This document shows, in pieces, positions 1 through 64,000 of a stretch of 64,000 nt of DNA; within the stretch, counting starts at the first letter, position 1; every line of letters starts with the position of its first letter. The notes below the pieces were generated by a model. It was not told the origin of the DNA, made no database searches, and saw nothing but the letters and a program-made list of their open reading frames with translations. The position numbers and the translations under genes are program-made. Source of the stretch: Halogranum rubrum (GTDB lineage: Archaea; Halobacteriota; Halobacteria; Halobacteriales; Haloferacaceae); assembly GCF_900114455.1 (NCBI RefSeq), contig NZ_FOTC01000002.1, positions 591,012 through 655,011 on the forward strand, read 5' to 3'.

Positions 1-2
1 AG

Positions 3-629
3 TCGGACCCACGACAGACCTACGACCGCATCGCCGCGCACTTCGCGTCGACGCGCGAGTACGCGTGGCCCGAGGTCGAGACGTTCGTCGACGAGTGGGG
101 GACCGCCCGGCAGCGAGCGCTCGACCTCGGGTGTGGCAACGGTCGACACGCCGAACTCCTCGCCGACCACGTCCAGAGAGTCGTCGGTCTCGACCTCAGC
201 CGCGGGTTACTCACCGAAGCGCAGACGCGAGCGACCGAACGCGGATTCGCCGTCGACCTCGTCCACGGCGACGCCGCCTGCCTCCCGTTCGTCGACGACG
301 GGTTCGACCTCGCGGTGTACGTCGCCACGCTGCATCACCTGCAAAGCCGCGACGCACGCGTCGCCAGTCTCTCCGAACTCGCTCGCGTGCTGACTCCCGA
401 GGGTCGAGCGGTCGTGAGCGTTTGGAGTACCGCGCACGACACCTTCGACGCCGAGCACGGGTTCGATACGACCGTCGACTGGACGCTCCCCGGCGGTGAG
501 ACGGTGCCCAGATACTACCACATCTACGACCCCGAGGAGTTCCGCACGGACCTCGATGCGAGCGACCTCACCGTCGTCGAGACGTTCGTCTCCAGCGGGA
601 ACTGCTACGCCGTGGTCGGCGGCCACTGA
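3..629 (+). CDS. Class I SAM-dependent methyltransferase, Trm9-like (5' partial)
   Basis: The frame is open from the window edge to the TGA at 629, so the N-terminus is cut off, probably by only a few residues. The visible protein begins SDPRQTYDRIAAHFASTREY. This opening resembles the Trm9/ALKBH8 family, which methylates wobble-uridine modifications in tRNA. SAM motif I (LDLGCGNGRH) follows around position 140 of the window, and a later 'HHL' and 'LTPEGRAVVSVW' match the post-motif strands of class I methyltransferases. The tRNA substrate is an inference from N-terminal similarity; a generic small-molecule methyltransferase is the alternative. Confidence 0.85.
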   Translation, partial: SDPRQTYDRIAAHFASTREYAWPEVETFVDEWGTARQRALDLGCGNGRHAELLADHVQRVVGLDLSRGLLTEAQTRATERGFAVDLVHGDAACLPFVDDGFDLAVYVATLHHLQSRDARVASLSELARVLTPEGRAVVSVWSTAHDTFDAEHGFDTTVDWTLPGGETVPRYYHIYDPEEFRTDLDASDLTVVETFVSSGNCYAVVGGH

Positions 630-716
630 GCACTCAGCACTACGCACTGACGCAGTGGTGCATCCAACGCCGTCGAAACGTCTTTACTCTCCTCTGTCGA
701 CGAACGTGTCTACACG

Positions 717-1586
717 ATGTCCCCATCCACCGACGCCGACACCTCGGACCTCGCGAATCCGTTCGAGAGCACCGAAGCCTACTACGCCGAGTACCGACCA
801 CGGTACGGCGACGACCCACTCGACTACCTCGTGACCAGATTCGACCTCGACGAGTCGGCCCGCGTCCTCGATTTGGGCTGTGGCGCAGGCCACCTCGCAC
901 TCCCACTGGCCGCAGCCGCTGGCGAGGTTGTCGGGATGGACCCGAACGAAGAGATGTTGCGTCACGCCCGACGGTTGGCCGACGACGAGGGACGCGAGAA
1001 CCTCTCGTTTCTGGTGGGGTCGGATGCCGACCTCGCCGAGTTCACCGACGACCTCGCACCGCTCCGACTCACAACGATGGGGCGGTCGTTCCACTGGATG
1101 GACCAGTCGCAGACGCTGGACACGCTGCGAGAACTGACCGAACCCGGCGGTGGCGTCGCCCTACTCACCGACCGCGAGTGGCTGACCAAGGGCACCGACG
1201 CGTGGCAGGAGGCTGTGTACGAACTCGCCGCCGAGTACCTCGACGACATTCCCGCCCGGGTCGACCCGGCGGACGTCGAGTACGACGACCCGTGGGACGA
1301 ACTCCTCGCCGACCACGGGTTCGTCGACGTCGAGACACGGACGTTCCCCGTCGAGCGAGAGTGGGACGCAGACGGAATCGTCGGCTACGTGTTCTCGTTG
1401 TCGTTCTGCTCACCGACGACGTTCGGCGAGGAGAAAGAGTCGTTCGAGAATGCCCTTCGAGCGCAGTTAGCGGACGTAGATAGCGAGACGTTCCTTCAGC
1501 ACACCGGCGTCGAAGTCGTCTCGGGCAAGAGAGCATCCGGCTGTCGGAGCCGTCTCGACGGCGAAGACGGCACCGCGACGAACTGA
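717..1586 (+). CDS. Class I SAM-dependent methyltransferase
   Basis: This 289-residue protein has SAM-binding motif I at residues 51-58 (LDLGCGAG). An acidic motif-II-like GMDPNEEM and 'SFHWMD' near residue 125 follow, the latter typical of UbiE-like methyltransferases acting on small molecules. The substrate cannot be told from sequence. A TATA-like 'ctttactc' lies about 30 nt before the ATG, so it probably has its own promoter despite following another methyltransferase on the same strand by 90 bases. The last 20 residues are polar and probably disordered. The two adjacent methyltransferases are not close duplicates. Confidence 0.85.
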   Translation: MSPSTDADTSDLANPFESTEAYYAEYRPRYGDDPLDYLVTRFDLDESARVLDLGCGAGHLALPLAAAAGEVVGMDPNEEMLRHARRLADDEGRENLSFLVGSDADLAEFTDDLAPLRLTTMGRSFHWMDQSQTLDTLRELTEPGGGVALLTDREWLTKGTDAWQEAVYELAAEYLDDIPARVDPADVEYDDPWDELLADHGFVDVETRTFPVEREWDADGIVGYVFSLSFCSPTTFGEEKESFENALRAQLADVDSETFLQHTGVEVVSGKRASGCRSRLDGEDGTATN

Positions 1587-1660
1587 CGGCCGACGTCCCA
1601 CGTCGGTCGGTGCCATCGACCGTGTACGCATAGCCTCGCCGTCGCCGATGACGTCCTGAC

Positions 1661-2332
1661 TCACTCGTCGTCTGCCCGACAGTCGAGCACGTGCTCGATG
1701 CATCTCCGTAGTTCCGGTTTCGTTACGGGGAGTACGAGATGTCCACAGTGGTGCAGTTCGAGACGTTCGAGGTGACGCCGGGTGGGAACGACGACGACGA
1801 GTCGACAGTCACATTCCGGTTTTGCAACCGACTGGAGGGCGGAGTGGTCGATTGGGCCGCGTGGCTTGTAGTGAAACACCACCACGTCCGTCACCTCGAA
1901 CTGCTGTCGTTCTAGCTGCCGACGCTCGCACGCTTGCCTGACGTCGTAGTCAGAGTGCAACAGGTCCGCAAAGAGGTTGTTCAGCCGAGGGTTGTCGTCT
2001 ACGACGAGAACCGTCGGAACGGTCTTCCGGCCGCTTCGCGCCGTCCAACTGTCGAGGTCGCCGACCGTATCCAGTAAATCTGCCCCTGAGTCGGTGAGTG
2101 AGTAGGTGACGTGGACACCGCTGTGAGCAGTTCGTTCGACGATTCCGTAGTCGGTGAGTTCGTTCAAACTGTTGGTCAAAACTTTCGAAGAGATGTCGAA
2201 CCGTCGTTTCAAATCGCTAAATCGACACGGTCCATCGGTTTGAACTGCACGGAGGAGGTTCAACCGCCACTTCTTGGAGAGCAGGGAACTGATTTCTCTG
2301 ACCGAGCAGGGGTCGCCACAATCTTCTGTCAT
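1661..2332 (-). CDS. HxlR-type winged-helix regulator with degenerate receiver domain
   Basis: Residues 1-95 form an HxlR/MarR-like winged helix (C-S-V-R-E-I start, KKWRLNLLRAV, RFSDLKRRF). Residues 105-215 look like a response-regulator receiver: acidic pair D112-D113 (VLVVDDNPR), Thr184 and Lys205 (VTKPE). The phospho-acceptor Asp expected at the end of strand 3 is His154 (VVFHYKP), so conventional phosphorylation looks impossible. A DNA-binding domain at the N-terminus of a receiver-like domain reverses the usual order. The gene is divergent from the beta-helix cluster across an AT-rich spacer and is a natural candidate to regulate it. That regulatory role is inference. Confidence 0.8.
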   Translation of the reverse strand: MTEDCGDPCSVREISSLLSKKWRLNLLRAVQTDGPCRFSDLKRRFDISSKVLTNSLNELTDYGIVERTAHSGVHVTYSLTDSGADLLDTVGDLDSWTARSGRKTVPTVLVVDDNPRLNNLFADLLHSDYDVRQACERRQLERQQFEVTDVVVFHYKPRGPIDHSALQSVAKPECDCRLVVVVPTRRHLERLELHHCGHLVLPVTKPELRRCIEHVLDCRADDE

Positions 2333-2511
2333 TATATGTGTCTTCTATTTTATCAATTATTTCCAGACATATATAAATAATTATTATAGAGCAACTATCT
2401 CAACCAATTATATGTAAGGTTAATTACTTTATGCCTTGGTAACAATTTAGTAACCTTGCTAGGCCGTATAATTATTCTATAATTAATTAGAAAATTATAC
2501 TGTATTCCAAA
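2333..2511. promoter_or_regulatory. AT-rich divergent promoter region
   Basis: This spacer is strikingly AT-rich compared with the GC-rich surroundings. It separates the HxlR-like regulator (minus) from the beta-helix gene (plus). It contains several TATA-like stretches. An inverted repeat has arms 2466-2473 (gtataatt) and 2493-2500 (aattatac) just before the plus-strand start at 2512. The repeat could be an operator for the adjacent regulator, or simply promoter DNA. Confidence 0.6.
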
Positions 2512-3891
2512 ATGAACAATCTGGAAAAACCGGATGACTCGAACCCGACAACCTGGTCACGTCGTTCGTTTTTGGGGACCGCCGCGGCCGGGTCGCTCTT
2601 AGGCGCGACTAAGCAGGGGACGGGTACGGTGGAGGGAAAGAAGGGCTCTTCGGACCTCCCTTCGACTGCCGACCAGGTCCAAGAGTCGCGGGCAACGACG
2701 GCCCTTCAAATCGGCCCGGAGCTCAATCTCGGGGAGCGGCGTGTCGTCGCCAGCGGCGAGTACGGTTACGACACCATCCAAGATGCGTGGGAACACGCGG
2801 CTAGCGGGGACATCATCTTCGTCCATGGTTCGTACGATGCACAGGAAGCGGGCGAAGAGTTTCCGATCGTCTTGGACCAATCGCAGAAAGAAGTCGTCCT
2901 CACCGGTGGTCACCCGTCCGGGTCGGTCATCGATGCTCGACACGCCCCCGACAAGAACGTCATCGAGGTGCTCGGCCGCGGACAGAACGATTACCGGAAC
3001 AAAGCGATTGTACAAAAACTGAAGATTCGAGGCGGAAACATCGGACTGCGTATTCGCGCAGCGCCGTACTCGACGTACAAGGACCTCGTGTTCTTCCAGA
3101 CGGGGTCCCACGGCGTCTCCGTCGAAACGTATAACGACGCCAGCGGGGCGTTCAAAGGGTCCTTCGGTATCAACTTCCGGAGTTGTGTGGCTTGGTCGTG
3201 TCGGGGCGTCGGCTTTCGACTCAGCAGTGAGGCCAGACCCCACAGTACGAGCTTCTACGGATGTCACGCTCTCTGGAACGGTTACTACGAGGGGAACAAC
3301 GCGCCCGGCGTCCTGCTTCGCGGATACGCCTCCCGGTGGAACGGAGGCACCATCCAGAACAACGGCAGTTACGGTATCGACGCCCGAGGCGGTGGGTCCC
3401 AAACCGTCTACGGGACGTACTTCGAAGGTAACGGGGCGAGTTCCGAGTTCCCGCACGGTATCTACGTCTCTAAATCGCCCGGTCTCAGCATCGATAGCTG
3501 TTACTTCAACGGTCACTTCTCCCGAGAGGTCACGAACGGCCTCAGAGACGGCCACCGAGCGATTGCTGTCGTCGACGCGAAGGGTGTCGACATCCGGAAC
3601 ACGACGTTCCGAAACTACACCGACGCCTTCCTCTACGGTCGAAACACTCTGGACGTGGACATCCATCGACCGTCGCACGACGCGCTCGACGAGACGGAGT
3701 TCCTCAGCGACGCCAGCGAGTTTCAGCGACTCCGGAGCGACGGGATGGTTCAAGAGGCCGACCTCCGAGACACCGACGGCCTGTACCGCGGAGACATGGG
3801 AATCCACAACGGCGACGGAGAGGCACTGTGGGGTCCAGCCGTCTGGAACGGCCGTGAGTGGATCAGCGTGATGGAACCGACGATAGTGTGA
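2512..3891 (+). CDS. Tat-exported right-handed beta-helix protein
   Basis: The 459-residue product starts with a Tat signal: RRSFLG at residues 17-22 followed by an Ala/Gly-rich hydrophobic run. Near residue 87 comes the pectate-lyase-like entry 'YDTIQDAWEHAASGD'. The rest is short repeated strands of the 'GIxVxxxxxxxIxxCxFxGN' kind, including 'IQNNGSYGIDARGG', 'VYGTYFEGNG' and 'DIRNTTFRNY'. Such right-handed beta-helices bind or cleave polysaccharides, or act as structural surface proteins. No catalytic triad can be assigned. It opens a three-gene plus-strand cluster and probably uses the AT-rich promoter upstream. Tat export implies folding before secretion. Confidence 0.8.
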   Translation: MNNLEKPDDSNPTTWSRRSFLGTAAAGSLLGATKQGTGTVEGKKGSSDLPSTADQVQESRATTALQIGPELNLGERRVVASGEYGYDTIQDAWEHAASGDIIFVHGSYDAQEAGEEFPIVLDQSQKEVVLTGGHPSGSVIDARHAPDKNVIEVLGRGQNDYRNKAIVQKLKIRGGNIGLRIRAAPYSTYKDLVFFQTGSHGVSVETYNDASGAFKGSFGINFRSCVAWSCRGVGFRLSSEARPHSTSFYGCHALWNGYYEGNNAPGVLLRGYASRWNGGTIQNNGSYGIDARGGGSQTVYGTYFEGNGASSEFPHGIYVSKSPGLSIDSCYFNGHFSREVTNGLRDGHRAIAVVDAKGVDIRNTTFRNYTDAFLYGRNTLDVDIHRPSHDALDETEFLSDASEFQRLRSDGMVQEADLRDTDGLYRGDMGIHNGDGEALWGPAVWNGREWISVMEPTIV

Positions 3892-3947
3892 AACGAGCGA
3901 TGCAGTCAGAGAGCATCAGAGAATCATAATAATTATTAAACAAATCT

Positions 3948-5417
3948 ATGCCCAGCACTAATCAGTACTCCCTGATGACGGGAACGAAGTACGAGACCGA
4001 CGTCCACGTCTACGACTCCGGCCGAACTGGTCCGACGACGGTCGTGATTGGCGGTATCCACGGAAACGAACCGTCGGGGTACCGCGCGGCGACACAGATT
4101 GCGTCGTGGAGAGTCAAGCGTGGCGAGTTGGTCGTCATCCCACGTGCAAACGAAGTCGCCATCGGACAGAACAGTCGCTACAACGACAACGGCGACCTGA
4201 ACCGACAGTTCCCTCCTCGAAGCGGTGACCCGCGAACCCCGCTGGCGCGCGCCATCTGGAAAGAAGTCGTCAAGTACGACCCGGATTGGGTGTTCGACCT
4301 CCACTCGGCACGTGGTATCTACAAATCCGGCGACGGGAGCGTCGGGCAGGCGATGTTCCCGACGTGGACGTCGCCTGCTCGTTCGTTCGGCGAACGAGTA
4401 GTGGGCGACCTGAACGAGGCGTTCGGTCTCACCGGAACGCCCGCCTACCGCATGGGTAACACGCTCGACGCCGACCGCGACATGCTGATGCACCGTGTCG
4501 CTGGCCTACTCGACGTTCCAGGGTTCCTCTGTGAGACGACCCGAAAAGGGACGACCACCAGCGAGCAGATTCGGTGGCACCTCTACTGCGTCGAGCACGC
4601 GATGAACCAGTACGGCCAACCACGAGGCATTCCCAAACCGCCGTTCGAGTTCGACGCGGGGATGGTCTGGCTGGACGACTACTGGAAGACGTTCACCGTC
4701 GACAACCGCTACTCTCACCCCGCCATCGTCGCACCGGCACTGTCACACGCCGGCGACGACCCGGCCCACGCCCGCATAACGGGGCTGACGGGGAATACCT
4801 TCGACGCACGCGTCGAAGAGTGGGCCTATCTGAACGACCTTCACCTCGAGGAGCGGGCTGGCTTCGTCATGGCGAACCCGGGAGTGTACGCCGCGGAGGG
4901 CGGCAACGCCATCGAAGTAGGGAGGAAGCACGTCAACCACGAGTGGCACAGCGTCTCCTTCGACACTGCGTTCGACTCGACGCCGGTCCTGTTCGCGATG
5001 CCCCAGTCGACCGTCGGCGACGACCCCATCATCGCCCGCATTCAGAACGCCAGCCGTGATGGGTTCCAGTTCCGCGTCCAAGAGGAGGACGCAGGTCACG
5101 AGAACGAGTATCACTACGACGAGATGGTGAGTTGGATGGCGTTCGAACCCGGACGCGATTCTCTCGGTAGCCACGACTACGAGGCGAAGAGGGTGACCGC
5201 CGACGACTCGTGGACGCACGTCGACTTCTCGCGGTCCTATCAGCGTCCGGTCTTCCTCGCGGACGTGATGTCTTACAACGGATGGAACTCCGTCACCGTC
5301 CGTTGGAAGAACCTCACGTCGTCGGGCGTCGACTTCCTGCTCGAAGAAGAACAGAGTGACGACTCGGAGACGGGCCACGCCGAGGAGACGGTCTCCTATC
5401 TCACTATCGACGGCTAA
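3948..5417 (+). CDS. Zinc carboxypeptidase/AstE-like deacylase with C-terminal lectin-like repeats
   Basis: Residues 30-225 match the M14/succinylglutamate-desuccinylase-like fold. Zinc ligands are probably His38 and Glu41 (GGIHGNEPSG) and His119 (FDLHSARG). The substrate-binding DLNR motif is at 83-86 and a candidate catalytic Glu at 196. After residue 245 come three imperfect units of about 65-75 residues (about 248-311, 334-402, 423-489). Each runs 'V.F...Y..PV', then 'G.DP...RI.N', then 'F.F.V.EE'. This resembles H-type lectin domains, although that assignment is tentative. There is no obvious signal peptide, although both neighbours carry Tat signals. A glycan or peptide-linked acyl substrate is plausible but unproven. 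Confidence 0.7.
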   Translation: MPSTNQYSLMTGTKYETDVHVYDSGRTGPTTVVIGGIHGNEPSGYRAATQIASWRVKRGELVVIPRANEVAIGQNSRYNDNGDLNRQFPPRSGDPRTPLARAIWKEVVKYDPDWVFDLHSARGIYKSGDGSVGQAMFPTWTSPARSFGERVVGDLNEAFGLTGTPAYRMGNTLDADRDMLMHRVAGLLDVPGFLCETTRKGTTTSEQIRWHLYCVEHAMNQYGQPRGIPKPPFEFDAGMVWLDDYWKTFTVDNRYSHPAIVAPALSHAGDDPAHARITGLTGNTFDARVEEWAYLNDLHLEERAGFVMANPGVYAAEGGNAIEVGRKHVNHEWHSVSFDTAFDSTPVLFAMPQSTVGDDPIIARIQNASRDGFQFRVQEEDAGHENEYHYDEMVSWMAFEPGRDSLGSHDYEAKRVTADDSWTHVDFSRSYQRPVFLADVMSYNGWNSVTVRWKNLTSSGVDFLLEEEQSDDSETGHAEETVSYLTIDG

Positions 5418-5430
5418 CCACGGAGAGACA

Positions 5431-6720
5431 ATGAACGAATCAAACATCGACAGCGCAGCAGAACCGACGACAGAACAACCCGTAGCGGCCGACGCAGACA
5501 CGTCGTGTCGACTGAGTCGACGAGATGTCGTCCGAACTGCGAGCGTCGCGGCGATGGTAGGTGTGGGGGGAACCGGTGTCGGAACAGCAACATCCACAGA
5601 CGACGACTCGTCTCCTCCACCTGTGTTCGGACGCGACGAGGTCGTTCGATGGTACCGAACCGGTGACAGAGATGGAGAAGAACGATTCCGTGACGCTATC
5701 GCGACGGCAGACGGTGGCGTCACGACCGTCGGTGCCGTCACGCTCGATGCGGACCGCAGCGAAGCGTGGCAGTACGCGTGGGACGCGATCGGAGACAAAC
5801 GGTGGACGGCGCGCCAAGGCGACCCCGGGTTCGACAGCGCGTTCGGGGGTGTGCGGACGACCACCGGTGGCTACGTCCTCTGTGGTCGGACCCGAAGACG
5901 CGGACGTGAGAACGACCGCTTCTACGTCGTCGCGACGGGGCCGCGCGGTACAGAGCGCTGGACACAGCGGTTCCACGTTCGGCGCTGTGACGACGACCGA
6001 GCGAACGACGTCGTCCAGACCGCCGGAGGTGACTACGCCGTCGCCGGTATCGCGGCCGACTCCGCGGCACTGGCGAAACTCGGACCCGACGGGACAGTGG
6101 AGTGGACGAACACGTACGGAGGTGGCCGAGCGGTCGAAGTAGTGACCGTCGTCGCCGTCGACGACGGGTACGTCCTCGCCGGGACGGTGACGCACAGCGA
6201 GAGTACCCGCCAGTTCCTATTGCTCAAGACGGACGAGACAGGCCGAGAGCAGTGGCGGCGGACGTACTCGGCGGGCGAAGACAGTCGGCTCACAGACTGT
6301 ACCCCGACCGAGAACGGCTACGTGCTGGCAGGGACGACGTCGTCCGAGAACGCCTTCACGACGAATGCACTGGTCGTGCGAACCGACTCACGGGGACGTC
6401 TCGTGTGGGAACAGACGTACGGGGCTTCGGGTGAGGAGTACACTGCAGAGGGAATCACGGCAACAGCGCGCGGGTACGCCGTCGTCGGGACGCGGAGCTC
6501 CGACGTCGTCGGCCCGCAACTGTGGCTCGGTGGACTCGACGAGGACGGCGAGTGGACGTGGCGATACGCGTTCGGGACCGAACGCCCGGAGATTCCCGAT
6601 GCACTCACCACGACGAGCGACGGGTTCGCCGTCGTGAGCGGGTTCACCGACTCTGCGGAGGTAGACGACAGGAGCGACGGCTTCGTCGCGAAGGTCACGC
6701 TCCCCGACCAGCGCTCGTAA
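5431..6720 (+). CDS. Tat-exported beta-propeller (PQQ/Kelch-like) protein
   Basis: I start this gene at ATG 5431. It has a GGAGA ribosome-binding site just upstream and lies 13 bases after the preceding stop; an earlier in-frame Met would lie inside that gene. The 429-residue product has a Tat motif at residues 30-31 (LSRRDVVRTASVA). About seven repeats of roughly 50 residues follow, built on 'GGYVLCGRT', 'GYVLAGTV...LLLKTDETGREQW' and 'GYAVVGTRS'. That is the pattern of secreted beta-propellers. Repeated W-containing strands suggest a PQQ-like or DUF5122-like propeller. It likely works outside the cell with the two preceding gene products, but no ligand is predictable. Confidence 0.8.
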   Translation: MNESNIDSAAEPTTEQPVAADADTSCRLSRRDVVRTASVAAMVGVGGTGVGTATSTDDDSSPPPVFGRDEVVRWYRTGDRDGEERFRDAIATADGGVTTVGAVTLDADRSEAWQYAWDAIGDKRWTARQGDPGFDSAFGGVRTTTGGYVLCGRTRRRGRENDRFYVVATGPRGTERWTQRFHVRRCDDDRANDVVQTAGGDYAVAGIAADSAALAKLGPDGTVEWTNTYGGGRAVEVVTVVAVDDGYVLAGTVTHSESTRQFLLLKTDETGREQWRRTYSAGEDSRLTDCTPTENGYVLAGTTSSENAFTTNALVVRTDSRGRLVWEQTYGASGEEYTAEGITATARGYAVVGTRSSDVVGPQLWLGGLDEDGEWTWRYAFGTERPEIPDALTTTSDGFAVVSGFTDSAEVDDRSDGFVAKVTLPDQRS

Positions 6721-6739
6721 CTATCTACCTGTCTCCGGA

Positions 6740-8023
6740 TTAGAACGAGGTCCACTCCGAGGCCGCTTCCCGCCGTCCGCGACGACGCAGTTGTCGTCCT
6801 TCGTTGCTCTCGCGTGTCTCGATAATCGCGTCGAAGGGGTCGTACAGCGTGTGCAGCACCTGCTCGTCGTGCATCGTCGACCCGATGACGGCCGCACAGC
6901 ACCACGACGACGACCTGACGCGGTCCAAGAACACACGGAGGAACTGATAGACACGGTCGACGTCCCAGTACATCAAGAGCGGCGACAGCGAGTGGAGTCC
7001 GACGGCCACGTCGTCGCCCTGAAACTGCTCACAGAGCGCGGTGAACTGGACGCCCACCCGTGTCAGATTCTCCGGCGAAGAGACGTAGCGGACGGTGTCG
7101 GTGTCCGAGACGTCCTTTCCGCTCGCCTTCGAGGTGCAGTCGACGATGCCGAGTGCCTCCGCCGGAAGGTCGGCGTAGTCGGCGACGTCGCGTCGAATCT
7201 GGTCGGCCGGTGTGTCGGTCGACACGACGATGAGACGGTCTGCAGACGAGGTGAGTTGCCGGAGCAGCACCTCGTACTTGCCCGTCATCGGTGGTCCGGA
7301 GATGAGGACGGACTGCCCGCTCTGGAGCGCAGGTGGCACCGAAGCGGAGTCGTCGAACATACCGACAGATGGGAGGGGCGCGTACAAAACGTTTGACGCT
7401 TGGTGTGGCCAGCAGGAAGCGACCTGCCAGTCTCGGCGGAGAAACGACGTGAGACTGAGCGACTCACGTTGGTCGGGCGTCGAGCTGAACTGTCCGTCGC
7501 GATATATCGGCGTCGCGGTGAACCAGATGGCAATCTCCTCGTGGGTGGCGTCGAGCATCGTACTCGTGTCCTCGTAGCGAGTGTAGTCGACGTCGGTCGA
7601 ACGAGTGACGCCGAACACACTGTCGGCGGACTCCGGTGCTTCGACGACTTTGTCGGCGAGCGTCCTTGCCCGTCGCCCGTCCTGGTAGAAGGCGACGCTC
7701 ACCTCGTCGGTGCCGACGACGTCCGTTCGCGGCGTCCCGGTCAACTCCTCGGCGGCGCGGTTCCAGCAGCGAACCGTCCGGTCGGTGTCGAGGACGAACA
7801 CGGCCAACGGAATCGCGTCGGCCAACATGTCGTATTCGAGAAACGTCGAGTCCGCGTCGTCGCTCTCTCGATGGGCGTGAGTGGGCGTCTCAACAGTTTG
7901 CCCAGTCGACTGTGCTTCGCGTTGCTCAGGTTCCCGAACCGCAGCGTCACTGCCTTCCGTCTCTCCGTCCATCTCGCTCGATGCGCTGGCTACCAACTGT
8001 GAGAGGCTAGTGATGAGTCTCAT
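6740..8023 (-). CDS. PAS domain protein run together with a RecA/KaiC-like (DUF7504-type) domain
   Basis: The continuous 427-codon frame holds two modules. Residues 60-178 are a PAS domain (AIPLAVFVLDTDRTVRCWNR, then TGTPRTDVVG). Residues 222-427 are a RecA/KaiC-like domain with an ATP-loop-like 'ISGPPMTGKYEVLL', of the type I recall as haloarchaeal DUF7504. Residues 179-221 between them read like translated spacer, rich in Trp, Cys, Gln, His and Pro. A good start codon (ATG at 7358-7360, MFDDSASVPP) with a 'gttttgtac' box about 25-30 nt before it suggests that 6740-7360 may be expressed on its own. Either this is a natural fusion or an upstream PAS gene has lost its stop codon. Confidence 0.7.
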   Translation of the reverse strand: MRLITSLSQLVASASSEMDGETEGSDAAVREPEQREAQSTGQTVETPTHAHRESDDADSTFLEYDMLADAIPLAVFVLDTDRTVRCWNRAAEELTGTPRTDVVGTDEVSVAFYQDGRRARTLADKVVEAPESADSVFGVTRSTDVDYTRYEDTSTMLDATHEEIAIWFTATPIYRDGQFSSTPDQRESLSLTSFLRRDWQVASCWPHQASNVLYAPLPSVGMFDDSASVPPALQSGQSVLISGPPMTGKYEVLLRQLTSSADRLIVVSTDTPADQIRRDVADYADLPAEALGIVDCTSKASGKDVSDTDTVRYVSSPENLTRVGVQFTALCEQFQGDDVAVGLHSLSPLLMYWDVDRVYQFLRVFLDRVRSSSWCCAAVIGSTMHDEQVLHTLYDPFDAIIETRESNEGRQLRRRGRREAASEWTSF

Positions 8024-8164
8024 GACCAGTGTAGTCGTCGTTGCGAAGAACCGGCAAAGAAGGTATGCGCCAAATTATCACTGCTGATTTTGACGGTACC
8101 GTCGATGGTCGTGTCGGCTGTCAGCACGTGGCGGGCGGATACTCGCGGTGCACAGGTGCTATGG

Positions 8165-8170
8165 ACTTAA
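8165..8170 (+). promoter_or_regulatory. TATA-like box before the flavoprotein gene
   Basis: The sequence acttaa lies about 30 nt before the ATG at 8200, as expected for a haloarchaeal promoter with a very short leader. Just downstream, 8171-8194 contains a C-run and a G-run that can pair as a small hairpin. Confidence 0.4.
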
Positions 8171-8199
8171 CCCCCGCCAGCGGTAAGTGGGGGTAGACA

Positions 8200-9228
8200 A
8201 TGTCCGAGACGGAAGTAGCCGACACCGTTGAGTACGAAGTCGTCGTCGTCGGCGGCGGCCCGGCGGGATTGACGACTGCGCTGTACACGACGCGACTGGG
8301 ACACGACACTGCCGTCGTCGACCGCGGCGGCGGCAGAGCAGCGATGATGCTCGAAACACACAACGTCATCGGTATCACCGAGGACGTCTCCGGAAACGAG
8401 TTCTTGGAGACGGCCCGTGACCAAGTGGCCGAGTACGGGGCGACTTTCCACCGAGACTTCGTCACAGACGTCGAGCGACTCGACGACGGCCGGTTCCGTG
8501 TGACCGGAAACGACGAGGAGTACGTCACCGAGAAGGTCGTCCTCGCGACTGGGTTCTCCGACGAGCGACCGGACCCGCCGCTGCCGCGGACGGGCCGTGG
8601 CCTCCACTACTGTCTCCACTGCGACGCCTACATGTTCGTCGACAAGTCGGTCTACGTGATGGGCCACGGCGAGAGCGCCGCCCACGTCGCAATGATCATG
8701 CTCAACTTCACCGACGAAGTCGACCTGTTGCTTCGAGGAAAGGACCCCGAGTGGAGCGATGAGACGGACGAACGACTCCGCGCGCATCCCGTCGACATCG
8801 TCGAAGCGGAGATTTCGGGGATGACGAAAGGCGACGACGGCTGGCTGGAGAGCTTCGAGTTCGAGGACGGCACCGTCCGCGAGTACCGCGGTGGGTTCCC
8901 GATGTACGGGTCCGAGTACAACAACGGCCTCGCAGACCAGCTGGGCTGTGACATCAACGACGACGGCACCGTTGCCGTCGACGACCACGGTCGGACGAGT
9001 GTCGACGGCGTCGTCGCCGTCGGTGACCTCGTCCCCGGCCACAACCAGATTCCCGTCGCGATGGGACAGGGTGCGAAGGCCGGAATCGGTCTGCACTACG
9101 ATCTTCGGGAGTTCCCGAAGAGCCTCGACGAGATTCGAGAGCACGGCCCGGTCGACGCCGCGGAGACGCCGGCCATCTCACCGAAACTCCGCGAGGCGGC
9201 GCAGGCGTTCAGCCTCGGCGACGACTGA
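8200..9228 (+). CDS. FAD-dependent thioredoxin reductase-like oxidoreductase
   Basis: The 342-residue protein has the FAD-binding GxGxxG motif at residues 18-23 (GGGPAG) and a second Rossmann-like segment near residue 155 (VYVMGHGESAA). A CxxC pair, Cys138-Cys141 (HYCLHCDAY), sits where thioredoxin reductase has its redox-active disulfide. The C-terminal 'GVVAVGDLVPGHNQIPVAMGQGAKAG' region is the usual FAD-contacting end of the family. The product should move electrons from NAD(P)H to a thioredoxin-like partner or a small disulfide. No partner gene is adjacent. Its length is normal for TrxB (about 310-345 residues). Confidence 0.85.
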   Translation: MSETEVADTVEYEVVVVGGGPAGLTTALYTTRLGHDTAVVDRGGGRAAMMLETHNVIGITEDVSGNEFLETARDQVAEYGATFHRDFVTDVERLDDGRFRVTGNDEEYVTEKVVLATGFSDERPDPPLPRTGRGLHYCLHCDAYMFVDKSVYVMGHGESAAHVAMIMLNFTDEVDLLLRGKDPEWSDETDERLRAHPVDIVEAEISGMTKGDDGWLESFEFEDGTVREYRGGFPMYGSEYNNGLADQLGCDINDDGTVAVDDHGRTSVDGVVAVGDLVPGHNQIPVAMGQGAKAGIGLHYDLREFPKSLDEIREHGPVDAAETPAISPKLREAAQAFSLGDD

Positions 9229-9280
9229 AAAGGGTAACACCCTTAATGGGTGAGGCAGAATGAACGATTGTACCACGAGC

Positions 9281-9351
9281 GCACCGGTGGTCTAATGGCA
9301 TGACTTTGGCCTTCCAAGCCAACGATCCGGGTTCAACTCCCGGCCGGTGCA
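9281..9351 (+). tRNA. tRNA-Gly(TCC)
   Basis: The acceptor stem gcaccgg pairs perfectly with ccggtgc before discriminator A. The anticodon loop reads c-t-TCC-a-a, so it decodes GGA. The T arm is ccggg-ttcaact-cccgg. No CCA is encoded, as is common in archaea. Confidence 0.93.
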
Positions 9352-9580
9352 CTTCTGTCGAAGACTTCTCAGCGAGCGAGTCGTATCTCGCTCGCAACTT
9401 CGTCTGAGAGTGTTCGACGACGTCGGTCGATAGTTCTCCCCACGAGTCGACGACTCGTTATCGGTCTAGCTCACGAGCGTTCTCTGTCTCTCCCGCACAG
9501 ATGGCACTCGTGCAGTAAATTCTCTCAAGTGTGTAATTCAACAATCTTAACACATATACTATCACATTTCTGATTATCTC

Positions 9581-10630
9581 ATGACAGAGAAGATTCCGCT
9601 GAACCGACGTTCGTTCGTTGCTGCTGGCGCGCTTACTCTGCTCACAGGATGTACCGGTGACTCCTCGTCGGGTGAGGGCGGTACAGCGGAGCCCACGAGC
9701 GAAGCGACGACGCAGACAGAGTCAGCCACTACTGACTCGACGCAAACGTTCGACGAGTCGAGCGATAACGAGGCGTCGACGTCGCAGTCGGTGTCCGTGA
9801 CGCTCGGTGAAGCTGTCGAAGGAGAGAATCTCACGATGGTCGCCCGAAGTGTGTCCACGACAGACAAACTCGGTGAGTTTCAGGAAGCACAGAGTGGAAA
9901 CGAATTCGTCGTCGTTCGACTTGCCGTGAAGAATATCAGCGAGAAGTTCATCGACTTCAGTAGCTTCTGGCAGACACGCCTCAAAGACGGTGAGAACCAC
10001 GTGTACGACGCGTCGTTCGGTGTCACTACGCACCCCTTCGATAGCGGAACACTCGCTCCAGGCGAAGTTTCGCGTGGAGACGTCGTGTACGAGGTTCCGA
10101 AAGACGTCGGCGAACTGACGATGCAGTTCGACTTCAGCGCCTTCGATCTGTTCAAGTTCAAGCGCGTAACCGTGAACCTCTCTGACGAGGCCGAATCGAT
10201 CGCAAATCTCTCTCAGAAACTGAACACGAAGATACTCTCGACAGGAGAATCGGCTTCCAACGGAGGCGTCTCGGTCGTCGTTCACGGTGTCAGAACCGAG
10301 TCGAAATTGGGAGAGTACACCGAAGCGGAGGACGGGCGGGAGTACGTCATCCCGGACGTCGAGATAACGAACGGGACCGAAGAGCCGCTCACCGTTTCGA
10401 CGATGCTTCAGATGCGTGTGAAGACGGGGACTGGGCTATCGTCTACCGCGGATCTCGCGGGGTCGTCGTCTCTCAGTCGAGGATACAACGAGGGGTCGGA
10501 TATCGCACCCGACGAATCGCGTCGCGGTGAACTCGCGTTCCAAGTCGAGGAAGATGCAAGCTCGCTCTACTTCGTGTTCGACTTCTTGGACATCGCAGAC
10601 GCGTACAAAGTGTTCTGGGAACTCAGATGA
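9581..10630 (+). CDS. Tat lipoprotein with two DUF4352-like domains
   Basis: The 349-residue product has a Tat lipoprotein signal: RR at residues 9-10 and the lipobox LTGC ending at Cys24. A Ser/Thr/Glu linker runs to about residue 65, typical of haloarchaeal surface lipoproteins. Two similar immunoglobulin-like units follow. Each holds 'TDKLGEF' or 'ESKLGEYTEAE', then a 'VxVRLAVKNxSEKFID' or 'YVIPDVEITNGTEEPL' strand, and 'APGEVSRGDVVYEVP' or 'APDESRRGELAFQVE'. This is the DUF4352 pattern, a fold found in exported proteins of unknown role. The protein is probably anchored on the outer face of the membrane. It has its own upstream spacer after tRNA-Gly. Confidence 0.8.
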   Translation: MTEKIPLNRRSFVAAGALTLLTGCTGDSSSGEGGTAEPTSEATTQTESATTDSTQTFDESSDNEASTSQSVSVTLGEAVEGENLTMVARSVSTTDKLGEFQEAQSGNEFVVVRLAVKNISEKFIDFSSFWQTRLKDGENHVYDASFGVTTHPFDSGTLAPGEVSRGDVVYEVPKDVGELTMQFDFSAFDLFKFKRVTVNLSDEAESIANLSQKLNTKILSTGESASNGGVSVVVHGVRTESKLGEYTEAEDGREYVIPDVEITNGTEEPLTVSTMLQMRVKTGTGLSSTADLAGSSSLSRGYNEGSDIAPDESRRGELAFQVEEDASSLYFVFDFLDIADAYKVFWELR

Positions 10631-10726
10631 GGCGACTACCGGCCGTATCGACCGCAAGCGACAGTACCGGTCAGTGTCGCTCCCAGCGGACCCCTCTTTC
10701 ATCTCCCGCACGAAGGTCGGAGTCCA

Positions 10727-11488
10727 ATGAGCGTACTCACCGAAGACCTCGACGGGAAAGCGGCACTGGTCACCGGCGCATCCTCCGGAATCGGCGAGGC
10801 GACGGCGGAAGCCCTCGCAGAGGCGGGCGCGAGCGTCGCACTCGCTGCACGTCGCGAAGACGAACTCGAACAACTCGCCGACCGCATTGAGTCCGAGGGC
10901 GGCGAGACGCTCGTCGTCCCGACGGACGTCACCGACGAAGACGAGATTCAGGAGATGGTCGACCGGACAGCGGAGGAGTTCGGCAGTCTCGACATCCTCG
11001 TCAACAATGCCGGTGTGATGCTGTTGGAGCGCGTCGAAGACGCCGACACCGACAACTTCCGACAGATGGTCGAGGTCAACCTCCTCGGTCTGATGAACGT
11101 CACGCACGCCGCACTACCAATCATGCAGGAGCAGGGCGAGGGACACGTCGTGAACATCTCCTCCGTCGCCGGGCGGAAGGCCTACGCCGGGTCGAGCGGC
11201 TACAACGCGACGAAGTTCGGCGTCAACGCGTTCTCCGAGGCGTTCCGTCAGGAGGTCACCGGCGAGAACGACATCCGTGTGACGCTCATCGAACCGGGCT
11301 ACGTCGACACCGAACTCGCCGAGCACATCCCGGACGACGAGCAGCAAGAGCAGGCGAAAGAAGCGCTGGAAGCGATGGACGCGCTTGAAGCAGACGACAT
11401 CGCCCGGTCTATCGCCTTCGCCGTCGGCCAACCCTCTCACGTCGACGTCAACGAGATGCTCATTCGGCCGACGGACCAGGAACTCTAA
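10727..11488 (+). CDS. Short-chain dehydrogenase/reductase (SDR)
   Basis: This is a classical SDR of 253 residues. The NAD(P)-binding TGASSGIG is at residues 16-23, NNAG near residue 94, and catalytic Tyr159 and Lys163 form the YNATK version of YxxxK, with a Ser about 13 residues earlier in 'ISSVAG'. The C-terminus ends with a 'VNEMLIRPTDQEL' segment common in haloarchaeal SDRs related to NADP-dependent 3-hydroxy acid dehydrogenase (YdfG-like). The substrate is unknown. Coding starts 96 bases after the preceding lipoprotein and appears monocistronic. Confidence 0.88.
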   Translation: MSVLTEDLDGKAALVTGASSGIGEATAEALAEAGASVALAARREDELEQLADRIESEGGETLVVPTDVTDEDEIQEMVDRTAEEFGSLDILVNNAGVMLLERVEDADTDNFRQMVEVNLLGLMNVTHAALPIMQEQGEGHVVNISSVAGRKAYAGSSGYNATKFGVNAFSEAFRQEVTGENDIRVTLIEPGYVDTELAEHIPDDEQQEQAKEALEAMDALEADDIARSIAFAVGQPSHVDVNEMLIRPTDQEL

Positions 11489-11572
11489 GCTTTCAGTCTC
11501 GGAGACAGAATTACCACCGAACACATAAGTATCGGCTTTTGATAGACTGCGGCAACGAAGCGGAGCGACCGC

Positions 11573-13186
11573 GTGCTGCTGGCCGTTGGCTGTCTCATCT
11601 GTCTGGGCGTCGTCACCGCCGGGTTCGTCGACTTCGGAGCGGCGTCGTCTTCACCGGCCCCCGGCGCGGGAAGGCCGAAGTGTCTGTCGACTCCGTCCCC
11701 GCCGACGAGGTGACACTCACGCGCGGGATGTTCGGGTCGGGAACCTACCACCTCGAGGCCCCACCGGCGTATGTAACGCCCGAGCGCGTCGACGGCAACC
11801 CGGTCGTCAAGTTCGCCCTCGACGTCCCCGCGCTCGGCCACGCCGATTCGACGGTGTACGAACTGCACGGCCGCGACGGTTCGCGCCGAAACGCGCTTTC
11901 GGGCCGTCACGTACGCAGCAATCGGTCTCTGTACGTGGGTCCACGCCGCCGAAGCGCTGATTCTGTTTGTCGCGCCTGTGCCCATCGACCTCGCGACGGC
12001 GCGGACGAACCGCCCGCGGCATCTCGCCGTCGTCGCCCTCGTGTTCGCCGTCTCGCTTCTCCCGTTCGCGCTGACCAACTACGCCATCACCGGAAACCCG
12101 GTACAACCACTTCGACTCCTGCCGGATTACAAGAGTCAGCCACTCGCTGGCGACTCGGTCGGTGCGGCCAGTTCGTCCTCGGTGGCATCTTCGGGGGCTT
12201 CTCCGAGTCCGCCGGAGACCACTGGCTCCGCGTCGGACGGGCCGACGGGGATGGCAGGAACCTCAACGTCCTCGAACCCTGCAGGTGACACGCTCAGCGG
12301 TCTCATCGCGTTCGTCGGTAGCCTCGCCGTGTTCGTCGGCGACGCAGTCGCCACGGTTGTCGGTGGTCTCGCCTACTTCCAGTCTCGGTTGACTCATTCG
12401 TTCCACGTCATTACCGACGTCGAGCGACTCGCCGACGTCTTCTTCGGGAGTGGTTACCGCCCGCTTCGGACGGGTCAAGACCGGGCCGTCAACCTCAGCG
12501 TCCTCGAGTCGATGCCACTGTTCGGCGTCGTGCTCACGCTTCCTCTCGTTGCGGTGTGGCGTCGGCGGAGACTGCTCACCGACGGTGGGTCGGTGCGTGC
12601 TCGACTCTCGGACTCGACTCGGTGGTCTCGCCCGTCGCTTCGCTTTCTCTCGGCCACGCAGTCGACTGACGTGTTCGTCGCCCTCTACGCGGCGATACTC
12701 GTCGTCTTCTACCTCAGAAGCCTCCCACTCCATCACATGCTCACCGTTCGGTACCTCCACCCGCTCTATCCGGTCGGTGTCTACGCGCTCGTTCGGACAC
12801 CGGCGGTTCGGCGCGTGATTCGACAGGAGTGGTCGACGCTGTGGCGGGCGTACACCGTCGCCGTCGCTGGTGGCGTCCCGCTGTATCTGGGTGCGCTCGT
12901 ACTCTTCGACACCGTCCAGAGCGAGGCGATTCAACTGTACGCTCTCGTCGCACTCCTCGTGGGAGTCGCCGTCGATCTGTGGTCCGTGAGCAGCGCACTC
13001 GTCGGTAACGACTGAGACGGCCGACTTCTCCGCGTCGGTGCCGTCGTCCTTGGTGTCGCCGCCGCATCGATGACGGTGTACCTCCTCGTGAGCGGGTGGG
13101 TCCTCTTCTCTGTCGAGGGACGGTTCGCACTCCCGCTCTCACGTGCCATCTCGGATGCACTCGTCGCCGTCAATCCGTTTCGGTGA
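11573..13186 (+). pseudogene. Decayed composite: secreted-protein fragment joined to a truncated membrane protein
   Basis: Three lesions are visible. From 11573 a signal-peptide-like run (LLAVGCLICLGVVTAGF) reads in one frame. After a likely one-base loss near 11680 the sequence continues in another frame as 'KAEVSVDSVPADEVTLTRG' to about 11885. There it meets, abruptly, the interior of a polytopic membrane protein (TYAAIGLCTWVHAAEALILF) that has no start codon until GTG 11978. This membrane frame hits TGA at 13013-13015 but continues in the same frame for 56 more hydrophobic codons (AVVLGVAAASMTVYLLVSG) to a second TGA at 13184. A shortened 345-residue protein from 11978 to 13015 remains possible. 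Confidence 0.65.
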
Positions 13187-13292
13187 GGTCACTCGTTCGA
13201 GTCGGGCCGGGAGTACCGTTCCAACCCGCCGTGCTTGAACGCCAGCACGCGACGGTGAGATTCATATCGTTCGGAAGCGTACTCGTCCCGTC

Positions 13293-13586
13293 ATGTTCGA
13301 CTACACCCCACTGTTCGGGCCGATTCCCGGTGGTCCCGAACTCCTCATCATCCTAGTCGTCATCGTCTTTCTCTTCGGTGCGAACAAGATTCCAGAACTC
13401 GCTCGTGCCAGCGGACAAGCGATGGGCGAGTTCCAACGCGGACGCGAAGAGATAGAGCAGGAGATTCGTGATGCGGCGGCGACGAGACAGCGCGAACCTG
13501 CCGAGGAACTCGTCGACGAAGCCGACGAACGCGCGACCGACGACCCCGACCTGGCCGAACGAGCCACGGGCCGAAACGCAGTCTGA
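13293..13586 (+). CDS. tatA: Sec-independent translocase protein TatA/E (copy 1)
   Basis: The 97-residue protein has the TatA plan: a short extracellular N-terminus with FGPIPGGPE, one transmembrane helix (LLIILVVIVFLFGA), the hinge NKIPELAR, and an amphipathic helix (GQAMGEFQRGREEI). An acidic tail follows. TatA multimers help form the pore through which folded twin-arginine substrates cross the membrane. A TATA-like 'tcatatc' lies about 28 nt upstream. No tatC is nearby. The hinge and helix match the second copy at 16636 almost residue for residue, but the tails differ. Confidence 0.88.
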   Translation: MFDYTPLFGPIPGGPELLIILVVIVFLFGANKIPELARASGQAMGEFQRGREEIEQEIRDAAATRQREPAEELVDEADERATDDPDLAERATGRNAV

Positions 13587-13627
13587 GAAGTTCTTCGTCG
13601 TCTCTGTTCTCGTCTCTCTTTCGTTCC

Positions 13628-14923
13628 TCAGTCTCCGAGCGTCGCTACCGTGTCCGCTTCCGTCGTCGCTCTCGTGCGTGTCACTGCGAAGACGACTGTC
13701 GCGACGACGATGAACCCCGCCGCGGTGAGAAACGCGACAGTCGTCGAGACGACGTCGATGATTATCCCGACTACTGCTGGGCCGACGACCTGTCCCACCT
13801 TCCACGAGATAGAGCGCAGCGACAGACTGCTAGCGACGGAGTCGAACCGCTCGCCCTCCTCGACGAACAGCGCCATACTCGCCGGGAGTCGGAGACTGTC
13901 ACCGACGCCGAGCAGTCCGTACGCGGCGAACAGCGTGAAGAACGCACCACCGAGTTCGACAGACTGGCCGGCGAACCCGAACGCGACTGGAGAGAGCGCC
14001 CCCTCCGCGAGATAGGAGAGAGGAATCATCGCCGTCCCGACGCCGTAGAGCAGTGCGCCTGCGGCGACGAAGTACGGTTTCCGCCCGATTCGGTCCGTCA
14101 AGTCGCCCGTGTAGCCCTGTAGTAGCGACTTCGTGAGTTTCCCGCCGGCGAGAATCCACCCGATAGCGAACGCGTTGATGCCGAACTCGGTCCGGGCGAG
14201 GATGGGGAGGAAGATGATGACGGCCATCTTCCCGAAGCTGAAGGCGAGTCGGAAGGCGACGAGTGCCCGGACCATCGGTCGGGCGAGGAGAGCGCGGAAC
14301 GTCTCCACGCTCGTCGCGTCCTCGGGGTCGGTCTTCCCACCGGGGTTGTCGCGGAGGAACGCGAACACGAGGACGAACGCACCGATGGTGACGAGACTGA
14401 GCACGAGATAGGTGAGCCGAAAGTCGTAGGCGTAGAGGAGATAGCCGCCGACGACGTCGCCTGCGAGACTGGAGAACGCCGCGACCTGGTTGTACGACCC
14501 GAGCCAACGACCGCTCTCGTCTTCGGGGCTGATTTCGCCGACGACTGTCGACCCGGTTATCCAGAGGAGACTCGCGCCGACCCCTTGCAGCACTCGGACG
14601 AGGATGACGTGTGTCGCACTCTCGACGAACGCGAACCCTCCAAAGACGGCGACGTTCAGCACGAGACCGGCGAGGAGGAACCGTTTCGCGTTCCCGGTGT
14701 CTATCTTTCGGCCCAGCGGGAGAACGATGAGTAACTGGACGAACGCGAACGCGGTTCCGAACAGTCCTTCGACGAACCCCGTCGTTCCGAACTGCTCGGC
14801 GTAGAGTGCGAGTGCGATGAGCACCGTCGAGTACGCTTGACTCCGCGCGAACGCAGTTCCGGCGAGTGCAGCGAACTCGCGGTCACGGAGGAGCGCGAGC
14901 GAGTGACCCAGCCCAGATGACAC
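13628..14923 (-). CDS. Major facilitator superfamily transporter
   Basis: I place the start at GTG 14921-14923 (VSSGLGHSL), because the upstream 23 codons are Arg-rich and read like non-coding sequence. This gives 431 residues and about 12 transmembrane helices. The MFS signature between helices 2 and 3 reads 'LPLGRKIDTGNAKR', and its repeat before helix 9 reads 'GYTGDLTDRIGRKPYF'. 'GVGASLLWITGSTVVGEI' is a helix 4-5 segment of drug-efflux-like permeases. The substrate is not predictable. It is convergent with tatA1. Confidence 0.82.
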   Translation of the reverse strand: MSSGLGHSLALLRDREFAALAGTAFARSQAYSTVLIALALYAEQFGTTGFVEGLFGTAFAFVQLLIVLPLGRKIDTGNAKRFLLAGLVLNVAVFGGFAFVESATHVILVRVLQGVGASLLWITGSTVVGEISPEDESGRWLGSYNQVAAFSSLAGDVVGGYLLYAYDFRLTYLVLSLVTIGAFVLVFAFLRDNPGGKTDPEDATSVETFRALLARPMVRALVAFRLAFSFGKMAVIIFLPILARTEFGINAFAIGWILAGGKLTKSLLQGYTGDLTDRIGRKPYFVAAGALLYGVGTAMIPLSYLAEGALSPVAFGFAGQSVELGGAFFTLFAAYGLLGVGDSLRLPASMALFVEEGERFDSVASSLSLRSISWKVGQVVGPAVVGIIIDVVSTTVAFLTAAGFIVVATVVFAVTRTRATTEADTVATLGD

Positions 14924-15074
14924 GGTTGTCTGTCGAGACGGTCGGCAGCGTAAAAAACGACGCTTTCGACGATGGGGTCGTCTCGCATTCACACACGGTT
15001 CGTCCGTGTCACACGGCTGCTAGGTGTCCTGATCCTCGTGTCCGTGTCTCGTGGCGAGGGCGTAGAGCGCGCCC

Positions 15075-15908
15075 TTAGAGTTCGATGCGTTCGACGAGTT
15101 GGTCGTCGTCGGATTTGGTGTTGACCGCGACGATACGAATCTCGTTTTCGAGCTTCGAGTTGTGGAGTTTTGCCTTCAGGAGGTTGTCGACCTGGTAGAC
15201 ACCGGCCGCGTTGACCATCTCGATTTCGACGAGCACCGGGACGCCTTCGCCGGGTTTCAGCGAGACGCTGCTGATTGCCTGACTGGAGAGCGTGTTGATG
15301 CCGCGACCACCCTTCTCGTAGGGGATTCGCGACCGGCCGCGTTCCATGTCGAGTGCGTCGGAGACGCGGATGACACCGGCCTCGGTCGTGAGCGGGTCTT
15401 CTTCGGTGTGGTGACAGAGAATCGCGTGGAGGACTTCTGCCTTCATCCGAACGACTTCGTCGGTGTCGTAGAACTGCGGGAGGAAGCGGTCGAGGAGGTC
15501 CGCTGCGAGCGGGATGGAGTAGTAGGCGTGACTGTCACGGTGGACGATGTGACCGATGTCGTGAATCGTCGCCGCGAGCGCGATGATGACCGACTCGTCT
15601 GCCTCATCGAGCTGCTGGTCCGCCGCCCCGTTGAACTCGACGTCGCCCGCCTTGAGCAGGTCGTAGAGTCGAAGTGCCCGGTTCCGGACGATTTCGATGT
15701 GTTTCGGACCGTGGTCGTTGTACCCCTTACGCGCCACTGCGTTGACGTTCTGCGCCTTGAGGTAGGTCGATATCTCGACGTCGTTCTCGATGACGGGGAG
15801 GATTTCGTTCAGCTTCTCGTCGGGGAAGGCGTGTTCGGCCTCCGGGTCGTAGCTCCGCGCGCCGTTGATATCGTCGATGTCGTCGATGTCGTCGGTGTCG
15901 CTGCTCAT
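15075..15908 (-). CDS. HD domain phosphohydrolase
   Basis: I start it at ATG 15906-15908 (MSSDTDDID), leaving 277 residues. Metal-binding HD-superfamily residues are visible: His66 (NDHGPKH), His116-Asp117 (TIHDIGH), a His-rich segment around 161-167 (LHAILCHH) and Asp184 (RVSDALDMER). HD proteins hydrolyse phosphate esters of nucleotides or second messengers. The final 70 residues form a separate beta-rich domain. The N-terminus is a DDI repeat, probably flexible. It is followed 67 bases away by the same-strand peroxiredoxin gene upstream. Confidence 0.82.
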   Translation of the reverse strand: MSSDTDDIDDIDDINGARSYDPEAEHAFPDEKLNEILPVIENDVEISTYLKAQNVNAVARKGYNDHGPKHIEIVRNRALRLYDLLKAGDVEFNGAADQQLDEADESVIIALAATIHDIGHIVHRDSHAYYSIPLAADLLDRFLPQFYDTDEVVRMKAEVLHAILCHHTEEDPLTTEAGVIRVSDALDMERGRSRIPYEKGGRGINTLSSQAISSVSLKPGEGVPVLVEIEMVNAAGVYQVDNLLKAKLHNSKLENEIRIVAVNTKSDDDQLVERIEL

Positions 15909-15976
15909 GGATACGACTTCACGCGCTGACGAGAAAAAGTCCGTGGGATTCGGTTTGCGACCGTTGGGACGCGAAG

Positions 15977-16456
15977 TTAGGCGGCGTCGACAGCGGCCTG
16001 TTCGACCTCGTCGTAGTCGGGTTCGACGCCGGGGTCGTCGCTGACCCACGTGTACGCCACTTCGCCGTCACCGTCGACGACGAAGACGGCGCGCTTGGCG
16101 AGTCCGTAGTAGCCGAAGTCGTCGAAGTCCATCTCGACGTCGTAGGCGTCGATGAGTTCCTTGTTCGTGTCGCTGACGAGACCGAACGAGAGGTCGTTCT
16201 GCGCTTTGAACTCCTGCAGCGCGAAGGGGGTGTCGACGCTGACACCGTAGATAGTCGCGCCGACGTCCTCGAAGGCGGCGAGTTCGGACTCGAACGTACA
16301 CATCTCGTCGGTACAGACCGAGGTGAACGCGCCGGGGAAGAACGCCAACACGACGGGTGCCTCTTCGTCGAGGTGCTCCGAGAGCGTCTTCGGACCGATT
16401 TCGTCGGTCACGAACGGTGCGGTGAAGTCGGGTGCGTCGTCTCCTACGTCGACCAT
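15977..16456 (-). CDS. Peroxiredoxin (BCP/AhpC-TSA family)
   Basis: Starting at ATG 16454-16456, the product is 159 residues (MVDVGDDAPDFTAP). The active-site segment PGAFTSVCTDEMC holds the peroxidatic Cys48 and a second Cys53 five residues on, the arrangement of bacterioferritin-comigratory-protein-type peroxiredoxins, which form an intramolecular disulfide. The enzyme reduces hydrogen and organic peroxides, with electrons usually from thioredoxin. It is divergent from tatA2; the two starts are 180 bases apart. Confidence 0.9.
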   Translation of the reverse strand: MVDVGDDAPDFTAPFVTDEIGPKTLSEHLDEEAPVVLAFFPGAFTSVCTDEMCTFESELAAFEDVGATIYGVSVDTPFALQEFKAQNDLSFGLVSDTNKELIDAYDVEMDFDDFGYYGLAKRAVFVVDGDGEVAYTWVSDDPGVEPDYDEVEQAAVDAA

Positions 16457-16601
16457 AAGCAGGCGTTCTCTCGCGCGACGAATGACGTTTGTGCTCTCGA
16501 CATGGCCTGACAAGCGTTCACGTACGCTACTGAATGGGGGACGGCTCGGGGAAAGCGTACTCTGCTCCGGAAGAATGTAGCGAACCGCCACGAGCAAAAA
16601 G

Positions 16602-16609
16602 CCTATAAT
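16602..16609 (+). promoter_or_regulatory. TATA box before tatA copy 2
   Basis: The sequence cctataat lies about 30 nt before ATG 16636, in an AT-richer patch of the spacer shared with the divergent peroxiredoxin gene. Confidence 0.5.
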
Positions 16610-16635
16610 CGAGACATGGTTAGGCAGGGGTAGAG

Positions 16636-16968
16636 ATGATTGACACCGTGATTCCACTGTTTGGACCGATCCCTGGCGGGCCGGAGCTCCTCATCATCCT
16701 CCTCGTGCTCGTCCTGCTGTTCGGCGCAAACAAGATTCCGAAGCTTGCTCGGTCGACGGGTCAGGCGATGGGTGAGTTCCAGAAGGGCCGCGAAGAAGTC
16801 GAAGACGAACTCGAGCAGATGCGAGAGGGCAAAGGCTCTCGGACGCAGACCGACGACGAGGACGACGAAGTGACTCCCGACATCGGCGCAGACTCCACCG
16901 ACTCGACCAACACGGCTACCGAGACGACCGGCACCCCGACCGAAACCGAGACCGAGAAGAACAACTAA
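16636..16968 (+). CDS. tatA: Sec-independent translocase protein TatA/E (copy 2)
   Basis: The 110-residue protein has the same plan as the copy at 13293: PLFGPIPGGPE, one transmembrane helix (LLIILLVLVLLFGA), hinge NKIPKLAR, amphipathic helix GQAMGEFQKGREEVEDE, then a disordered acidic Thr-rich tail. Haloarchaea export an unusually large share of secreted proteins through Tat, and multiple TatA proteins are known in the group. Two small hairpins (16980-17040 region) follow the stop and could end transcription before tRNA-Arg. Confidence 0.88.
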   Translation: MIDTVIPLFGPIPGGPELLIILLVLVLLFGANKIPKLARSTGQAMGEFQKGREEVEDELEQMREGKGSRTQTDDEDDEVTPDIGADSTDSTNTATETTGTPTETETEKNN

Positions 16969-17050
16969 CTCCCCTTTCTGCCCGACCAGTCGGGCACATT
17001 CTCTGCGCTGGAAGCGCACGCTTTTCGTGTGCGCTTTCGTAGCTCCGCCG

Positions 17051-17123
17051 GGGCGTGTGGCCTAGTGGACAGGGCGAGAGGTTCCTAACCTCTCGATCGC
17101 GGGTTCGAATCCCGTCACGCCCG
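17051..17123 (+). tRNA. tRNA-Arg(CCT)
   Basis: The acceptor stem gggcgtg pairs with cacgccc. The anticodon stem gagagg/cctctc encloses t-t-CCT-a-a, so it decodes AGG. The T arm is present with loop ttcgaat. No CCA is encoded. Confidence 0.92.
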
Positions 17124-17448
17124 CTGTTCTGTCCGAGCGACAGTGAGGACGAACAGCGACGGTGGTGGGATTCTTGAACCCTAGAAGTCGCAGCCCGCGA
17201 AGGCGAGCAAAGCGAGCCGAGCTGGAACGTCTTCTTCTGGTTCGAATCCCGTCACGGCCGTTCGGCTTCGCTTCGCTCAGCCCCACGGCCGTGACTTACC
17301 CCCACTCGCTCACTTCGTTCACTCGCGGGAGTCCCGTCACGCCCGCCAGCTTCTGCGAGCAACAGCGAGCAGTAGTGACAGAACCAGAAAGATCGATGTA
17401 GAGAACGACCGTTGCTCAACCCCTAGTGCGTCTGCGTTTCTCTCTCAG
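17124..17448. repeat. Spacer with partial direct copies of the tRNA-Arg 3' end
   Basis: No gene is seen here. The stretch ggttcgaatcccgtcacg of the tRNA (17102-17119) recurs at 17239-17256, and tcccgtcacgcccgc (17110-17124) recurs at 17332-17346. The rest consists of GC-rich 'cgagcaaagcgag' and 'cttcgcttcgctcag'-type filler. Copies of a tRNA 3' end are what repeated integration at, or recombination between, tRNA genes would leave. Confidence 0.6.
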
Positions 17449-17973
17449 CTACGTCCACGTCTTTGCCGTGTAGACCAGCACAGACAGTGTGAAGAGGAGC
17501 GCCACGGCGACCAGTGGACTCGCCGAACTCGACCAATACAGCGGACCGAGGGTACCGACGAGCACTGTGAGACAGACGCCACTCGTAAACGAGAGCACGC
17601 CGAAGACCCGCCAGTCGTCCGATCTGCTGGGTTGCGGTGCGACTTCGACTCCGTCTCCCGTTTCGACGAGTTGAATCGGGACGGTGCCCTCTGATGCATC
17701 GAGTCGCAGCACGTCGTTACGCGTCAACCCCTTTCGGTTCAGAGTCTGCGAGAACTGATGTTTCGGTGCGGTAATCTTCCGGACGGTTCCGAAGCCACTC
17801 CGGACAGCCAACTCCACGAGTTCCGTCTCTGAGTCGGAGTCTGGCTTCTCTCTAAAGTTCAATAGCTCTCCCGAGAACTGTCGCTCCGTCGTCTCGCCAG
17901 AGACGATACGCTCCGCGAGATCGGTAATCTCGTTCGGTGTCGGGTGAGAAGAGTTTTCGTTGACGTTCGGCAT
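17449..17973 (-). CDS. Uncharacterised protein with two C-terminal membrane helices
   Basis: I do not recognise this 174-residue protein. Residues 1-115 are polar, with no Cys. They include 'AERIVSGETTERQFSGELL' and a possible small beta domain ending 'TVPIQLVETGDGVEV'. Two hydrophobic segments follow (VFGVLSFTSGVCLTVLVGT and SPLVAVALLFTLSVLVYTA), leaving a very short tail. The topology suggests a cytoplasmic domain anchored by a hairpin. It stands alone between the tRNA-Arg spacer and the curlin-like gene. Confidence 0.6.
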   Translation of the reverse strand: MPNVNENSSHPTPNEITDLAERIVSGETTERQFSGELLNFREKPDSDSETELVELAVRSGFGTVRKITAPKHQFSQTLNRKGLTRNDVLRLDASEGTVPIQLVETGDGVEVAPQPSRSDDWRVFGVLSFTSGVCLTVLVGTLGPLYWSSSASPLVAVALLFTLSVLVYTAKTWT

Positions 17974-18132
17974 TGATGCCCTTTCAGAGACGTGTCTGAT
18001 AAATGTTGGGCGCCGACAACGTCTGGGAATTTGTAACTTCCCGAGTCTCGTCAGTCACATCGCCGCGAGCGTCGCCACTCTCGGATGTAGTGACGACCGC
18101 AAAAAAAACCGCGCTACAGTGAGACGAGTGTC

Positions 18133-19857
18133 TTAGAAGCTGACCTGAACCTGCGTCGAGCTTCCGCTCTGTGACTGGCTCTGGTCGTTGTTCTCGCCGT
18201 CCTGGCTCTGGTCGGCGGACTGCTCGCTGTCCTGTTCTTGGTTCTGGTCGACGTTGTCGCCCTGAGCGTGCTGGGTTGCCTCGGCCTCGGCGTCCTGCTC
18301 TTGGCTCTGGTCGTTGTTGTACCCGTCCTGCTCTTGGGTGGCGTCTTGGTCGACGTCCTGTTCTTGGTCCTGGGTGATGTCGTCGCCGTGTGCGGCCTGG
18401 CTGGCGTCAGCGTCGGCGTCCTGGGACTGGCTCTGGTCGTTGTGCACGCCCTCCTGGTCCTGGTCGGCGTCCTGGGTCACACCCTGGGACTCTTCCTGAG
18501 AGTTGTCGTCGCCGGTGGCGATCTGTTCGGCGGATTCGTCGCTGTCCTGGGACTGGCTCTGGTCGTTAGCGATGCCGTCCTGGTCCTGGTCAGCGTTCTG
18601 TTTGTTGCTCTGGGTCTGTTCTTGGCTGCTGTCGGTACCGTCCTGGCTCTGGTAAGCGTCCTGGGAGGACTCGGCGTCCTGGCCCTGGTCGTTGTACGCA
18701 CCGTTTTGGGTCTGATCCTGTTCCTGAACGGCCTGTTCGCGCTGCTTCTGGTCGTTGTCGTCGCCGAACTGCTGCTGGTACTCGGACTGCTCAGTGTCGG
18801 CGCTCTGGTCTTGACTGCTCGCATCAGCGTTCTGGGACTGGTCCTGTTTCTGCTGTGCGGATTCGGTCTGGACTTGGGTGTTGTCCTCGCCTTCGAGGTA
18901 CGCGCCCTGGTCCTGGTCGGAGGTTGCGCCCTGGGTCTGCTCGCTGAAGTCACCGGACTGCGACTGCGTCTGGTCGGCTTCGGCGGTTTCCTTCTGGCGC
19001 TGTGCGTTGTCTTCGCCGGTCTGGCTGGCGAGTTGGTTCTGCTCGGAGGATTCGCCCTGGAACTGTCCGCTGAAGTCGCCCGACTGGCTCTGGTGCTGGT
19101 CGGAGTCGACGGTCTGCTGTTGGTTCTGTCGGCTGTCGACGGAGTAGAGCTGACCGCCCGCTTGCGTCTGGTTAGCGTCCTGGATCTGGACCTGCAGGCT
19201 CACGTTGGAGTGCTGCGACTGCGAAGCGCTCTGGTCGACGCCCTGGTTCTGGTGCTGGTCGTTCTTGAAGCCGACCTGGTAACCCTCGCTGAACTGCTCA
19301 GCGTTCTGGTCCTGGTACTGCTCGCTGAAGTTGCTGTACTGCGATTGGGTACCCATCTGGTCGACGTCCTGCGTCGACGTCTGGTCGTTCGCTTTGCCGT
19401 CCTGGCCAGCGAGACGCTCTTGGTCGACCGTCTGGTCTTGACCCTGGAAGTTGAACCAGCCCTGCTGGAGGTTGGTACCGTACTGGTAGACGTCCTGTGC
19501 GACCTGCTGGAGGTTGCGGACGCCGTACTGGCCGGTGTTGCCAGCCTGCGAGGACTCCTGGGCCTGTGCCTGGCCGTTGCCAGCGCCAGCCTGTGCCTGA
19601 CCTTGCATCTGCGCGATGTCTTGGTCGGAGGTCTTCTCGTTGTTGATGCCGTCCTGGTCGTCTGTGAGCGACTGGACGAACTCCTGTACTTGCGATTGAG
19701 AGTTGCCGAACGATGCCGAGGTTGCGCCGGCAGCGCCGACGATACTGCCCGAGACGACGATCATGGTGATCGCGACGACGAACAGTCGAGAGATGGCGCG
19801 CATCCCGCGACGTCCGGGGGCGGACTCGGAATCGGTGGGTTGATTGTTGTCTGACAT
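18133..19857 (-). CDS. Secreted Q/N/D-rich protein with curlin-like 21-residue repeats
   Basis: I start at ATG 19855-19857 (MSDNNQPTDSES), giving 574 residues. A Sec-type signal peptide covers about residues 18-46 (RLFVVAITMIVVSGSIVGAA). The rest is almost wholly Gln, Asp, Ser, Asn, Glu, Ala and Gly. From residue 281 to the end a strict 21-residue period places Gly at 281, 302, 323, 365, 386, 407, 428, 449, 470, 491, 512, 533 and 554. Asn or Ser usually follows three residues later and Gln is often two before. Several units, such as QDGIANDQSQSQ, match curlin spacing Q-x-G-x2-N-x5-Q. No Cys and almost no aromatic residues occur in the repeats. It may be an extracellular amyloid or beta-solenoid fibre. 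It is divergent from the pilus operon. Confidence 0.72.
   Translation of the reverse strand: MSDNNQPTDSESAPGRRGMRAISRLFVVAITMIVVSGSIVGAAGATSASFGNSQSQVQEFVQSLTDDQDGINNEKTSDQDIAQMQGQAQAGAGNGQAQAQESSQAGNTGQYGVRNLQQVAQDVYQYGTNLQQGWFNFQGQDQTVDQERLAGQDGKANDQTSTQDVDQMGTQSQYSNFSEQYQDQNAEQFSEGYQVGFKNDQHQNQGVDQSASQSQHSNVSLQVQIQDANQTQAGGQLYSVDSRQNQQQTVDSDQHQSQSGDFSGQFQGESSEQNQLASQTGEDNAQRQKETAEADQTQSQSGDFSEQTQGATSDQDQGAYLEGEDNTQVQTESAQQKQDQSQNADASSQDQSADTEQSEYQQQFGDDNDQKQREQAVQEQDQTQNGAYNDQGQDAESSQDAYQSQDGTDSSQEQTQSNKQNADQDQDGIANDQSQSQDSDESAEQIATGDDNSQEESQGVTQDADQDQEGVHNDQSQSQDADADASQAAHGDDITQDQEQDVDQDATQEQDGYNNDQSQEQDAEAEATQHAQGDNVDQNQEQDSEQSADQSQDGENNDQSQSQSGSSTQVQVSF
18136..19017 (-). repeat. Fourteen tandem 21-codon repeats
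   Basis: The coding repeat spans residues 281-574 of the secreted protein, with a 63-bp period. The unit is roughly G-x-x-N-D-Q-x-Q-x-Q-D-A-x-x-x-A-x-Q-x-Q-D. Adjacent units alternate between two variants, GxxNDQSQ and GDDxxQxQ, giving a 42-residue super-repeat. Less regular units extend back to about residue 150. Confidence 0.75.
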
Positions 19858-20179
19858 TGGTTGGGGACGTTGACTTTCGCTTGAAACGTCGACCAATCAT
19901 TTCCGGGCACACCACTTGGGTATGTCATCACTGTTGCCTTACTAAACGGCGGTTAAACTGCCGATAACGACGGTTGGGGTTCCATACCGGTGCGCTCTGA
20001 AAGCGACTCGTCTGGGCCGGCCGTGACACTCGGACCTTATCGGCAATCGCACCCAGAAACGCGTCTCACGAGCGATTCGTCCGCACCCGTTCGGTCAGAT
20101 TGTCACTCCGACAGAATGGATGGCTACCCATACACTCTGCGGAAGAAGACTTTTTAGCAGTGACAGCATGTTGTTGACA
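19858..20179. promoter_or_regulatory. Divergent regulatory spacer between curlin-like gene and pilus operon
   Basis: This 322-base spacer holds no gene. The plus-strand operon has a TATA box (cttttta, 20150-20156) 27 nt before ATG 20180. A near-perfect 17-base palindrome, cggcggttaaactgccg at 19947-19963 with one mismatched pair, lies between the two promoters and could be an operator controlling both directions. The promoter of the minus-strand gene is not obvious. Confidence 0.5.
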
Positions 20180-23100
20180 ATGGCTACAGACGGCGTCGAT
20201 GGTCCTGCTGGGAAATTGGAGGGAACCACCGACACAGGGCAGTCGTCGGAAGAGACAGCGGAGGGAACGACTGCGTCACAAACTGCCGTCGTCGGTTCGT
20301 ACTCGTGGCGGGACTACCTCGAAGAGTACGGCCCTGATGGGTCGGCAGAGGAGCTCTACGCCAATATCGGCCCCACACCGGGTAGTGATCGCTGGGAGGC
20401 AGACGAGACACACACCCCGACAGCGAGCGATTGGGAACGAATCGATATCGACCCCGCAGACCATCTCGGCTTTCCACCCGACGACCTCGAACGGCGTCTC
20501 GGCGTCGCCGGAACCGACGCGCGACGACACCAGGAGACGTTCGAATCCTTCTGTGACCCCGAGACGACTCCGGTGGTCAAAGACGAGTGGATGTGGGAGC
20601 ACTACAAACGTCTCTACTACTACGAAGACGATGGGTCCGTCCCGCACGACGCTGACGGCGAGAAAGAACCGTTCGACCGTTCGGCAGCGCTGGGATTCGA
20701 CCCCGACGACCTGGGTGAGACGCTCTCACGACTTCACGACCGCGGCGAAGAACTGCAGGACCTCGTCGACGAACGGACCGTCGACGTCGACGAAGATCTC
20801 GACGAGGACGCGTTCTTCCAGACTACCGACGGAGAGACGACCATCGTCAACCGATACGACCTGGAGAAGGCCGTCCCGATGGCGAAGAAGACCCACTTTC
20901 GCGAAGTCGAACGTTACTGGGTGAACGAGCCACACGCGTTCGTCATTATCTTTCATTCGACGAAGGAAAACGAGAAGAAGTACTACGTCGTCGAACCGTA
21001 CCTCAACGACATCGAGTCGGACCTCGAATCGTTTCTCACGGGAAAGCTCCGAACGGCGATCAAGTACTCCGATACGGACGTCGTCGCCTCTGCCGAGGAG
21101 GATAGACGGGCAGTTATCGAACGCGAGACGTATCGACTGCTCGACCGCTACGACCTCTTCTCGCAGCCGCGCGACGGGGAGTACGGGTTCGCCAACACGC
21201 TCGCCGACCGACTCGACCTCAACGTCGACGGTAATGCGACGGTGAGCCGTCTGTTTCATCTCTTCGGGTATCAGAACCCCGACGCCGAAGTATCAGCCCT
21301 CGACGGCCTCTCGGCCAGACCAGAGCCTGCTGTCATCGTCGAGGACGCCAAGACACTCACCGAGTATCAGGTGAACAAACTCCTGTACTTCCTGACGCGG
21401 GACTTCATCGGCTACGAGCGTATCGACGCCATCAAACACGACATCAACGTCGAGGACATCTCCTGTGACGGCTACAACTCGCCAGTGTTCGTCTACCACG
21501 GCGAGTACGAACAGATCATCTCGAACGTCGTCCACGGCGAGTCGGAACTCGACGAGTTCGTCGTCAAACTCGCCCAGCGGTCGGGGAAAGGCATCTCGAA
21601 ACGCCGACCACAGGTCGACGCGACGCTCCCCGACGGCTCTCGTGCTCAGTTGACGCTCGGCCGAGAGGTGTCGGACCACGGGACGAACTACACCATCCGC
21701 CAGTTCAAGGACGTCCCGTTCACCCCACTCGACCTCATCAACTGGAAGACGTTCTCGCTCGACGAGATGGCGTTCCTGTGGCTCTGCATCGAGAACAACA
21801 AGTCGCTCATCTTCGCGGGCGGGACGGCGTCGGGGAAGACCACCTCGCTGAACGCCGTCTCGCTCTTCATCCCGTCGAGTTCGAAGATCGTCTCCATCGA
21901 GGACACGCGCGAAGTCGAGTTGCCACAGCGCAACTGGATCGCCTCTGTCACCCGTCCGTCGTTCTCCGACGACGACAAAGGCGACGTCGACGAGTTCGAC
22001 CTACTGGAGGCTGCACTCCGACAGCGCCCCGACTACATCGTGATGGGTGAGATTCGTGGTGAGGAGGGTCGGACGCTCTTTCAGGTCATGTCGACGGGGC
22101 ACACGACCTACACGACGTTCCACGCCGACTCCGTGGGCGAGGTGTTGAAGCGTTTCACGACGGAACCGATCAACGTCTCGAAGACGATGTTCTCGGCGCT
22201 CGACCTCGTCTCCATCCAGACGTCGACGCGGGTGAAGGGACGGAAAGTGCGCCGGAACAAGTCGCTCACCGAAATCAACCACTACGACGCCGAGAACGAC
22301 GAGATCAACGTCCAAGACGTCTATCAGTGGCAGGCCGAGACGGACGAGTATCTCCACATGGGCGACTCGAACACGCTCGACGAGATTATGTTCGACCGCG
22401 GGTGGAACAGAAGGGAACTCGACGAGCGACTGTTCGAGCGGCAGGTCGTCCTCGCGTACCTCATCGTCGAGGGTCTCAACACCTACACGCAGGTGGCCGC
22501 GACGTTTCAGGCGTTCATCAACGACCCCGACACGATTCTCTCCTTGATGGCGAACGACCGACTCGAACGGAGTCTCGAAGACCTCCGTGAGATGGAGTCG
22601 GTGCTCATCAACATCGACCCCGAGAAAGAGGAGATGGTGCCCCGGCCGGACCCGACCGACGAGATTCTCGCCGAGGCGAACGAGATTCTCCGCCGGGCCG
22701 ACGAGGAACTCTTTCCCGACTACCGTGGCACCGTCGACGGGAGCGTCGCGGACGCACTAGCCGACATGGAACCCGCTCCCGACGTGACCAGCGGTGCAGT
22801 CGACGCATCCACCGACGCCACCTTCCCGTTCGACTCCGACGCTCACCCACTCGACTCGGCCGACGAGGCTCCCGCGCTCGACGGCGGGAGTTCGCTTCCC
22901 GACGAACTCGACGACGGCGGGTCGACACCGGCACTCGACGGCGAGACGGCTTCCAGCGAGGCAGAGAGCGGAACCGCCGCAGCCGACGACTTCGGTGACT
23001 TCAGCGACTTCGCCGACATCGACGGGTTCGACGACTTCGACAGCATCGACGGCTTCAGCAACGTCGACGATGTCGACGACGTCGAGCGCTTCGAGCTTCT

Positions 23101-23326
23101 CGGCATCGACTCGGACGACGACTCCCTCGACGACGTCGACGGGTTCGACCTCGCCGACGCGAGCGGGTTGGACGAACAGAGCGTAGGCGACGACGGAGAC
23201 ACGACCGACGAGGCCGAAACCACGGTCGACGAGGAGAACGAACGTGCGAACGACGAGAGCCGAGAAGCCGAAGACGACGCGGCCGCTGGATGGCGGTTCG
23301 GCGTCGACGAACAGGAGGACGAGTGA
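20180..23326 (+). CDS. pilB: Type IV pilus/secretion ATPase (PilB/GspE-like)
   Basis: I start at ATG 20180 (MATDGVDGPAG), because a TATA box sits 27 nt upstream and haloarchaeal messages are usually leaderless. This gives 1048 residues. The secretion ATPase core has Walker A at 547-555 (GGTASGKTT, Lys553), then an Asp-box/Walker B region with 'YIVMGEIRGEEGRTLFQVMSTGH'. This motor powers pilus assembly at the cytoplasmic face. The N-terminal 450 residues are the usual long archaeal extension. The final 180 or so residues form an acidic disordered tail with DGFDDFDSIDGF-type repeats. The stop codon overlaps the start of pilC. Confidence 0.92.
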   Translation: MATDGVDGPAGKLEGTTDTGQSSEETAEGTTASQTAVVGSYSWRDYLEEYGPDGSAEELYANIGPTPGSDRWEADETHTPTASDWERIDIDPADHLGFPPDDLERRLGVAGTDARRHQETFESFCDPETTPVVKDEWMWEHYKRLYYYEDDGSVPHDADGEKEPFDRSAALGFDPDDLGETLSRLHDRGEELQDLVDERTVDVDEDLDEDAFFQTTDGETTIVNRYDLEKAVPMAKKTHFREVERYWVNEPHAFVIIFHSTKENEKKYYVVEPYLNDIESDLESFLTGKLRTAIKYSDTDVVASAEEDRRAVIERETYRLLDRYDLFSQPRDGEYGFANTLADRLDLNVDGNATVSRLFHLFGYQNPDAEVSALDGLSARPEPAVIVEDAKTLTEYQVNKLLYFLTRDFIGYERIDAIKHDINVEDISCDGYNSPVFVYHGEYEQIISNVVHGESELDEFVVKLAQRSGKGISKRRPQVDATLPDGSRAQLTLGREVSDHGTNYTIRQFKDVPFTPLDLINWKTFSLDEMAFLWLCIENNKSLIFAGGTASGKTTSLNAVSLFIPSSSKIVSIEDTREVELPQRNWIASVTRPSFSDDDKGDVDEFDLLEAALRQRPDYIVMGEIRGEEGRTLFQVMSTGHTTYTTFHADSVGEVLKRFTTEPINVSKTMFSALDLVSIQTSTRVKGRKVRRNKSLTEINHYDAENDEINVQDVYQWQAETDEYLHMGDSNTLDEIMFDRGWNRRELDERLFERQVVLAYLIVEGLNTYTQVAATFQAFINDPDTILSLMANDRLERSLEDLREMESVLINIDPEKEEMVPRPDPTDEILAEANEILRRADEELFPDYRGTVDGSVADALADMEPAPDVTSGAVDASTDATFPFDSDAHPLDSADEAPALDGGSSLPDELDDGGSTPALDGETASSEAESGTAAADDFGDFSDFADIDGFDDFDSIDGFSNVDDVDDVERFELLGIDSDDDSLDDVDGFDLADASGLDEQSVGDDGDTTDEAETTVDEENERANDESREAEDDAAAGWRFGVDEQEDE

Positions 23327-25350
23327 GCCTCGACTCCAAGTCGGGCGTCGGTGCCCGCTCGGACGTGTTGAGTGACGCGTTCTATCCGCTGTACAGCCGT
23401 CTGTTCGACGACGAGGGCGAGTTCGTCGCCGACGTCGAAGAGAAACTCGCCCAGGCACGGATGTCTGAGACGGTCGAACTGTACCTCTCACGTGCACTCG
23501 CAGTCGGCGTACTCACTGGCGGTGTCTTGTGGCTCGTCGGAACGCTCCTCGCCTACGCTGTGTTCGCGCTCGGCCTGCTTTCGGCCGAGGCGCTGTCGCT
23601 CGGGGCACGTATCCCGAACGAGACGCTCTACGACCTCGTCGTCGCGGCCAAAGTACCGGCGGCTATCGGTCTCGCGGGCGTCGTCTTCGGGTCGCTCGGC
23701 TTCGCGTTCGGGTTCGGGTCACTCGTCGCTATCCCCTACTCGAAAGCGTCGTCGCGAAAACGCCAGATAAACATGCTCCTCTCGGACTCCGTCTCGTTCA
23801 TGTACGCCCTGTCGGTGGGCGGGTTGAACCAACTCGAAGTGCTGGAGGCGATGGCGAAAGCCGAGGACACCTACGGTGAAGTCGCAAAGGAGTTCCAGAG
23901 TATCGTCCAGGAGACGGAGTATTTCGGCGTCGACTACCGGACGGCCATCCGTAACCAAGCGATGGAGACGCCGAGCGACGAACTCTCGCAGTTTCTCACC
24001 GACATGCTCTCTATCGTCAACTCCGGGGGGAACATGCAGCAATTCCTCGACGACAAGAAGGACAAGTACATGCGGACGGCCAAACAGCAACAGGAACTGA
24101 CGCTGGAGACGCTGGAACTGTTCGGCGAGATGTACATGACGCTCTCGCTGTTTCCGCTCTTGCTCATTATCATCCTCGTCATCATGAGCATGCTCGGTAA
24201 CGCTGACGACATAATGCTCTACGGGACGGTGTACGGTCTCATCCCCATCACTGGCGTGGGTTTCTTGGTCCTCGTCTCGACGGTCAAGCAAGACGAGACC
24301 GGTGACGGCTACCTCAGTCCGTCGGACGCCAGTTCTCGATTGGACGACAGTCGAAAGGAAGGACTCCTCCACCTCGGTATCGTCGAGAGCTTCGTCGGCG
24401 ACTACGGCGTCTTCGACCGGATCAAATCTCGTGAGGGGACCTACAAGACGAAAGTACTGCTCCGGAACCCACATCACTTCTTCCGTGATTTCCCCCTGTT
24501 CACGCTCGTACTCACCATTCCGGCCGCACTCGTCTTGGTGGGCATCGCCGTCGCCAGTGGGTCGGCACCGACGACCTGGGACGGGATGGTCGCCGCACCC
24601 GTCTGGGGGACGGTCATTTGGGTGTACGTCCCGGTGTACGTCGTCGCGATTCCGCTCGCCATCTTTCACACGTGGAACGTCCACTCGCGAACCGCCGTCG
24701 TCGGGAAACTCTCGGACAACCTCCGGCAACTGTCGAGTGCGAACGATACGGGCCAGACGCTGCTCGAATCCATCAAAAGCGTCTCCGAGACGTCGTCGGG
24801 CAAACTCGCCGACGAGTTCGCGATTATGCACGGCAAGGTCAACTACGGCATGAGTCTCAGGGAGGCGCTCGTCGAGTTCAACAACAAGTATCACATCCCA
24901 CGTCTCGCTCGGACGGTCAAACTCATCAGTAAGGCACAGGAGGCGTCGAGTCAGATTACGGCCGTCCTCAGTACGGCGGCACAGGCCTCCGAGAATCAAG
25001 ACGACATCGACCGCGAACGGAAATCTCGCACTCGGATGCAGGTGGTCATCATCATCATGACCTATCTGACGCTCTTGGCCGTGATGGCCATCCTGAAGAC
25101 ACAGTTCCTCGACGTCATGGCCGGGTTGACGGACCAAGCAGGAGGCGGCAGTGGCGGCGGTGGCATGAGCTTCGGCGGCGGTGTCGACTCGAACCTACTC
25201 TCCGTCTTGTTCTTCCACGCCGTCACGTTGCAGGCCATCCTCTCGGGGTTCATCTCCGGCTACATCCGTGACGCCGACATCGTCTCCGGTGTGAAGTTCG
25301 TGGTCGTGTTGCAGACGATTGCGCTCGTTGTCTGGATGGTGGTCGGATGA
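23323..25350 (+). CDS. pilC: Type IV pilus membrane platform protein (PilC/TadC-like)
   Basis: The start is GTG 23323 (VSLDSKSGVGARSDV), overlapping the pilB stop as GTGA, with GGAGG seven bases upstream. The 675-residue product has two tandem T2SSF-type domains: 'MYALSVGGLNQLEVLEAMAKAE' near residue 165, and 'LSSANDTGQTLLESIKSV' in the second half. Several transmembrane helices are present (LLIIILVIMSMLG, VIIIMTYLTLLAVMAILK). The platform protein couples the ATPase to pilin insertion. A Gly-rich loop (QAGGGSGGGGMSFGGG) precedes the last two helices. Overlap with both neighbours indicates translational coupling. Confidence 0.9.
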   Translation: MSLDSKSGVGARSDVLSDAFYPLYSRLFDDEGEFVADVEEKLAQARMSETVELYLSRALAVGVLTGGVLWLVGTLLAYAVFALGLLSAEALSLGARIPNETLYDLVVAAKVPAAIGLAGVVFGSLGFAFGFGSLVAIPYSKASSRKRQINMLLSDSVSFMYALSVGGLNQLEVLEAMAKAEDTYGEVAKEFQSIVQETEYFGVDYRTAIRNQAMETPSDELSQFLTDMLSIVNSGGNMQQFLDDKKDKYMRTAKQQQELTLETLELFGEMYMTLSLFPLLLIIILVIMSMLGNADDIMLYGTVYGLIPITGVGFLVLVSTVKQDETGDGYLSPSDASSRLDDSRKEGLLHLGIVESFVGDYGVFDRIKSREGTYKTKVLLRNPHHFFRDFPLFTLVLTIPAALVLVGIAVASGSAPTTWDGMVAAPVWGTVIWVYVPVYVVAIPLAIFHTWNVHSRTAVVGKLSDNLRQLSSANDTGQTLLESIKSVSETSSGKLADEFAIMHGKVNYGMSLREALVEFNNKYHIPRLARTVKLISKAQEASSQITAVLSTAAQASENQDDIDRERKSRTRMQVVIIIMTYLTLLAVMAILKTQFLDVMAGLTDQAGGGSGGGGMSFGGGVDSNLLSVLFFHAVTLQAILSGFISGYIRDADIVSGVKFVVVLQTIALVVWMVVG

Positions 25351-25892
25351 GACGTTCACGCCGGGGGCAGATGACTATCGACTACGCCATCGGTGCGGGC
25401 GTCTTTCTGCTCGCAGTCGCGTTCGTCGTCGCGTTCATCCCCGGTATGATCGAACCCTACGAGGGAATCCAGCGTGAGACAGTCACCTCCGACCGAGTCG
25501 CGACACAGCTCGCGACTGGACTGCTGGGCGACCCCACCGAGCCTTATCTGCTCGACACCGACTGCACGCTCGCGTTCTTCAGCGGAGCGACGCAGTCGAA
25601 GTGCCGGTTCTCTGGAAATTCACTCACCGAGCGAATCGGTGTCGACGACGCTCAGTCGGTCGACGTCAGACTCACAGCAGACCTTGACGGCGACGGGTCG
25701 ACAGCCACGCTCTGCTGGGATCGTGATGGGGAGTCGCTCGTTGAGGAGGGAGACGCTGCCTGCGACGGAAGTGACACACCGTTCGTCTCTGCGACGAGCG
25801 ACCCGCCGACAGAGACTGGTTCAGTCGTCGTCGGGCGTCGAATTGTCTCGCTAGCGAACACCGACGTGACACTCCTCGTCAGGATGTGGTAA
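25347..25892 (+). CDS. Pilin-like protein 1 of the pilus operon
   Basis: The ATG overlaps the pilC stop (ATGA). The 181-residue product starts with basic RRSRRGQMTIDY, followed by a hydrophobic helix (AIGAGVFLLAVAFVVAFIPG), the layout of archaeal type IV pilin-like class III signals. The globular part is small and acidic and has four Cys (in DTDCTL, SKCRF, TLCWD and AACDG) that may form disulfides outside the cell. I associate it from memory with the haloarchaeal DUF7287 family. It is probably a minor pilin or pseudopilin of the machine encoded by the operon. Confidence 0.7.
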   Translation: MRRSRRGQMTIDYAIGAGVFLLAVAFVVAFIPGMIEPYEGIQRETVTSDRVATQLATGLLGDPTEPYLLDTDCTLAFFSGATQSKCRFSGNSLTERIGVDDAQSVDVRLTADLDGDGSTATLCWDRDGESLVEEGDAACDGSDTPFVSATSDPPTETGSVVVGRRIVSLANTDVTLLVRMW

Positions 25893-25893
25893 G

Positions 25894-26502
25894 ATGCGTG
25901 CACAGGCACATACACTGGAAGCAATCTCCGCAGCACTCCTCGTCGTCGGCAGTGTCGTGTTCGCGCTTCAGGTGACTGCAGTCACGCCGCTGTCGGCGAG
26001 CACCTCGAGTCAGCACATCGAGAATCAGCAAGACGCGATGGCGTCGGGCATTCTCGCACAAGCAACCGAAGACGGGTCGCTCAAACGAGCGGTCCTGTTC
26101 TGGAACGAGATTGGCGGTCAGTTCTACGACGCGGGGCCCAGACGGCCCTACTACATGAACGCGCCACCACCGCCGGATATCGAGTTCGGCCGACTCCTGG
26201 AGCGAACGTACGGGGTGCGAGGAATCGCGTACAACGTCCACGTCGGATACCAGGCACCGGGTGGTGGCTACCGCGAAATCAGATACATCTACCGGGGAGA
26301 ACCCAGTGACAACGCGGTCACCGCTTCGACCTACGTCACGCTGTTTGACGACGACCCCCTGTACGACGACGCCGACGACGATGGTGTCGCCGAGCAAACG
26401 ACGGGGACGTCGCTCTCGACGACGAACTTCTACGCGAGCGACGTGTCGACGTCGCTCGTCTACAACGTCCTCCGGGTGGAGGTGGTCGTATGGCGGATGT
26501 AG
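25894..26502 (+). CDS. Pilin-like protein 2 of the pilus operon
   Basis: The 202-residue product begins MRAQAHTLEAISAALLVVGS, a short basic start followed by a single hydrophobic helix, as in type IV pilin-like proteins. The segment TAVTPLSASTSSQHIENQQ after the helix is characteristic of a haloarchaeal family that I recall as DUF7288. The rest is a soluble domain with aromatic-rich strands (RRPYYMNAPPPP). It starts one base after the previous stop and overlaps the next gene by 13 bases, so it is part of the coupled operon. It probably acts as a minor pilin. Confidence 0.7.
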   Translation: MRAQAHTLEAISAALLVVGSVVFALQVTAVTPLSASTSSQHIENQQDAMASGILAQATEDGSLKRAVLFWNEIGGQFYDAGPRRPYYMNAPPPPDIEFGRLLERTYGVRGIAYNVHVGYQAPGGGYREIRYIYRGEPSDNAVTASTYVTLFDDDPLYDDADDDGVAEQTTGTSLSTTNFYASDVSTSLVYNVLRVEVVVWRM

Positions 26503-27419
26503 CCCGTGACCGTGCACAACTGTTCCTTATCGGTGCACTTTCGCTGGCCATCACGTTCGTTGTGCTGGCACTCGTGTTGAACTCCGCAATCTACACGGAG
26601 AACCTCGCGACGCGCGGAGCAGACCAGACGGGGGCGACCGATGCGCTATCGCGCCAACACGACGTTCGCACTGCCGTCGGCAGCGTCGTCGACAGGGCGA
26701 ACGACCAGCAGGCGACGTACGACGACCAAGAGTCCGCTATCGGTGCAGCAATCGTCGACACAGAGGTCTTACTCCGGCAATACGAGGTGCGGAGTACAGC
26801 CCTACTACGTGTTGAGAACCCGGTCTACACACGAGGGGCACGAATCCAACAGACAGTCGACAGTCCTTTCGACGGCCCGAGCGGCAGTGGTGACTGGACG
26901 GTCGCGAGTGGAGTCCAGACGCGACAATTCTCTCTCACAGCAACACGCGCCTCGCTCGAAGACGAAGCCGACGACGATGCCTTCCGGGTCAGATTCGACG
27001 ACGGAACCGACGTATGGACCGTTCGGATATTCAGAAACGAACCCGGGACGGCGACGGTCGTCAGAGTTACCGACCCGTCTGGTGCAACGGTGGAGTGTCT
27101 GGACGATTCGGGGTCCGAGACGACCGTCGTCTTCTCTACAGCGACCGTCGGAGGCGGTTACTGCCGCGGACTCGCGTTCCTCGACGAATTGGGGACTCCG
27201 TACGACGTTCGGTTCGGGAATCCGACCGAAGGGTCGGGGACGTACTCATTGCTCGTCGACAAGACAGTCTCTGGTCTCGGTGCTAGCTATTCGGCACCCG
27301 ACGGCGACCCGCCCGCCTCGGAGGCCATCTACGCGGTAACCGTCGACCTCACGTATCGGACACCAGATCTGACGTATGAGACGGAACTCCGGGTTGCTCC
27401 GGGTGAGTTCCATGCGTGA
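26490..27419 (+). CDS. Pilin-like protein 3 of the pilus operon
   Basis: The 309-residue product starts MADVARDRAQLFLIGALSLA, with one N-terminal hydrophobic helix (LFLIGALSLAITFVVLALVL). 'NSAIYTENLATRGADQTGA' follows, typical of a haloarchaeal family that I recall as DUF7261. A large beta-rich extracellular domain makes up the rest, with two Cys (VECLD and YCRGL). It overlaps both neighbours, by 13 and 8 bases. Its size suggests it may sit at the pilus tip or base rather than form the shaft. Confidence 0.7.
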   Translation: MADVARDRAQLFLIGALSLAITFVVLALVLNSAIYTENLATRGADQTGATDALSRQHDVRTAVGSVVDRANDQQATYDDQESAIGAAIVDTEVLLRQYEVRSTALLRVENPVYTRGARIQQTVDSPFDGPSGSGDWTVASGVQTRQFSLTATRASLEDEADDDAFRVRFDDGTDVWTVRIFRNEPGTATVVRVTDPSGATVECLDDSGSETTVVFSTATVGGGYCRGLAFLDELGTPYDVRFGNPTEGSGTYSLLVDKTVSGLGASYSAPDGDPPASEAIYAVTVDLTYRTPDLTYETELRVAPGEFHA

Positions 27420-27882
27420 CGACCGTGCTGTCTCGGTCGGGTTGAACTACGTGTTGACACTGGGCATCAGTGCGATACTCATCTCGGGGCTTCTCCTCGG
27501 CCTCAGTGGCCTTCTCGAGAGTCAGCAGGAACAGACTATCCGGACGGAACTGGAGGTAATCGGCGAACAGTTTGCTGGTGACCTCGGCGCAGCGGATAGA
27601 CTCGTGTTAGCGAGTGATGGAGCGCCGACCGTCGAACTGCAGCCAAGTCTCCCACAGACAGTGACCGGTCTCTCGTACACACTTGAGGTGGTCGTCCCAC
27701 CCTCTGACTCGCCGTACCTACGACTCTCGACGGAGAGACCCGATGTGACGGTCCGTGTGCCGTTCACGCTTCCGACGCTCCCCGGGTCAAGTCCTGCGGA
27801 CCGTCTCGCCGACAGCGTCGCCAACGGTGGGGACGTCGTGATTCGCTACACGGATGGAGAACTGATGGTGGAGAATGCGTAG
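27412..27882 (+). CDS. Pilin-like protein 4 of the pilus operon
   Basis: I start at ATG 27412 (MRDDRAVSVGLNYVLTLG), not at upstream in-frame starts that lie inside the preceding gene. The RAVSVGLNYV opening followed by a hydrophobic helix (TLGISAILISGLLLGL) resembles the prepilin-peptidase (PibD) signal of archaeal pilins. The 156-residue product has a compact domain with beta strands and no Cys. I recall the family as DUF7266. It overlaps the previous gene by 8 bases and the next by 8. Confidence 0.72.
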   Translation: MRDDRAVSVGLNYVLTLGISAILISGLLLGLSGLLESQQEQTIRTELEVIGEQFAGDLGAADRLVLASDGAPTVELQPSLPQTVTGLSYTLEVVVPPSDSPYLRLSTERPDVTVRVPFTLPTLPGSSPADRLADSVANGGDVVIRYTDGELMVENA

Positions 27883-28693
27883 CACCGACCGTGCAGTGAG
27901 CGAGACGCTCAGTTTCGTGTTCGTCTTCGCACTCATCACGATGTCGATTGGGACAGTGTACGTCGTTGGGTACGGCGGGTTGCAGGACGTTCGCGACAAC
28001 GAACGCATCACGAACGCAGAACGCGCGTTCGACGTCCTCGCTGACAACCTACAGGACATCTATCGTGACGGCGCACCCGGTCGAGCGACCGAACTCAAAC
28101 TCGCAGACGCGAATCTGAGATTTGGAACCGAGACGCGAATGAACGTGTCGGTCAACAATCTCGACGGCACATCGAGTTGGGACAGCAACGACATCTCACT
28201 GACACCCCTCGTCTACCAAGCCGGAGACGAAACCGCGCTCGTCTACGAAGGAGGCATGGTGCTCCGTGTCGACCCATCGAGAACGACCGTGAAGAACCGT
28301 GTCGGGATGGTCTTCACGGAGGACGCGGATGTGAGAACTGCGGTCATCCCGCTCGTACAGACCCGGTCCAGCGGCGAGCGGACGAGTGTCAGCGGGTCGA
28401 CCACGGTGTTGGTACGGTCCGAACGCTCGATTACCGACGTCATGGCTACTCGGACGAACCCGACCAGCGAGACGGTTATCGGAGACTCCCGCTACGCTGT
28501 GTCGTTCGAAATCACGACCGACCCTGCACGCGCGCCAGCATGGGAGCGGTATCTGGAGTCGCAGATACCGGCGTCGTGGGACGATGATGGGACAGACGAC
28601 GTTTGTGTCGTCTCTGACGGGACGGTCACGTGTAGTATCGCTGTCGACCAACTGTACGTCACGGCAACGAGAATCGACATGAGTATCGAATAG
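27875..28693 (+). CDS. Pilin-like protein 5 of the pilus operon
   Basis: The 272-residue product begins MRSTDRAVSETLSFVFVFAL, a clear class III signal layout: basic start, R-A-V-S-E, then a hydrophobic helix. The extracellular domain has two Cys (DDVCVV and VTCSI) and many beta strands; I recall it as DUF7289-like. It is the last gene of the coupled plus-strand operon. The convergent gene that follows encodes another member of this type. Confidence 0.72.
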   Translation: MRSTDRAVSETLSFVFVFALITMSIGTVYVVGYGGLQDVRDNERITNAERAFDVLADNLQDIYRDGAPGRATELKLADANLRFGTETRMNVSVNNLDGTSSWDSNDISLTPLVYQAGDETALVYEGGMVLRVDPSRTTVKNRVGMVFTEDADVRTAVIPLVQTRSSGERTSVSGSTTVLVRSERSITDVMATRTNPTSETVIGDSRYAVSFEITTDPARAPAWERYLESQIPASWDDDGTDDVCVVSDGTVTCSIAVDQLYVTATRIDMSIE

Positions 28694-28702
28694 CGTCGTC
28701 AC

Positions 28703-30187
28703 TCAGTCGAGTTCGATTCGAACCTCGTTTTCGGTGACGTGGAGGAACGTGATGTAGCGAGAGCCACTAGTGTCGTAGTCGAGATTTCCGTACGAGGCAT
28801 CCTCGTCGACGCGGCTACTTCCGCCAGGTCCGTCCGAGACCTTCATGTCGAACTCCGGTCCCATAGAGGCCAGATAGTGGTTCGTGATGACGTCAAGTGA
28901 CACTGTCTCACCAGTGGTGTGCTGACCTGCGGTGTCCGACGGATGGCTGAACGTCGTCGTCTCGCTCCGATGGCTCCATGCACCGATTTCGTTCCCGAAC
29001 TTCCACTTGTTGTCGCTGCCGGTGATGTCTATCGATTTGTACGCCAGTTGGCTACTCGTACTCGTGAAGTCAATGGTCATCTCACCGGCACTGCAGTCGA
29101 CATCGACCGCTGCTGTCGACGACGGGTTGAAGTCCGCTTGCCACCCCTCGTACGACCCACTCTCGTCGCTGTAGAAGATGCTCAGGTCTACTCGCCCGTC
29201 GTAGCTCCCGGCTTTGCATTTTTTGTCCGCGTAGACGTGGAACTCGATCTTCTCGGACCCTTCGTCGGCGTAAAGCGACCAGTGCATGTTGTTGAAGTGG
29301 CCGTCGTTCACGAGCGTGACGGTGAAGTCTGCGTTCGGGTGGTCACTATCTTTCATCGCGCGGACGTCGACGCCGTTCCCCTCGGCGGGCATACTGAACG
29401 CACCGACAGCACCGGCAGACTCAAGCACGACCTCCGCCGTATCGCCGGACAGCGTCACCGTCCCGTCCGTCCGCGTTTCGAAGTACTTGGCCCACCCTTC
29501 TGCGTACTCGCTTTGGACCTGAATCGCGACTTCACCCTCCTGAATGGGGTTAGCGAACGATTGTCCGTCTGGATATGTCGCAGCCGAGGGATAGACGTGC
29601 TCGCCGCGCACTGACTCTTGGATGGTGGCTTTCACGCTGCCCGAAGCGCCATCGGACCCAGTAACTCGGATAATTGGGAGCGTCAGCGTGGAGTCACGGA
29701 AGTGGAACTCGGGGGGTGAGACCATGACGCTGTTTCCCCTGTCGTTGGTCCGCCAGACTCCGCCGCCCTGGTACGCGACGCTTTCGCCATCCCGCGTCTC
29801 GTAGACGACGCTCCCGAGCGAGGATTGATACAGCGTGTGGTCGGTTCCTGGCCCATCGTAGTTTCGGTGGACGATAGTAATCTCCCCGGCGGTGTCGTCG
29901 ACGCGGAAACTCCCACTCGACTGCCCAAATCGGGCCGTTCGAACACTCGATTCGCCAAGCGCCACGGTCGACGAGTGCGAGTCGAAGAGTGTCATTGCGT
30001 TCGAGACTCGTTCGATGTCCGACCGGGACTGAGTGTCTGAGATTGCGACGCTCCCGACTGCGACGACAACTGTCGTTCCAGTCACGACTAGTCCGAGCAG
30101 CAACACGATACTGAGCGTCTCTGCCTGCCCTCTCTCCCGACGGGAACTCTGATTTCGACAGCGATTCCCCCCCTCCGGCGCAATCAT
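28703..30187 (-). CDS. Large pilin-like surface protein (DUF7289-like)
   Basis: This 494-residue product faces the pilus operon tail-to-tail with only 9 bases between stops. Near residue 18 it has 'RERGQAETLSIVLLLGLVV', matching a PibD-type signal, with a following helix. The first half resembles the preceding pilin-like gene ('VVYETRDGESVAYQGGGVW' parallels 'LVYEGGMVLRVD'). The second half is an added domain with 'WSLYADEGSEKIEFHVYADK', perhaps an adhesin. It may be a pilus-associated adhesin under separate control. Confidence 0.68.
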   Translation of the reverse strand: MIAPEGGNRCRNQSSRRERGQAETLSIVLLLGLVVTGTTVVVAVGSVAISDTQSRSDIERVSNAMTLFDSHSSTVALGESSVRTARFGQSSGSFRVDDTAGEITIVHRNYDGPGTDHTLYQSSLGSVVYETRDGESVAYQGGGVWRTNDRGNSVMVSPPEFHFRDSTLTLPIIRVTGSDGASGSVKATIQESVRGEHVYPSAATYPDGQSFANPIQEGEVAIQVQSEYAEGWAKYFETRTDGTVTLSGDTAEVVLESAGAVGAFSMPAEGNGVDVRAMKDSDHPNADFTVTLVNDGHFNNMHWSLYADEGSEKIEFHVYADKKCKAGSYDGRVDLSIFYSDESGSYEGWQADFNPSSTAAVDVDCSAGEMTIDFTSTSSQLAYKSIDITGSDNKWKFGNEIGAWSHRSETTTFSHPSDTAGQHTTGETVSLDVITNHYLASMGPEFDMKVSDGPGGSSRVDEDASYGNLDYDTSGSRYITFLHVTENEVRIELD

Positions 30188-30328
30188 TGCCTACCAGAAT
30201 GTTTCGAGCGGATAAAAACCCACCCCCAGACGGCCTCACCCTGACAGTGGTCTGTCGCTCACTCGTTGAGTACCGTCACGAGAACCCTGACAGGGTCACC
30301 AAGACTCGAACTGCGCTCGCTTCTCTCT

Positions 30329-30353
30329 CTGATTCAAATCCCGTCTCGCGTAG
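30329..30353. repeat. 25-bp tRNA-arm-like repeat, copy A
   Basis: This 25-base sequence (core gattcaaatcccgtctcgcg) is identical to 33130-33154. Both lie just downstream (3' side) of a tRNA-Ala(GGC) gene. They resemble a T arm in reverse orientation. Between copy A and the tRNA is a perfect 9-bp hairpin (gccgctcac/gtgagcggc, 30361-30382) that may end tRNA transcription. Confidence 0.6.
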
Positions 30354-30391
30354 AATTACAGCCGCTCACTGTCGTGAGCGGCAGAGAATTA

Positions 30392-30463
30392 TGGACTCGC
30401 CGGGATTTGAACCCGGGGCCTTTCCCCTGCCAAGGGAACGATCTACCACTGATCTACGAGCCC
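30392..30463 (-). tRNA. tRNA-Ala(GGC), copy 1
   Basis: On the minus strand the gene runs from acceptor gggctcg to cgagtcc plus discriminator A, with one G-T pair. The anticodon loop ttGGCag gives GGC. The T arm is ccggg-ttcaaat-cccgg. The body is identical to the copy at 33216. Confidence 0.93.
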
Positions 30464-30610
30464 TCGAACGCATCCACATCTTCTGTGGTTCCCTTAATAA
30501 GGGCTTCGACTTCGCGAGTGTCGAGTGGGACGCTGCCACGGCCCAAATCGACAGACACCGACCACTCGCCGATAGACAGAGCTAATCACCGCTCGGACGA
30601 CTGCAACACC

Positions 30611-31012
30611 ATGTCCTACGAACTTCGTGAGACACCGCCGACGCCGGAGGAGTTCGTCGGTCTCCGTGCGGCGGCCGAGATGATGTCACGGACACTCGAT
30701 GCGGCCGAGCGTGGACTCCCGAACAGCTGTTACGCCGTCACCGTCGCTCACGACGAGGAAGTGGTCGGCATGGGTCGCGTCGTCGGCGACGGCGGCACGG
30801 TGTTCCAACTGACGGATATCGTCGTCCACCCCGACCATCAGGGACAGGGGTTGGGCACCGAAATCACGCAGGCGCTCGTCGACTGGTTGCACGAGCACGC
30901 CCCGTCGTCGGCGTACGTGAACCTCATGGCCGACGTCGACGGGTTCTACGAGCGCTTCGGTTTCGAACGGACCGCCCCAGCGTCGAAAGGGATGTATCTC
31001 CGAATCGAGTGA
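30611..31012 (+). CDS. GNAT family N-acetyltransferase
   Basis: Starting at ATG 30611 (MSYELRETPPTPEEF), the product is 133 residues, typical for a small GNAT. Acetyl-CoA-binding motif A reads 'VVHPDHQGQGLGTEI', with the Q-x-x-G-x-G signature. 'YERFGFERT' is the usual C-terminal strand. The enzyme moves an acetyl group to an amine; the substrate is unknown. It lies between the first tRNA-Ala and the aIF1A gene and is probably monocistronic. Confidence 0.87.
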   Translation: MSYELRETPPTPEEFVGLRAAAEMMSRTLDAAERGLPNSCYAVTVAHDEEVVGMGRVVGDGGTVFQLTDIVVHPDHQGQGLGTEITQALVDWLHEHAPSSAYVNLMADVDGFYERFGFERTAPASKGMYLRIE

Positions 31013-31095
31013 CTGAATCGGGGCGAATACGCACCGAACTCCTCCTCGAACCAGAGAATGCTACGATTTAATTGACCCGACGACAACCCTCACTC

Positions 31096-31383
31096 ATGAG
31101 CGAAGAATCTGGGCGTCGGAACCTTCGCATGCCTGACGACGACGAGCTGTTCGCCGTCGTGACCAATATGCAGGGCCACGGCCGTGTCACGCTCCGCTGC
31201 AACGACGGGAAGGAACGCATGGGTCGCATCCCGGGTCGGATGCGCAAGCGTATCTGGATTCGCGAAGACGACATCGTCCTCTGTGAACCGTGGGACTGGC
31301 AGGACGAGAAAGCCGACGTCACGTGGCGCTACGAGAAGTCCGAAGCCGACCAACTCCGCAACGAAGGCCACATTAACGTCTGA
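31096..31383 (+). CDS. eif1A: Translation initiation factor aIF-1A
   Basis: The start at ATG 31096 ([17 protein letters not shown]) gives 95 residues. The S1-like OB fold is plain: '[19 protein letters not shown]', '[19 protein letters not shown]' and '[19 protein letters not shown]'. aIF1A binds the A site of the small subunit and promotes start-codon selection. This housekeeping gene lies inside the interval flanked by the two tRNA-Ala copies, so that interval is not simply a mobile island. Confidence 0.95.
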
Positions 31384-31470
31384 CCGACCGACGAACTCTA
31401 CTCACGCTTACACTCCGGAGCGACGGCGCCGTGTGTCTCTCTTTATGATACTCCCGCGCGACGTTCTCGT

Positions 31471-31863
31471 ATGGTCGACGCACAGGCTCTGCTCGATTCC
31501 CGACTCGCACACGTCGTCGCGCTCGTCCTCGGTGTCGTCGGCGTCGTCGCACTCGTCACCGCTGGCGCGAGTCTGAGCTTCTGGTTCTGGGTCTTCTACG
31601 GGTTTGCATGGCTGCTCTTCTTCGACCTGTTCGACGACGACGAGGCGTTCTGGAACTTGTTCAAATCTGATTCGGAGAGTGAGTCCGAGCGAGAGCGCGA
31701 GTCGAAGGTGAGAGATGAACCCACAGAAGACCCGCTCACGCTGTTGAAACGACGGTACGCCGAAGGTTCCATCGACGACGACGAGTTCGACGAGCGGTTG
31801 GACCGACTGCTGGAGGCGCCGGATACGTTGCGAGAGTTGGAGATGGAGCGGAGTCGAGGATAG
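31471..31863 (+). CDS. Membrane protein with C-terminal SHOCT-like domain
   Basis: The 130-residue product has two hydrophobic helices in residues 13-52 (VVALVLGVVGVVALVTAG and FWFWVFYGFAWLLFF). An acidic and charged linker follows (SESESERERESK), then a SHOCT-like helical motif near residues 93-118 (DPLTLLKRRYAEGSIDDDEF). SHOCT domains are common in short haloarchaeal membrane proteins and are thought to mediate oligomerisation. The function is unknown. It is convergent with the nuclease gene; the stops nearly touch. Confidence 0.75.
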   Translation: MVDAQALLDSRLAHVVALVLGVVGVVALVTAGASLSFWFWVFYGFAWLLFFDLFDDDEAFWNLFKSDSESESERERESKVRDEPTEDPLTLLKRRYAEGSIDDDEFDERLDRLLEAPDTLRELEMERSRG

Positions 31864-32988
31864 CTAGAAGCCGTGGAGTCGTCGGTGGGCGTCGAGGTAC
31901 AGCGGGTCGGGTAGCAGGTTCACGTTTTCGGGGAACACCAGTTCATCGCCTTCCAACTGTTTGAACTCGTAGTACCCCTCGTGCTCAGGAGCGTCTTTGA
32001 CCAACAGTTCGTACTCATCCGTCACCGAGAGCCATCCGCTGTCGAACGCCCAGTGGTGGAGTTTGCACAGGGTGACCCCGTTTCTGGGGTCGTCAGCGCC
32101 GTTTTCAGAGCGTGGGTAGATATGTGCCGCTTCGACTTCGGGGTTTCCGGTGGGCGTCTCTCGTGAACGCCCACAGACGACACACGTGTCGTCGTAGTTC
32201 TCTTTGACGAGTTCCGCGAACACCGTATCACGCACTCGTCGCCGGTGTTCGGTGAACGAGTCGTTGTCTTCTGTGAGCATCGGCGGTGAGTCCCATTTCG
32301 TTTGTAACTGTTCTCGCTCCTCGTCTTTCTCCTCATCGATGAGGCGGTACTCACCTGCGCCGTCGACGAATTCGACCTCACCGCGGTCACGGAGGACCTG
32401 CAGTTGCTGTCGGAGTTTGGCTCTGACGCTGTTGTTCTCGGGGAACTGCGTGGCAAGGGTCTCTTCCGAAAAGTCGTAGAGTTCGTTCAGTGTGACCCTT
32501 CGAGAACCGGTCTCGCTTCGGTATCGATCCAACTCGGCACGGACGGCATCGACCCACGTCACGTCGTGTTCCGAACGCCGGTGTGCCATCGTGAACACGA
32601 GAATTTCCCGTCCCTTCTGGACTCGCCATTCCCAGTCGAGCACGTCGACCAGTCCTTGGTACTCCCATCCACTGGCGTCCGAGTGCTGGTAGAAGAAGTG
32701 AATCGAGAAGTCCTCGTCGACGGCGTCGATGAGCGTCGAGTTCCCGGACGATTTCTCGCTCTGGTCGCCTTGTAACCCCTCGCCGACGTACTCGAACGTT
32801 CCTTCGGTCACGGCGTCGCTATAGGGTCCGTCTTCGTTGGCGAACAACAGCACGTATCGCTCGCCGTCACTGGGCCGCCGAGGGTTTATGCCCGAAATTT
32901 GGTAGCCAAAGCCAGTGTCGAACAGGTCTTCGATTTCCTCCTGTGTGTAGCGGGTTCCAATCGTGAGACCGTCCGGCAGTGTCGGCAT
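31864..32988 (-). CDS. HNH endonuclease with sensor and DpnI-like winged-helix domains
   Basis: The 374-residue protein shows three modules. Residues 1-140 resemble SRA-like modified-base reader domains of HNH restriction enzymes (YVLLFANEDGPYSD, FEYVGEGLQGDQ, then VDVLDWEWRVQKGREILVF). Residues 163-218 resemble the DpnI/Dam-replacing winged helix (LRQQLQVLRDRGEVEFVDG). Residues 266-320 are an HNH core with Cys269 and Cys272 (CVVCGR), His289 (EAAHIYPR), Asn303 and His311-His312. This order suggests a modification-dependent (type IV-like) restriction enzyme that cuts foreign modified DNA. No cognate methylase is adjacent. The nuclease call is firm; the sensor assignment is inference. Confidence 0.78.
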   Translation of the reverse strand: MPTLPDGLTIGTRYTQEEIEDLFDTGFGYQISGINPRRPSDGERYVLLFANEDGPYSDAVTEGTFEYVGEGLQGDQSEKSSGNSTLIDAVDEDFSIHFFYQHSDASGWEYQGLVDVLDWEWRVQKGREILVFTMAHRRSEHDVTWVDAVRAELDRYRSETGSRRVTLNELYDFSEETLATQFPENNSVRAKLRQQLQVLRDRGEVEFVDGAGEYRLIDEEKDEEREQLQTKWDSPPMLTEDNDSFTEHRRRVRDTVFAELVKENYDDTCVVCGRSRETPTGNPEVEAAHIYPRSENGADDPRNGVTLCKLHHWAFDSGWLSVTDEYELLVKDAPEHEGYYEFKQLEGDELVFPENVNLLPDPLYLDAHRRLHGF

Positions 32989-33061
32989 CGTTGTCTCGCT
33001 ACACTCTCAGCTCACGTATGGTTCTTGTGCAGTCGACTCTCTGTGTGACAGATGGTTCTTT

Positions 33062-33084
33062 GTGGACTCGCCGGAATTTGAACC
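33062..33084 (-). repeat. Truncated copy of the tRNA-Ala 3' end
   Basis: The sequence tggactcgccggaatttgaacc repeats the 3' end of tRNA-Ala(GGC) with one mismatch, then diverges. It lies between the nuclease gene and the second full tRNA-Ala copy. It looks like an attachment-site or recombination scar. Confidence 0.6.
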
Positions 33085-33129
33085 ACGGTCGCTCTCGTTC
33101 GCTCGCGTTGCTCGCTCACCTCTCGCTCC

Positions 33130-33154
33130 CTGATTCAAATCCCGTCTCGCGTAG
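33130..33154. repeat. 25-bp tRNA-arm-like repeat, copy B
   Basis: Identical to 30329-30353. It is followed by an inverted repeat (arms near 33160-33172 and 33199-33210, ttttcccgacac-type) just before the 3' end of tRNA-Ala copy 2. Confidence 0.6.
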
Positions 33155-33215
33155 CCGATTTTTCCCCGACACAGACTCCTCGCTTCGCTCGTCGTGTAGT
33201 GTCGGGAAAATCTAA

Positions 33216-33287
33216 TGGACTCGCCGGGATTTGAACCCGGGGCCTTTCCCCTGCCAAGGGAACGATCTACCACTGATCTACGAGCCC
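33216..33287 (-). tRNA. tRNA-Ala(GGC), copy 2
   Basis: This 72-base gene is identical in sequence to the copy at 30392, with the same GGC anticodon and the same strand. The two copies are 2.8 kb apart in direct orientation. It is divergent from rpsO. Confidence 0.93.
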
Positions 33288-33410
33288 GCACTCCCTCATA
33301 CCTCGACGTGCCTAAAGGGCGCTTCGGTTTCTGTCCCGTCGAAGTCGAAACGGTTTAACGGATGACGCCGCGAGGTACTCACGGGAACAGCACGGCCGTA
33401 ACTCTGACTC

Positions 33411-33480
33411 GCCTGTGTTCGCAGGCTTGGGATTACGGAGGTGCGCCGAGAGCCGTTCGTACCGAATACGCGGCTCTCGG
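33411..33480 (+). promoter_or_regulatory. Structured leader upstream of rpsO
   Basis: A perfect 10-bp stem, ccgagagccg (33446-33455) with cggctctcgg (33471-33480), closes a 15-base loop 38 bases before the rpsO start. A smaller hairpin, gcctg/caggc, is at 33411-33426. A TATA-like gtttaacgg near 33352 would give a leader of about 140 nt, long for a haloarchaeon. It could be an autoregulatory S15 site or a small RNA gene. Confidence 0.4.
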
Positions 33481-33517
33481 ACACGCTTTCTGCGGTCTGT
33501 GCGTTCCAACTCAACCA

Positions 33518-33982
33518 ATGGCACGAATGCACACCCGCCGCCGTGGCTCGTCCTCTTCGGACAAGCCGGTGGCAGACGAAGCCCCGGAGTGGAGTGACGT
33601 CGACGCTGACGCTGTCGAAGCGCGCGTCGTCGAACTGGCAGAGCAGGGTCACGACCCCGCTGCAATCGGTCTGAAGCTTCGCGACGAAGGCGTGAAGGGC
33701 ACGCCCGTTCCGAACGTGAAGCTCGTGACCGGCAAGCGACTCACCCAGATTCTCGAAGACAACGACGCCTCCCCCGAGATTCCGGAAGACCTCCGGAACC
33801 TCATGGAGCGCGCCGTCCGTCTGCGCGAGCACGTCCGCGAGAATCAGCAGGACGCGCAGAACAAGCGCGCACTCCAGAACACGGAGTCGAAGATTCGCCG
33901 TCTCGTCAACTACTACCGCGGTAACAAGCTCGACGAGGACTTCAAGTACAGCTACGACGTCGCCGTCGAGCTGCTGGAGTAA
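33518..33982 (+). CDS. rpsO: 30S ribosomal protein S15
   Basis: I start at ATG 33518 (MARMHTRRRGSSSSDKP); upstream codons read as leader. The 154-residue product is the archaeal/eukaryal type S15 (S13e in eukaryotes): a disordered basic start, then 'VVELAEQGHDPAAIGLKLRD', and the conserved S15 core 'NTESKIRRLVNYYR'. S15 binds 16S rRNA early in small-subunit assembly. It heads a plus-strand group with a RecJ-like gene, pcc1 and rps3ae. Confidence 0.95.
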   Translation: MARMHTRRRGSSSSDKPVADEAPEWSDVDADAVEARVVELAEQGHDPAAIGLKLRDEGVKGTPVPNVKLVTGKRLTQILEDNDASPEIPEDLRNLMERAVRLREHVRENQQDAQNKRALQNTESKIRRLVNYYRGNKLDEDFKYSYDVAVELLE

Positions 33983-33991
33983 GCACCGTAC

Positions 33992-35179
33992 ATGTCGACC
34001 GCGCGCTCCACAGCCGAGGACGCCCCCGCCGCCGACATCGCCGCGGCACTCCGCGAAGCCCCGTTCGTTCGGGTCGTCGCGAGAGCCGACGGCGACTCGC
34101 TGGCCGCGAGTGGCATCCTCGCCGACGCGTGTCGGAGCGCCGATATTCCGTTCCACGTCAGAACGGCCCCCAATCCGACTCCCGACCCCGACGCCGACGG
34201 ACTCTCCTTCGTCGTCGGACTGACGGGAGGCGACGTCGCACTCGCGGGCACGAGTCGCCCGGCGAGCGTGACCGCCTTCGAAGTCGCCCGAGAACTCGGC
34301 GTCGAAGCCGACCCGATTCTCGGACTCGCTGGCGTCGTCGCCGCCGAGTCGACCATCGGTGTCGACGGCAGCGGGACGATGCTCGACGCGGCCGAACGCC
34401 GCGGCACGGTCGAACGCCGACCGGGTCTCGCCGTTCCGACCGCCGACATCAGCGACGGTATCGCACACACGACGCTCGTTCACACGCCCAGTTCGGGCGA
34501 AGTCGAGCGCGTTCGAGCGATGCTCGCGGAGTTGGACCTCCCCGCCGAACTCGACGAGGCGGCACACCGCCGACTCGCCTCTCTCGTCGCCATCGACGCG
34601 ACGACGGGCGACGACGCGACACCACGCGCCGCCGAGACGGTCGAGCGGGCACTCCGCCCGTACGCGACGCCCGAGGCGACGTTCGAGACGGTCGGCGGCT
34701 ACGCCGACGTGCTCGACGCCGTCGCCCGCGAACAGCCCGGAACCGGTGTAGCACTCGCACTCGGCCACGGCAACGTGGCTCGGGCCGCTGCACTGGACGC
34801 CTGGCGCGCCCACGCCGTCGCCACGCACCGTCTCCTCCGGGAGGCGACGACCGGCCGGTACGAGGGCGTGTTCGTCGCTCGGGTCGACGCCGACGAGGAG
34901 TCGGCGACGGCGTTGCCGACGATAGCACGACTGCTGCGGGACTTCCGGTCGCCGGAACCCGTGGCGCTCGTCGTCACCGACGGTGACTCGCCCGTAGACG
35001 AGATGCGGGCGGCCGCCGCGAGCGTCGACGACAGTGCGCTCGGAACCGCGATGGCCGAGGCAGCCGAGTCGTTCGACGGGACGGGATACGGAACCGACAC
35101 ACGCGCGGAAGCGCGGGTCGACGGAGACACAGACACGACCGAGTTCATCACGGCGGTTCGGGAGGCGTTGGCGCGATGA
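33992..35179 (+). CDS. RecJ-like/DHH-family protein with degenerate active site
   Basis: The 395-residue product follows rpsO by 9 bases. It has the DHH/RecJ/Cdc45 layout: 'VARADGDSLAASG' aligns with the first motif (normally H-x-D-x-D-G). No DHH triad is present where it would be expected; 'GLTGGDVALAG' is the closest segment. A C-terminal DHHA1-like 'FVARVDADEESATALPTIARLL' can be made out. Haloarchaea have several RecJ paralogues, some thought to act as Cdc45-like replication factors. The loss of metal-binding residues suggests a structural role. The name comes from fold and context, not demonstrated nuclease activity. Confidence 0.75.
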   Translation: MSTARSTAEDAPAADIAAALREAPFVRVVARADGDSLAASGILADACRSADIPFHVRTAPNPTPDPDADGLSFVVGLTGGDVALAGTSRPASVTAFEVARELGVEADPILGLAGVVAAESTIGVDGSGTMLDAAERRGTVERRPGLAVPTADISDGIAHTTLVHTPSSGEVERVRAMLAELDLPAELDEAAHRRLASLVAIDATTGDDATPRAAETVERALRPYATPEATFETVGGYADVLDAVAREQPGTGVALALGHGNVARAAALDAWRAHAVATHRLLREATTGRYEGVFVARVDADEESATALPTIARLLRDFRSPEPVALVVTDGDSPVDEMRAAAASVDDSALGTAMAEAAESFDGTGYGTDTRAEARVDGDTDTTEFITAVREALAR

Positions 35180-35403
35180 GACGAGCACGGCTCGAAACGG
35201 AGCACGAACACGCTCGCCTCGTCGCCGACGCGGTGACTCCCGACAACACCGACTCGATGACGACGACGGTGGAGGGCGACTCCATCGTGACCGTCGTCGA
35301 GCGGGAGACGACCGGTGGCTTACAGGCTACCGTCGACGACTACGTGGTGAACCTGACCGTCGCGGAGACGGTCGCAGACAACGCAACACGACACAACCTA
35401 TGA
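35176..35403 (+). CDS. pcc1: KEOPS complex subunit Pcc1
   Basis: The 75-residue protein starts at an ATGA overlap with the RecJ-like gene. The sequence MRRARLETEHEHARLVADAV, then 'DNTDSMTTTVEGDSIVTVVE' and 'LQATVDDYVVNLTVAETV', matches archaeal Pcc1. This small protein forms the dimer at the centre of KEOPS, which makes the t6A modification of ANN-decoding tRNAs. The stop overlaps the next start (ATGA). Its position between the RecJ-like gene and rps3ae is an arrangement I recall from other haloarchaea. Confidence 0.88.
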   Translation: MRRARLETEHEHARLVADAVTPDNTDSMTTTVEGDSIVTVVERETTGGLQATVDDYVVNLTVAETVADNATRHNL

Positions 35404-36062
35404 GCGAACGTTCAGTATCCAAGCAGAAGAAAGGAAAGCGATGGTACAGCATTCTCGCGCCCGAGCAGTTCGACCGCGCGGAACTCGGCGAGACCTTCGC
35501 TGACGAAGTCGAACAGATCAACGGCCGCACCATCGAGGTCACCCTCGGTGAACTCACGGGCGACGCCGGTGCGAACAACACGAAGCTCACGTTCAAGATC
35601 ACGGACGTCGGCAGCGACTCGGCGTACACCGAGTTCGTCAAGCACGAACTCACTCGTGACTACCTCCGCAGCCTCGTCCGCCGCGGTGCGTCGAAGATCG
35701 ACGTGAACGTGACCGTCCTGACGAAGGACGACTACCGCGTGCAGGTCCAGCCTGTCGCACTCACGACGAAGAAGGCCGACAACAGCCAAGAGAAGGCCAT
35801 CCGTAAGGTCATGATCGACCTCGTCGAAGAGGCCGCCGAAGACCACACCTTCGAGGAACTCGTCGACAGCGTCGTCGAGGGTCGACTCTCCTCTGCCATC
35901 TACGGCGAGGCCAAGACCATCTACCCGCTGCGCCGCGTCGAGATCCAGAAACTCGACCTCGAAGCACGACCCGAAGAGGTCGCCGCCGAGGAAGAGGCCG
36001 CAGTCGACGTCGACGAAGAAGACGTCGCAGTCGACGAAGACGCCGAAGCCGACGAAGAGTAA
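35400..36062 (+). CDS. rps3ae: 30S ribosomal protein S3Ae
   Basis: The true start is ATG 35400 (MSERSVSKQKKGKRWYSILA), overlapping the pcc1 stop. The 220-residue product matches eS1/S3Ae: 'KKGKRWYSILAPEQFDRAEL', 'GRTIEVTLGELTGDAGANNT', and 'YPLRRVEIQKLDLEARPEEV' near the end. This archaeal/eukaryal-specific protein sits on the small-subunit platform near the mRNA exit. It ends in an acidic tail (DVDEEDVAVDEDAEADEE), a halophilic feature. Confidence 0.95.
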   Translation: MSERSVSKQKKGKRWYSILAPEQFDRAELGETFADEVEQINGRTIEVTLGELTGDAGANNTKLTFKITDVGSDSAYTEFVKHELTRDYLRSLVRRGASKIDVNVTVLTKDDYRVQVQPVALTTKKADNSQEKAIRKVMIDLVEEAAEDHTFEELVDSVVEGRLSSAIYGEAKTIYPLRRVEIQKLDLEARPEEVAAEEEAAVDVDEEDVAVDEDAEADEE

Positions 36063-36138
36063 CGCGTCTCTCGTCGTTCTCGACCCGATTTTCGCTTCTT
36101 TCGATGCCGTCGAGCGGCAGGACTACGGACTACTACGG

Positions 36139-36555
36139 CTACTCTTCGACGATAATCGTCCCGACCATCCCGGCCTGTTCGTGTGGAACACAGACGTACT
36201 CGTACCGTCCGGGTACCTCGAAGGTGTGGCTGTACGTCTCGCCGGCGACGACGCCACCACCATCGAACCCCTCCTGTCGAAACGCCTCGCGAGCGGCCTG
36301 CTCGTTCTCGTAGCCGCCGCTGGCGAAGTACTCGGCGTCGTCGGGAATCGCGTTCTCGTAAGCGGTGACGGTGTGGCCGCGAGAGCTCCCGTTGTACCAC
36401 GTGACCGTGTCACCGACGCTAACGGTGAACTCGTAGGGGTCGAACGCGGTCGCACGCATCAGGATGTCGCCTTGCGACCCGCCGACGCCGGCACAGCCGG
36501 CGACTGCGGTGAGTCCGGCCGTACCGACGCTCGCGAGAAACGTCCTGCGTTGCAT
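36139..36555 (-). CDS. Halocyanin-like blue copper lipoprotein
   Basis: Starting at ATG 36553-36555 (MQRRTFLASVGTAG), the product is 138 residues. It has a Tat signal (RR at 3-4) and lipobox Cys21. The plastocyanin fold shows the type 1 copper ligands His61 (GHTVTAYE), Cys122, His125 and Met130 (YEYVCVPHEQAGM). Halocyanins are membrane-anchored electron carriers on the outer face, passing electrons to terminal oxidases or other acceptors. The open frame extends far upstream, but that part is antisense to the next gene. Confidence 0.9.
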   Translation of the reverse strand: MQRRTFLASVGTAGLTAVAGCAGVGGSQGDILMRATAFDPYEFTVSVGDTVTWYNGSSRGHTVTAYENAIPDDAEYFASGGYENEQAAREAFRQEGFDGGGVVAGETYSHTFEVPGRYEYVCVPHEQAGMVGTIIVEE

Positions 36556-36666
36556 AGTCGACTCTCGGGGAGCGACCGATAAATGCGGCGTGGTTCGGTT
36601 GTCGAATGCAGTCACGCTCGCGGGCGGATATAAACACGTAAACCGGTCCTGTTCGACTGCCGAGAC

Positions 36667-37344
36667 ATGAAACCGCGGTTCGTCGGCCACTTCGGACTCG
36701 CTGACTACGTCACCGTCAGCAACGCGGCACTCGGCTTTCTGGCCGCCGTCGCCGCGCTCGTGGACACGACGCTCGCGGCCCGACTCATCCTCCTCGGGGC
36801 CGTCGCCGACGGACTCGACGGCGTCCTCGCTCGACAGTTCGGTGGGTCCGACGCGGGACCGTATCTGGACTCGCTGGCCGACGTCGCCTCGTTCTGTGTC
36901 GCCCCCGCCCTGCTCGTCGTGAGCGTGGTGCTGGAGACGTGGGGGTTCGACCCGGTTCGCTCGTGGGCCGGTGCGGGACTCTGTGCACTGTTCGTCGCGA
37001 TGGGCGTCACTCGCCTCGGTCTCTACACCGCCTACGACAGCAAGTCGGACTCGACGGAGGGTGTCCCGACGACGCTCGCGGCGACGATTCTCTCGGCAGG
37101 CGTCCTCGCTGGCTTCGCCGACCCGCTCGTTCTCGTCCCGCTGGTCGCAATCTTGGCACTCATGATGGTGACGACCATCAACTATCCGGACCTCCACTGG
37201 CAGGACGCGCTCGTGATGGGCGTCGTGCAAGCGCTGGCGATTCTCCTCTCTGGCTACCCCGGCGAGGTGTTCGCCTTCGGACTCCTCTTCTTGGCGCTCG
37301 GCTATCTCTTCCTCGGGCCGCGGTTCTACTGGCGAGGGACGTAG
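36667..37344 (+). CDS. CDP-alcohol phosphatidyltransferase (archaetidylserine synthase-like)
   Basis: The 225-residue membrane protein carries the complete family motif D48-x2-D51-G52-x2-A55-R56-x7-G64-x3-D68-x3-D72, whose Asp residues bind the metal and catalyse transfer. About six to eight hydrophobic helices are visible. It condenses a CDP-activated lipid with an alcohol; within haloarchaea this size and order fit the PssA-like archaetidylserine synthase group, although the acceptor is an inference. It is divergent from halocyanin and convergent with the next gene (stops one base apart). Confidence 0.85.
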   Translation: MKPRFVGHFGLADYVTVSNAALGFLAAVAALVDTTLAARLILLGAVADGLDGVLARQFGGSDAGPYLDSLADVASFCVAPALLVVSVVLETWGFDPVRSWAGAGLCALFVAMGVTRLGLYTAYDSKSDSTEGVPTTLAATILSAGVLAGFADPLVLVPLVAILALMMVTTINYPDLHWQDALVMGVVQALAILLSGYPGEVFAFGLLFLALGYLFLGPRFYWRGT

Positions 37345-37345
37345 C

Positions 37346-37627
37346 TCACATCCCCATGTCGGCCGCGTCGTCGGGGATGGGCAAGTCGTGGACCCCGACA
37401 CCGAGCAGTTCGGCGGCGTGGTCGAGCGCCATGTCGAAGCCGTAGTACCGTTCGAGTTCGTCGCCGTCGGCGGTCGGTCGGACCTTCAGCATGGCGTAAC
37501 CGTCGACGTTCTGGGCGATAGCCGCGGTTCGGCCGTCGTAGTCGAAGCTCAGCACTCGTTCTGTCTCCGTCTCCTCGTAGTGGGCCGTGATGCCGTTCGC
37601 CGTCGCCTCCGCGGATGCCTCCGACAT
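37346..37627 (-). CDS. Uncharacterised conserved small protein
   Basis: This 93-residue acidic protein has the look of a conserved haloarchaeal family: 'GITAHYEETETERVLSFDYD', 'TAAIAQNVDGYAMLKVRPT', 'ELERYYGFDMALDHAAELL'. A beta-sheet first half and a helical second half are predicted by eye. No Cys, membrane segment or catalytic motif is seen. It lies between the phosphatidyltransferase and SRP RNA. I do not recognise a function; I recall something like it as a DUF7111-type protein, with low certainty. Confidence 0.7.
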   Translation of the reverse strand: MSEASAEATANGITAHYEETETERVLSFDYDGRTAAIAQNVDGYAMLKVRPTADGDELERYYGFDMALDHAAELLGVGVHDLPIPDDAADMGM

Positions 37628-37745
37628 AGTCTACTCGCCGGTTAGGAAGGAGGACAGTCGAAGCTATCGGTTCTCTCGGTCTCCCGAATTTCCTGTCTCG
37701 CCACGACGGCGCCGTGGCTGAGAAGGATAGATGAAGTATGAATGC

Positions 37746-38052
37746 GGACAGGGCGGGATTGCCCGGCGTTCCGAGCGCGGGTAATCCCGGTTGCCTCCTC
37801 CACCCCGCGGCCCTACGAGCGACGCACGTCTGGTGGTGGGCTGCTCGCTTCCGCGCCTGACCCAGTGCCACCAATCAACGACGAGTCGACGTCCCTGCAG
37901 ACGTGTTTCGTCGAGCCGCTGTCCCCGCAGGACGAGGTTTCTACGTTGGCTCCCGGGGCCCGTGCCGGTCTGACCGGACGCGCCCGTCGTTCGGTCCCCG
38001 CTAAAGACTCTATCGCGGGAAGTGAGCAGGGCCTAACTGCCCGACCTAGTCC
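37746..38052 (-). ncRNA. ffs: Signal recognition particle (7S) RNA
   Basis: On the minus strand the sequence contains the SRP54-binding helix 8 core ggtcaggcgcggaagcgagc, very close to that of bacterial 4.5S RNA, with a GGAA-type tetraloop. The 5' part (actaggtcgggcagttaggc) fits the archaeal Alu domain. The proposed ends can pair (ggac with gtcc), and the length of about 307 nt is as expected. SRP RNA scaffolds SRP54 and SRP19 for co-translational targeting. Exact ends are estimated. Confidence 0.88.
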
Positions 38053-38070
38053 ACTCCATACTACCCCACG

Positions 38071-38078
38071 ACCTCATA
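38071..38078 (-). promoter_or_regulatory. TATA box of the SRP RNA gene
   Basis: Minus-strand cttatgag lies about 23-26 nt before the estimated 5' end of SRP RNA, the right place for an archaeal TATA box. Confidence 0.5.
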
Positions 38079-38141
38079 AGGGCCTTTCGACTTTGGCGCG
38101 AAAACCAGCCGACGACGTGAACGCTGGATTCACCGTCAGCT

Positions 38142-38561
38142 TCACGGCCAGAGGACGCCGCGAACGTAGCCAGCAGCACCCAGCGGCACGACCGCGGCGA
38201 CAGCGACGACGACCCACCGATGACTCGTCATCCAGGTGGCCGACGCCGGGAGGTTGAACAGCAGCGTCTCGTCGACGGCGAGCGCCCAGACGACGGTGAG
38301 CAGGAACGTCGCGACACCGAGTACGAGTGCGAGACCGGCGACGAGATCCGGTTCTGCCGTCCCGCGCGTTCCCGAGAGGAAGACGACGACGGTGAGGAGT
38401 GCCATGAAGGCGACACCACCGACGCCGACCGGTCCCGAGGCGTAGTACGCGCCGAGGACGGCCTCTCCCCCGCTGACTGCGACGTACGGCACTCCGAGTG
38501 CGACGAGCAGTGCGACGCAGGCGCCGACCCCGACGGTCGGCGCGACGTCTTCCAAGTCCAT
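38142..38561 (-). CDS. Uncharacterised four-helix membrane protein
   Basis: I start at ATG 38559-38561 (MDLEDVAPTVGVGACVALL). The 139-residue protein has four clear hydrophobic segments: residues 8-25, a second around 43-60 (VGVGGVAFMALLTVVVFL), a third around 72-92 (LVAGLALVLGVATFLLTVVW) and a fourth near 115-132. Loops are short and there is no signal peptide. No catalytic residues stand out. I do not recognise the family with confidence. It faces the thiolase gene divergently. Confidence 0.7.
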   Translation of the reverse strand: MDLEDVAPTVGVGACVALLVALGVPYVAVSGGEAVLGAYYASGPVGVGGVAFMALLTVVVFLSGTRGTAEPDLVAGLALVLGVATFLLTVVWALAVDETLLFNLPASATWMTSHRWVVVAVAAVVPLGAAGYVRGVLWP

Positions 38562-38657
38562 ACGTGCACTCGGGGTGGCCGGAAGATAAAGAATCCGAGA
38601 CAGGTCTCCGATTGTCGGAGGGGAAAACTGTAAAACGGTACGCCACGCGCCTCCCCT

Positions 38658-39809
38658 ATGGAGCGCGTAGCAATCATTGGCGCGTCGATGACCAAGTTCG
38701 GTCAACGCGACGCATGGATCCGCGAACTGCTGGCACAGGCGGGACAGGAGTGTCTCGAAGACGCCGGGGTCTCACCCGACGCACTCGACCATCTCTACGT
38801 CTCGAACATGGCGAGCGGCGAGTTCGAAGGGCAGACAGGTGTCCCGAACGCTCTCGCTCACGACCTCGCGGCGATGCCCGCATACACCGCCCGTATCGAC
38901 CAGACCTCGTCGTCGGGCGGCGCTGGCGTCTATCACGCGTGGCAGTCTATCGCCAGCGGTGCCAGCGAGATGACGATGCTCGTCGGTGGCGAGAAGATGA
39001 CACACAAGACGACCGCAGAGGCCACCGACGTCATCGCGTCCATCACGCATCCCGCCGAGTACAAACACGGTGTGACGCTCCCGAGTTTCGCCGGTCTCAC
39101 GGCCCGTCTCTATCTCGACACCTACGACGCACCGCGAGAGAGTCTCGCCAAAGTCGCCGTCAAGAACCACAAGAACGGCGTCGACAACCCGCACGCGCAG
39201 TTCCAGAAGGAAGTCGACCTCGACACCGTCATGGAGTCACCCATCGTCGCCGACCCGCTTCGCCTCTACGACTTCTGTCCCATCACCGACGGCAGCGCCG
39301 CGTTGATGTTCTGTCCCGAGTCGGTCGCCCGCGAGTACACCGACAACTACGCCGTCATCTCCGGCATCGGTGGTGCGACAGACACCCACGTCGTCCACGA
39401 GCGCTCGGACCCGACGACGATGGGCGGCGTCGTCAAGTCCAGCGAAATCGCCTACGAGATGGCCGACCTCGGTCCCGACGACATCGAAGTCGCCGAACTC
39501 CACGACATGTTCACCATCCTCGAATTCCTGCAGGCGGAGGGCGTCGGCTTCTTCGACGAGGGCGAGGCGTGGAAGGCGGTCGAAGAGGGCGTCACCGAAC
39601 GCGACGGCGAACTCCCCATCAACACGTCTGGCGGCCTGAAGTCCAAGGGCCACCCGCTCGGCGCGTCGGGCGTCGCACAGGTGTACGAGGTTTACAAGCA
39701 GGTCCTCGGTGAGGCAGGACCGCGACAGGTCGACGCGAACGTCGGTCTCGCGACGAACGTCGGCGGCTTCGGGAACTGTGTTTCGACCACGATTCTGGAG
39801 GGTAACTAA
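38658..39809 (+). CDS. Thiolase-superfamily protein lacking the usual catalytic cysteine
   Basis: The 383-residue product has thiolase/SCP2 family organisation: 'VAIIGASMTKFGQRD', 'DHLYVSNMASGEFEGQTG', 'ELHDMFT' and 'SGGLKSKGHPLGASG' (the conserved His region). At the position of the nucleophilic Cys (CASGG in typical thiolases) the sequence is T83-S84-S85-S86-G87-G88, so Ser replaces Cys. The following gene encodes an OB-fold partner, as in archaeal acetoacetyl-CoA thiolase/HMG-CoA synthase complexes. It may be a non-condensing subunit or use other chemistry. The Cys-less version may be a normal haloarchaeal paralogue. Confidence 0.82.
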   Translation: MERVAIIGASMTKFGQRDAWIRELLAQAGQECLEDAGVSPDALDHLYVSNMASGEFEGQTGVPNALAHDLAAMPAYTARIDQTSSSGGAGVYHAWQSIASGASEMTMLVGGEKMTHKTTAEATDVIASITHPAEYKHGVTLPSFAGLTARLYLDTYDAPRESLAKVAVKNHKNGVDNPHAQFQKEVDLDTVMESPIVADPLRLYDFCPITDGSAALMFCPESVAREYTDNYAVISGIGGATDTHVVHERSDPTTMGGVVKSSEIAYEMADLGPDDIEVAELHDMFTILEFLQAEGVGFFDEGEAWKAVEEGVTERDGELPINTSGGLKSKGHPLGASGVAQVYEVYKQVLGEAGPRQVDANVGLATNVGGFGNCVSTTILEGN

Positions 39810-40183
39810 TGAGCGACAATCCACCGCTAGAGGCGTACCGCTACTCGGACGGCAGCATCACCTACCCCGGCCACCCAATCGGCCCTGACGGCAGCGAACC
39901 GGTCGACACCGTCGACCTCAGCGAGTACACGGCCGAGGTCATCACGTGGACGACGTCGATGGCGACGCCGCCGGGTGTCCGCCAACCGAACACGCTCGCC
40001 ATCGTCGAGTTCGACGTCGATGGCGAACCCGTCCGCGCACTCGGGCAGGTCACCACCGACGACGTCGAAATCGGTGACGAGGTGAAAGCGGTCTACTGTG
40101 ACGAACTCCGCGAACCCGGTGTCGGCATCAAGGAACCGGAGAGCCAGGACTGGGACGGATACCGGTTCGAGCCTGTCCAATAG
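39809..40183 (+). CDS. DUF35-type OB-fold acyl-CoA-associated protein
   Basis: The 124-residue protein begins within the thiolase stop (TAATG), so the two are coupled. The OB-fold segment reads 'VITWTTSMATPPGVRQPNTL', 'VDGEPVRALGQVTTDDVEIG' and 'DEVKAVYCDELREPG', as in the C-terminal half of DUF35 proteins. The usual N-terminal zinc ribbon (two CxxC pairs) is absent. In archaea DUF35 proteins bridge thiolase and HMG-CoA synthase and channel acetoacetyl-CoA. Here it probably forms a complex with the upstream protein. Confidence 0.82.
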   Translation: MSDNPPLEAYRYSDGSITYPGHPIGPDGSEPVDTVDLSEYTAEVITWTTSMATPPGVRQPNTLAIVEFDVDGEPVRALGQVTTDDVEIGDEVKAVYCDELREPGVGIKEPESQDWDGYRFEPVQ

Positions 40184-40360
40184 CGCGTTTCATCGCGCGC
40201 AAACAGGCACAAGCCGAAGAGTCGAACCGGTCTGAGCGCAGCCACGTTTGCGTGCCACGGTTCGTGCCTTTATTTAGTACCGTGGTGCACTGCGTCGTAC
40301 TAACCCGGACAGAGCGAAGGTTCGAATCGACCACCCAACACGTAGTTGCACAGACGCAGC

Positions 40361-40777
40361 TCAACAACACTCACCTGCAGCTACCGCTGTCGTCGGTCGC
40401 TCCCGAGTCACGACGGCACAGGCGTCTCGTCTACTGTCGTCGCAGCCGACGACGGTGACGAGGGACTCCAGCTCTCGGAGTGCTCCGACGAACGTGTGGC
40501 CCTGTTCTGTCAGCGAGTATCGTGTCGACGGCGGCGTCGCCTCGACGTGCCGCTCGACGAATCCGCGGCATCGAAGTTCTCGAAGGCGTCGGGAGAGCGT
40601 CTTCGCCGTGATGCCGTCCAGTTCACGCTTCATCTCGTTGAACCCGACGTCACGTTCCGAGAGCAACCGAAGCACGTGGAACGTCCACTTACGACCGAGC
40701 GACTCGTGGAGGCGGTGCCACAGCTGTTGCCAGTCGGTGTCGACCGCTTCCGACTCAGCTGATTCGTCGTCACTCAT
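40361..40777 (-). CDS. HxlR family transcriptional regulator
   Basis: I choose ATG 40775-40777 (MSDDESAESEAVDTDWQQ); in-frame starts at 40798 and GTG 40810 are possible. The winged helix is standard HxlR: 'RKWTFHVLRLLSERDVGFNE', 'ITAKTLSRRLRELRCRGF', 'RYSLTEQGH'. Such regulators often sense oxidants or aldehydes through Cys; here Cys occur in the wing (RCRG), in VVGCDDS, and at the extreme C-terminus (GECC). Its target is unknown. It is transcribed toward the thiolase pair. Confidence 0.83.
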   Translation of the reverse strand: MSDDESAESEAVDTDWQQLWHRLHESLGRKWTFHVLRLLSERDVGFNEMKRELDGITAKTLSRRLRELRCRGFVERHVEATPPSTRYSLTEQGHTFVGALRELESLVTVVGCDDSRRDACAVVTRERPTTAVAAGECC

Positions 40778-40894
40778 CGACGAGAGATACGTCACCATCG
40801 TCGAAAACACAGTCGGGGGGTTTCTGCGGCGAAACTACCTTGCTCTCGGCCCACTGCTGCGGTTATCGGTGTGTCGTCCCTCTCTCTGACTGCA

Positions 40895-40999
40895 ATGTCA
40901 GAAGAGACCGAATCGACGTGTTGTTGCTGCTGTCTCGGCTGTTGCCGACGATGTGCGTGCTGCCAACCGATTCGACCGACCTGCTGTCGTTATCGTTAG
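40895..40999 (+). CDS. Putative 34-residue cysteine-rich microprotein
   Basis: ATG 40895 opens a 34-codon frame ending TAG 40999. The product starts MSEETEST, then CCCCC-LG-CC-RR-C-A-CC-QPIRPT-CC-RYR: 12 Cys in 34 residues, with mixed TGT and TGC codons and an acidic lead-in typical of haloarchaeal proteins. It could bind several metal ions, like a metallothionein or a zinc knuckle. It lies between two minus-strand genes and its last bases overlap the 3' end of the next one. Against it: short length, no clear ribosome-binding site, only a weak TATA-like ggttatcgg about 30 nt upstream. Confidence 0.45.
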   Translation: MSEETESTCCCCCLGCCRRCACCQPIRPTCCRYR

Positions 41000-41751
41000 T
41001 TGCCGCTCTTGTCCCCCTCGTCGTCGACATCGTCCAACTCGTCTTTGATGGACTGAAGTTCGGATTCGACGTCGACTTCAGCGTCGTCGAATTCGTCGCC
41101 GTCGTCGCCGAACCCGTCACTGTTGTTCCTCTCGTTCTTCTCGTCCACCTCGTCTAACTCCCGTCCGCCGTCGGATTCTTCCTCCACAGAGATTTCGACC
41201 GGCTCAGTGCGTCCGCTGTGACCGTGCTCTCGCGACGAGCGTCTCCGACCACCGGTACGTCTCCGGTCGCGCGAGTCACGTCGTGAGCGGGACCCGGAGC
41301 GACTCGACTCGATTCGGCGTTCGATTTCGTCCGTCAGCCCACGCGCGTCTTCGATGATGTCTCGCGACTCGGGGTCGTCCGGGAGGTCCGCCTCCGTGAG
41401 CGCGCGCTGCAGTTCCGAGAGTGCACGGTCGAGTCCGTCGACGGCTTCGTCGCGGACGCCGCTGACGCGTCGGCGCGTCTCTTCGCTTCCCTCGCGGAGT
41501 GAGCCTTCCGGGTTCGCCAGCCGAAGGAGTTTCTGGAGGAGTTCGAGCGCGCGGATGTTCGCCTCCAGAATCGAGACGACCGTCGGAATCGTGTATTCGT
41601 CGGTGAACCGGAGAATCTCGCTCGGGGTCGGCGGTCGGAACCGACGGCGTGCCTCGGGACGTCGCTCGAGTTCGTCACGGAGGTCACCGAGCGTCAGTTC
41701 GAGGTCGTCGAGCAGGTCGACGAAGTCGTCGTCGTCACGGCGGGAACTCAT
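40996..41751 (-). CDS. Uncharacterised helical protein with charged disordered tail
   Basis: I start at ATG 41749-41751 (MSSRRDDDDFVDLLDDLEL), giving 251 residues. Residues 5-145 are predicted helical, with heptad-like leucines (LELTLGDLRDELERR and ALELLQKLLRL), suggesting a coiled-coil or bundle. Residues 150-180 are Arg/Ser-rich (SRSGSRSRRDSRDRRRTGG), and the last 60 are strongly acidic. A basic patch followed by an acidic tail is uncommon in haloarchaea and may bind nucleic acid or a partner. No function is assigned. Confidence 0.7.
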   Translation of the reverse strand: MSSRRDDDDFVDLLDDLELTLGDLRDELERRPEARRRFRPPTPSEILRFTDEYTIPTVVSILEANIRALELLQKLLRLANPEGSLREGSEETRRRVSGVRDEAVDGLDRALSELQRALTEADLPDDPESRDIIEDARGLTDEIERRIESSRSGSRSRRDSRDRRRTGGRRRSSREHGHSGRTEPVEISVEEESDGGRELDEVDEKNERNNSDGFGDDGDEFDDAEVDVESELQSIKDELDDVDDEGDKSGN

Positions 41752-41830
41752 AGGTGGGGGTTGTACGGGCACGGCCAAAAGGTTAGCCGCCCGTTGCCGA
41801 GAGACGCTCGATAGACGAAGACGACGCTCG

Positions 41831-42919
41831 TCAGTCGAGGTCGAATCCGCGACGGTACTGTACTGGCAGTTCGACGTCGACACCGAGTTCTTGGGCGGCG
41901 TGGAGCGTGAAGTACGGGTCTCGGAGGTGCTCACGTCCGACGATGGCGAGGTCCGCACGGTCGTTGCGAATCAGTTGGTCGGCCTGTTCCGCCTCGGTGA
42001 TGCCACCGACTGCGCCGACGGCGACTCCGGTGTTCTCTTTGATGGCCTCGGCGTAGGGAATCTGGTATCCCGGGCCGGAGTTGGGAATCTGCTGGTCGGG
42101 GTGGATACCGCCCGCACTGACGTCGACGAGGTCCGCGCCAGCCTCGGCGAGTTGCGGTGCGAGTTCGACCGACTGGTCGAGGTCCCACGACTCACGGTCG
42201 GGAAGCCAGTCGGTCGCAGAGATGCGGACGAAGACCGGTTTGTCGTCGGGCCACACTTCTCGGACGGCCGCGGTAACTTCGCGAACGAGTCGCGTCCGGT
42301 TCTCGAAGCTTCCGCCGTACTCGTCGTCTCTGTCGTTGGTGACGGGCGAGAGGAACTCGTGGAGGAGATAGCCGTGGGCGGCGTGTACCTCTGCAATCTC
42401 GAAACCAGCCTCGTCGGCGCGCTTCGCGGCGTCGACGAACGCCTGCGTCACGTCCTCGACGTCTTCGGCAGTCATCGCTCGTTGCGCTGGCGGTTCGTCC
42501 TCGTAGGGATACGGGTCCGGAGAGGGAGCGACCGTCTCCCAACCCGCTTCGTCGGGCGAGAGCGGTTCGCTCCCGTCCCACGGGCGCGTCTTCGAGGCTT
42601 TCCGACCTGCGTGAGCGAGTTGGATAGCCGGGACGCTCCCCTGAGAGCGGACGAACTCGGTAATCGGCTTCAGTGCCTCTGCGTGTTCCTCGCTCCAGAT
42701 TCCGAGGTCGTGCGGTGTGATACGGCCGCGGGCCTCGACGGCCGTCGCCTCGGTCATCACGATACCCGCGCCGCCGACGGCGCGACTTCCGAGATGGACG
42801 CGGTGCCACTCGGTTGCGACACCGTCGTTCGTCGAATACTGACACATCGGAGAGACCATCACTCGGTTCGGGACGGTCGTCTCCCGAAGCGAGAGTGGAC
42901 TGAACAGCGACTCTGTCAT
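41831..42919 (-). CDS. NADH:flavin oxidoreductase (Old Yellow Enzyme, YqjM-like)
   Basis: Starting at ATG 42917-42919 (MTESLFSPLSLRETTVPNR), the product is 362 residues. The FMN-dependent TIM barrel is recognised by 'VMVSPMCQYS' with the Cys typical of the YqjM class, 'QLAHAGRKAS', 'EVHAAHGYLLHEFLSPVTN' with the catalytic His pair region, and 'AVGGITEAEQA'. These enzymes reduce activated C=C bonds using NAD(P)H. It is divergent from the following plus-strand gene. Confidence 0.92.
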   Translation of the reverse strand: MTESLFSPLSLRETTVPNRVMVSPMCQYSTNDGVATEWHRVHLGSRAVGGAGIVMTEATAVEARGRITPHDLGIWSEEHAEALKPITEFVRSQGSVPAIQLAHAGRKASKTRPWDGSEPLSPDEAGWETVAPSPDPYPYEDEPPAQRAMTAEDVEDVTQAFVDAAKRADEAGFEIAEVHAAHGYLLHEFLSPVTNDRDDEYGGSFENRTRLVREVTAAVREVWPDDKPVFVRISATDWLPDRESWDLDQSVELAPQLAEAGADLVDVSAGGIHPDQQIPNSGPGYQIPYAEAIKENTGVAVGAVGGITEAEQADQLIRNDRADLAIVGREHLRDPYFTLHAAQELGVDVELPVQYRRGFDLD

Positions 42920-43047
42920 CGTGGGACGTTTCGTGCGACGACGCAAACCGCTGTTGACTCCGGAGACTGACGCACAGTCCGGCACGAGCGACTGTCGTTT
43001 TCTCCTCCACAATCTTTATTATCTAACGAATCAATAGTAAGAAAGTA

Positions 43048-43731
43048 ATGGGGAATGTTGGTGATAGGAACGGTTCGTTCGCTCGGTCCCTACAGGACCT
43101 GAAGCGACGTGGGAGCAACCTACTCGTCGTCGGATCGCTGGCAGAACACGTACGAGACGCCGCGACTCGGCGACTCCTCGGTGACGGTGTGTCCGAGACA
43201 CGTCGCCGTCTGTTCGTCTTCACCGACGCGACCCACGCTGGCGCCCAGGTCGGCAACGGAGCGGTCGGTCCAGAGACCACCCGAGTCATCGACCGCGTGA
43301 CACCGACTCGAAGCGCTGCGGCGATGCCATCTGCTTCGTCGACGGCTGCTGGACTCACGCGTCGGCGTGTCGAACCGACCCAACTCGGGTCGCTCGCGTG
43401 GTGTATCGAAGAGGAGATTGGGGCGTTCGACGCCAATGCGAACGGACTGTCTAGCGGTGAGTTGCGTCTCTGTTTCGACTCGCTCGCACCGCTCGTCTCG
43501 GAACACGACGTTCCGACGGTGCTCCGATTTCTCCGCGTCGTCGGCAATCGCGTCCGTGCGTCGCACGGAATGGCCCACTATCACCTCCCGGTCAGCCGCT
43601 CCGACCCAATCGTCGACGAACTCGCCTCCGCGTTCGACGCCGTCATCGAACTCCGTGTCCGTGACGGCCACCCCGAACACCGCTGGGAGCTTCGTGAAAC
43701 CGACTTCGTGAGTTCGTGGATCCCACTCTGA
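43048..43731 (+). CDS. RecA/KaiC-like (DUF7504-type) protein without Walker A
   Basis: The 227-residue product begins with 'LKRRGSNLLVVGSLAEHVRD', where related proteins carry an ATP loop; here GKT/S is missing. The central and C-terminal parts match the related domain at 6740-7360: 'CFDSLAPLVSEHDVPTVLRFL' parallels 'LHSLSPLLMYWDVDRVYQFL', and both end with an 'FDAVIELR' or 'FDAIIETR' strand. Haloarchaea carry many such proteins, often beside sensory genes. Nucleotide binding is doubtful. A TATA-like 'ctttattatc' lies about 30 nt before the start. Confidence 0.72.
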   Translation: MGNVGDRNGSFARSLQDLKRRGSNLLVVGSLAEHVRDAATRRLLGDGVSETRRRLFVFTDATHAGAQVGNGAVGPETTRVIDRVTPTRSAAAMPSASSTAAGLTRRRVEPTQLGSLAWCIEEEIGAFDANANGLSSGELRLCFDSLAPLVSEHDVPTVLRFLRVVGNRVRASHGMAHYHLPVSRSDPIVDELASAFDAVIELRVRDGHPEHRWELRETDFVSSWIPL

Positions 43732-43808
43732 ACAGCTTTCTTGCGTACTGGCGCTGGAACGACCAGTAGCGGCACTGCTCTTTCGGACTGCTTCGGCTCA
43801 CACACGTT

Positions 43809-44594
43809 CTACTTGATGTCTGTGTCGACTGGCTCCTCGTAGACCGGGATGAACGCTCGTTGTTCTGCCAAGACGTCCGGGTCTAGTTCGGCGACGAGCG
43901 TTCGCTCGTCACGGTTCGTCGCTGCCGCGACGGTTCCGTCGGGTCTGACGACGGCAGACCGTCCAGCGTAGTCGAGCGGAACGGTTCCCGGCACACGCCG
44001 AGCGCCGGTTCGACCCGCGCCGACGACCCACCGAACCCCGTCGAGTGCGCGCGCACGGAGCAAGAGTCGCCAGTTCTCGCTGTGTGTCGCTGGCCACGCG
44101 CCCGTGACGAACAGCGCATCGACTCGCTCTCGGGTCAGTGCCGCACTCTCGGCGACGAAGTTCAGGTCGTAGCAGGTGAGGATACCGGTTCGTCCTATCG
44201 GCGTCTCGACGACGACCCGTTCGCTCCCGGGTGTGAGCACGCTTCGCTCACCACCCCAGAGATGTCGTTTCCGATAGACCGTCGTCTCGCCGTTCGGTTC
44301 GACGTACGCCGTCGCGTTGTAGTAGTCGCTCCCCTCCCGTTCGACGAATCCGACGAGGAGCGCGACGTCGTTCGTTCGCGCCGTCTCACGGACCGTGTCG
44401 AGTTCCGGCCCGTCGCGAGTGAGTGCGACTGACTCGACTCGTTCGTCGGCGACGAACCCCGTCAGCGCGTACTCGGGAAAGAGTGCGACGTCGACTGTCG
44501 CGTCGAGACGAGCGGTTCGGTCGGCGAGTTCTGTCAGGTTCGCCTCGACGTCCAAGTCGTCGACAGCACATTGTGGGACGGCGACAGTTGCCAT
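43809..44594 (-). CDS. Carbon-nitrogen hydrolase (nitrilase superfamily)
   Basis: The 261-residue enzyme has the complete catalytic triad: Glu41 (FPEYALTGF), Lys109 (YRKRHLW) and Cys141 (ILTCYDLNF). Members hydrolyse amides or nitriles, for example omega-amidase, carbamoyl or N-acyl substrates. The 'CYDLNF' context resembles amidases rather than true nitrilases (CWE). The exact substrate is unknown. It stands alone. Confidence 0.9.
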   Translation of the reverse strand: MATVAVPQCAVDDLDVEANLTELADRTARLDATVDVALFPEYALTGFVADERVESVALTRDGPELDTVRETARTNDVALLVGFVEREGSDYYNATAYVEPNGETTVYRKRHLWGGERSVLTPGSERVVVETPIGRTGILTCYDLNFVAESAALTRERVDALFVTGAWPATHSENWRLLLRARALDGVRWVVGAGRTGARRVPGTVPLDYAGRSAVVRPDGTVAAATNRDERTLVAELDPDVLAEQRAFIPVYEEPVDTDIK

Positions 44595-44833
44595 AGCTGT
44601 TCGTCACTCGGGGAGTCGAAAAACATCCCGACAGTCGGCAGAGAGATATACCTGTGTGACATATGTTACCGTGCCGGTCGTGTCCGTATCCCGATAGCCG
44701 GCAGGGCGTCCGCGAACGACGTGGGTTTCGTCATGGTCTCCCACAGGTAGGGTGCGGTCGCCCACTCTCACACCGCTACCGAGTGGTTCGCAAAGGGAAA
44801 CGCTCTTTTCATCGTCGCACCGAGGTCCAACAT

Positions 44834-46105
44834 ATGAGTGACGGGGACGACACACCCGAGGATTCGGGTGCCGCTGAAGACGAGATTTCGGCCGAGAGCC
44901 TCCAAGAGCGCCTGTCGGCCGCCGAGGAGGAACTGGAGGCCGCAGAGACCGAAGACGACCTCGACGAGGTCGAAGCGGAACTCGACGACATCGAGACGAA
45001 ACTCGAAGCCGCCGACCTCCCGGAACCGGACGAGGACGACGACGAGGAGAGCCTCCAAGAAGAGTTGGAGACGAAACTCTCCGAACTCCGTGAGGACCTC
45101 GAAGCCCAGCGTGGCCCCTACGCCGAGGACGCCGTCGAGACGGTCGACGAGGCGCAGACGAAAGTCGCGGACACGCGCTGGACCGAGCGCGGCGAGACCG
45201 AAATCGTCGAGGCAGTCGAATCGTTCGTCACCTCGGTGAACGACACCCTCGACACGAATCTCTCTGTCGACGGCACCGACGAGGATGCGCTCACCAGCGC
45301 ACTCGACGACGCGAAGAGCGCCATCGAGTCTGCGAACCTCGACGCCGACGAGGACGAAGAGACCATCGCCGCTCTCATCGAGGCGGCCGACGGACTCGAA
45401 TCCGACCTCGAAGATGCCCAAGAGTGGGACGACCTCGAAACCCACGAGAAGCTCGAACGGCAGGGCTTCTACGACGTGCTCGGCCACTACAAAGACTACC
45501 CGCCGGAGTGGGCGGCCGTCAAAGGGTGGGAGCAGGAGGGCAACGTCGAGATGATCCTGCTCGCACTCGACAACCTCGGGTCGGACTTCATGGAGGAGAA
45601 CTGTCTGGACTCGCTCATCCGGATGAACGACCAAGCGGCGTTCGACGCAATGCACCAGCGTGCACAGAAGCGCGACAAACAGTCCATCAAGGCGCTCGGT
45701 AAGATGCGAGCGACCGACGCCGTCGAGACGCTCGTCGAGTACGTCGACACCGACAAAGACCCGCAGCTACAGAAGGTGACGTTCAGAGCGCTCGGTGAAA
45801 TCGGCGACGAGCGCGCGACCCAACCGCTCGCGGACAAACTGGTCATGGACAACGAGAAGGTCCGACCGCACGCCGCTCGCGCACTCGGCCTCATCGGCGA
45901 CACTCGCGCCGTCGACCCGCTCGCAGACATGCTCTCCGACGACGAGAACGAGTCTGCTCGTGCGAGTGCCGCGTGGGCACTCCGACAAATCGGGACGCAG
46001 AAAGCGCTCGAAGCGGCCGCCGAATACAGCGACGACCGGTCGTATCTCGTTCAGTCCGAGTCGAAGAAGGCCTCGGAAGCACTATCGGCCAAACAGACGG
46101 CCTAA
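44834..46105 (+). CDS. HEAT-repeat protein with acidic coiled-coil N-terminus
   Basis: I start at ATG 44834 (MSDGDDTPEDSGAAEDE), giving 423 residues. Residues 15-130 are Glu/Asp-rich and helical with heptads (LQERLSAAEEELEAAETEDD), probably a coiled coil. The last 180 residues hold HEAT/PBS-lyase-like repeats: 'ALGKMRATDAVETLVEYV', 'ALGEIGDERATQPLADKL', 'ALGLIGDTRAVDPLADML', 'ALRQIGTQKALEAAAEY'. Such proteins are scaffolds. It contains Cys only once and no enzyme motif. It appears monocistronic. Confidence 0.82.
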   Translation: MSDGDDTPEDSGAAEDEISAESLQERLSAAEEELEAAETEDDLDEVEAELDDIETKLEAADLPEPDEDDDEESLQEELETKLSELREDLEAQRGPYAEDAVETVDEAQTKVADTRWTERGETEIVEAVESFVTSVNDTLDTNLSVDGTDEDALTSALDDAKSAIESANLDADEDEETIAALIEAADGLESDLEDAQEWDDLETHEKLERQGFYDVLGHYKDYPPEWAAVKGWEQEGNVEMILLALDNLGSDFMEENCLDSLIRMNDQAAFDAMHQRAQKRDKQSIKALGKMRATDAVETLVEYVDTDKDPQLQKVTFRALGEIGDERATQPLADKLVMDNEKVRPHAARALGLIGDTRAVDPLADMLSDDENESARASAAWALRQIGTQKALEAAAEYSDDRSYLVQSESKKASEALSAKQTA

Positions 46106-46192
46106 GCGGTCTCTCACTCGACTCTCTCTGTCTTCGTCTACCGGCGCTGCAGCCCCGAGTGCTTTTGTTCGATGACGTGACCACCTCGTCGC

Positions 46193-47851
46193 GTGTCTCG
46201 GGTCACCGTGCTCTGTCTCGTGTTCCTCCTCGTAGCGGCCGGTGTGTCTGTACCTGTCGTCGCCACCGAGTCTCCGGATACCACGAGTACGACGACCAAC
46301 GAGTCGACGGCGCGAATCGTCGAACTCTATCCGAACCCGTACGCCGCCGAGGACCGTGGCGAGTACGTCGTCGTTCGACTGCCGACCGACGCCAGTGACG
46401 ACGTCGCCGCCAACTGGACGCTCACCGACGGCGAGACGACGGTCCCGCTCCCCACGAACGCCACACAGACTCACGTCGTCGTCACCGCGACGCCGTCGGC
46501 ACTCCCCAACGGGACGTCGGGTCACGTCGTCAAAGCGGCGGCGTTCGCACTCGCCAACGGCGGCGAGTCGCTCCGACTCGAACGGAACGGGACACCGACC
46601 GACCGAGTCACCTACGAGAACGCACCGGAAGGCGAGCAGTGGCGCTGGAACCGGACGCCGGCGTGGCGACCACTCGTTTTCGAACCGCGGTCGGTCCACG
46701 TCTCGGGAGCGACGACTGCCGAGACGTTCGTCCTCCCCGACGCCCCCGACGTTCCCGTGGGAACCCTCCGAAGTGCAGACCGGAGACTCCTCCTCGCCGG
46801 ATACACGTTCTCGTCGGCGCGTGTCACGGACGAACTCGTCGCGGCGGCCGAGCGTGGTGTGCGAGTACAGATTCTCGTCGACGACGCCCCGGTCGGCGGA
46901 ACAACCACCCGGCAGGCGGCCGCACTCGACCGTCTCGCGGCCGCCGGTGTCGAGGTGTCTGTACTGGGCGGCGAGCGCGCTCGGTACGACTTCCACCACC
47001 CGAAGTACGCCGTCGTGGACGACGACGCGCTCGTACTCACGGAGAACTGGAAACCCAGCTGGACGGGCGGTCGGAGCAGTCGCGGGTGGGGCGTCCGCGT
47101 CGACTCGGCCGAGGCGGCGGACGAACTCGCGGCCGTGTTCCGAGACGACGCGACGGGACCAGACACGACGCCGTGGTCGCAGTTCCGCCGCGGTCGGTCG
47201 TTCACGTCGACTCACCCTGCCAACGGGTCGTTTCCGACACGGTTCGACCCACAGTCCGTCGCCGTCGTCCGTGTCCGACTCGTGACCGCACCCGGTAACG
47301 CCGAGAGAGCCATCGTCGGCGTCGTCGACAACGCGAGCGAGCAGATTTCGGTTATTCAGCCGACTATCGGGAGTCGCCACCATCCCTACCTCCGTGCCAC
47401 GCTCCGGGCCGCCGAACGCGGTGTCGAAATTCGCATCCTCCTCCCGGGAGCGTGGTACGTCGAAGAAGACAACCGTCGACTCGTCGAGTGGCTGAACGAG
47501 TGGGCCGAGCGTCGTGACGCGCCGCTCGAAGCCCGCGTCGTCGACCCCGAAGGTCGCTTCGAGAAGATTCACGCGAAGGGCGTCGTCGCCGACGACCGAG
47601 TCGTCGTCGGCAGCGTCAACTGGAACAACAACTCAGTCCGGGAGAACCGCGAGGTGGCGGTGATTCTGGACGGCGAGGAACCGGCGGCGTACTACCGGGA
47701 GGTGTTCGACGCCGACTGGAAGGGTGGCGGCGGGACCAACCGAGTACCGCTCGGTGTCGTCGTCGCTACCGCACTCGCGGTACTCGTGGCTGTCGGTGTA
47801 GCGCGCAAGCGAATCGAGTTCGAAGAGCGAGAGAGCCCTGTTAGTCGTTGA
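46193..47851 (+). CDS. Secreted phospholipase D-like protein with C-terminal anchor
   Basis: GTG 46193 starts a 552-residue protein with a Sec signal peptide (LCLVFLLVAAGVSVPVVA). Residues 40-145 form a beta domain similar to lamin-tail domains (RIVELYPNPYAAEDRGEYVV). Two HKD motifs of the PLD superfamily follow: His269-x-Lys271 with Asp276/277 (HHPKYAVVDDD) and His460-x-Lys462 with Asp467/468 (IHAKGVVADDR). A C-terminal helix (VVVATALAVLVAVGVARKR) anchors it outside. It could cleave phosphodiesters in lipids or extracellular DNA. Confidence 0.87.
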   Translation: MSRVTVLCLVFLLVAAGVSVPVVATESPDTTSTTTNESTARIVELYPNPYAAEDRGEYVVVRLPTDASDDVAANWTLTDGETTVPLPTNATQTHVVVTATPSALPNGTSGHVVKAAAFALANGGESLRLERNGTPTDRVTYENAPEGEQWRWNRTPAWRPLVFEPRSVHVSGATTAETFVLPDAPDVPVGTLRSADRRLLLAGYTFSSARVTDELVAAAERGVRVQILVDDAPVGGTTTRQAAALDRLAAAGVEVSVLGGERARYDFHHPKYAVVDDDALVLTENWKPSWTGGRSSRGWGVRVDSAEAADELAAVFRDDATGPDTTPWSQFRRGRSFTSTHPANGSFPTRFDPQSVAVVRVRLVTAPGNAERAIVGVVDNASEQISVIQPTIGSRHHPYLRATLRAAERGVEIRILLPGAWYVEEDNRRLVEWLNEWAERRDAPLEARVVDPEGRFEKIHAKGVVADDRVVVGSVNWNNNSVRENREVAVILDGEEPAAYYREVFDADWKGGGGTNRVPLGVVVATALAVLVAVGVARKRIEFEERESPVSR

Positions 47852-49742
47852 GCGTCGGCGTGCTCGACAGGTCCTCGTCGAGGTCGGCGTCGGCCATCTT
47901 CTGGACGAGGCTGTCGATGACTTCCTCGCGCATGCCCTTCACGAACTTGATGGAACCGACGACGAGGTGCCCGCCGCCGTTGACGCCGCCGCCGACGACT
48001 TCCTCGTTCAGTTCGGCGACCATCTGTGGGATGTCGAGTCGGACGCCGTCGGAGCGGAGGACGGCGAAGTCCGGCCCGTAGCCGATGGTGATGACGGGTT
48101 CGCCCGTCTCCGTGACCTTGTTGTCGTGGAGTTTGCCGGTCGTCTTCCCCGGTGCGGGGTAGGTGAATCGGTGGGCGAAGTTGTCGAGGTCGATACGGTA
48201 GAGATGTGCCCCGCTGTCGAGACGCTCGTGGTCGACGTGGGACTCGACGGCGTCGAGTTGGCGCTGGACGTCGCGTTCGGCGCGCGTCGACAGGAACTCG
48301 ACGAGTTCCTCGTGGCGCTCCTCGTCGTCACAGCCGACGTTGAGCACGTCGTTGACGAACGACTCGCCGTCCGAGTAGCGAAGCCAGTGGGCGGCGTAGT
48401 CGAGTGCCTCACCCATGTCGAGGAGTTTGTCGCGGTCGTAACCTTCGGCTTCGGCGAGGTCGACGAAGTCGCTCATCGCTTCGGCTTTCGAGCGGTCCGA
48501 GAGACCGGCGACGGCCGGGACGTGACGGAGTTCGTCCGTGACCGACGGGTCGATCATCCGCGCGAGTTCGACACACATCATCCCGGTCGTGATGCGGTAG
48601 TCCTCGTCGTAGAGGTACGGGTTGACGTGGGCGTCGAGGAGGTGGTTCACCGCCTCCGGGTCAGGGTGGTGGTGGTCGACGACGGCGATGGGCATGTCGT
48701 AGTGCGCGAGGTTCTGGTAGGCCGGGACGTCCTCTTCCGTCGACCCGTTGTCGAGCATGAGCAGGAAGGGGAGTTTCTGGCCGTGACGGGCCTGCCCCTC
48801 CAGTGCGAAGTTCAGGTCGCGGGTGACGTCCTCCATCTCGTAGAACGGGGCCTTCGAGGGAAGCCGTTTGAAGAGGTGTCGCGGTGCGTCGGGGTCGGTG
48901 TGGACCGCTTCGATGTAGTTTTCGAGGGCCAGTTGAACCGGCAGCGACGCACACATCCCGTCACCGTCGGCGTGGTGCCGGACGCGGATGGGTCGGCCTT
49001 CGAGGACCGTCCGACGGAGGAGGCGTGCGACCTCCGCGAGGTCCGCTCGCAACTTGTCGAAGGCGGGCCACTCGATGAGGGGTTCGACCTCGTGCGGTTC
49101 GGCGCGTTCGTCGAGGGCGGCGTCGCGGCGCTCACGGGCGGCCTCGGCTTGGTCGTCGACGAGCGGGGTCATCGAGTTGACCTCTATCTGTGTCGCCCCG
49201 TCGTGCTCTTCGACGCTGCCGCCGACGCGGACCAGGTCGTCGAGTTCGACCTCCGGGTGGGCGCGAACGCCCGCCTCCTCGAAGGCGGCACAGGCGACGA
49301 TGCCGCTCTCGTCGCTGACGTGGAAGATGGTCGGGCCACCGGTCTGTTTGATCTGGACGACTGCGCCCTCGAGGTGGACGTCTTCGCCCGTACGGAGGTC
49401 CTCGATGGCCGTCCGCTCGGGTTCGTGGTCGACCGTGACCGTCTCGTAGTCGTCGGGGTCGGCCGCGACGAACGCGAGGTCACCGTTCTCTCGAACGTTC
49501 TCCAGTTCGACGATGAGGCGGTCCTCGACGTCGTAGGAGCCGTTCAGATTCGATTCGTGGACGAGACCAGAGACGTTGTCGGAGATATCGACGAAGACAC
49601 CGTAGTCGACGACACCGTTGACGACGGCGTGATAGTAGTTGTTCACTTCGACGTCGTCGACCGTACAATCCGGTGCGAGGTCGTAGACGACGGGTCGCGA
49701 ATCTGACCCAGTGCCGGAATCCCCGGCGTTCTCGCTGCTCAT
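47841..49742 (-). CDS. DHH-family phosphoesterase/RecJ-like nuclease with S1 and OB domains
   Basis: I start at ATG 49740-49742 (MSSENAGDSGTGSDSRPVV), giving 633 residues. An S1 domain spans about 36-95 (VVDYGVFVDISDNVSGLVHE), then an OB-fold at about 120-192. The DHH catalytic motifs are intact: HHADGDG at 256-262 and DHHHPD at 356-361. A C-terminal DHHA1 motif reads 'GGGVNGGGHLVVGS'. This is the archaeal RecJ-like layout, which degrades or trims single-stranded DNA or RNA with manganese. It resembles the RecJ paralogue that I recall next to the JAMM and ribL genes in other haloarchaea. Its 3' end overlaps the PLD gene. Confidence 0.88.
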   Translation of the reverse strand: MSSENAGDSGTGSDSRPVVYDLAPDCTVDDVEVNNYYHAVVNGVVDYGVFVDISDNVSGLVHESNLNGSYDVEDRLIVELENVRENGDLAFVAADPDDYETVTVDHEPERTAIEDLRTGEDVHLEGAVVQIKQTGGPTIFHVSDESGIVACAAFEEAGVRAHPEVELDDLVRVGGSVEEHDGATQIEVNSMTPLVDDQAEAARERRDAALDERAEPHEVEPLIEWPAFDKLRADLAEVARLLRRTVLEGRPIRVRHHADGDGMCASLPVQLALENYIEAVHTDPDAPRHLFKRLPSKAPFYEMEDVTRDLNFALEGQARHGQKLPFLLMLDNGSTEEDVPAYQNLAHYDMPIAVVDHHHPDPEAVNHLLDAHVNPYLYDEDYRITTGMMCVELARMIDPSVTDELRHVPAVAGLSDRSKAEAMSDFVDLAEAEGYDRDKLLDMGEALDYAAHWLRYSDGESFVNDVLNVGCDDEERHEELVEFLSTRAERDVQRQLDAVESHVDHERLDSGAHLYRIDLDNFAHRFTYPAPGKTTGKLHDNKVTETGEPVITIGYGPDFAVLRSDGVRLDIPQMVAELNEEVVGGGVNGGGHLVVGSIKFVKGMREEVIDSLVQKMADADLDEDLSSTPTLND

Positions 49743-49834
49743 ACGCGTGATAGAGTGGGGGTCGGGGTTAAGCTTTCCATGCTGGCTCGCACCCTTCCGC
49801 AACTCTTAGATGCCGACGAACCGGACGTTCGACC

Positions 49835-50323
49835 ATGCGACTGTTCCGGTCGGGCGAGATTATCGGCATCGCAGCCGACACGCTCGACTTCGCGCTCGAA
49901 GCCTCCGAGGAGACCCACCCCGACGAGTACATGGGCCTGCTCCGCGGTGAAGACGCCCGTGACCTCGGTCTCGACCGAGAGGGAACCGTCATCACCGACG
50001 TGCTCATCATCCCCGGGACGGAGTCGAACCCCGTGAGCGCGACGGTCCAAACGAGTATGATTCCGAACGACATGCACGCCGTCGGCTCTATCCACTCCCA
50101 CCCCAACGGCGTGCTCAAACCGAGTGACGCCGACCTCGCGACGTTCGGCAACGGCGACGTCCACATCATCGTCGGCTTCCCCTATCGGACCACAGACTGG
50201 CAGGCGTTCGACCGCGAAGGAAACGAGCGCAAACTCGACGTGTTGACCGTCGACCTCGCGGACCCCGAATCGTTCTTCGACTTCACGCAGGAAGACATCG
50301 ATAGCGAACTCTCCGACAAATGA
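49835..50323 (+). CDS. JAMM/MPN+ metalloprotease (desampylase-like)
   Basis: The 162-residue protein has a complete JAMM zinc site: Glu31 (HPDEYMGLL), His87-x-His89 and Asp100 in [14 protein letters not shown], with Ser97. Archaeal JAMM proteins remove ubiquitin-like SAMPs from proteins or release SAMP from thiolated forms. The family includes the haloarchaeal desampylase, of which this may be a paralogue. The stop overlaps the next start (ATGA), so it is co-translated with ribL; a functional link between the two is not obvious. Confidence 0.88.
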
Positions 50324-50751
50324 CGACTGTTATCGCCCAAGGCACCTTCGATATTCTCCATCCGGGCCACGTCCACTATCTGACCGACGCCGCCGCCCGT
50401 GGCGACGAACTCCACGTCATCATCGCCCGCCGCGAGAACGTGACGCACAAAGCGAAGCCGGTTCTCCCCGACCGCCAGCGCCGAGACATGGTGGCCGCAC
50501 TCGACGTCGTCGACGAGGCCCATCTGGGCCATCCCGAGGACATCTTCGTTCCGATCGAGGAGATTCAGCCGGACGTCATCGTCCTCGGCTACGACCAGCA
50601 CCACGACGCCGACGGGATTCGGTCCGCACTCGAAGCACGCGGCATCGACTGCGCCGTCGAGCGGGCGTCGGCCCGCCAACCGAACTACGAGGGCGAACTG
50701 CTCTCGACGGGTCGCATCATCGAGCGAATCCTCCACGAGCGTGTGGAGTAA
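50320..50751 (+). CDS. ribL: FAD synthase (archaeal RibL)
   Basis: The 143-residue nucleotidyltransferase has the HxGH motif at residues 14-17 (HPGH) inside '[14 protein letters not shown]', and an LSTGRI segment near the end matching the ISSTRI motif of cytidylyltransferases. Archaeal RibL adds AMP from ATP to FMN to make FAD. Glycerol-3-phosphate cytidylyltransferase is the close alternative, but the archaeal context and size favour RibL. It overlaps the JAMM gene by four bases. Confidence 0.85.
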
Positions 50752-51017
50752 GTAGCGCTGTTCTACGACACCGCTCGACCATCCACAGCGGCGCGTGGCT
50801 TCGCGACTTCGTGTACGAGAGCAAGACAGCGCCTGCCCCGTCAATAGATGACCGAGTGAACGAAGGAATCGGCTGGGGAGAGCGTGGCTGTTGGGATGGT
50901 CGAAAGCCCGTTGGCTTTCGAGGCGTTCTCTGCTCTCACTACTGCGTTCACGACGAACAGCACGGGCCGCACTTTCAGAACGAACCCTTACCACACGCGC
51001 CCTCCACCCCACACGCG

Positions 51018-51851
51018 ATGAACCAAGCGGAACTCTCCACTCGCCTCGACGTCCCCGTCCACGTCCACCAACGCATCCCCAACACTACCGACCGACTCAG
51101 ACGACTCGCCCACGACGGCGCGCCGCACGGCACCGTCGTCGTCGCGTCGGAACTCACTGCCGCCCGCGGTCGAACCGGGTCGGCGTGGAGCGCCCCCGCC
51201 GGAGGGCTGTGGACGAGTACCCTCGTCCGCCCCGAGTTCGATGCCGACCACGTCGGCCGACTCACCTTCGCCGCGGGCGTCGCCGTCGCCGACACCGTCT
51301 CCGAGTTCGGCGTCGGTGCCGGACTCAAGTGGCCGAACGACCTGCTCGTGAACGGCGAGAAACTCGCCGGCATCCTCACCGAGTCAGTCCACGACGGCGT
51401 CCCTGTCGCGGGCAAGCCAGTCGACGAGGTGTTCCCGGGTGAGTCGGTCGGACTGGACTACGTGATGCTCGGTGTCGGCATCAACGCCAACGTCGACGCC
51501 GACGACGTCGCGGCCGACAGAGCCGTCACGTCGCTTCGAGAACAGACCGGCCACGACGTCGACAGAAGTGCACTGCTCGTTCGCTTCCACGAGCACCTGC
51601 TCGACCGGTGTGTCCAAGCGGAGTCGGCAGACGGGTTCGCGTCGGTTCTCGACGACTATCGAGCGCTGAGTGAGACGCTCGGTCACCGCGTCCGCGTCGA
51701 GCGTCGTGGGCAGGCGTCCATCGCGGGTGTCGCGCGCGACGTAACCGAGACGGGTGCACTCGTCGTCGAGAGTGATGAGAAGTCAGTGAGCGTCACAGAA
51801 GGCGAGTGTCGACGACTCCGACGGCAGTCGCTCGACGGTGAAGAGAACTGA
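51018..51851 (+). CDS. birA: Biotin-[acetyl-CoA-carboxylase] ligase
   Basis: I start at ATG 51018 (MNQAELSTRLDVPVHVHQ), since upstream codons are unlike haloarchaeal coding sequence. The 277-residue enzyme has the biotinyl-AMP motif in 'TAARGRTGSAWSAPAGGLW' and 'LKWPNDLLVNGEKLAGILTE', with a C-terminal SH3-like domain. It joins biotin to carboxylase carrier proteins. There is no N-terminal helix-turn-helix, so it does not act as a biotin repressor. A 266-base spacer separates it from ribL, in which I see no gene. Confidence 0.9.
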   Translation: MNQAELSTRLDVPVHVHQRIPNTTDRLRRLAHDGAPHGTVVVASELTAARGRTGSAWSAPAGGLWTSTLVRPEFDADHVGRLTFAAGVAVADTVSEFGVGAGLKWPNDLLVNGEKLAGILTESVHDGVPVAGKPVDEVFPGESVGLDYVMLGVGINANVDADDVAADRAVTSLREQTGHDVDRSALLVRFHEHLLDRCVQAESADGFASVLDDYRALSETLGHRVRVERRGQASIAGVARDVTETGALVVESDEKSVSVTEGECRRLRRQSLDGEEN

Positions 51852-51867
51852 GAGAGGAGAGAGGTAG

Positions 51868-52680
51868 TTAGTTCGCGAGTGCGGCGAGACTGGCCGACGA
51901 GTTACCGGACGCCGAGGAGTTCCCCGATGCGGTCGAGTTTCCTGAAGCCGAGGAGTTACCAGACGACTCGTTGGCCGAAGCCTGCTGCTCCTGTACCCAC
52001 TGGTCGTACTGGTCTTGCGGGAGCACTTCGACGGTGAAGTACATCTGCGAGTGCGAGACACCGCAGTACTCCGTACAGTAGCCCTGGTAGGTGCCCGGTT
52101 CGGTCGGGACGGTCTTGATGACGTTCTCTTGACCCGGAATCGCGTCCTGCTTCAGCCCGAGTTCGGGCACGGCGAAGCCGTGTATGACGTCGTCTGATGT
52201 GATGACGAAGTAGACGTCTTGGTCAGCGGGGACGACGATGTTCGTTCCCGAACTGAATCCGCCTTCCTCGGGGTAGGTCATGTTCCAGCCCCACTGGAAC
52301 GCCGTCGCCTCGACGACGACGTCGCCCTCGTTGGGAGCGACCTCTTGGTCGGCCATGTAGGTGATGTTCGGGTTCGCCAGCACGCCGTAGGAGGCGACAC
52401 CGACGAACAGCAGGATGATGGCCGTCGCGATGGTCCACGTGATCTCCAGCCGGCGGTTCTCACGCGTCGGCTTCGGGTCGCTGTTGTTTCGGAACTTGAA
52501 GACGGTGTAGATGAGGATGACCTCCACCAAGATGGTGATCGGCACCCCGATCAACAGCAACCGCTCGTTTAGCCCGTTGATGAGGTCGATGGACGTCGAC
52601 TGCGCCGCGACCGGTTCGACGGCGAAGGCGAGGAGCGCCGCCGAGAGGACCGAAATGAGCGCAAAACGCTTGCCTTTCAT
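51868..52680 (-). CDS. coxB: Cytochrome c oxidase subunit II
   Basis: The 270-residue protein has a signal peptide, two transmembrane helices (about 41-62 and 81-101) and an outer cupredoxin domain. The CuA ligands are His167, Cys202, Cys206, His210 and Met213 (YCTEYCGVSHSQM), and the electron-entry motif QWGW is at 129-132. It accepts electrons, here probably from halocyanin, and passes them to subunit I. The last 35 residues are a low-complexity tail of SGNSSASGN repeats, likely a glycosylation-prone linker. It is divergent from ctaAB. Confidence 0.93.
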   Translation of the reverse strand: MKGKRFALISVLSAALLAFAVEPVAAQSTSIDLINGLNERLLLIGVPITILVEVILIYTVFKFRNNSDPKPTRENRRLEITWTIATAIILLFVGVASYGVLANPNITYMADQEVAPNEGDVVVEATAFQWGWNMTYPEEGGFSSGTNIVVPADQDVYFVITSDDVIHGFAVPELGLKQDAIPGQENVIKTVPTEPGTYQGYCTEYCGVSHSQMYFTVEVLPQDQYDQWVQEQQASANESSGNSSASGNSTASGNSSASGNSSASLAALAN

Positions 52681-52786
52681 GCTTATCGAGGGTTAGGACA
52701 ACACCCGTAAATACCTACTGACTCGGGGTTGTGTCGCCGGACTTGCGTCGGCGGACGAGCGTCCGACTGAGCGACGAAGCGCGTCG

Positions 52787-52796
52787 CCTAAATACC
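52787..52796 (+). promoter_or_regulatory. TATA-like box before the CtaA-CtaB gene
   Basis: The sequence cctaaatacc lies about 38 nt before the GTG start at 52830, implying a short leader and supporting that start over an upstream GTG/ATG inside the spacer. Confidence 0.4.
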
Positions 52797-52829
52797 GCGA
52801 TTCCTAACCTCCATGCAAGTGACTTAGTC

Positions 52830-54230
52830 GTGTCAGACACAGAGACACCCGACCGGTTCGCCGGCCTCCTCGCTGCGACGGCGATGGGCGTCTATCTCCT
52901 CCTCGCCGTCGGCGCGACGACGGCAATCACCGACGCCTCCGCCGCCTGTACCGCCTGGCCCGTCTGCGGTGACGGCTGGACCCTCCCAACGACTACCGAC
53001 GGCTACGTCGCCCTCGGTCATCGACTCGTCGCCTTCGTTGTCGGCCTCCTCGTCGTCGCCACCGCCGTCGTCGGCTGGCGACGCGGCGAATCCCGACGTG
53101 TCCGCGCCGCCCTCGGCGTCTCGGTCCTGCTCTACCCCGTCCAAGCGGCCGTCGGCGCAGTCGTCGCCACCAGCGGCGCGACGTTTACCCTCTCCGTGCT
53201 TCACCTCGCCGTCGCGATGGCCATCTTCGCCGGCCTCGTCGCGGCGCTCGCGTGGACACTCGAAGCCCAGACCGGCGATGCCAACGACGCGTCTGGTACC
53301 ATGCCCGAACCCGACCTGCCGCCGGCCGACGACCACCAGCCGACCATCCCCACCGAACCCGTCGCTCGGGCGAAGGCGACTGCCAACGCGTACTTCCGCC
53401 TGATGAAACCGCGGCTGATGTGGCTGCTCTGTCTCGTCGCCTCCGCCGGGATGGCGCTGGCGAGCGGCCCCGGTCTCGACATCTATACCGTCCTCGCCAC
53501 GCTCGGCGGCGGTGCACTCTCCATCGGCGCCTCCGGCACGTTCAACCACATCCTCGAACGCGACATCGACCGCCGGATGCAACGGACGAGTGACCGGCCG
53601 CTGGCGACGGACCTCGTCCCCGTCAGCCACGCCATCGCGTTCGGCGTCGCTCTCGCCGCCATCTCGCTGGCACTGTTCGCGTCGGTCAACCTCCTCGTGG
53701 CAGTACTCGGTCTCGCCGCAATCCTGTTCTACAGCGTCGTCTACACGCTTATCCTCAAGCCGAACACCGTCCAGAACACCGTTCTCGGCGGTGCCGCAGG
53801 CGCGCTCCCGGCACTCATCGGCTGGGTCGCCGTCACTGGAGAGGTCGGCCTCGGTGGCATCGCGCTCGCGACGGTCATCTTCCTCTGGACGCCCGCGCAC
53901 TTCTACAACCTCGCGCTGGCGTACAAAGACGACTACGAACGCGGCGGCTTCCCGATGATGCCCGTCGTCCGTGGCGAGACGACGACCCGACGCCACATCC
54001 TCTGGTACCTCGGTGCGACGTTCCTCGCGGCGGGTGCCTTAGCCGCCTCCGAGGCGCTCGGTTGGGTGTACGTCCTCTCGGGCGTCGTCGTCGGCGCGGT
54101 GTTCCTCTGGGCCGTCGTCCGCCTTCACTACGAGCAGACCGAGGCCGCCGCGTTCCGCGCGTTCCACGCCTCGAACGCCTACCTCGGCGTCATGCTCCTC
54201 GCCATCGTCATCGACACGCTCGCGGTCTGA
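52830..54230 (+). CDS. ctaB: Heme A synthase-like/heme O synthase fusion (CtaA-CtaB)
   Basis: I choose GTG 52830 (VSDTETPDRFAGLLAAT), because the upstream segment is Arg-rich spacer containing the promoter. The 466-residue protein fuses about 140 residues of four-helix CtaA-like sequence (AACTAWPVCGDGW, with the conserved Cys pair, and 'ALGHRLVAFVVGLLVVA') to a full protoheme IX farnesyltransferase. CtaB shows 'NHILERDIDRRMQRTSDRPL' and 'YKDDYERGGFPMMPVV', the two Asp-rich prenyl-diphosphate motifs. It makes the heme used by the terminal oxidase, consistent with the neighbouring coxB. Confidence 0.9.
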   Translation: MSDTETPDRFAGLLAATAMGVYLLLAVGATTAITDASAACTAWPVCGDGWTLPTTTDGYVALGHRLVAFVVGLLVVATAVVGWRRGESRRVRAALGVSVLLYPVQAAVGAVVATSGATFTLSVLHLAVAMAIFAGLVAALAWTLEAQTGDANDASGTMPEPDLPPADDHQPTIPTEPVARAKATANAYFRLMKPRLMWLLCLVASAGMALASGPGLDIYTVLATLGGGALSIGASGTFNHILERDIDRRMQRTSDRPLATDLVPVSHAIAFGVALAAISLALFASVNLLVAVLGLAAILFYSVVYTLILKPNTVQNTVLGGAAGALPALIGWVAVTGEVGLGGIALATVIFLWTPAHFYNLALAYKDDYERGGFPMMPVVRGETTTRRHILWYLGATFLAAGALAASEALGWVYVLSGVVVGAVFLWAVVRLHYEQTEAAAFRAFHASNAYLGVMLLAIVIDTLAV

Positions 54231-54250
54231 GTGCTCGCCTCTCTCGAACC

Positions 54251-54973
54251 ATGTCTCTCGCTTCCCTCACCCCACGCGATTGGCGGCCCTCGCGGCAAGA
54301 GCTAGTCGTCGGTGCGGCAGTGCTGAACGCCGAACTCCTCGTCGTCCTCCTCTATCTCCTCGTCGAACCCGTCCGCATCCAGTCGTGGCGGTTCATCTTC
54401 TACGGCTTTCTCTGGATAAACGTCGGTCTCTACGCAATCTGGAAGACCGACCCCGCGCCCTCGAACCCGCGGACGCGACGTCTCGCGATTCTCGTCGCTG
54501 CGGGCTACTTCCTTCTGCTCGCCGTGGTCGGCGGCGTCCTCGGGCCGAGTCACTCTAGCCCGCTCGCCGCGCTCATCACCGACGGCCACACCCACAGCCA
54601 CGGAGCGACGGCGGCGGCCGGTAGTTTCGACGTGCGGATGCTCCCGCCCGGGTGGGGACCGTCGCTCGTCTACCAAGGCGCGTGGGTCATGGTCATCCTG
54701 ATGCCGTACAAAGTCGTGGGCTACGTCGCACTCGCGTACCTCGTCTACGCGACGGTCATCGACGCCGTGACCGCCAGCATCTCTGGTGCGCTCGGCCTGC
54801 TCTCGTGTGTCAGTTGTGCGTGGCCCGTCCTCGGCTCTATCGTCGCGAGCATCTTCGGGAGCGGGTCGGCCGTCGCCGTCGCCGCGACGACGTGGCCCTA
54901 CGACATCTCTACCGTCGCCTTCTTGGGTGCGGTCGGTCTCCTGCTGTGGCGACCGACCGTCGGCGGGGAGTGA
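54251..54973 (+). CDS. Membrane protein with His-rich loop and CxxC motif
   Basis: The 240-residue protein starts at ATG 54251, 20 bases after ctaAB, so probably in one operon. It has about six hydrophobic helices. A loop carries DGHTHSHG (His113, 115, 117), and a later helix carries CVSC (Cys186 and Cys189). Both look like metal-binding sites. Beside cytochrome oxidase genes this suggests copper or heme delivery or quality control. The family is a haloarchaeal unknown that I recall as DUF7546, with low certainty. Confidence 0.72.
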   Translation: MSLASLTPRDWRPSRQELVVGAAVLNAELLVVLLYLLVEPVRIQSWRFIFYGFLWINVGLYAIWKTDPAPSNPRTRRLAILVAAGYFLLLAVVGGVLGPSHSSPLAALITDGHTHSHGATAAAGSFDVRMLPPGWGPSLVYQGAWVMVILMPYKVVGYVALAYLVYATVIDAVTASISGALGLLSCVSCAWPVLGSIVASIFGSGSAVAVAATTWPYDISTVAFLGAVGLLLWRPTVGGE

Positions 54974-55033
54974 ACCGACGAACCGACGAGCCGACGACCG
55001 CACTTTTTGACGCGCCGCCGCTAACGTCCGACT

Positions 55034-55264
55034 GTGACTTCAGTCAGCATCGAGTACTGCGTTCCCTGTGGCTTCCTGAACCGCGCCGAAGACATCCAGC
55101 ACGCGCTCCTGAGTCAGTTCGGCGAGCAACTGGACTCGGTGGCGCTGGTGACGGGCGACCACGGCGTCCTCCGTGTCGACGTCGGTGGCGACCCTGTGTG
55201 GGACAAAGCAGAGGACGACTACGATGTCGACGAGATTACGCGGCGCGTCCGAGAAAAACTCTAA
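55034..55264 (+). CDS. Rdx (SelT/SelW/SelH)-family redoxin
   Basis: GTG 55034 opens a 76-residue protein beginning MTSVSIEYCVPCGF, with the redox CxxC at Cys9 and Cys12. This motif and the following 'LNRAEDIQHALLSQFGEQLD' are typical of Rdx-family proteins, which are Cys homologues of SelW and act as thioredoxin-like reductases. No selenocysteine is used: the position is TGC or TGT Cys. The end overlaps the convergent methyltransferase stop by a few bases. Confidence 0.82.
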   Translation: MTSVSIEYCVPCGFLNRAEDIQHALLSQFGEQLDSVALVTGDHGVLRVDVGGDPVWDKAEDDYDVDEITRRVREKL

Positions 55265-55896
55265 GTCTGAGCGACCTGCGCCAACACGAGCGGGAACTTC
55301 GAGTCGTCGTTCCCGTCGTCGAGTTCGTCGGCGAAGACCCACGTCTCTTCGACGGCGAACCCGACGCCTTCTAACAGGTCGTGTGTCTCGTCGACGCCGA
55401 GGATGTCCCACTCCATGGCGACGCCGCTCTCCAACCAGTCGGGGTTCCGTCCCTCCCAGTTGCTACACCCAGTCGTGAACAGGAGCCAGCCATCGGGTTC
55501 GAGTACACGCTCGAACTCTCGCAACACCGCCTCGTGTTCACTCTTGGGGATGTGGATGAACGAACCGAACGCACAGACCGCGTCGAACGAGTCGGCGTCG
55601 AAGGGAAGCGACGTCATGTCTCCTTGCGCGAGCGATTCGGTCGATAGGTGCTCGCTCGCCAGACTCAGTTGTGACCGAGAGAAGTCGAGACTGACGACGT
55701 CGACGTCGTGCTCACCCAATCGTGTCGAGACGGGACGCCCATCGCCACACCCGGCGTCGAGGACGCGAGCGTCGGTCGGAAGCCGTTCGGCGAGGCTGTC
55801 CAAGCGTCGCTCGTCGTGTTCACTCTCTCCCCGTGCTCGTTGGTAGTCCTCTGCCAGCGCGTCGTAGCCGCGGCGAACCGCGTTCCGGTCGGTCAT
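55261..55896 (-). CDS. Class I SAM-dependent methyltransferase
   Basis: I start at ATG 55894-55896 (MTDRNAVRRGYDALAEDYQ), giving 211 residues. 'VLDAGCGDGRPV' is motif I, 'VVSLDFSRSQLSLA' motif II, and 'SFDAVCAFGSFIHIPKSEHE' and 'LEPDGWLLFTTG' the later motifs, as in UbiE/methyltransferase type 11 proteins. The substrate is unknown. It is convergent with the redoxin gene, overlapping at the stops. Confidence 0.87.
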   Translation of the reverse strand: MTDRNAVRRGYDALAEDYQRARGESEHDERRLDSLAERLPTDARVLDAGCGDGRPVSTRLGEHDVDVVSLDFSRSQLSLASEHLSTESLAQGDMTSLPFDADSFDAVCAFGSFIHIPKSEHEAVLREFERVLEPDGWLLFTTGCSNWEGRNPDWLESGVAMEWDILGVDETHDLLEGVGFAVEETWVFADELDDGNDDSKFPLVLAQVAQT

Positions 55897-55951
55897 TGTC
55901 GGCGACTCAGACGCTCGAAACAAGTGTCTTCGGGTGGTGTGCGAACCGTCC

Positions 55952-56983
55952 TCAGCTCCGGTGACCCCACCGCGACCCGTCCTCTGCGTAGCGCGCCTCC
56001 GCGATTCGTTCGAACTGGTCGGTGCTCAGGTCGACGTCGGCCGCGCCGACGTTCTCCTCCAACTGGTCTGTCGTCCGCGCGCCGACGATGGGCACACAGG
56101 TGAACGCTTCTTGGTCCATCAGCCAGCGCAGGGCGACCTGTGCGGGCGTCGCGTCGTTCTCGTCGGCGACCGCTCGAATCGCGTCGAGCACTTCCCACCC
56201 GCGCTCCGAGAGGTAGAAGTTCGAGAACCGGTCGTCGAAGCTCCCGCGTGACCCGTCGGGGGCCTTCACCTGCTTCGGGTCGTCCGGGTCCGCGCGTTCG
56301 TACTTCCCGGTGAGGAACCCGCCGGCGAGCGGCGAGTACGGACAGACGGCGATGTCTTGGTCGGCGCACACGTCGAGGTAGTCGGCGACGTCGTCGCGGT
56401 AAGCCGCGTGGAACAGCGGCTGTGTCACTTCGAAGCGTTCCAGACCCTCCACATCGGACTTCCAGAGGGCCTTGGTCAACTGCCACGCTGCCATCGTGGA
56501 GGCCCCGAGGTAGTTGACCTTCCCCTCGTCGACGAGTTCGGTCAGCGTCGAGAGCGTCTCCTCGATGGGCGTCTCGTCGTCCCAGCGATGGATGTAGTAG
56601 ACGTCGAGATACTCCGTCCCGAGTCGGTCCAGGGTTCCCTCTATCTGCGCTCGGATGTGCTTTCGACCCAATCCAGAATCGTTCGGTCCCGGTTCGCCCC
56701 ACCCGTCGAACGGGAAGTATACTTTCGAGGCGAGAACGTAGTCTTCGCGCTCACGCCCAGCTAGCCAATCGCCGATGTACTCCTCGCTCGTTCCGTGGGG
56801 ACTTCCGTAGACGTTCGCCGTGTCGATGAAGTTCCCACCGTGGGCGTCGAACGCGTCCAGCAACTCGTGTGCCTGCTCGCGGTCGGTTTCGAGGACGCCG
56901 TTCGTCTCTCGACCGAATCGCCACGTGCCGAAACAGAGTTCCGAGACCTGCGTCCCCGTCGAACCCAGTCGTCGATAGTCCAT
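55952..56983 (-). CDS. Aldo/keto reductase (copy 1)
   Basis: This 343-residue AKR has the catalytic tetrad in the usual positions: Asp and Tyr in 'FIDTANVYGSPHG', Lys in 'LASKVYFPF', and His in 'VYYIHRWDDE'. The NADPH-binding C-terminal part includes 'TCVPIVGARTTDQLEENV'. It reduces aldehydes or ketones. It is closely similar to the next gene (long identical stretches such as GTLDRLGTEYLDVYYIHRWD), so the pair is a tandem duplication. Confidence 0.9.
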   Translation of the reverse strand: MDYRRLGSTGTQVSELCFGTWRFGRETNGVLETDREQAHELLDAFDAHGGNFIDTANVYGSPHGTSEEYIGDWLAGREREDYVLASKVYFPFDGWGEPGPNDSGLGRKHIRAQIEGTLDRLGTEYLDVYYIHRWDDETPIEETLSTLTELVDEGKVNYLGASTMAAWQLTKALWKSDVEGLERFEVTQPLFHAAYRDDVADYLDVCADQDIAVCPYSPLAGGFLTGKYERADPDDPKQVKAPDGSRGSFDDRFSNFYLSERGWEVLDAIRAVADENDATPAQVALRWLMDQEAFTCVPIVGARTTDQLEENVGAADVDLSTDQFERIAEARYAEDGSRWGHRS

Positions 56984-57033
56984 AGTCGACAGTCGACGGC
57001 CGGCTCAAAAAAGGTGCGAGTCGCGGAAATCCC

Positions 57034-58038
57034 TTATTCGTCGTCGTCTTCGTCGTTGCGTGCCGCCGCGATGCGCTCGAACTGGTCGACCGAGAGCGAA
57101 ATCTCCGTCGCGCCGAGGTTGTCCTCCATCTGCTCGGTCGTCCGCGCACCGACGATAGGGATGCAGGTGAACTCGGGTTGGTCTATCAGGAAGCGCAGGG
57201 CGACCTGTGCGGGCGTCGCGTCGAGTTCGTCGGCGACGGCTTCGACGGCGTCGAGGACGCGCCAACTCGTCTCCGAGACGTAGGCGTCTTGGAAGTAGTC
57301 GACGAGGCTGGCACGCGACCCGTCGGGGCCGACGGCGCTCCCGTCGTCAGCACGCTCGTACTTGCCGGTGAGGAAGCCACCGGCGAGCGGCGAGTACGGA
57401 CAGACCGCGAGGTCCTGGTCTGCACAGACGTCGAGGTAGTCGTCGACTTCCTCGTAGGCCGCGTGGTACATCGGCTGGGTCACTTCGAAGCGCTCGAAAC
57501 CGTTGACGTCCGACTTCCAGAGGGCCTTGGTCAACTGCCACGCGGCCATCGTCGAGGCTCCGAGATAGTTGACCTTCCCCTCGTCGACGAGGTCGGTGAG
57601 CGCGGAGAGCGTCTCCTCGATAGGCGTCTCGTCGTCCCAGCGGTGGATGTAGTAGACGTCGAGATACTCTGTCCCGAGTCTGTCGAGGGTGCCCTCTATC
57701 TGCGCTCGGATGTGCTTTCTACTCAGCCCCGAGTCGTTCGGGCCCGGTTCGCCCCACCCGTCGAACGGGAAGTAGACCTTCGAGGCGAGGACGAAATCTT
57801 CTCGGTCACGCTCCGCCAGCCAGTCACCGATGTACTCCTCGCTCGTGCCGTTAGGTGCACCGTAGACGTTCGCCGTGTCGATGAAGTTGCCGCCGCCTGC
57901 CTCGAACGTGTCCAACAGGTCGTGTGCTTCGCTTCGGCCCGTCTCTACGACGTCGCCCGACTCCATCCCGAAGCGCCACGTGCCGAAACAGAGTTCCGAA
58001 ACTTTCGTCCCCGTCGAACCCAGTCGTCGATAGTTCAT
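57034..58038 (-). CDS. Aldo/keto reductase (copy 2)
   Basis: Starting at ATG 58036-58038 (MNYRRLGSTGTKVSELCFG), the product is 334 residues. The same tetrad as in copy 1 is intact (FIDTANVYGAPNG, LASKVYFPF, YYIHRWDDE). Sequence difference is concentrated in the C-terminal half (SRASLVDYFQDAYVSETS), the substrate-binding side in AKRs, so the copies may have different substrates. It is the upstream member, 50 bases before copy 1. The tail is acidic (NDEDDDE). Confidence 0.9.
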   Translation of the reverse strand: MNYRRLGSTGTKVSELCFGTWRFGMESGDVVETGRSEAHDLLDTFEAGGGNFIDTANVYGAPNGTSEEYIGDWLAERDREDFVLASKVYFPFDGWGEPGPNDSGLSRKHIRAQIEGTLDRLGTEYLDVYYIHRWDDETPIEETLSALTDLVDEGKVNYLGASTMAAWQLTKALWKSDVNGFERFEVTQPMYHAAYEEVDDYLDVCADQDLAVCPYSPLAGGFLTGKYERADDGSAVGPDGSRASLVDYFQDAYVSETSWRVLDAVEAVADELDATPAQVALRFLIDQPEFTCIPIVGARTTEQMEDNLGATEISLSVDQFERIAAARNDEDDDE

Positions 58039-58137
58039 GGTTCGACTCTCTGCGGGTAGGGACAAAAGCTCTCGCGCCGCGGCACTCTGGTTCCAGACCT
58101 CCAGCAGACTTTTGCTCGCCCCCTGCGCCGACTCCTC

Positions 58138-59151
58138 ATGCTCAGAGTCGCAGGAATCGGTGTCGGTGACCTCGGTCGGCTAGAACTTCGTCTGCTCGCG
58201 GAACTCGACGACGTCGAAGTCGTGGCCGGCGCGGACCCTTCGCACGACGCTCGCGCGGCGTTCGCCCACGAACTCAGCGTTCCGACCTACGAGAACTACG
58301 AGGAGATGCTTCACGAGGAACACGTCGACGCCGCCTGCATCGTCACCCCGCACACGCTCCACTACGAGCAGGCGAAAGCCTGTCTCGAACACGGCGTCCA
58401 CGTCCACCTGGAGAAACCGATGGTGACGAGCGTCGACCACGCACAGCATCTCATCGACCTCGCAGACGACCGTGACCTCGTGCTCGCAGTCGGCTACCAG
58501 CGCCACCTCGACCCACGGTTTGCCGAGATTCGTCGTCTCGTCGACGACGGTCGTATCGGCGAGGTGCACATGGCGACGTGCTACCTCGAACAGGAGTGGA
58601 TTCGCTGGACGCAACACCAGTGGCGCAGCAACCCCGACCTCTCCGGCGGCGGCCAACTCTACGACTCGGGGTCACACCTCCTCGATGCCCTCCTCTGGTC
58701 GACACGGAGCACGCCCGTCTCCGTCGCCGCGACGGTGGACAACCGCGGCCACGACGTCGACGTCAACAGCGCCCTCGCGGCGACGCTCGAACGCGACGAC
58801 GGCGAGGGACACATCACGGCCAGTATCGGTGTCTCCGGTGCCGGGCAGAGTTCGCCCGCTCCCGGCGAGATGCTGACACTCCTCGGCACCGACGGCACAA
58901 TCAGCTTCGACGGCGAGACCATCAGCGTCATCGAAAACGGGACGACCTACACGGCGACGCCCGACGACCCCGGATTCGACGACATCACCCGTCGCAAACT
59001 GCAGAACTTCGTCGACGCCATCCGCGGTGACGTCGAGTTAGAGATACCTGCCGAGGACGCGCTGAAGGTGACGGCACTCACCGAAGCGGCGTACGACGCC
59101 GCCGAGAGCGGTCAGACCATCGACGTGGATGAACTGCTCGACCGGTCGTAG
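58138..59151 (+). CDS. Gfo/Idh/MocA family oxidoreductase
   Basis: The 337-residue NAD(P)-dependent enzyme begins with a Rossmann fold (RVAGIGVGDLGRLELRLL) and has the family motif EKP in 'VHLEKPMVTSV'. The C-terminal beta-sheet domain follows with 'GGGQLYDSGSHLLDALLW'. Members oxidise sugars, inositols or their derivatives. It is divergent from the aldo/keto reductases, and with the following Zn dehydrogenase it forms a set of redox enzymes that may handle sugars or polyols. Confidence 0.87.
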   Translation: MLRVAGIGVGDLGRLELRLLAELDDVEVVAGADPSHDARAAFAHELSVPTYENYEEMLHEEHVDAACIVTPHTLHYEQAKACLEHGVHVHLEKPMVTSVDHAQHLIDLADDRDLVLAVGYQRHLDPRFAEIRRLVDDGRIGEVHMATCYLEQEWIRWTQHQWRSNPDLSGGGQLYDSGSHLLDALLWSTRSTPVSVAATVDNRGHDVDVNSALAATLERDDGEGHITASIGVSGAGQSSPAPGEMLTLLGTDGTISFDGETISVIENGTTYTATPDDPGFDDITRRKLQNFVDAIRGDVELEIPAEDALKVTALTEAAYDAAESGQTIDVDELLDRS

Positions 59152-59218
59152 TCGCTGCACTCCTCGACCGGCCGTAGCGGACGCCGAATCCGTCTCGCCC
59201 GTCAGCACGCCAATTGTT

Positions 59219-59228
59219 AACTATTATT
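59219..59228 (+). promoter_or_regulatory. TATA box before the Zn dehydrogenase gene
   Basis: The sequence aactattatt is centred 25 nt before ATG 59248, the distance of a leaderless haloarchaeal gene. Confidence 0.5.
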
Positions 59229-59247
59229 GGCGCTAGTATCTGGTGCT

Positions 59248-60318
59248 ATGCAAGCAGCGAGATACCACGGCCGAGGTGACATTCGCGTAGAGGACATCGA
59301 CGAGTCCGAACTCGGGAGCGGTCAAGTTCGTGTCGACGTCGACTCCTGCGGCATCTGTGGGTCGGACCTTCACGAGTACGCCGCTGGACCCATCTTCATC
59401 CCGGAGGGAGAACCGCACCCCATCTCCGGCGACGTCGCACCCGTCACGATGGGCCACGAGTACAGCGGAACGGTGAGCGACGTCGGCGACGGTGTAACCC
59501 ACCTCGCCGTCGGCGACGCCGTCGTCATCAACCCCATCCTCTACTGCGGCGAGTGCCGCCAATGCCGAGAGGGGAACTACCACATCTGCGACTCCATCGG
59601 GTTCACCGGCCTCTCGGGCGGCGACGGCGGGTTCGCCGAGAACGTCGTCGTCAGCGCCGAGCAGGCCGTGCCGCTCGTCGGGGACGTCCCGCTCGAATAC
59701 GGTGCACTGGTCGAACCGCTGGCCGTCGGCCTGCACGCGGTTCGCCGGTCGGGCCTGCAAGCGGGTGACAGCGTCGCCGTCTTCGGTAGCGGTCCCATCG
59801 GCCTCTCGGTCATCCAGTCCGCGCGGGCAGCAGGCGCAGGGAAGATTTACGTCTCCGAACCTCGGGCGGCCCGCCGTGACCGGGCCGTCGACTGCGGGGC
59901 GACGGACACTATCGACCCGACCGAGACGGACGCCGTCGAGTTCATCACCGACGAGACGGGCGGCGGTGTCGACGTCACGTTCGAAGTCGCCGGTATCGAA
60001 CCGACGTACAAGGCGGCACTCCAGAGCGTGCGACCGAGCGGAACGATGACCGTCGTGAGCATCTGGGAAGGAGAGGTGAGTTCGCATCCGAACAACATCG
60101 TCCTCGGCGAGCGAACGATTACGGGGACGCTCGCGTATCTTGGCGGGCCGCGCGCCGACGAGGAGTACGGGATGGTCATCGACATGCTCGCGGACGGCAC
60201 ACTCGACCCGGAACCGCTCATCACCGACCGCATCGGACTGGACGACATCGTCGACGACGGCTTCGAGTCGCTGCTCGACGACCAGAGCGACCAGGTGAAG
60301 ATTCTCGTGAAGCCCTGA
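59248..60318 (+). CDS. Zinc-dependent alcohol dehydrogenase (butanediol dehydrogenase-like)
   Basis: ATG 59248 is supported by the TATA box 25 nt upstream. The 356-residue MDR enzyme has catalytic zinc ligands in 'DSCGICGSDLHE' and 'MGHEYSG', and the structural zinc site with four Cys in 'CGECRQCREGNYHIC'. The NAD-binding motif is GSGPIGL. The 'PIFIPEGEPHPISGD' insert resembles 2,3-butanediol dehydrogenases, which oxidise vicinal diols. Other secondary alcohols or sugars are possible. Confidence 0.9.
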   Translation: MQAARYHGRGDIRVEDIDESELGSGQVRVDVDSCGICGSDLHEYAAGPIFIPEGEPHPISGDVAPVTMGHEYSGTVSDVGDGVTHLAVGDAVVINPILYCGECRQCREGNYHICDSIGFTGLSGGDGGFAENVVVSAEQAVPLVGDVPLEYGALVEPLAVGLHAVRRSGLQAGDSVAVFGSGPIGLSVIQSARAAGAGKIYVSEPRAARRDRAVDCGATDTIDPTETDAVEFITDETGGGVDVTFEVAGIEPTYKAALQSVRPSGTMTVVSIWEGEVSSHPNNIVLGERTITGTLAYLGGPRADEEYGMVIDMLADGTLDPEPLITDRIGLDDIVDDGFESLLDDQSDQVKILVKP

Positions 60319-60366
60319 ACCTCGAGCGTCGCAACTATTTTCTATTCTGTCTGACAACTTCGAGTC

Positions 60367-60885
60367 ATGCAGCCCTCCAGACGAACCCTCCTCGGCGCTC
60401 TTGGCACGTCGGTACTCGCACTGAGTGCTGGCTGTGCCGGGAGTCTCCCAGCGAGTGACGACTCGACCGCCGTCGACCAGACGGCCGCCGCCGACCGTAT
60501 CGCTGCCGACCCCAGCGCCACGTTCGAGGTTCGACTGCACGGCCCCGACACCGACCATCTCCTCTTCGACGGGGAGGACCTCGAACGGGTCGGGCCCGTC
60601 GAATCGAGTCGCGCCGGGGCGGCCGCTCTCCCAGTCGCCTTGACCGAGTCGGCGACGGCAGACGTCGCCGAGACCGTTCGCTCGGCCGGCGTCTCCGAGA
60701 ACGTCGACGCGTTCGAAATCGTCCAGACGTACGACGGCGAGGAGATGGGCCGGTTCGGTATCGCGCCCTCGTTGGCCGACGCCATCGCTACCGACGAGTG
60801 GGACGGTCAAATCTACTTGTCCTTCGCGGAGCGTGCACAGGCAGAGCGCGTCAGAGACGCGTTCGTCGCCAGCGACCAGACGTAG
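60367..60885 (+). CDS. Tat lipoprotein with SecD-P1-like domain
   Basis: The 172-residue product has RR at 5-6 and lipobox Cys23 (LALSAGC). The rest resembles the P1 head subdomain of SecD/SecF: 'FEVRLHGPDTDHLLFDGEDL', 'AAALPVALTESATADVAETV', 'GVSENVDAFEIVQTYDGEEM' and 'DEWDGQIYLSFAERAQAERV'. It would sit on the outer membrane face. A free SecD-like domain could assist folding after translocation, but that is an inference. It lies just before the ABC transporter genes. Confidence 0.72.
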   Translation: MQPSRRTLLGALGTSVLALSAGCAGSLPASDDSTAVDQTAAADRIAADPSATFEVRLHGPDTDHLLFDGEDLERVGPVESSRAGAAALPVALTESATADVAETVRSAGVSENVDAFEIVQTYDGEEMGRFGIAPSLADAIATDEWDGQIYLSFAERAQAERVRDAFVASDQT

Positions 60886-60975
60886 CGCCGTCGGTGAGAC
60901 ATCCGGATTGGAACGCGAGTCGAATCCGCCCACCGAAAGGGAAGCCTTACCTCCGAAACGCGGGCAGGGTGAGAT

Positions 60976-61908
60976 ATGGATGCGGTACTCGTCGCCGACG
61001 ACGTCCGCCGGACGTACGGCGACACGGTTGCGCTGGACGGTGTCTCGCTCTCCGTCGCCGAAGGCGAGGTGTTCGGTCTCATCGGACCGAACGGCGCGGG
61101 CAAGACGACGCTCGTCCGAGCACTGACCGGGACGACAGACGCAGACGGGACGGTCACCGTCCTCGGCACGCCACCGAGCGACGTCGACACCCAACGCGTC
61201 GGCCTGCTCCCGCAGTCGTTCACCCCTCCCGAGCGACTGACCGCGCGAGAACTCGTCGCCTACTACGCGGGCCTGTACGAAGAGACGCGCGACCCGGAGG
61301 CTGTCCTCGCAGACGTCGGCCTCGACGGCGCGAGCGACACGTGGTACGAGAACCTCTCTGGCGGCCAGCAACGGCGGGTCTGTGTCGCCACGGCGCTCGT
61401 CAACGACCCCGACGTACTCTTCCTCGACGAACCCACGACCGGTATCGACCCGGCCGGACGCCGGGCGCTGTGGGGACTCATCGAGGACCTCGCAGACGGC
61501 GGCACGACCGTCTTTCTCACCAGCCACTCGATGGACGAAGTCGAACGACTCGCCGACCGGGTCGGCCTGCTGAACGAGGGGTCGCTCGCGGCCGTCGGGT
61601 CGCCGACAGACCTTGTGACCGAGTACGGCGGCGAGACGCGCCTCGTCGTCCGTACCGAGGCAGGAACCGACGCCGTCGCCGACGCGGGATTCGTCGTCGA
61701 GGCGGACGCGGAGACGCTCACCTTCCACGATGTCGACCCGCGAGACATCGGTCCCGCTGTCGAGGCGCTCGAACGGGCGGGCGTGGAATACGACTCGCTC
61801 ACGTGGAAACAGCCCGGCCTCGAAGAGGTGTACCTGCGACTGACCGGTGAGACGTTCGAGGGGAGACGCTCACGAGCGGTTGCCGCGCCGACGGGAGGTG
61901 CCGAATGA
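60976..61908 (+). CDS. ABC transporter ATP-binding protein
   Basis: The 310-residue ATPase has Walker A at about 37-45 (GPNGAGKTT), signature LSGGQQRR, Walker B with 'DVLFLDEPTTG', and the switch His in 'FLTSHSMDEVERLADRVG'. The C-terminal extension fits DrrA/CcmA-type exporters. It powers the adjacent ABC-2 permease, whose start overlaps its stop (ATGA). The cargo (drug, polysaccharide or lipid) is unknown. Confidence 0.92.
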   Translation: MDAVLVADDVRRTYGDTVALDGVSLSVAEGEVFGLIGPNGAGKTTLVRALTGTTDADGTVTVLGTPPSDVDTQRVGLLPQSFTPPERLTARELVAYYAGLYEETRDPEAVLADVGLDGASDTWYENLSGGQQRRVCVATALVNDPDVLFLDEPTTGIDPAGRRALWGLIEDLADGGTTVFLTSHSMDEVERLADRVGLLNEGSLAAVGSPTDLVTEYGGETRLVVRTEAGTDAVADAGFVVEADAETLTFHDVDPRDIGPAVEALERAGVEYDSLTWKQPGLEEVYLRLTGETFEGRRSRAVAAPTGGAE

Positions 61909-62669
61909 GCCGACTGAAGCGCATCACGTCGACGACGCGCGCGGGGTGGCACTCGTTCCTCCGTCGCCGCACGGCCGTCTTCTTCACGTTCTTCTTCCCG
62001 GTCATCATCGTCGCCATCTTCGCGGGACTCGTCCAGACGCAACCGACCGGCGGCGGCATCTTCGCCGAACCACCAGCGTACTACATCCCGGGCTACCTCG
62101 CCGTCGTCGTGCTCTTCACACCGCTCTCGCGAGTCGGCAGCGAGATAGCCCGCCACCGCGACGGCAACCAGTTCGAGAAGTTGGCGACCACGCCGCTGAA
62201 ACGCTGGGAGTGGCTGCTCGCACAGACGCTCGTCAACGTCGTCGTCATCGGCCTCGCAGGGTTGCTCCTGCTCGGCCTGACGGTGGTCGTCACTGGCGTG
62301 TCCGTCCCGCTCGAACCGGCGACGTTGCTCTTGATTCCGTTCGTCGCCGTCGGCGTCGCGCTCTTCTGCGGTATCGGCGCGCTACTCGGCAACTTCGCGG
62401 ACTCCCAAGACGGCGTCGTCGCCGCGAGTAACGCCATCGCACTTCCGCTGCTCTTCCTGTCGGAGACGTTCGTCACGCCGGACCTGCTGCCCTCGTGGTT
62501 CCGTCCTCTCGTCGGCCTCTCGCCACTGACCTACTTCGCCCGCGGCGTCCGCGGCCTGACCTACAGCGGCGACGCCATCGGGGCCGTGGTGACGAATCTC
62601 GCGATTCTCTCCGTGCTCGCGCTCGTCTTCTTCGCGGCGGGCGCGGTGACGATTCCGCGGACGGACTGA
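61905..62669 (+). CDS. ABC-2 type transporter permease
   Basis: The 254-residue protein has about six hydrophobic helices, beginning 'FLRRRTAVFFTFFFPVIIVA', and the ABC-2 family end 'LPSWFRPLVGLSPLTYFARG'. It forms the membrane half of an exporter with the overlapping ATPase, probably as a dimer. The ATGA overlap implies coupled translation. No substrate-binding protein is encoded nearby, as expected for an exporter. Confidence 0.9.
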   Translation: MSRLKRITSTTRAGWHSFLRRRTAVFFTFFFPVIIVAIFAGLVQTQPTGGGIFAEPPAYYIPGYLAVVVLFTPLSRVGSEIARHRDGNQFEKLATTPLKRWEWLLAQTLVNVVVIGLAGLLLLGLTVVVTGVSVPLEPATLLLIPFVAVGVALFCGIGALLGNFADSQDGVVAASNAIALPLLFLSETFVTPDLLPSWFRPLVGLSPLTYFARGVRGLTYSGDAIGAVVTNLAILSVLALVFFAAGAVTIPRTD

Positions 62670-62681
62670 GTCGCCCTACTC

Positions 62682-63005
62682 TCATCCGCAAACGAGGCCG
62701 CGCACGCCTCGTTCGACCAAGACGAGGACGTACAGCGCCGTCGGCGGCGCGAACAGTTCGAGGACCCAGACGACGTCGAGCACTCGCCACGAAACGGCGA
62801 CACAGAACGCGACGACTCCGGCCACGAAGAGACCGATACCACCGAGAAGCGTCCCTGCCCGTCGCGCGAGCACCCACCCAACTCGTTCGAGACGGGGGTT
62901 CTCGGTTCGCCACGCGGTGGCCGCAGCACCGACGGTGACGACGGCGAGACCGGAGACGAGAAATGAGAACAGGACGAGTGAGAGCGAACCGCTGTCGACA
63001 GGCAT
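62682..63005 (-). CDS. Uncharacterised small membrane protein
   Basis: I start at ATG 63003-63005 (MPVDSGSLSLVLFSFLVSG), giving 107 residues with three to four hydrophobic segments (about 8-27, 45-70, and 75-98). There is one Cys in the second segment. I do not recognise the family. It is convergent with the permease gene (stops 13 bases apart) and follows the HtrA-like gene on the same strand after about 70 bases. Confidence 0.68.
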   Translation of the reverse strand: MPVDSGSLSLVLFSFLVSGLAVVTVGAAATAWRTENPRLERVGWVLARRAGTLLGGIGLFVAGVVAFCVAVSWRVLDVVWVLELFAPPTALYVLVLVERGVRGLVCG

Positions 63006-63078
63006 GGACCGAGGTGGCGCCGTCTTCGTACAAAAACTGTCGTCGGTGGAGGGCCGTGGGGGACCGAGTGGTTTCCGT

Positions 63079-63999
63079 TCAGTCGATGGGGATGCGTCCG
63101 CCCCCGTCGTCGCGGTTTCGTCCGTTGCGGCGGTTCCGCCCTCGTCGACTCCGGCGGCGTTTTGGCTGTGGGCGCTCACCGAGGACGAGACTGAGCGTCG
63201 CTGGCGCTCCGTCGCGGAGCACGTCGATTTCGACCGGTTCGCCGGGGCTCGTCTCGGTGATGAGGATACGCATCAGTTCCTCGTGGGTGTGAACCTCCTG
63301 ACCGCCGATACCGACGATGACGTCCCCTCCGACCGGAATCTCGCGGCCGCGGACCGTCCGGGTGTAGCGCGACCCGCGGAGGTCGTCACCCTCGACTCCC
63401 TCGCCCACGTCGACGACGAGGACGCCACGGGGGTGGTCTAACTCGTTTGCCTCCGCGACGGTCGGTGTCACGTCGAGCGTTCTGGTCCGCAAGTACGAGT
63501 GGCGGTACTCGCCGTCTTCGACGAGCGCCGGGACGACTCGGTTGACGATTGCTGGTGAGACGGCGAAGCCGATGCCGTCACCCTGTCGGGCGCGGTTGAC
63601 GCCGACGACTTCGTACGCGGGGTCTGGGTCTGTTTCGTCGTCGCTGTCGACGACACCCACGAGTGGGCCACCGCTGTTGCCGGGGTTGATGGCGGCGTCG
63701 GTCTGGACCACGTCCGGAATCGCAAAGCCGTTCGACGTCGGCATCGACCGACTCGCTCCGGAGACGATACCGGTCGTAATCGACCCGTCGAGGCCGAGGG
63801 GGTTACCGAGTGCCGCGACCTGTCGCCCCGGTCGAGGGTTCTCGCTGGCGATTCGAAGGGGGTCCACCGTCTCCGGAAGCGTCGGGACGGAGACGACGGC
63901 GAGGTCGGTGTAGACGTCGGTGCCGACGACGCGGCCGGTTCGCCAACTGCCGTCGCTGAATCGAATCTCCACGTCGTCGGCGTTCTCGCCGCTGCCGAC
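63079..63999 (-). CDS. HtrA/DegP-like serine protease (5' partial, C-terminal part)
   Basis: The frame runs off the window end, so the N-terminus and the catalytic His are outside. The visible part has the catalytic Asp in 'TDLAVVSV' and the Ser in 'NPGNSGGPLVG', followed by a PDZ domain with 'IPVGGDVIVGIGGQEVHTHE'. This is the trypsin-like S1C layout, acting in extracytoplasmic protein quality control. The last 30 residues (KRRRSRRGRNRRNGRNRDD) are strongly basic, which is unusual for a haloarchaeal protein. Confidence 0.88.
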   Translation of the reverse strand, partial: VGSGENADDVEIRFSDGSWRTGRVVGTDVYTDLAVVSVPTLPETVDPLRIASENPRPGRQVAALGNPLGLDGSITTGIVSGASRSMPTSNGFAIPDVVQTDAAINPGNSGGPLVGVVDSDDETDPDPAYEVVGVNRARQGDGIGFAVSPAIVNRVVPALVEDGEYRHSYLRTRTLDVTPTVAEANELDHPRGVLVVDVGEGVEGDDLRGSRYTRTVRGREIPVGGDVIVGIGGQEVHTHEELMRILITETSPGEPVEIDVLRDGAPATLSLVLGERPQPKRRRSRRGRNRRNGRNRDDGGGRIPID

Positions 64000-64000
64000 G

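Follow-up and report, generated by a model that had tools for sequence, protein, structure and literature searches.

The window analysed here is a stretch of 64,000 nucleotides from the Halogranum rubrum genome (contig NZ_FOTC01000002.1, positions 591,012 to 655,011). On its minus strand, positions 18133 to 19857 hold the coding sequence of a repeat protein of 574 amino acids, predicted to be secreted (hereafter the window protein). The coding sequence starts with the ATG at 19857 and its stop codon ends at 18133, while an in-frame TTG at 19896 provides an alternative start. The gene has a GC3 of 0.84 and, compared to its paralogue L002 (87% identical), a dN/dS of 0.30, with the differences concentrated at third codon positions. 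It is a real coding gene, evolving as a protein under purifying selection. The open frame on the plus strand (18238-19854) was rejected as a gene, being a mirror of the repeats with an L/V/G composition.

Hydropathy, the AF2 model and the paralogues all point to a Sec-like N-terminal signal at residues 1-46 (GRRGMRAISRLFVVAITMIVVSGSIVGAAGATSA; 19720..19857, minus strand), in agreement with the secretion signal claimed by the first-pass annotation. Indeed, a hydrophobic segment spans approximately residues 19-44, with the hydropathy (KD) maximum of 2.38 at residue 25; the model places a helix at residues 19-42, inside the signal region, and the paralogues carry the segment at the same place. 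The window protein is thus predicted to bear an N-terminal export signal. Upstream of the gene, the region 19858-20010 shares with the region upstream of L002 position 3222 a start-codon block (GAAAGTCAACGTCCCCAACCAATG) common to both genes. A CGTTTA/CGTTAA-rich block also lies about 100 bases upstream of the two genes, and is possibly a common control element.

Residues 68-572 (18142..19656, minus strand) consist of 24 units of 21 residues, with the pattern Q-x-G-x-x-N-x-Q-x-Q-x-Q-x-[AVS]-x-Q-x-A/Q-x-Q-x. They are laid out as 10 units (residues 68-277) and 14 units (279-572) separated by residue 278 (19024..19026, minus strand), the sole one-residue insertion among the 24 units, at which the register resynchronises by +1. 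The first-pass annotation had described fourteen units of exactly 21 residues: the length was right, and the count corresponds to the run that follows the insertion. The autocorrelation of the protein, evaluated against 500 shuffles, gave z=13.6 at lag 21 and z=22.0 at lag 42, followed by lags 84 and 63. The spacing Q-x-G-x2-N-x5-Q, which had been reported in several copies, does occur 10 times, versus 0.18 expected from shuffles (shuffle maximum 2), and the shorter Q-x-G-x2-N occurs 13 times versus 0.64 (maximum 4). All these copies share one register, bar one single-residue shift. The minimal curli repeat, defined as regularly spaced X6-Q-X-G-X2-N-X10 (PMC3521004), can be read in the window protein at a spacing of 21 instead of 22.

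The window gene belongs to a family. Its own genome contains at least six related genes, window gene included (a count that rests on searches), and the sister species Halogranum amylolyticum has a similar gene set; the third Halogranum species examined has no family member. Tblastn of the window protein on 60 genomes gave matches confined to its own genome and the sister species, and a plasmid search with the same protein gave no match. Plain tblastn with the window protein is insufficient to see the wider distribution, which emerges via the short-paralogue profile: a profile of five family members found relatives in 14 of 292 sampled Halobacteria, belonging to 9 genera. The short members (L005, 221 aa long, L006, L013 and L015) consist of the signal and 6-8 units, and nothing else. 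The medium and long members L002, L003 and L011 have a C-terminal extension with a CTDxxC motif; after the repeats, their C-termini read a conserved GIGGMGMQGASVTHD...MCTDxxC, which neither the window protein nor L010 has. Profile comparison shows the window and short subfamilies to be homologous (E=1.3e-56, a score to which a C-terminal extension present in some members on each side contributes).

Other members have a different architecture. The anchored partners L004 and L012 combine a membrane segment at the N-terminus with a long acidic spacer, repeats and a tail. L004 and L002 share a strand, L002 being immediately downstream, and L007 and L012 are arranged alike in H. amylolyticum; neighbouring repeat-protein pairs with a membrane-anchored partner, in either order, were also found in three other genera (L052, L054-L056). 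The window gene has no anchored repeat partner alongside.

Some further observations were made on the family and its surroundings. A plasmid of Halomarina sp. BND7 carries a 138-aa short member annotated as a hypothetical protein (L101:6001-6417, NZ_CP100455.1), so the family can be plasmid-borne; the C-terminus of this member (SQSQSSSQTQVAVQG) is identical to that of a Halogranum protein. Genome G258 encodes three consecutive repeat proteins of 337, 154 and 154 aa (L053:9712-12875), the small ones with the unit QSGAFNYQDQYQDNDQKQKAK. Another haloarchaeal family includes signal-bearing A-x-V-x-Q repeat proteins of 403 and 423 aa (L059:5462-6673 and L060:11328-12599), which adjoin E/Q-rich proteins of alternating 23/24-residue units and are possibly another curlin-like pair. 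In two other genera, very large proteins with GDVNGDG-type (FG-GAP-like) repeats (L061:2177-6940 and L062:13311-17414) adjoin Q/E-rich repeat proteins.

As regards the relationship with curlin, the window protein gave no match against Pfam (E<=10), NCBIfam or PDB. The Pfam curlin repeat PF07012 (Curlin_rpt, curated cut-off 20.7 bits), the profile that the first-pass annotation had proposed to search, matched neither the window protein nor anything in its genome (0 matches), which leaves the window protein outside the Pfam curlin family. In the short paralogues the sequence reads Q-x-G-x-x-N-D-A-D-Q-x-Q, the curlin signature with Gln replacing hydrophobic residues, and their profile (A2) found a single match among the 177,635 PDB sequences: 8c50, a bacterial curlin (E=6.1e-7). 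Because the extreme composition bias inflates weak similarities, this match was tested against shuffles: the 8c50 stretch (316 residues) scores 30.6 bits with the paralogue profile, at most -7.5 bits once its letters are permuted, and at most -0.9 bits after dipeptide shuffling. At the profile level, the short paralogues are curlin-related, and not by a chance motif.

With a matrix of the 8c50 curlin kernel and own-composition background, the top-five sum of the window protein exceeded that of every one of 1000 shuffles. The profile of the window subfamily (A3) found no match in PDB, 8c50 included, and its direct comparison with the 19-residue haloarchaeal curlins gave 4.5% probability. Since these direct comparisons are not significant, the link between the window protein and curlin is, on the profile evidence, transitive, through the paralogues. 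The initial reading of the units as curli repeats survives in this form, as a relation to curlin, and fails as Pfam membership.

Among 391 sampled Halobacteria, PF07012 exceeded its cut-off in four genomes, those of Haloterrigena turkmenica and three congeners, while a separate phylum sample of 393 genomes gave none at E<=0.01. The proteins L023 and L024, made of 19-residue units, scored 119 bits (5.7e-35) and 147 bits (1.3e-43), and profile comparison of their group with the short Halogranum family gave 97.7% probability (E=2.4e-12). The statement that no haloarchaeal equivalent of curlin is described has therefore to be amended, on account of these strong matches and of one archaeal protein with curli-like repeats that a 2012 paper recorded as an off-target hit of a profile (PMC3521004); in the literature searched we found no description of haloarchaeal curlins.

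These data also bear on ancestry. The haloarchaeal Q/N/G-rich beta repeats could have arisen independently of curlin by pure convergence, which would be compatible with a fibre. Such an origin is coherent with the lack of a direct curlin match for the window protein itself, with the occurrence elsewhere of curlin-like repeats outside csg operons (PMC10192328), and with the ease with which short repeats converge. It accords less well with the presence of full PF07012 kernels or of the Q-x-G-x-x-N-x-A motif in two haloarchaeal lineages, and with the plain tblastn of the H. turkmenica protein, which matched annotated CsgB and 'curlin' genes. We consider independent origin a sizeable possibility, although below an even chance. 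The halophilic bacterium Salinibacter ruber, which has plasmid-borne curlin/type VIII clusters (PMC6060240), is one conceivable source of the curlin repeats of haloarchaea.

The units have a marked internal pattern. Numbering as position 0 the Gln before x-G, positions 0, 5, 7, 9, 11, 13, 15, 17 and 19 contain zero charged residues across the 20 units of the short paralogues L005, L006 and L013, and the intervening alternate positions are 40-90% charged. The window protein has the same alternation, in a less strict form, with Q/N/A/V on the uncharged face and the x-G-x-x turn as the sole interruption. Furthermore, comparison of the window protein with L002 shows changes in 17/242 cases at the core positions (with Gly) and in 51/265 at the other positions (p=4.6e-5). 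Judged from the sequences, the alternation is what a beta strand would show if one face were buried and the other exposed, and suits a beta core; together with the preferential conservation of the core, it argues against both disorder and a coiled coil.

The latter would have 21 residues as three heptads, and the unit length is indeed divisible by seven. Gly and Asn are conserved in each unit, aliphatic residues are few, the periodicity is i/i+2 instead of heptad, and both AF2 models contain strands, so that we give a coiled coil next to no credence. As for disorder, halomucin is a proposed disordered acidic polymer that retains water and ions at the cell surface, and the window protein could be a similar glutamine-rich extracellular polymer: its composition (24% Gln, 12% Asp, 19% Asp+Glu) would suit this role, as would the low confidence of the AlphaFold models (mean pLDDT 47-49; 47 for the window protein, with 368/574 residues below 50). 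A disordered chain would need neither the near-perfect register, with a single indel in 24 units, nor the preferential conservation of alternate positions, and the nine positions devoid of any charge in the short paralogues also speak against it. We regard a disordered polymer as quite improbable.

Both AlphaFold models, built on three or four aligned sequences, draw strands of approximately 15-18 residues, which alternate with turns of 3-4 residues at x-G-x-x. The best-predicted part of the window protein is residues 390-574 (18136..18690, minus strand), with block pLDDT of 68-82, nine strands of 15-18 residues, 3-4-residue turns at x-G-x-x and the end STQVQVSF. The overall model, of low confidence and built on a shallow alignment, is an open, antiparallel-looking sheet. 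The closest solved folds to the confident C-terminal part are the antiparallel strands of outer-membrane barrels (TM-scores mostly <=0.3, Z about 13); 8c50 is absent among the structural matches listed, which carries no weight with a low-confidence model as query. A charge-pair test of hairpin against parallel stacking gave -11 for the hairpin versus -5.5 +/- 4.3, and the two-unit same-position signal is confounded by duplication. Neighbouring strands may form either an antiparallel meander or a curlin-like arch.

The turns differ from those of bacterial curlin. The bacterial kernel N-$-Psi-$-Psi-$-Q-X-G-X-X occurs twice per 22-residue unit (PMC10192328). The window protein has one x-G-x-x turn per 21-residue unit, the alternation running uninterrupted from position 5 to 21, and it lacks the CsgA-type arrangement of two N-$-Psi-$-Psi-$-Q motifs per unit, each followed by an X-G-X-X-type arc. 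Since the second curlin turn is missing, a simple CsgA-like solenoid with a 21-residue rung is doubtful, and this part of the initial curli reading is weakened. The haloarchaeal 19-mers read N-$-A-$-V-$-Q-$-N-$-A-$-V-$-Q and the 21-mers N-$-A-$-Q-$-Q-$-N-$-Q-$-Q-$-A-$-Q, in both cases followed by x-G-x-x. From this we infer that two short curlin strands may have been fused to one of 15-17 residues, the structural repeat being two units. A two-unit repeat would account for the higher autocorrelation at lag 42 than at lag 21 (for which a recent duplication of a 42-residue block is an alternative cause), for the palindromic inward pattern and for the 23/24 alternation in the related acidic group.

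Extending this reasoning, the haloarchaea could possess a 'double-width' curlin in which the second turn was lost and the rung comprises two units, which gives it 38 residues in H. turkmenica, 42 in Halogranum and ~47 in the acidic group of another family, while the hydrophobic zipper gave way to one of glutamine and asparagine, adapted to saturated salt. The amyloid would then have a new architecture, would need no outer-membrane machinery for its export, and would be a source of haloarchaeal biofilm amyloid. We advance this proposal tentatively and consider it rather doubtful.

As for secretion, the first-pass annotation had noted the absence of csgG, csgE and csgF nearby, and this extends to the whole genome: CsgG reached 12.3 bits (cut-off 20.8), CsgF 18.0 bits in a 1452-aa frame (cut-off 25.8), and CsgE gave no match. 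Divergent from the repeat gene, on the plus strand at 20120-28693, lies a type IV pilus-like operon with a PilB3-like ATPase, a T2SSF membrane protein and DUF7287/7288/7261/7266/7289. This PilB/PilC operon was rejected as dedicated assembly machinery: it has no DNA match beside the sister-species copies (a one-sided test, as those contigs end at the gene), and the L002/L004 locus sits by a TruA-like gene instead.

Taken as a whole, we hold it probable, with modest confidence, that the window protein is a secreted structural subunit of an extracellular, likely amyloid-like beta fibre, with a glutamine core and repeats that descend from or strongly resemble those of curlin. The repeat protein would be exported by the general Sec pathway across the single membrane, in a cell where a CsgG-type pore would be unnecessary. 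On or beyond the membrane it would fold into long beta strands, the uncharged faces packed as glutamine/asparagine ladders and the acidic residues facing outward for solubility in molar salt; subunits could then add end-to-end via their exposed edge strands to give a fibre. At the sister locus L002/L004, the anchored neighbour partner, with its membrane anchor, acidic spacer and same repeats, may nucleate or hold the fibre, by analogy with CsgB. The fibre could serve as biofilm matrix or in cell-surface adhesion.

The same protein could instead be a monomeric surface adhesin, a beta-sheet or beta-solenoid forming a long rigid rod that stays bound to the cell or the S-layer without polymerising. 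The sequence evidence for beta structure fits this equally well, AF2 draws an open sheet, and the number of units differs widely between paralogues (about 6 in L006, 24 in the window protein), as in rod-like adhesins. Against it, the window protein has no recognisable capping domain, the short paralogues are signal and repeats only, like curlin subunits, and the sole PDB sequence relative of the paralogue profile is a fibre subunit. A non-polymerising adhesin appears unlikely to us.

What is new here is best called a set of curlin-related repeats with a predicted glutamine core, one turn per unit and no csg machinery. Biofilms of H. volcanii stain with Congo red and thioflavin T, and so far no more than a candidate gene, of another kind, has been put forward for their fibre protein (PMC4180959). 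If fibre-forming, the Halogranum family could supply the amyloid suspected in haloarchaeal biofilms, and a named gene family, found in several genera and absent from most, allows a direct genetic test of it. If the fibre reading is true, curlin-type repeats, whose study has concerned diderm bacteria equipped with a dedicated pore, would extend to single-membrane archaea, and would include a natural case of a beta zipper that functions at molar salt with a polar core filled by glutamine.

Among known systems, the CS-class curlin R15.5 of Pontibacter korlensis (8c50; PMC10192328) resembles the window protein in its many exact repeats with the kernel Q-X-G-X-X-N-$-Psi-$-Psi-$-Q and in its very acidic surface, with charges outward and Q/N inward. 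It differs in the ~22-residue unit, which contains a hydrophobic Psi core and two turns of the X-G-X-X kind, whereas the window protein has 21 residues, one turn and mostly Gln at Psi. The PF07012 proteins of H. turkmenica and its congeners (L024, L023, L089 and L090) are likewise haloarchaeal and signal-bearing, have the unit Q-x-G-x-x-N-D-A-D-x-x-Q, and share with the Halogranum family a collapsed Q-x-N junction in place of the second turn; unlike the window protein, with its Gln core and no PF07012 match, they have a 19-residue unit, an A/V core and strong PF07012 scores.

The curli of E. coli (CsgA/CsgB with CsgG/E/F) also have a repeat protein as major subunit, and the second repeat protein at the sister locus could play the part of CsgB. 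Conversely, the Halogranum genome has no CsgG, CsgE or CsgF above cut-off, its cells have a single membrane, and its partner proteins carry a membrane anchor and an acidic spacer. Hydrophilic-core curlin-like proteins, such as A0A249PTX6 of Sinorhizobium fredii (PMC10192328), have a polar core and no csg operon as well, but, according to the description in that paper, on which we base the comparison, the core is Ser/Thr and the kernel is the standard 22-residue one with both turns. Lastly, the sheath protein of Methanospirillum and Methanosaeta, presented in the title of its report as a new type of amyloid protein (PMC6242892), is comparable, by description and not by sequence, as an archaeal extracellular amyloid.
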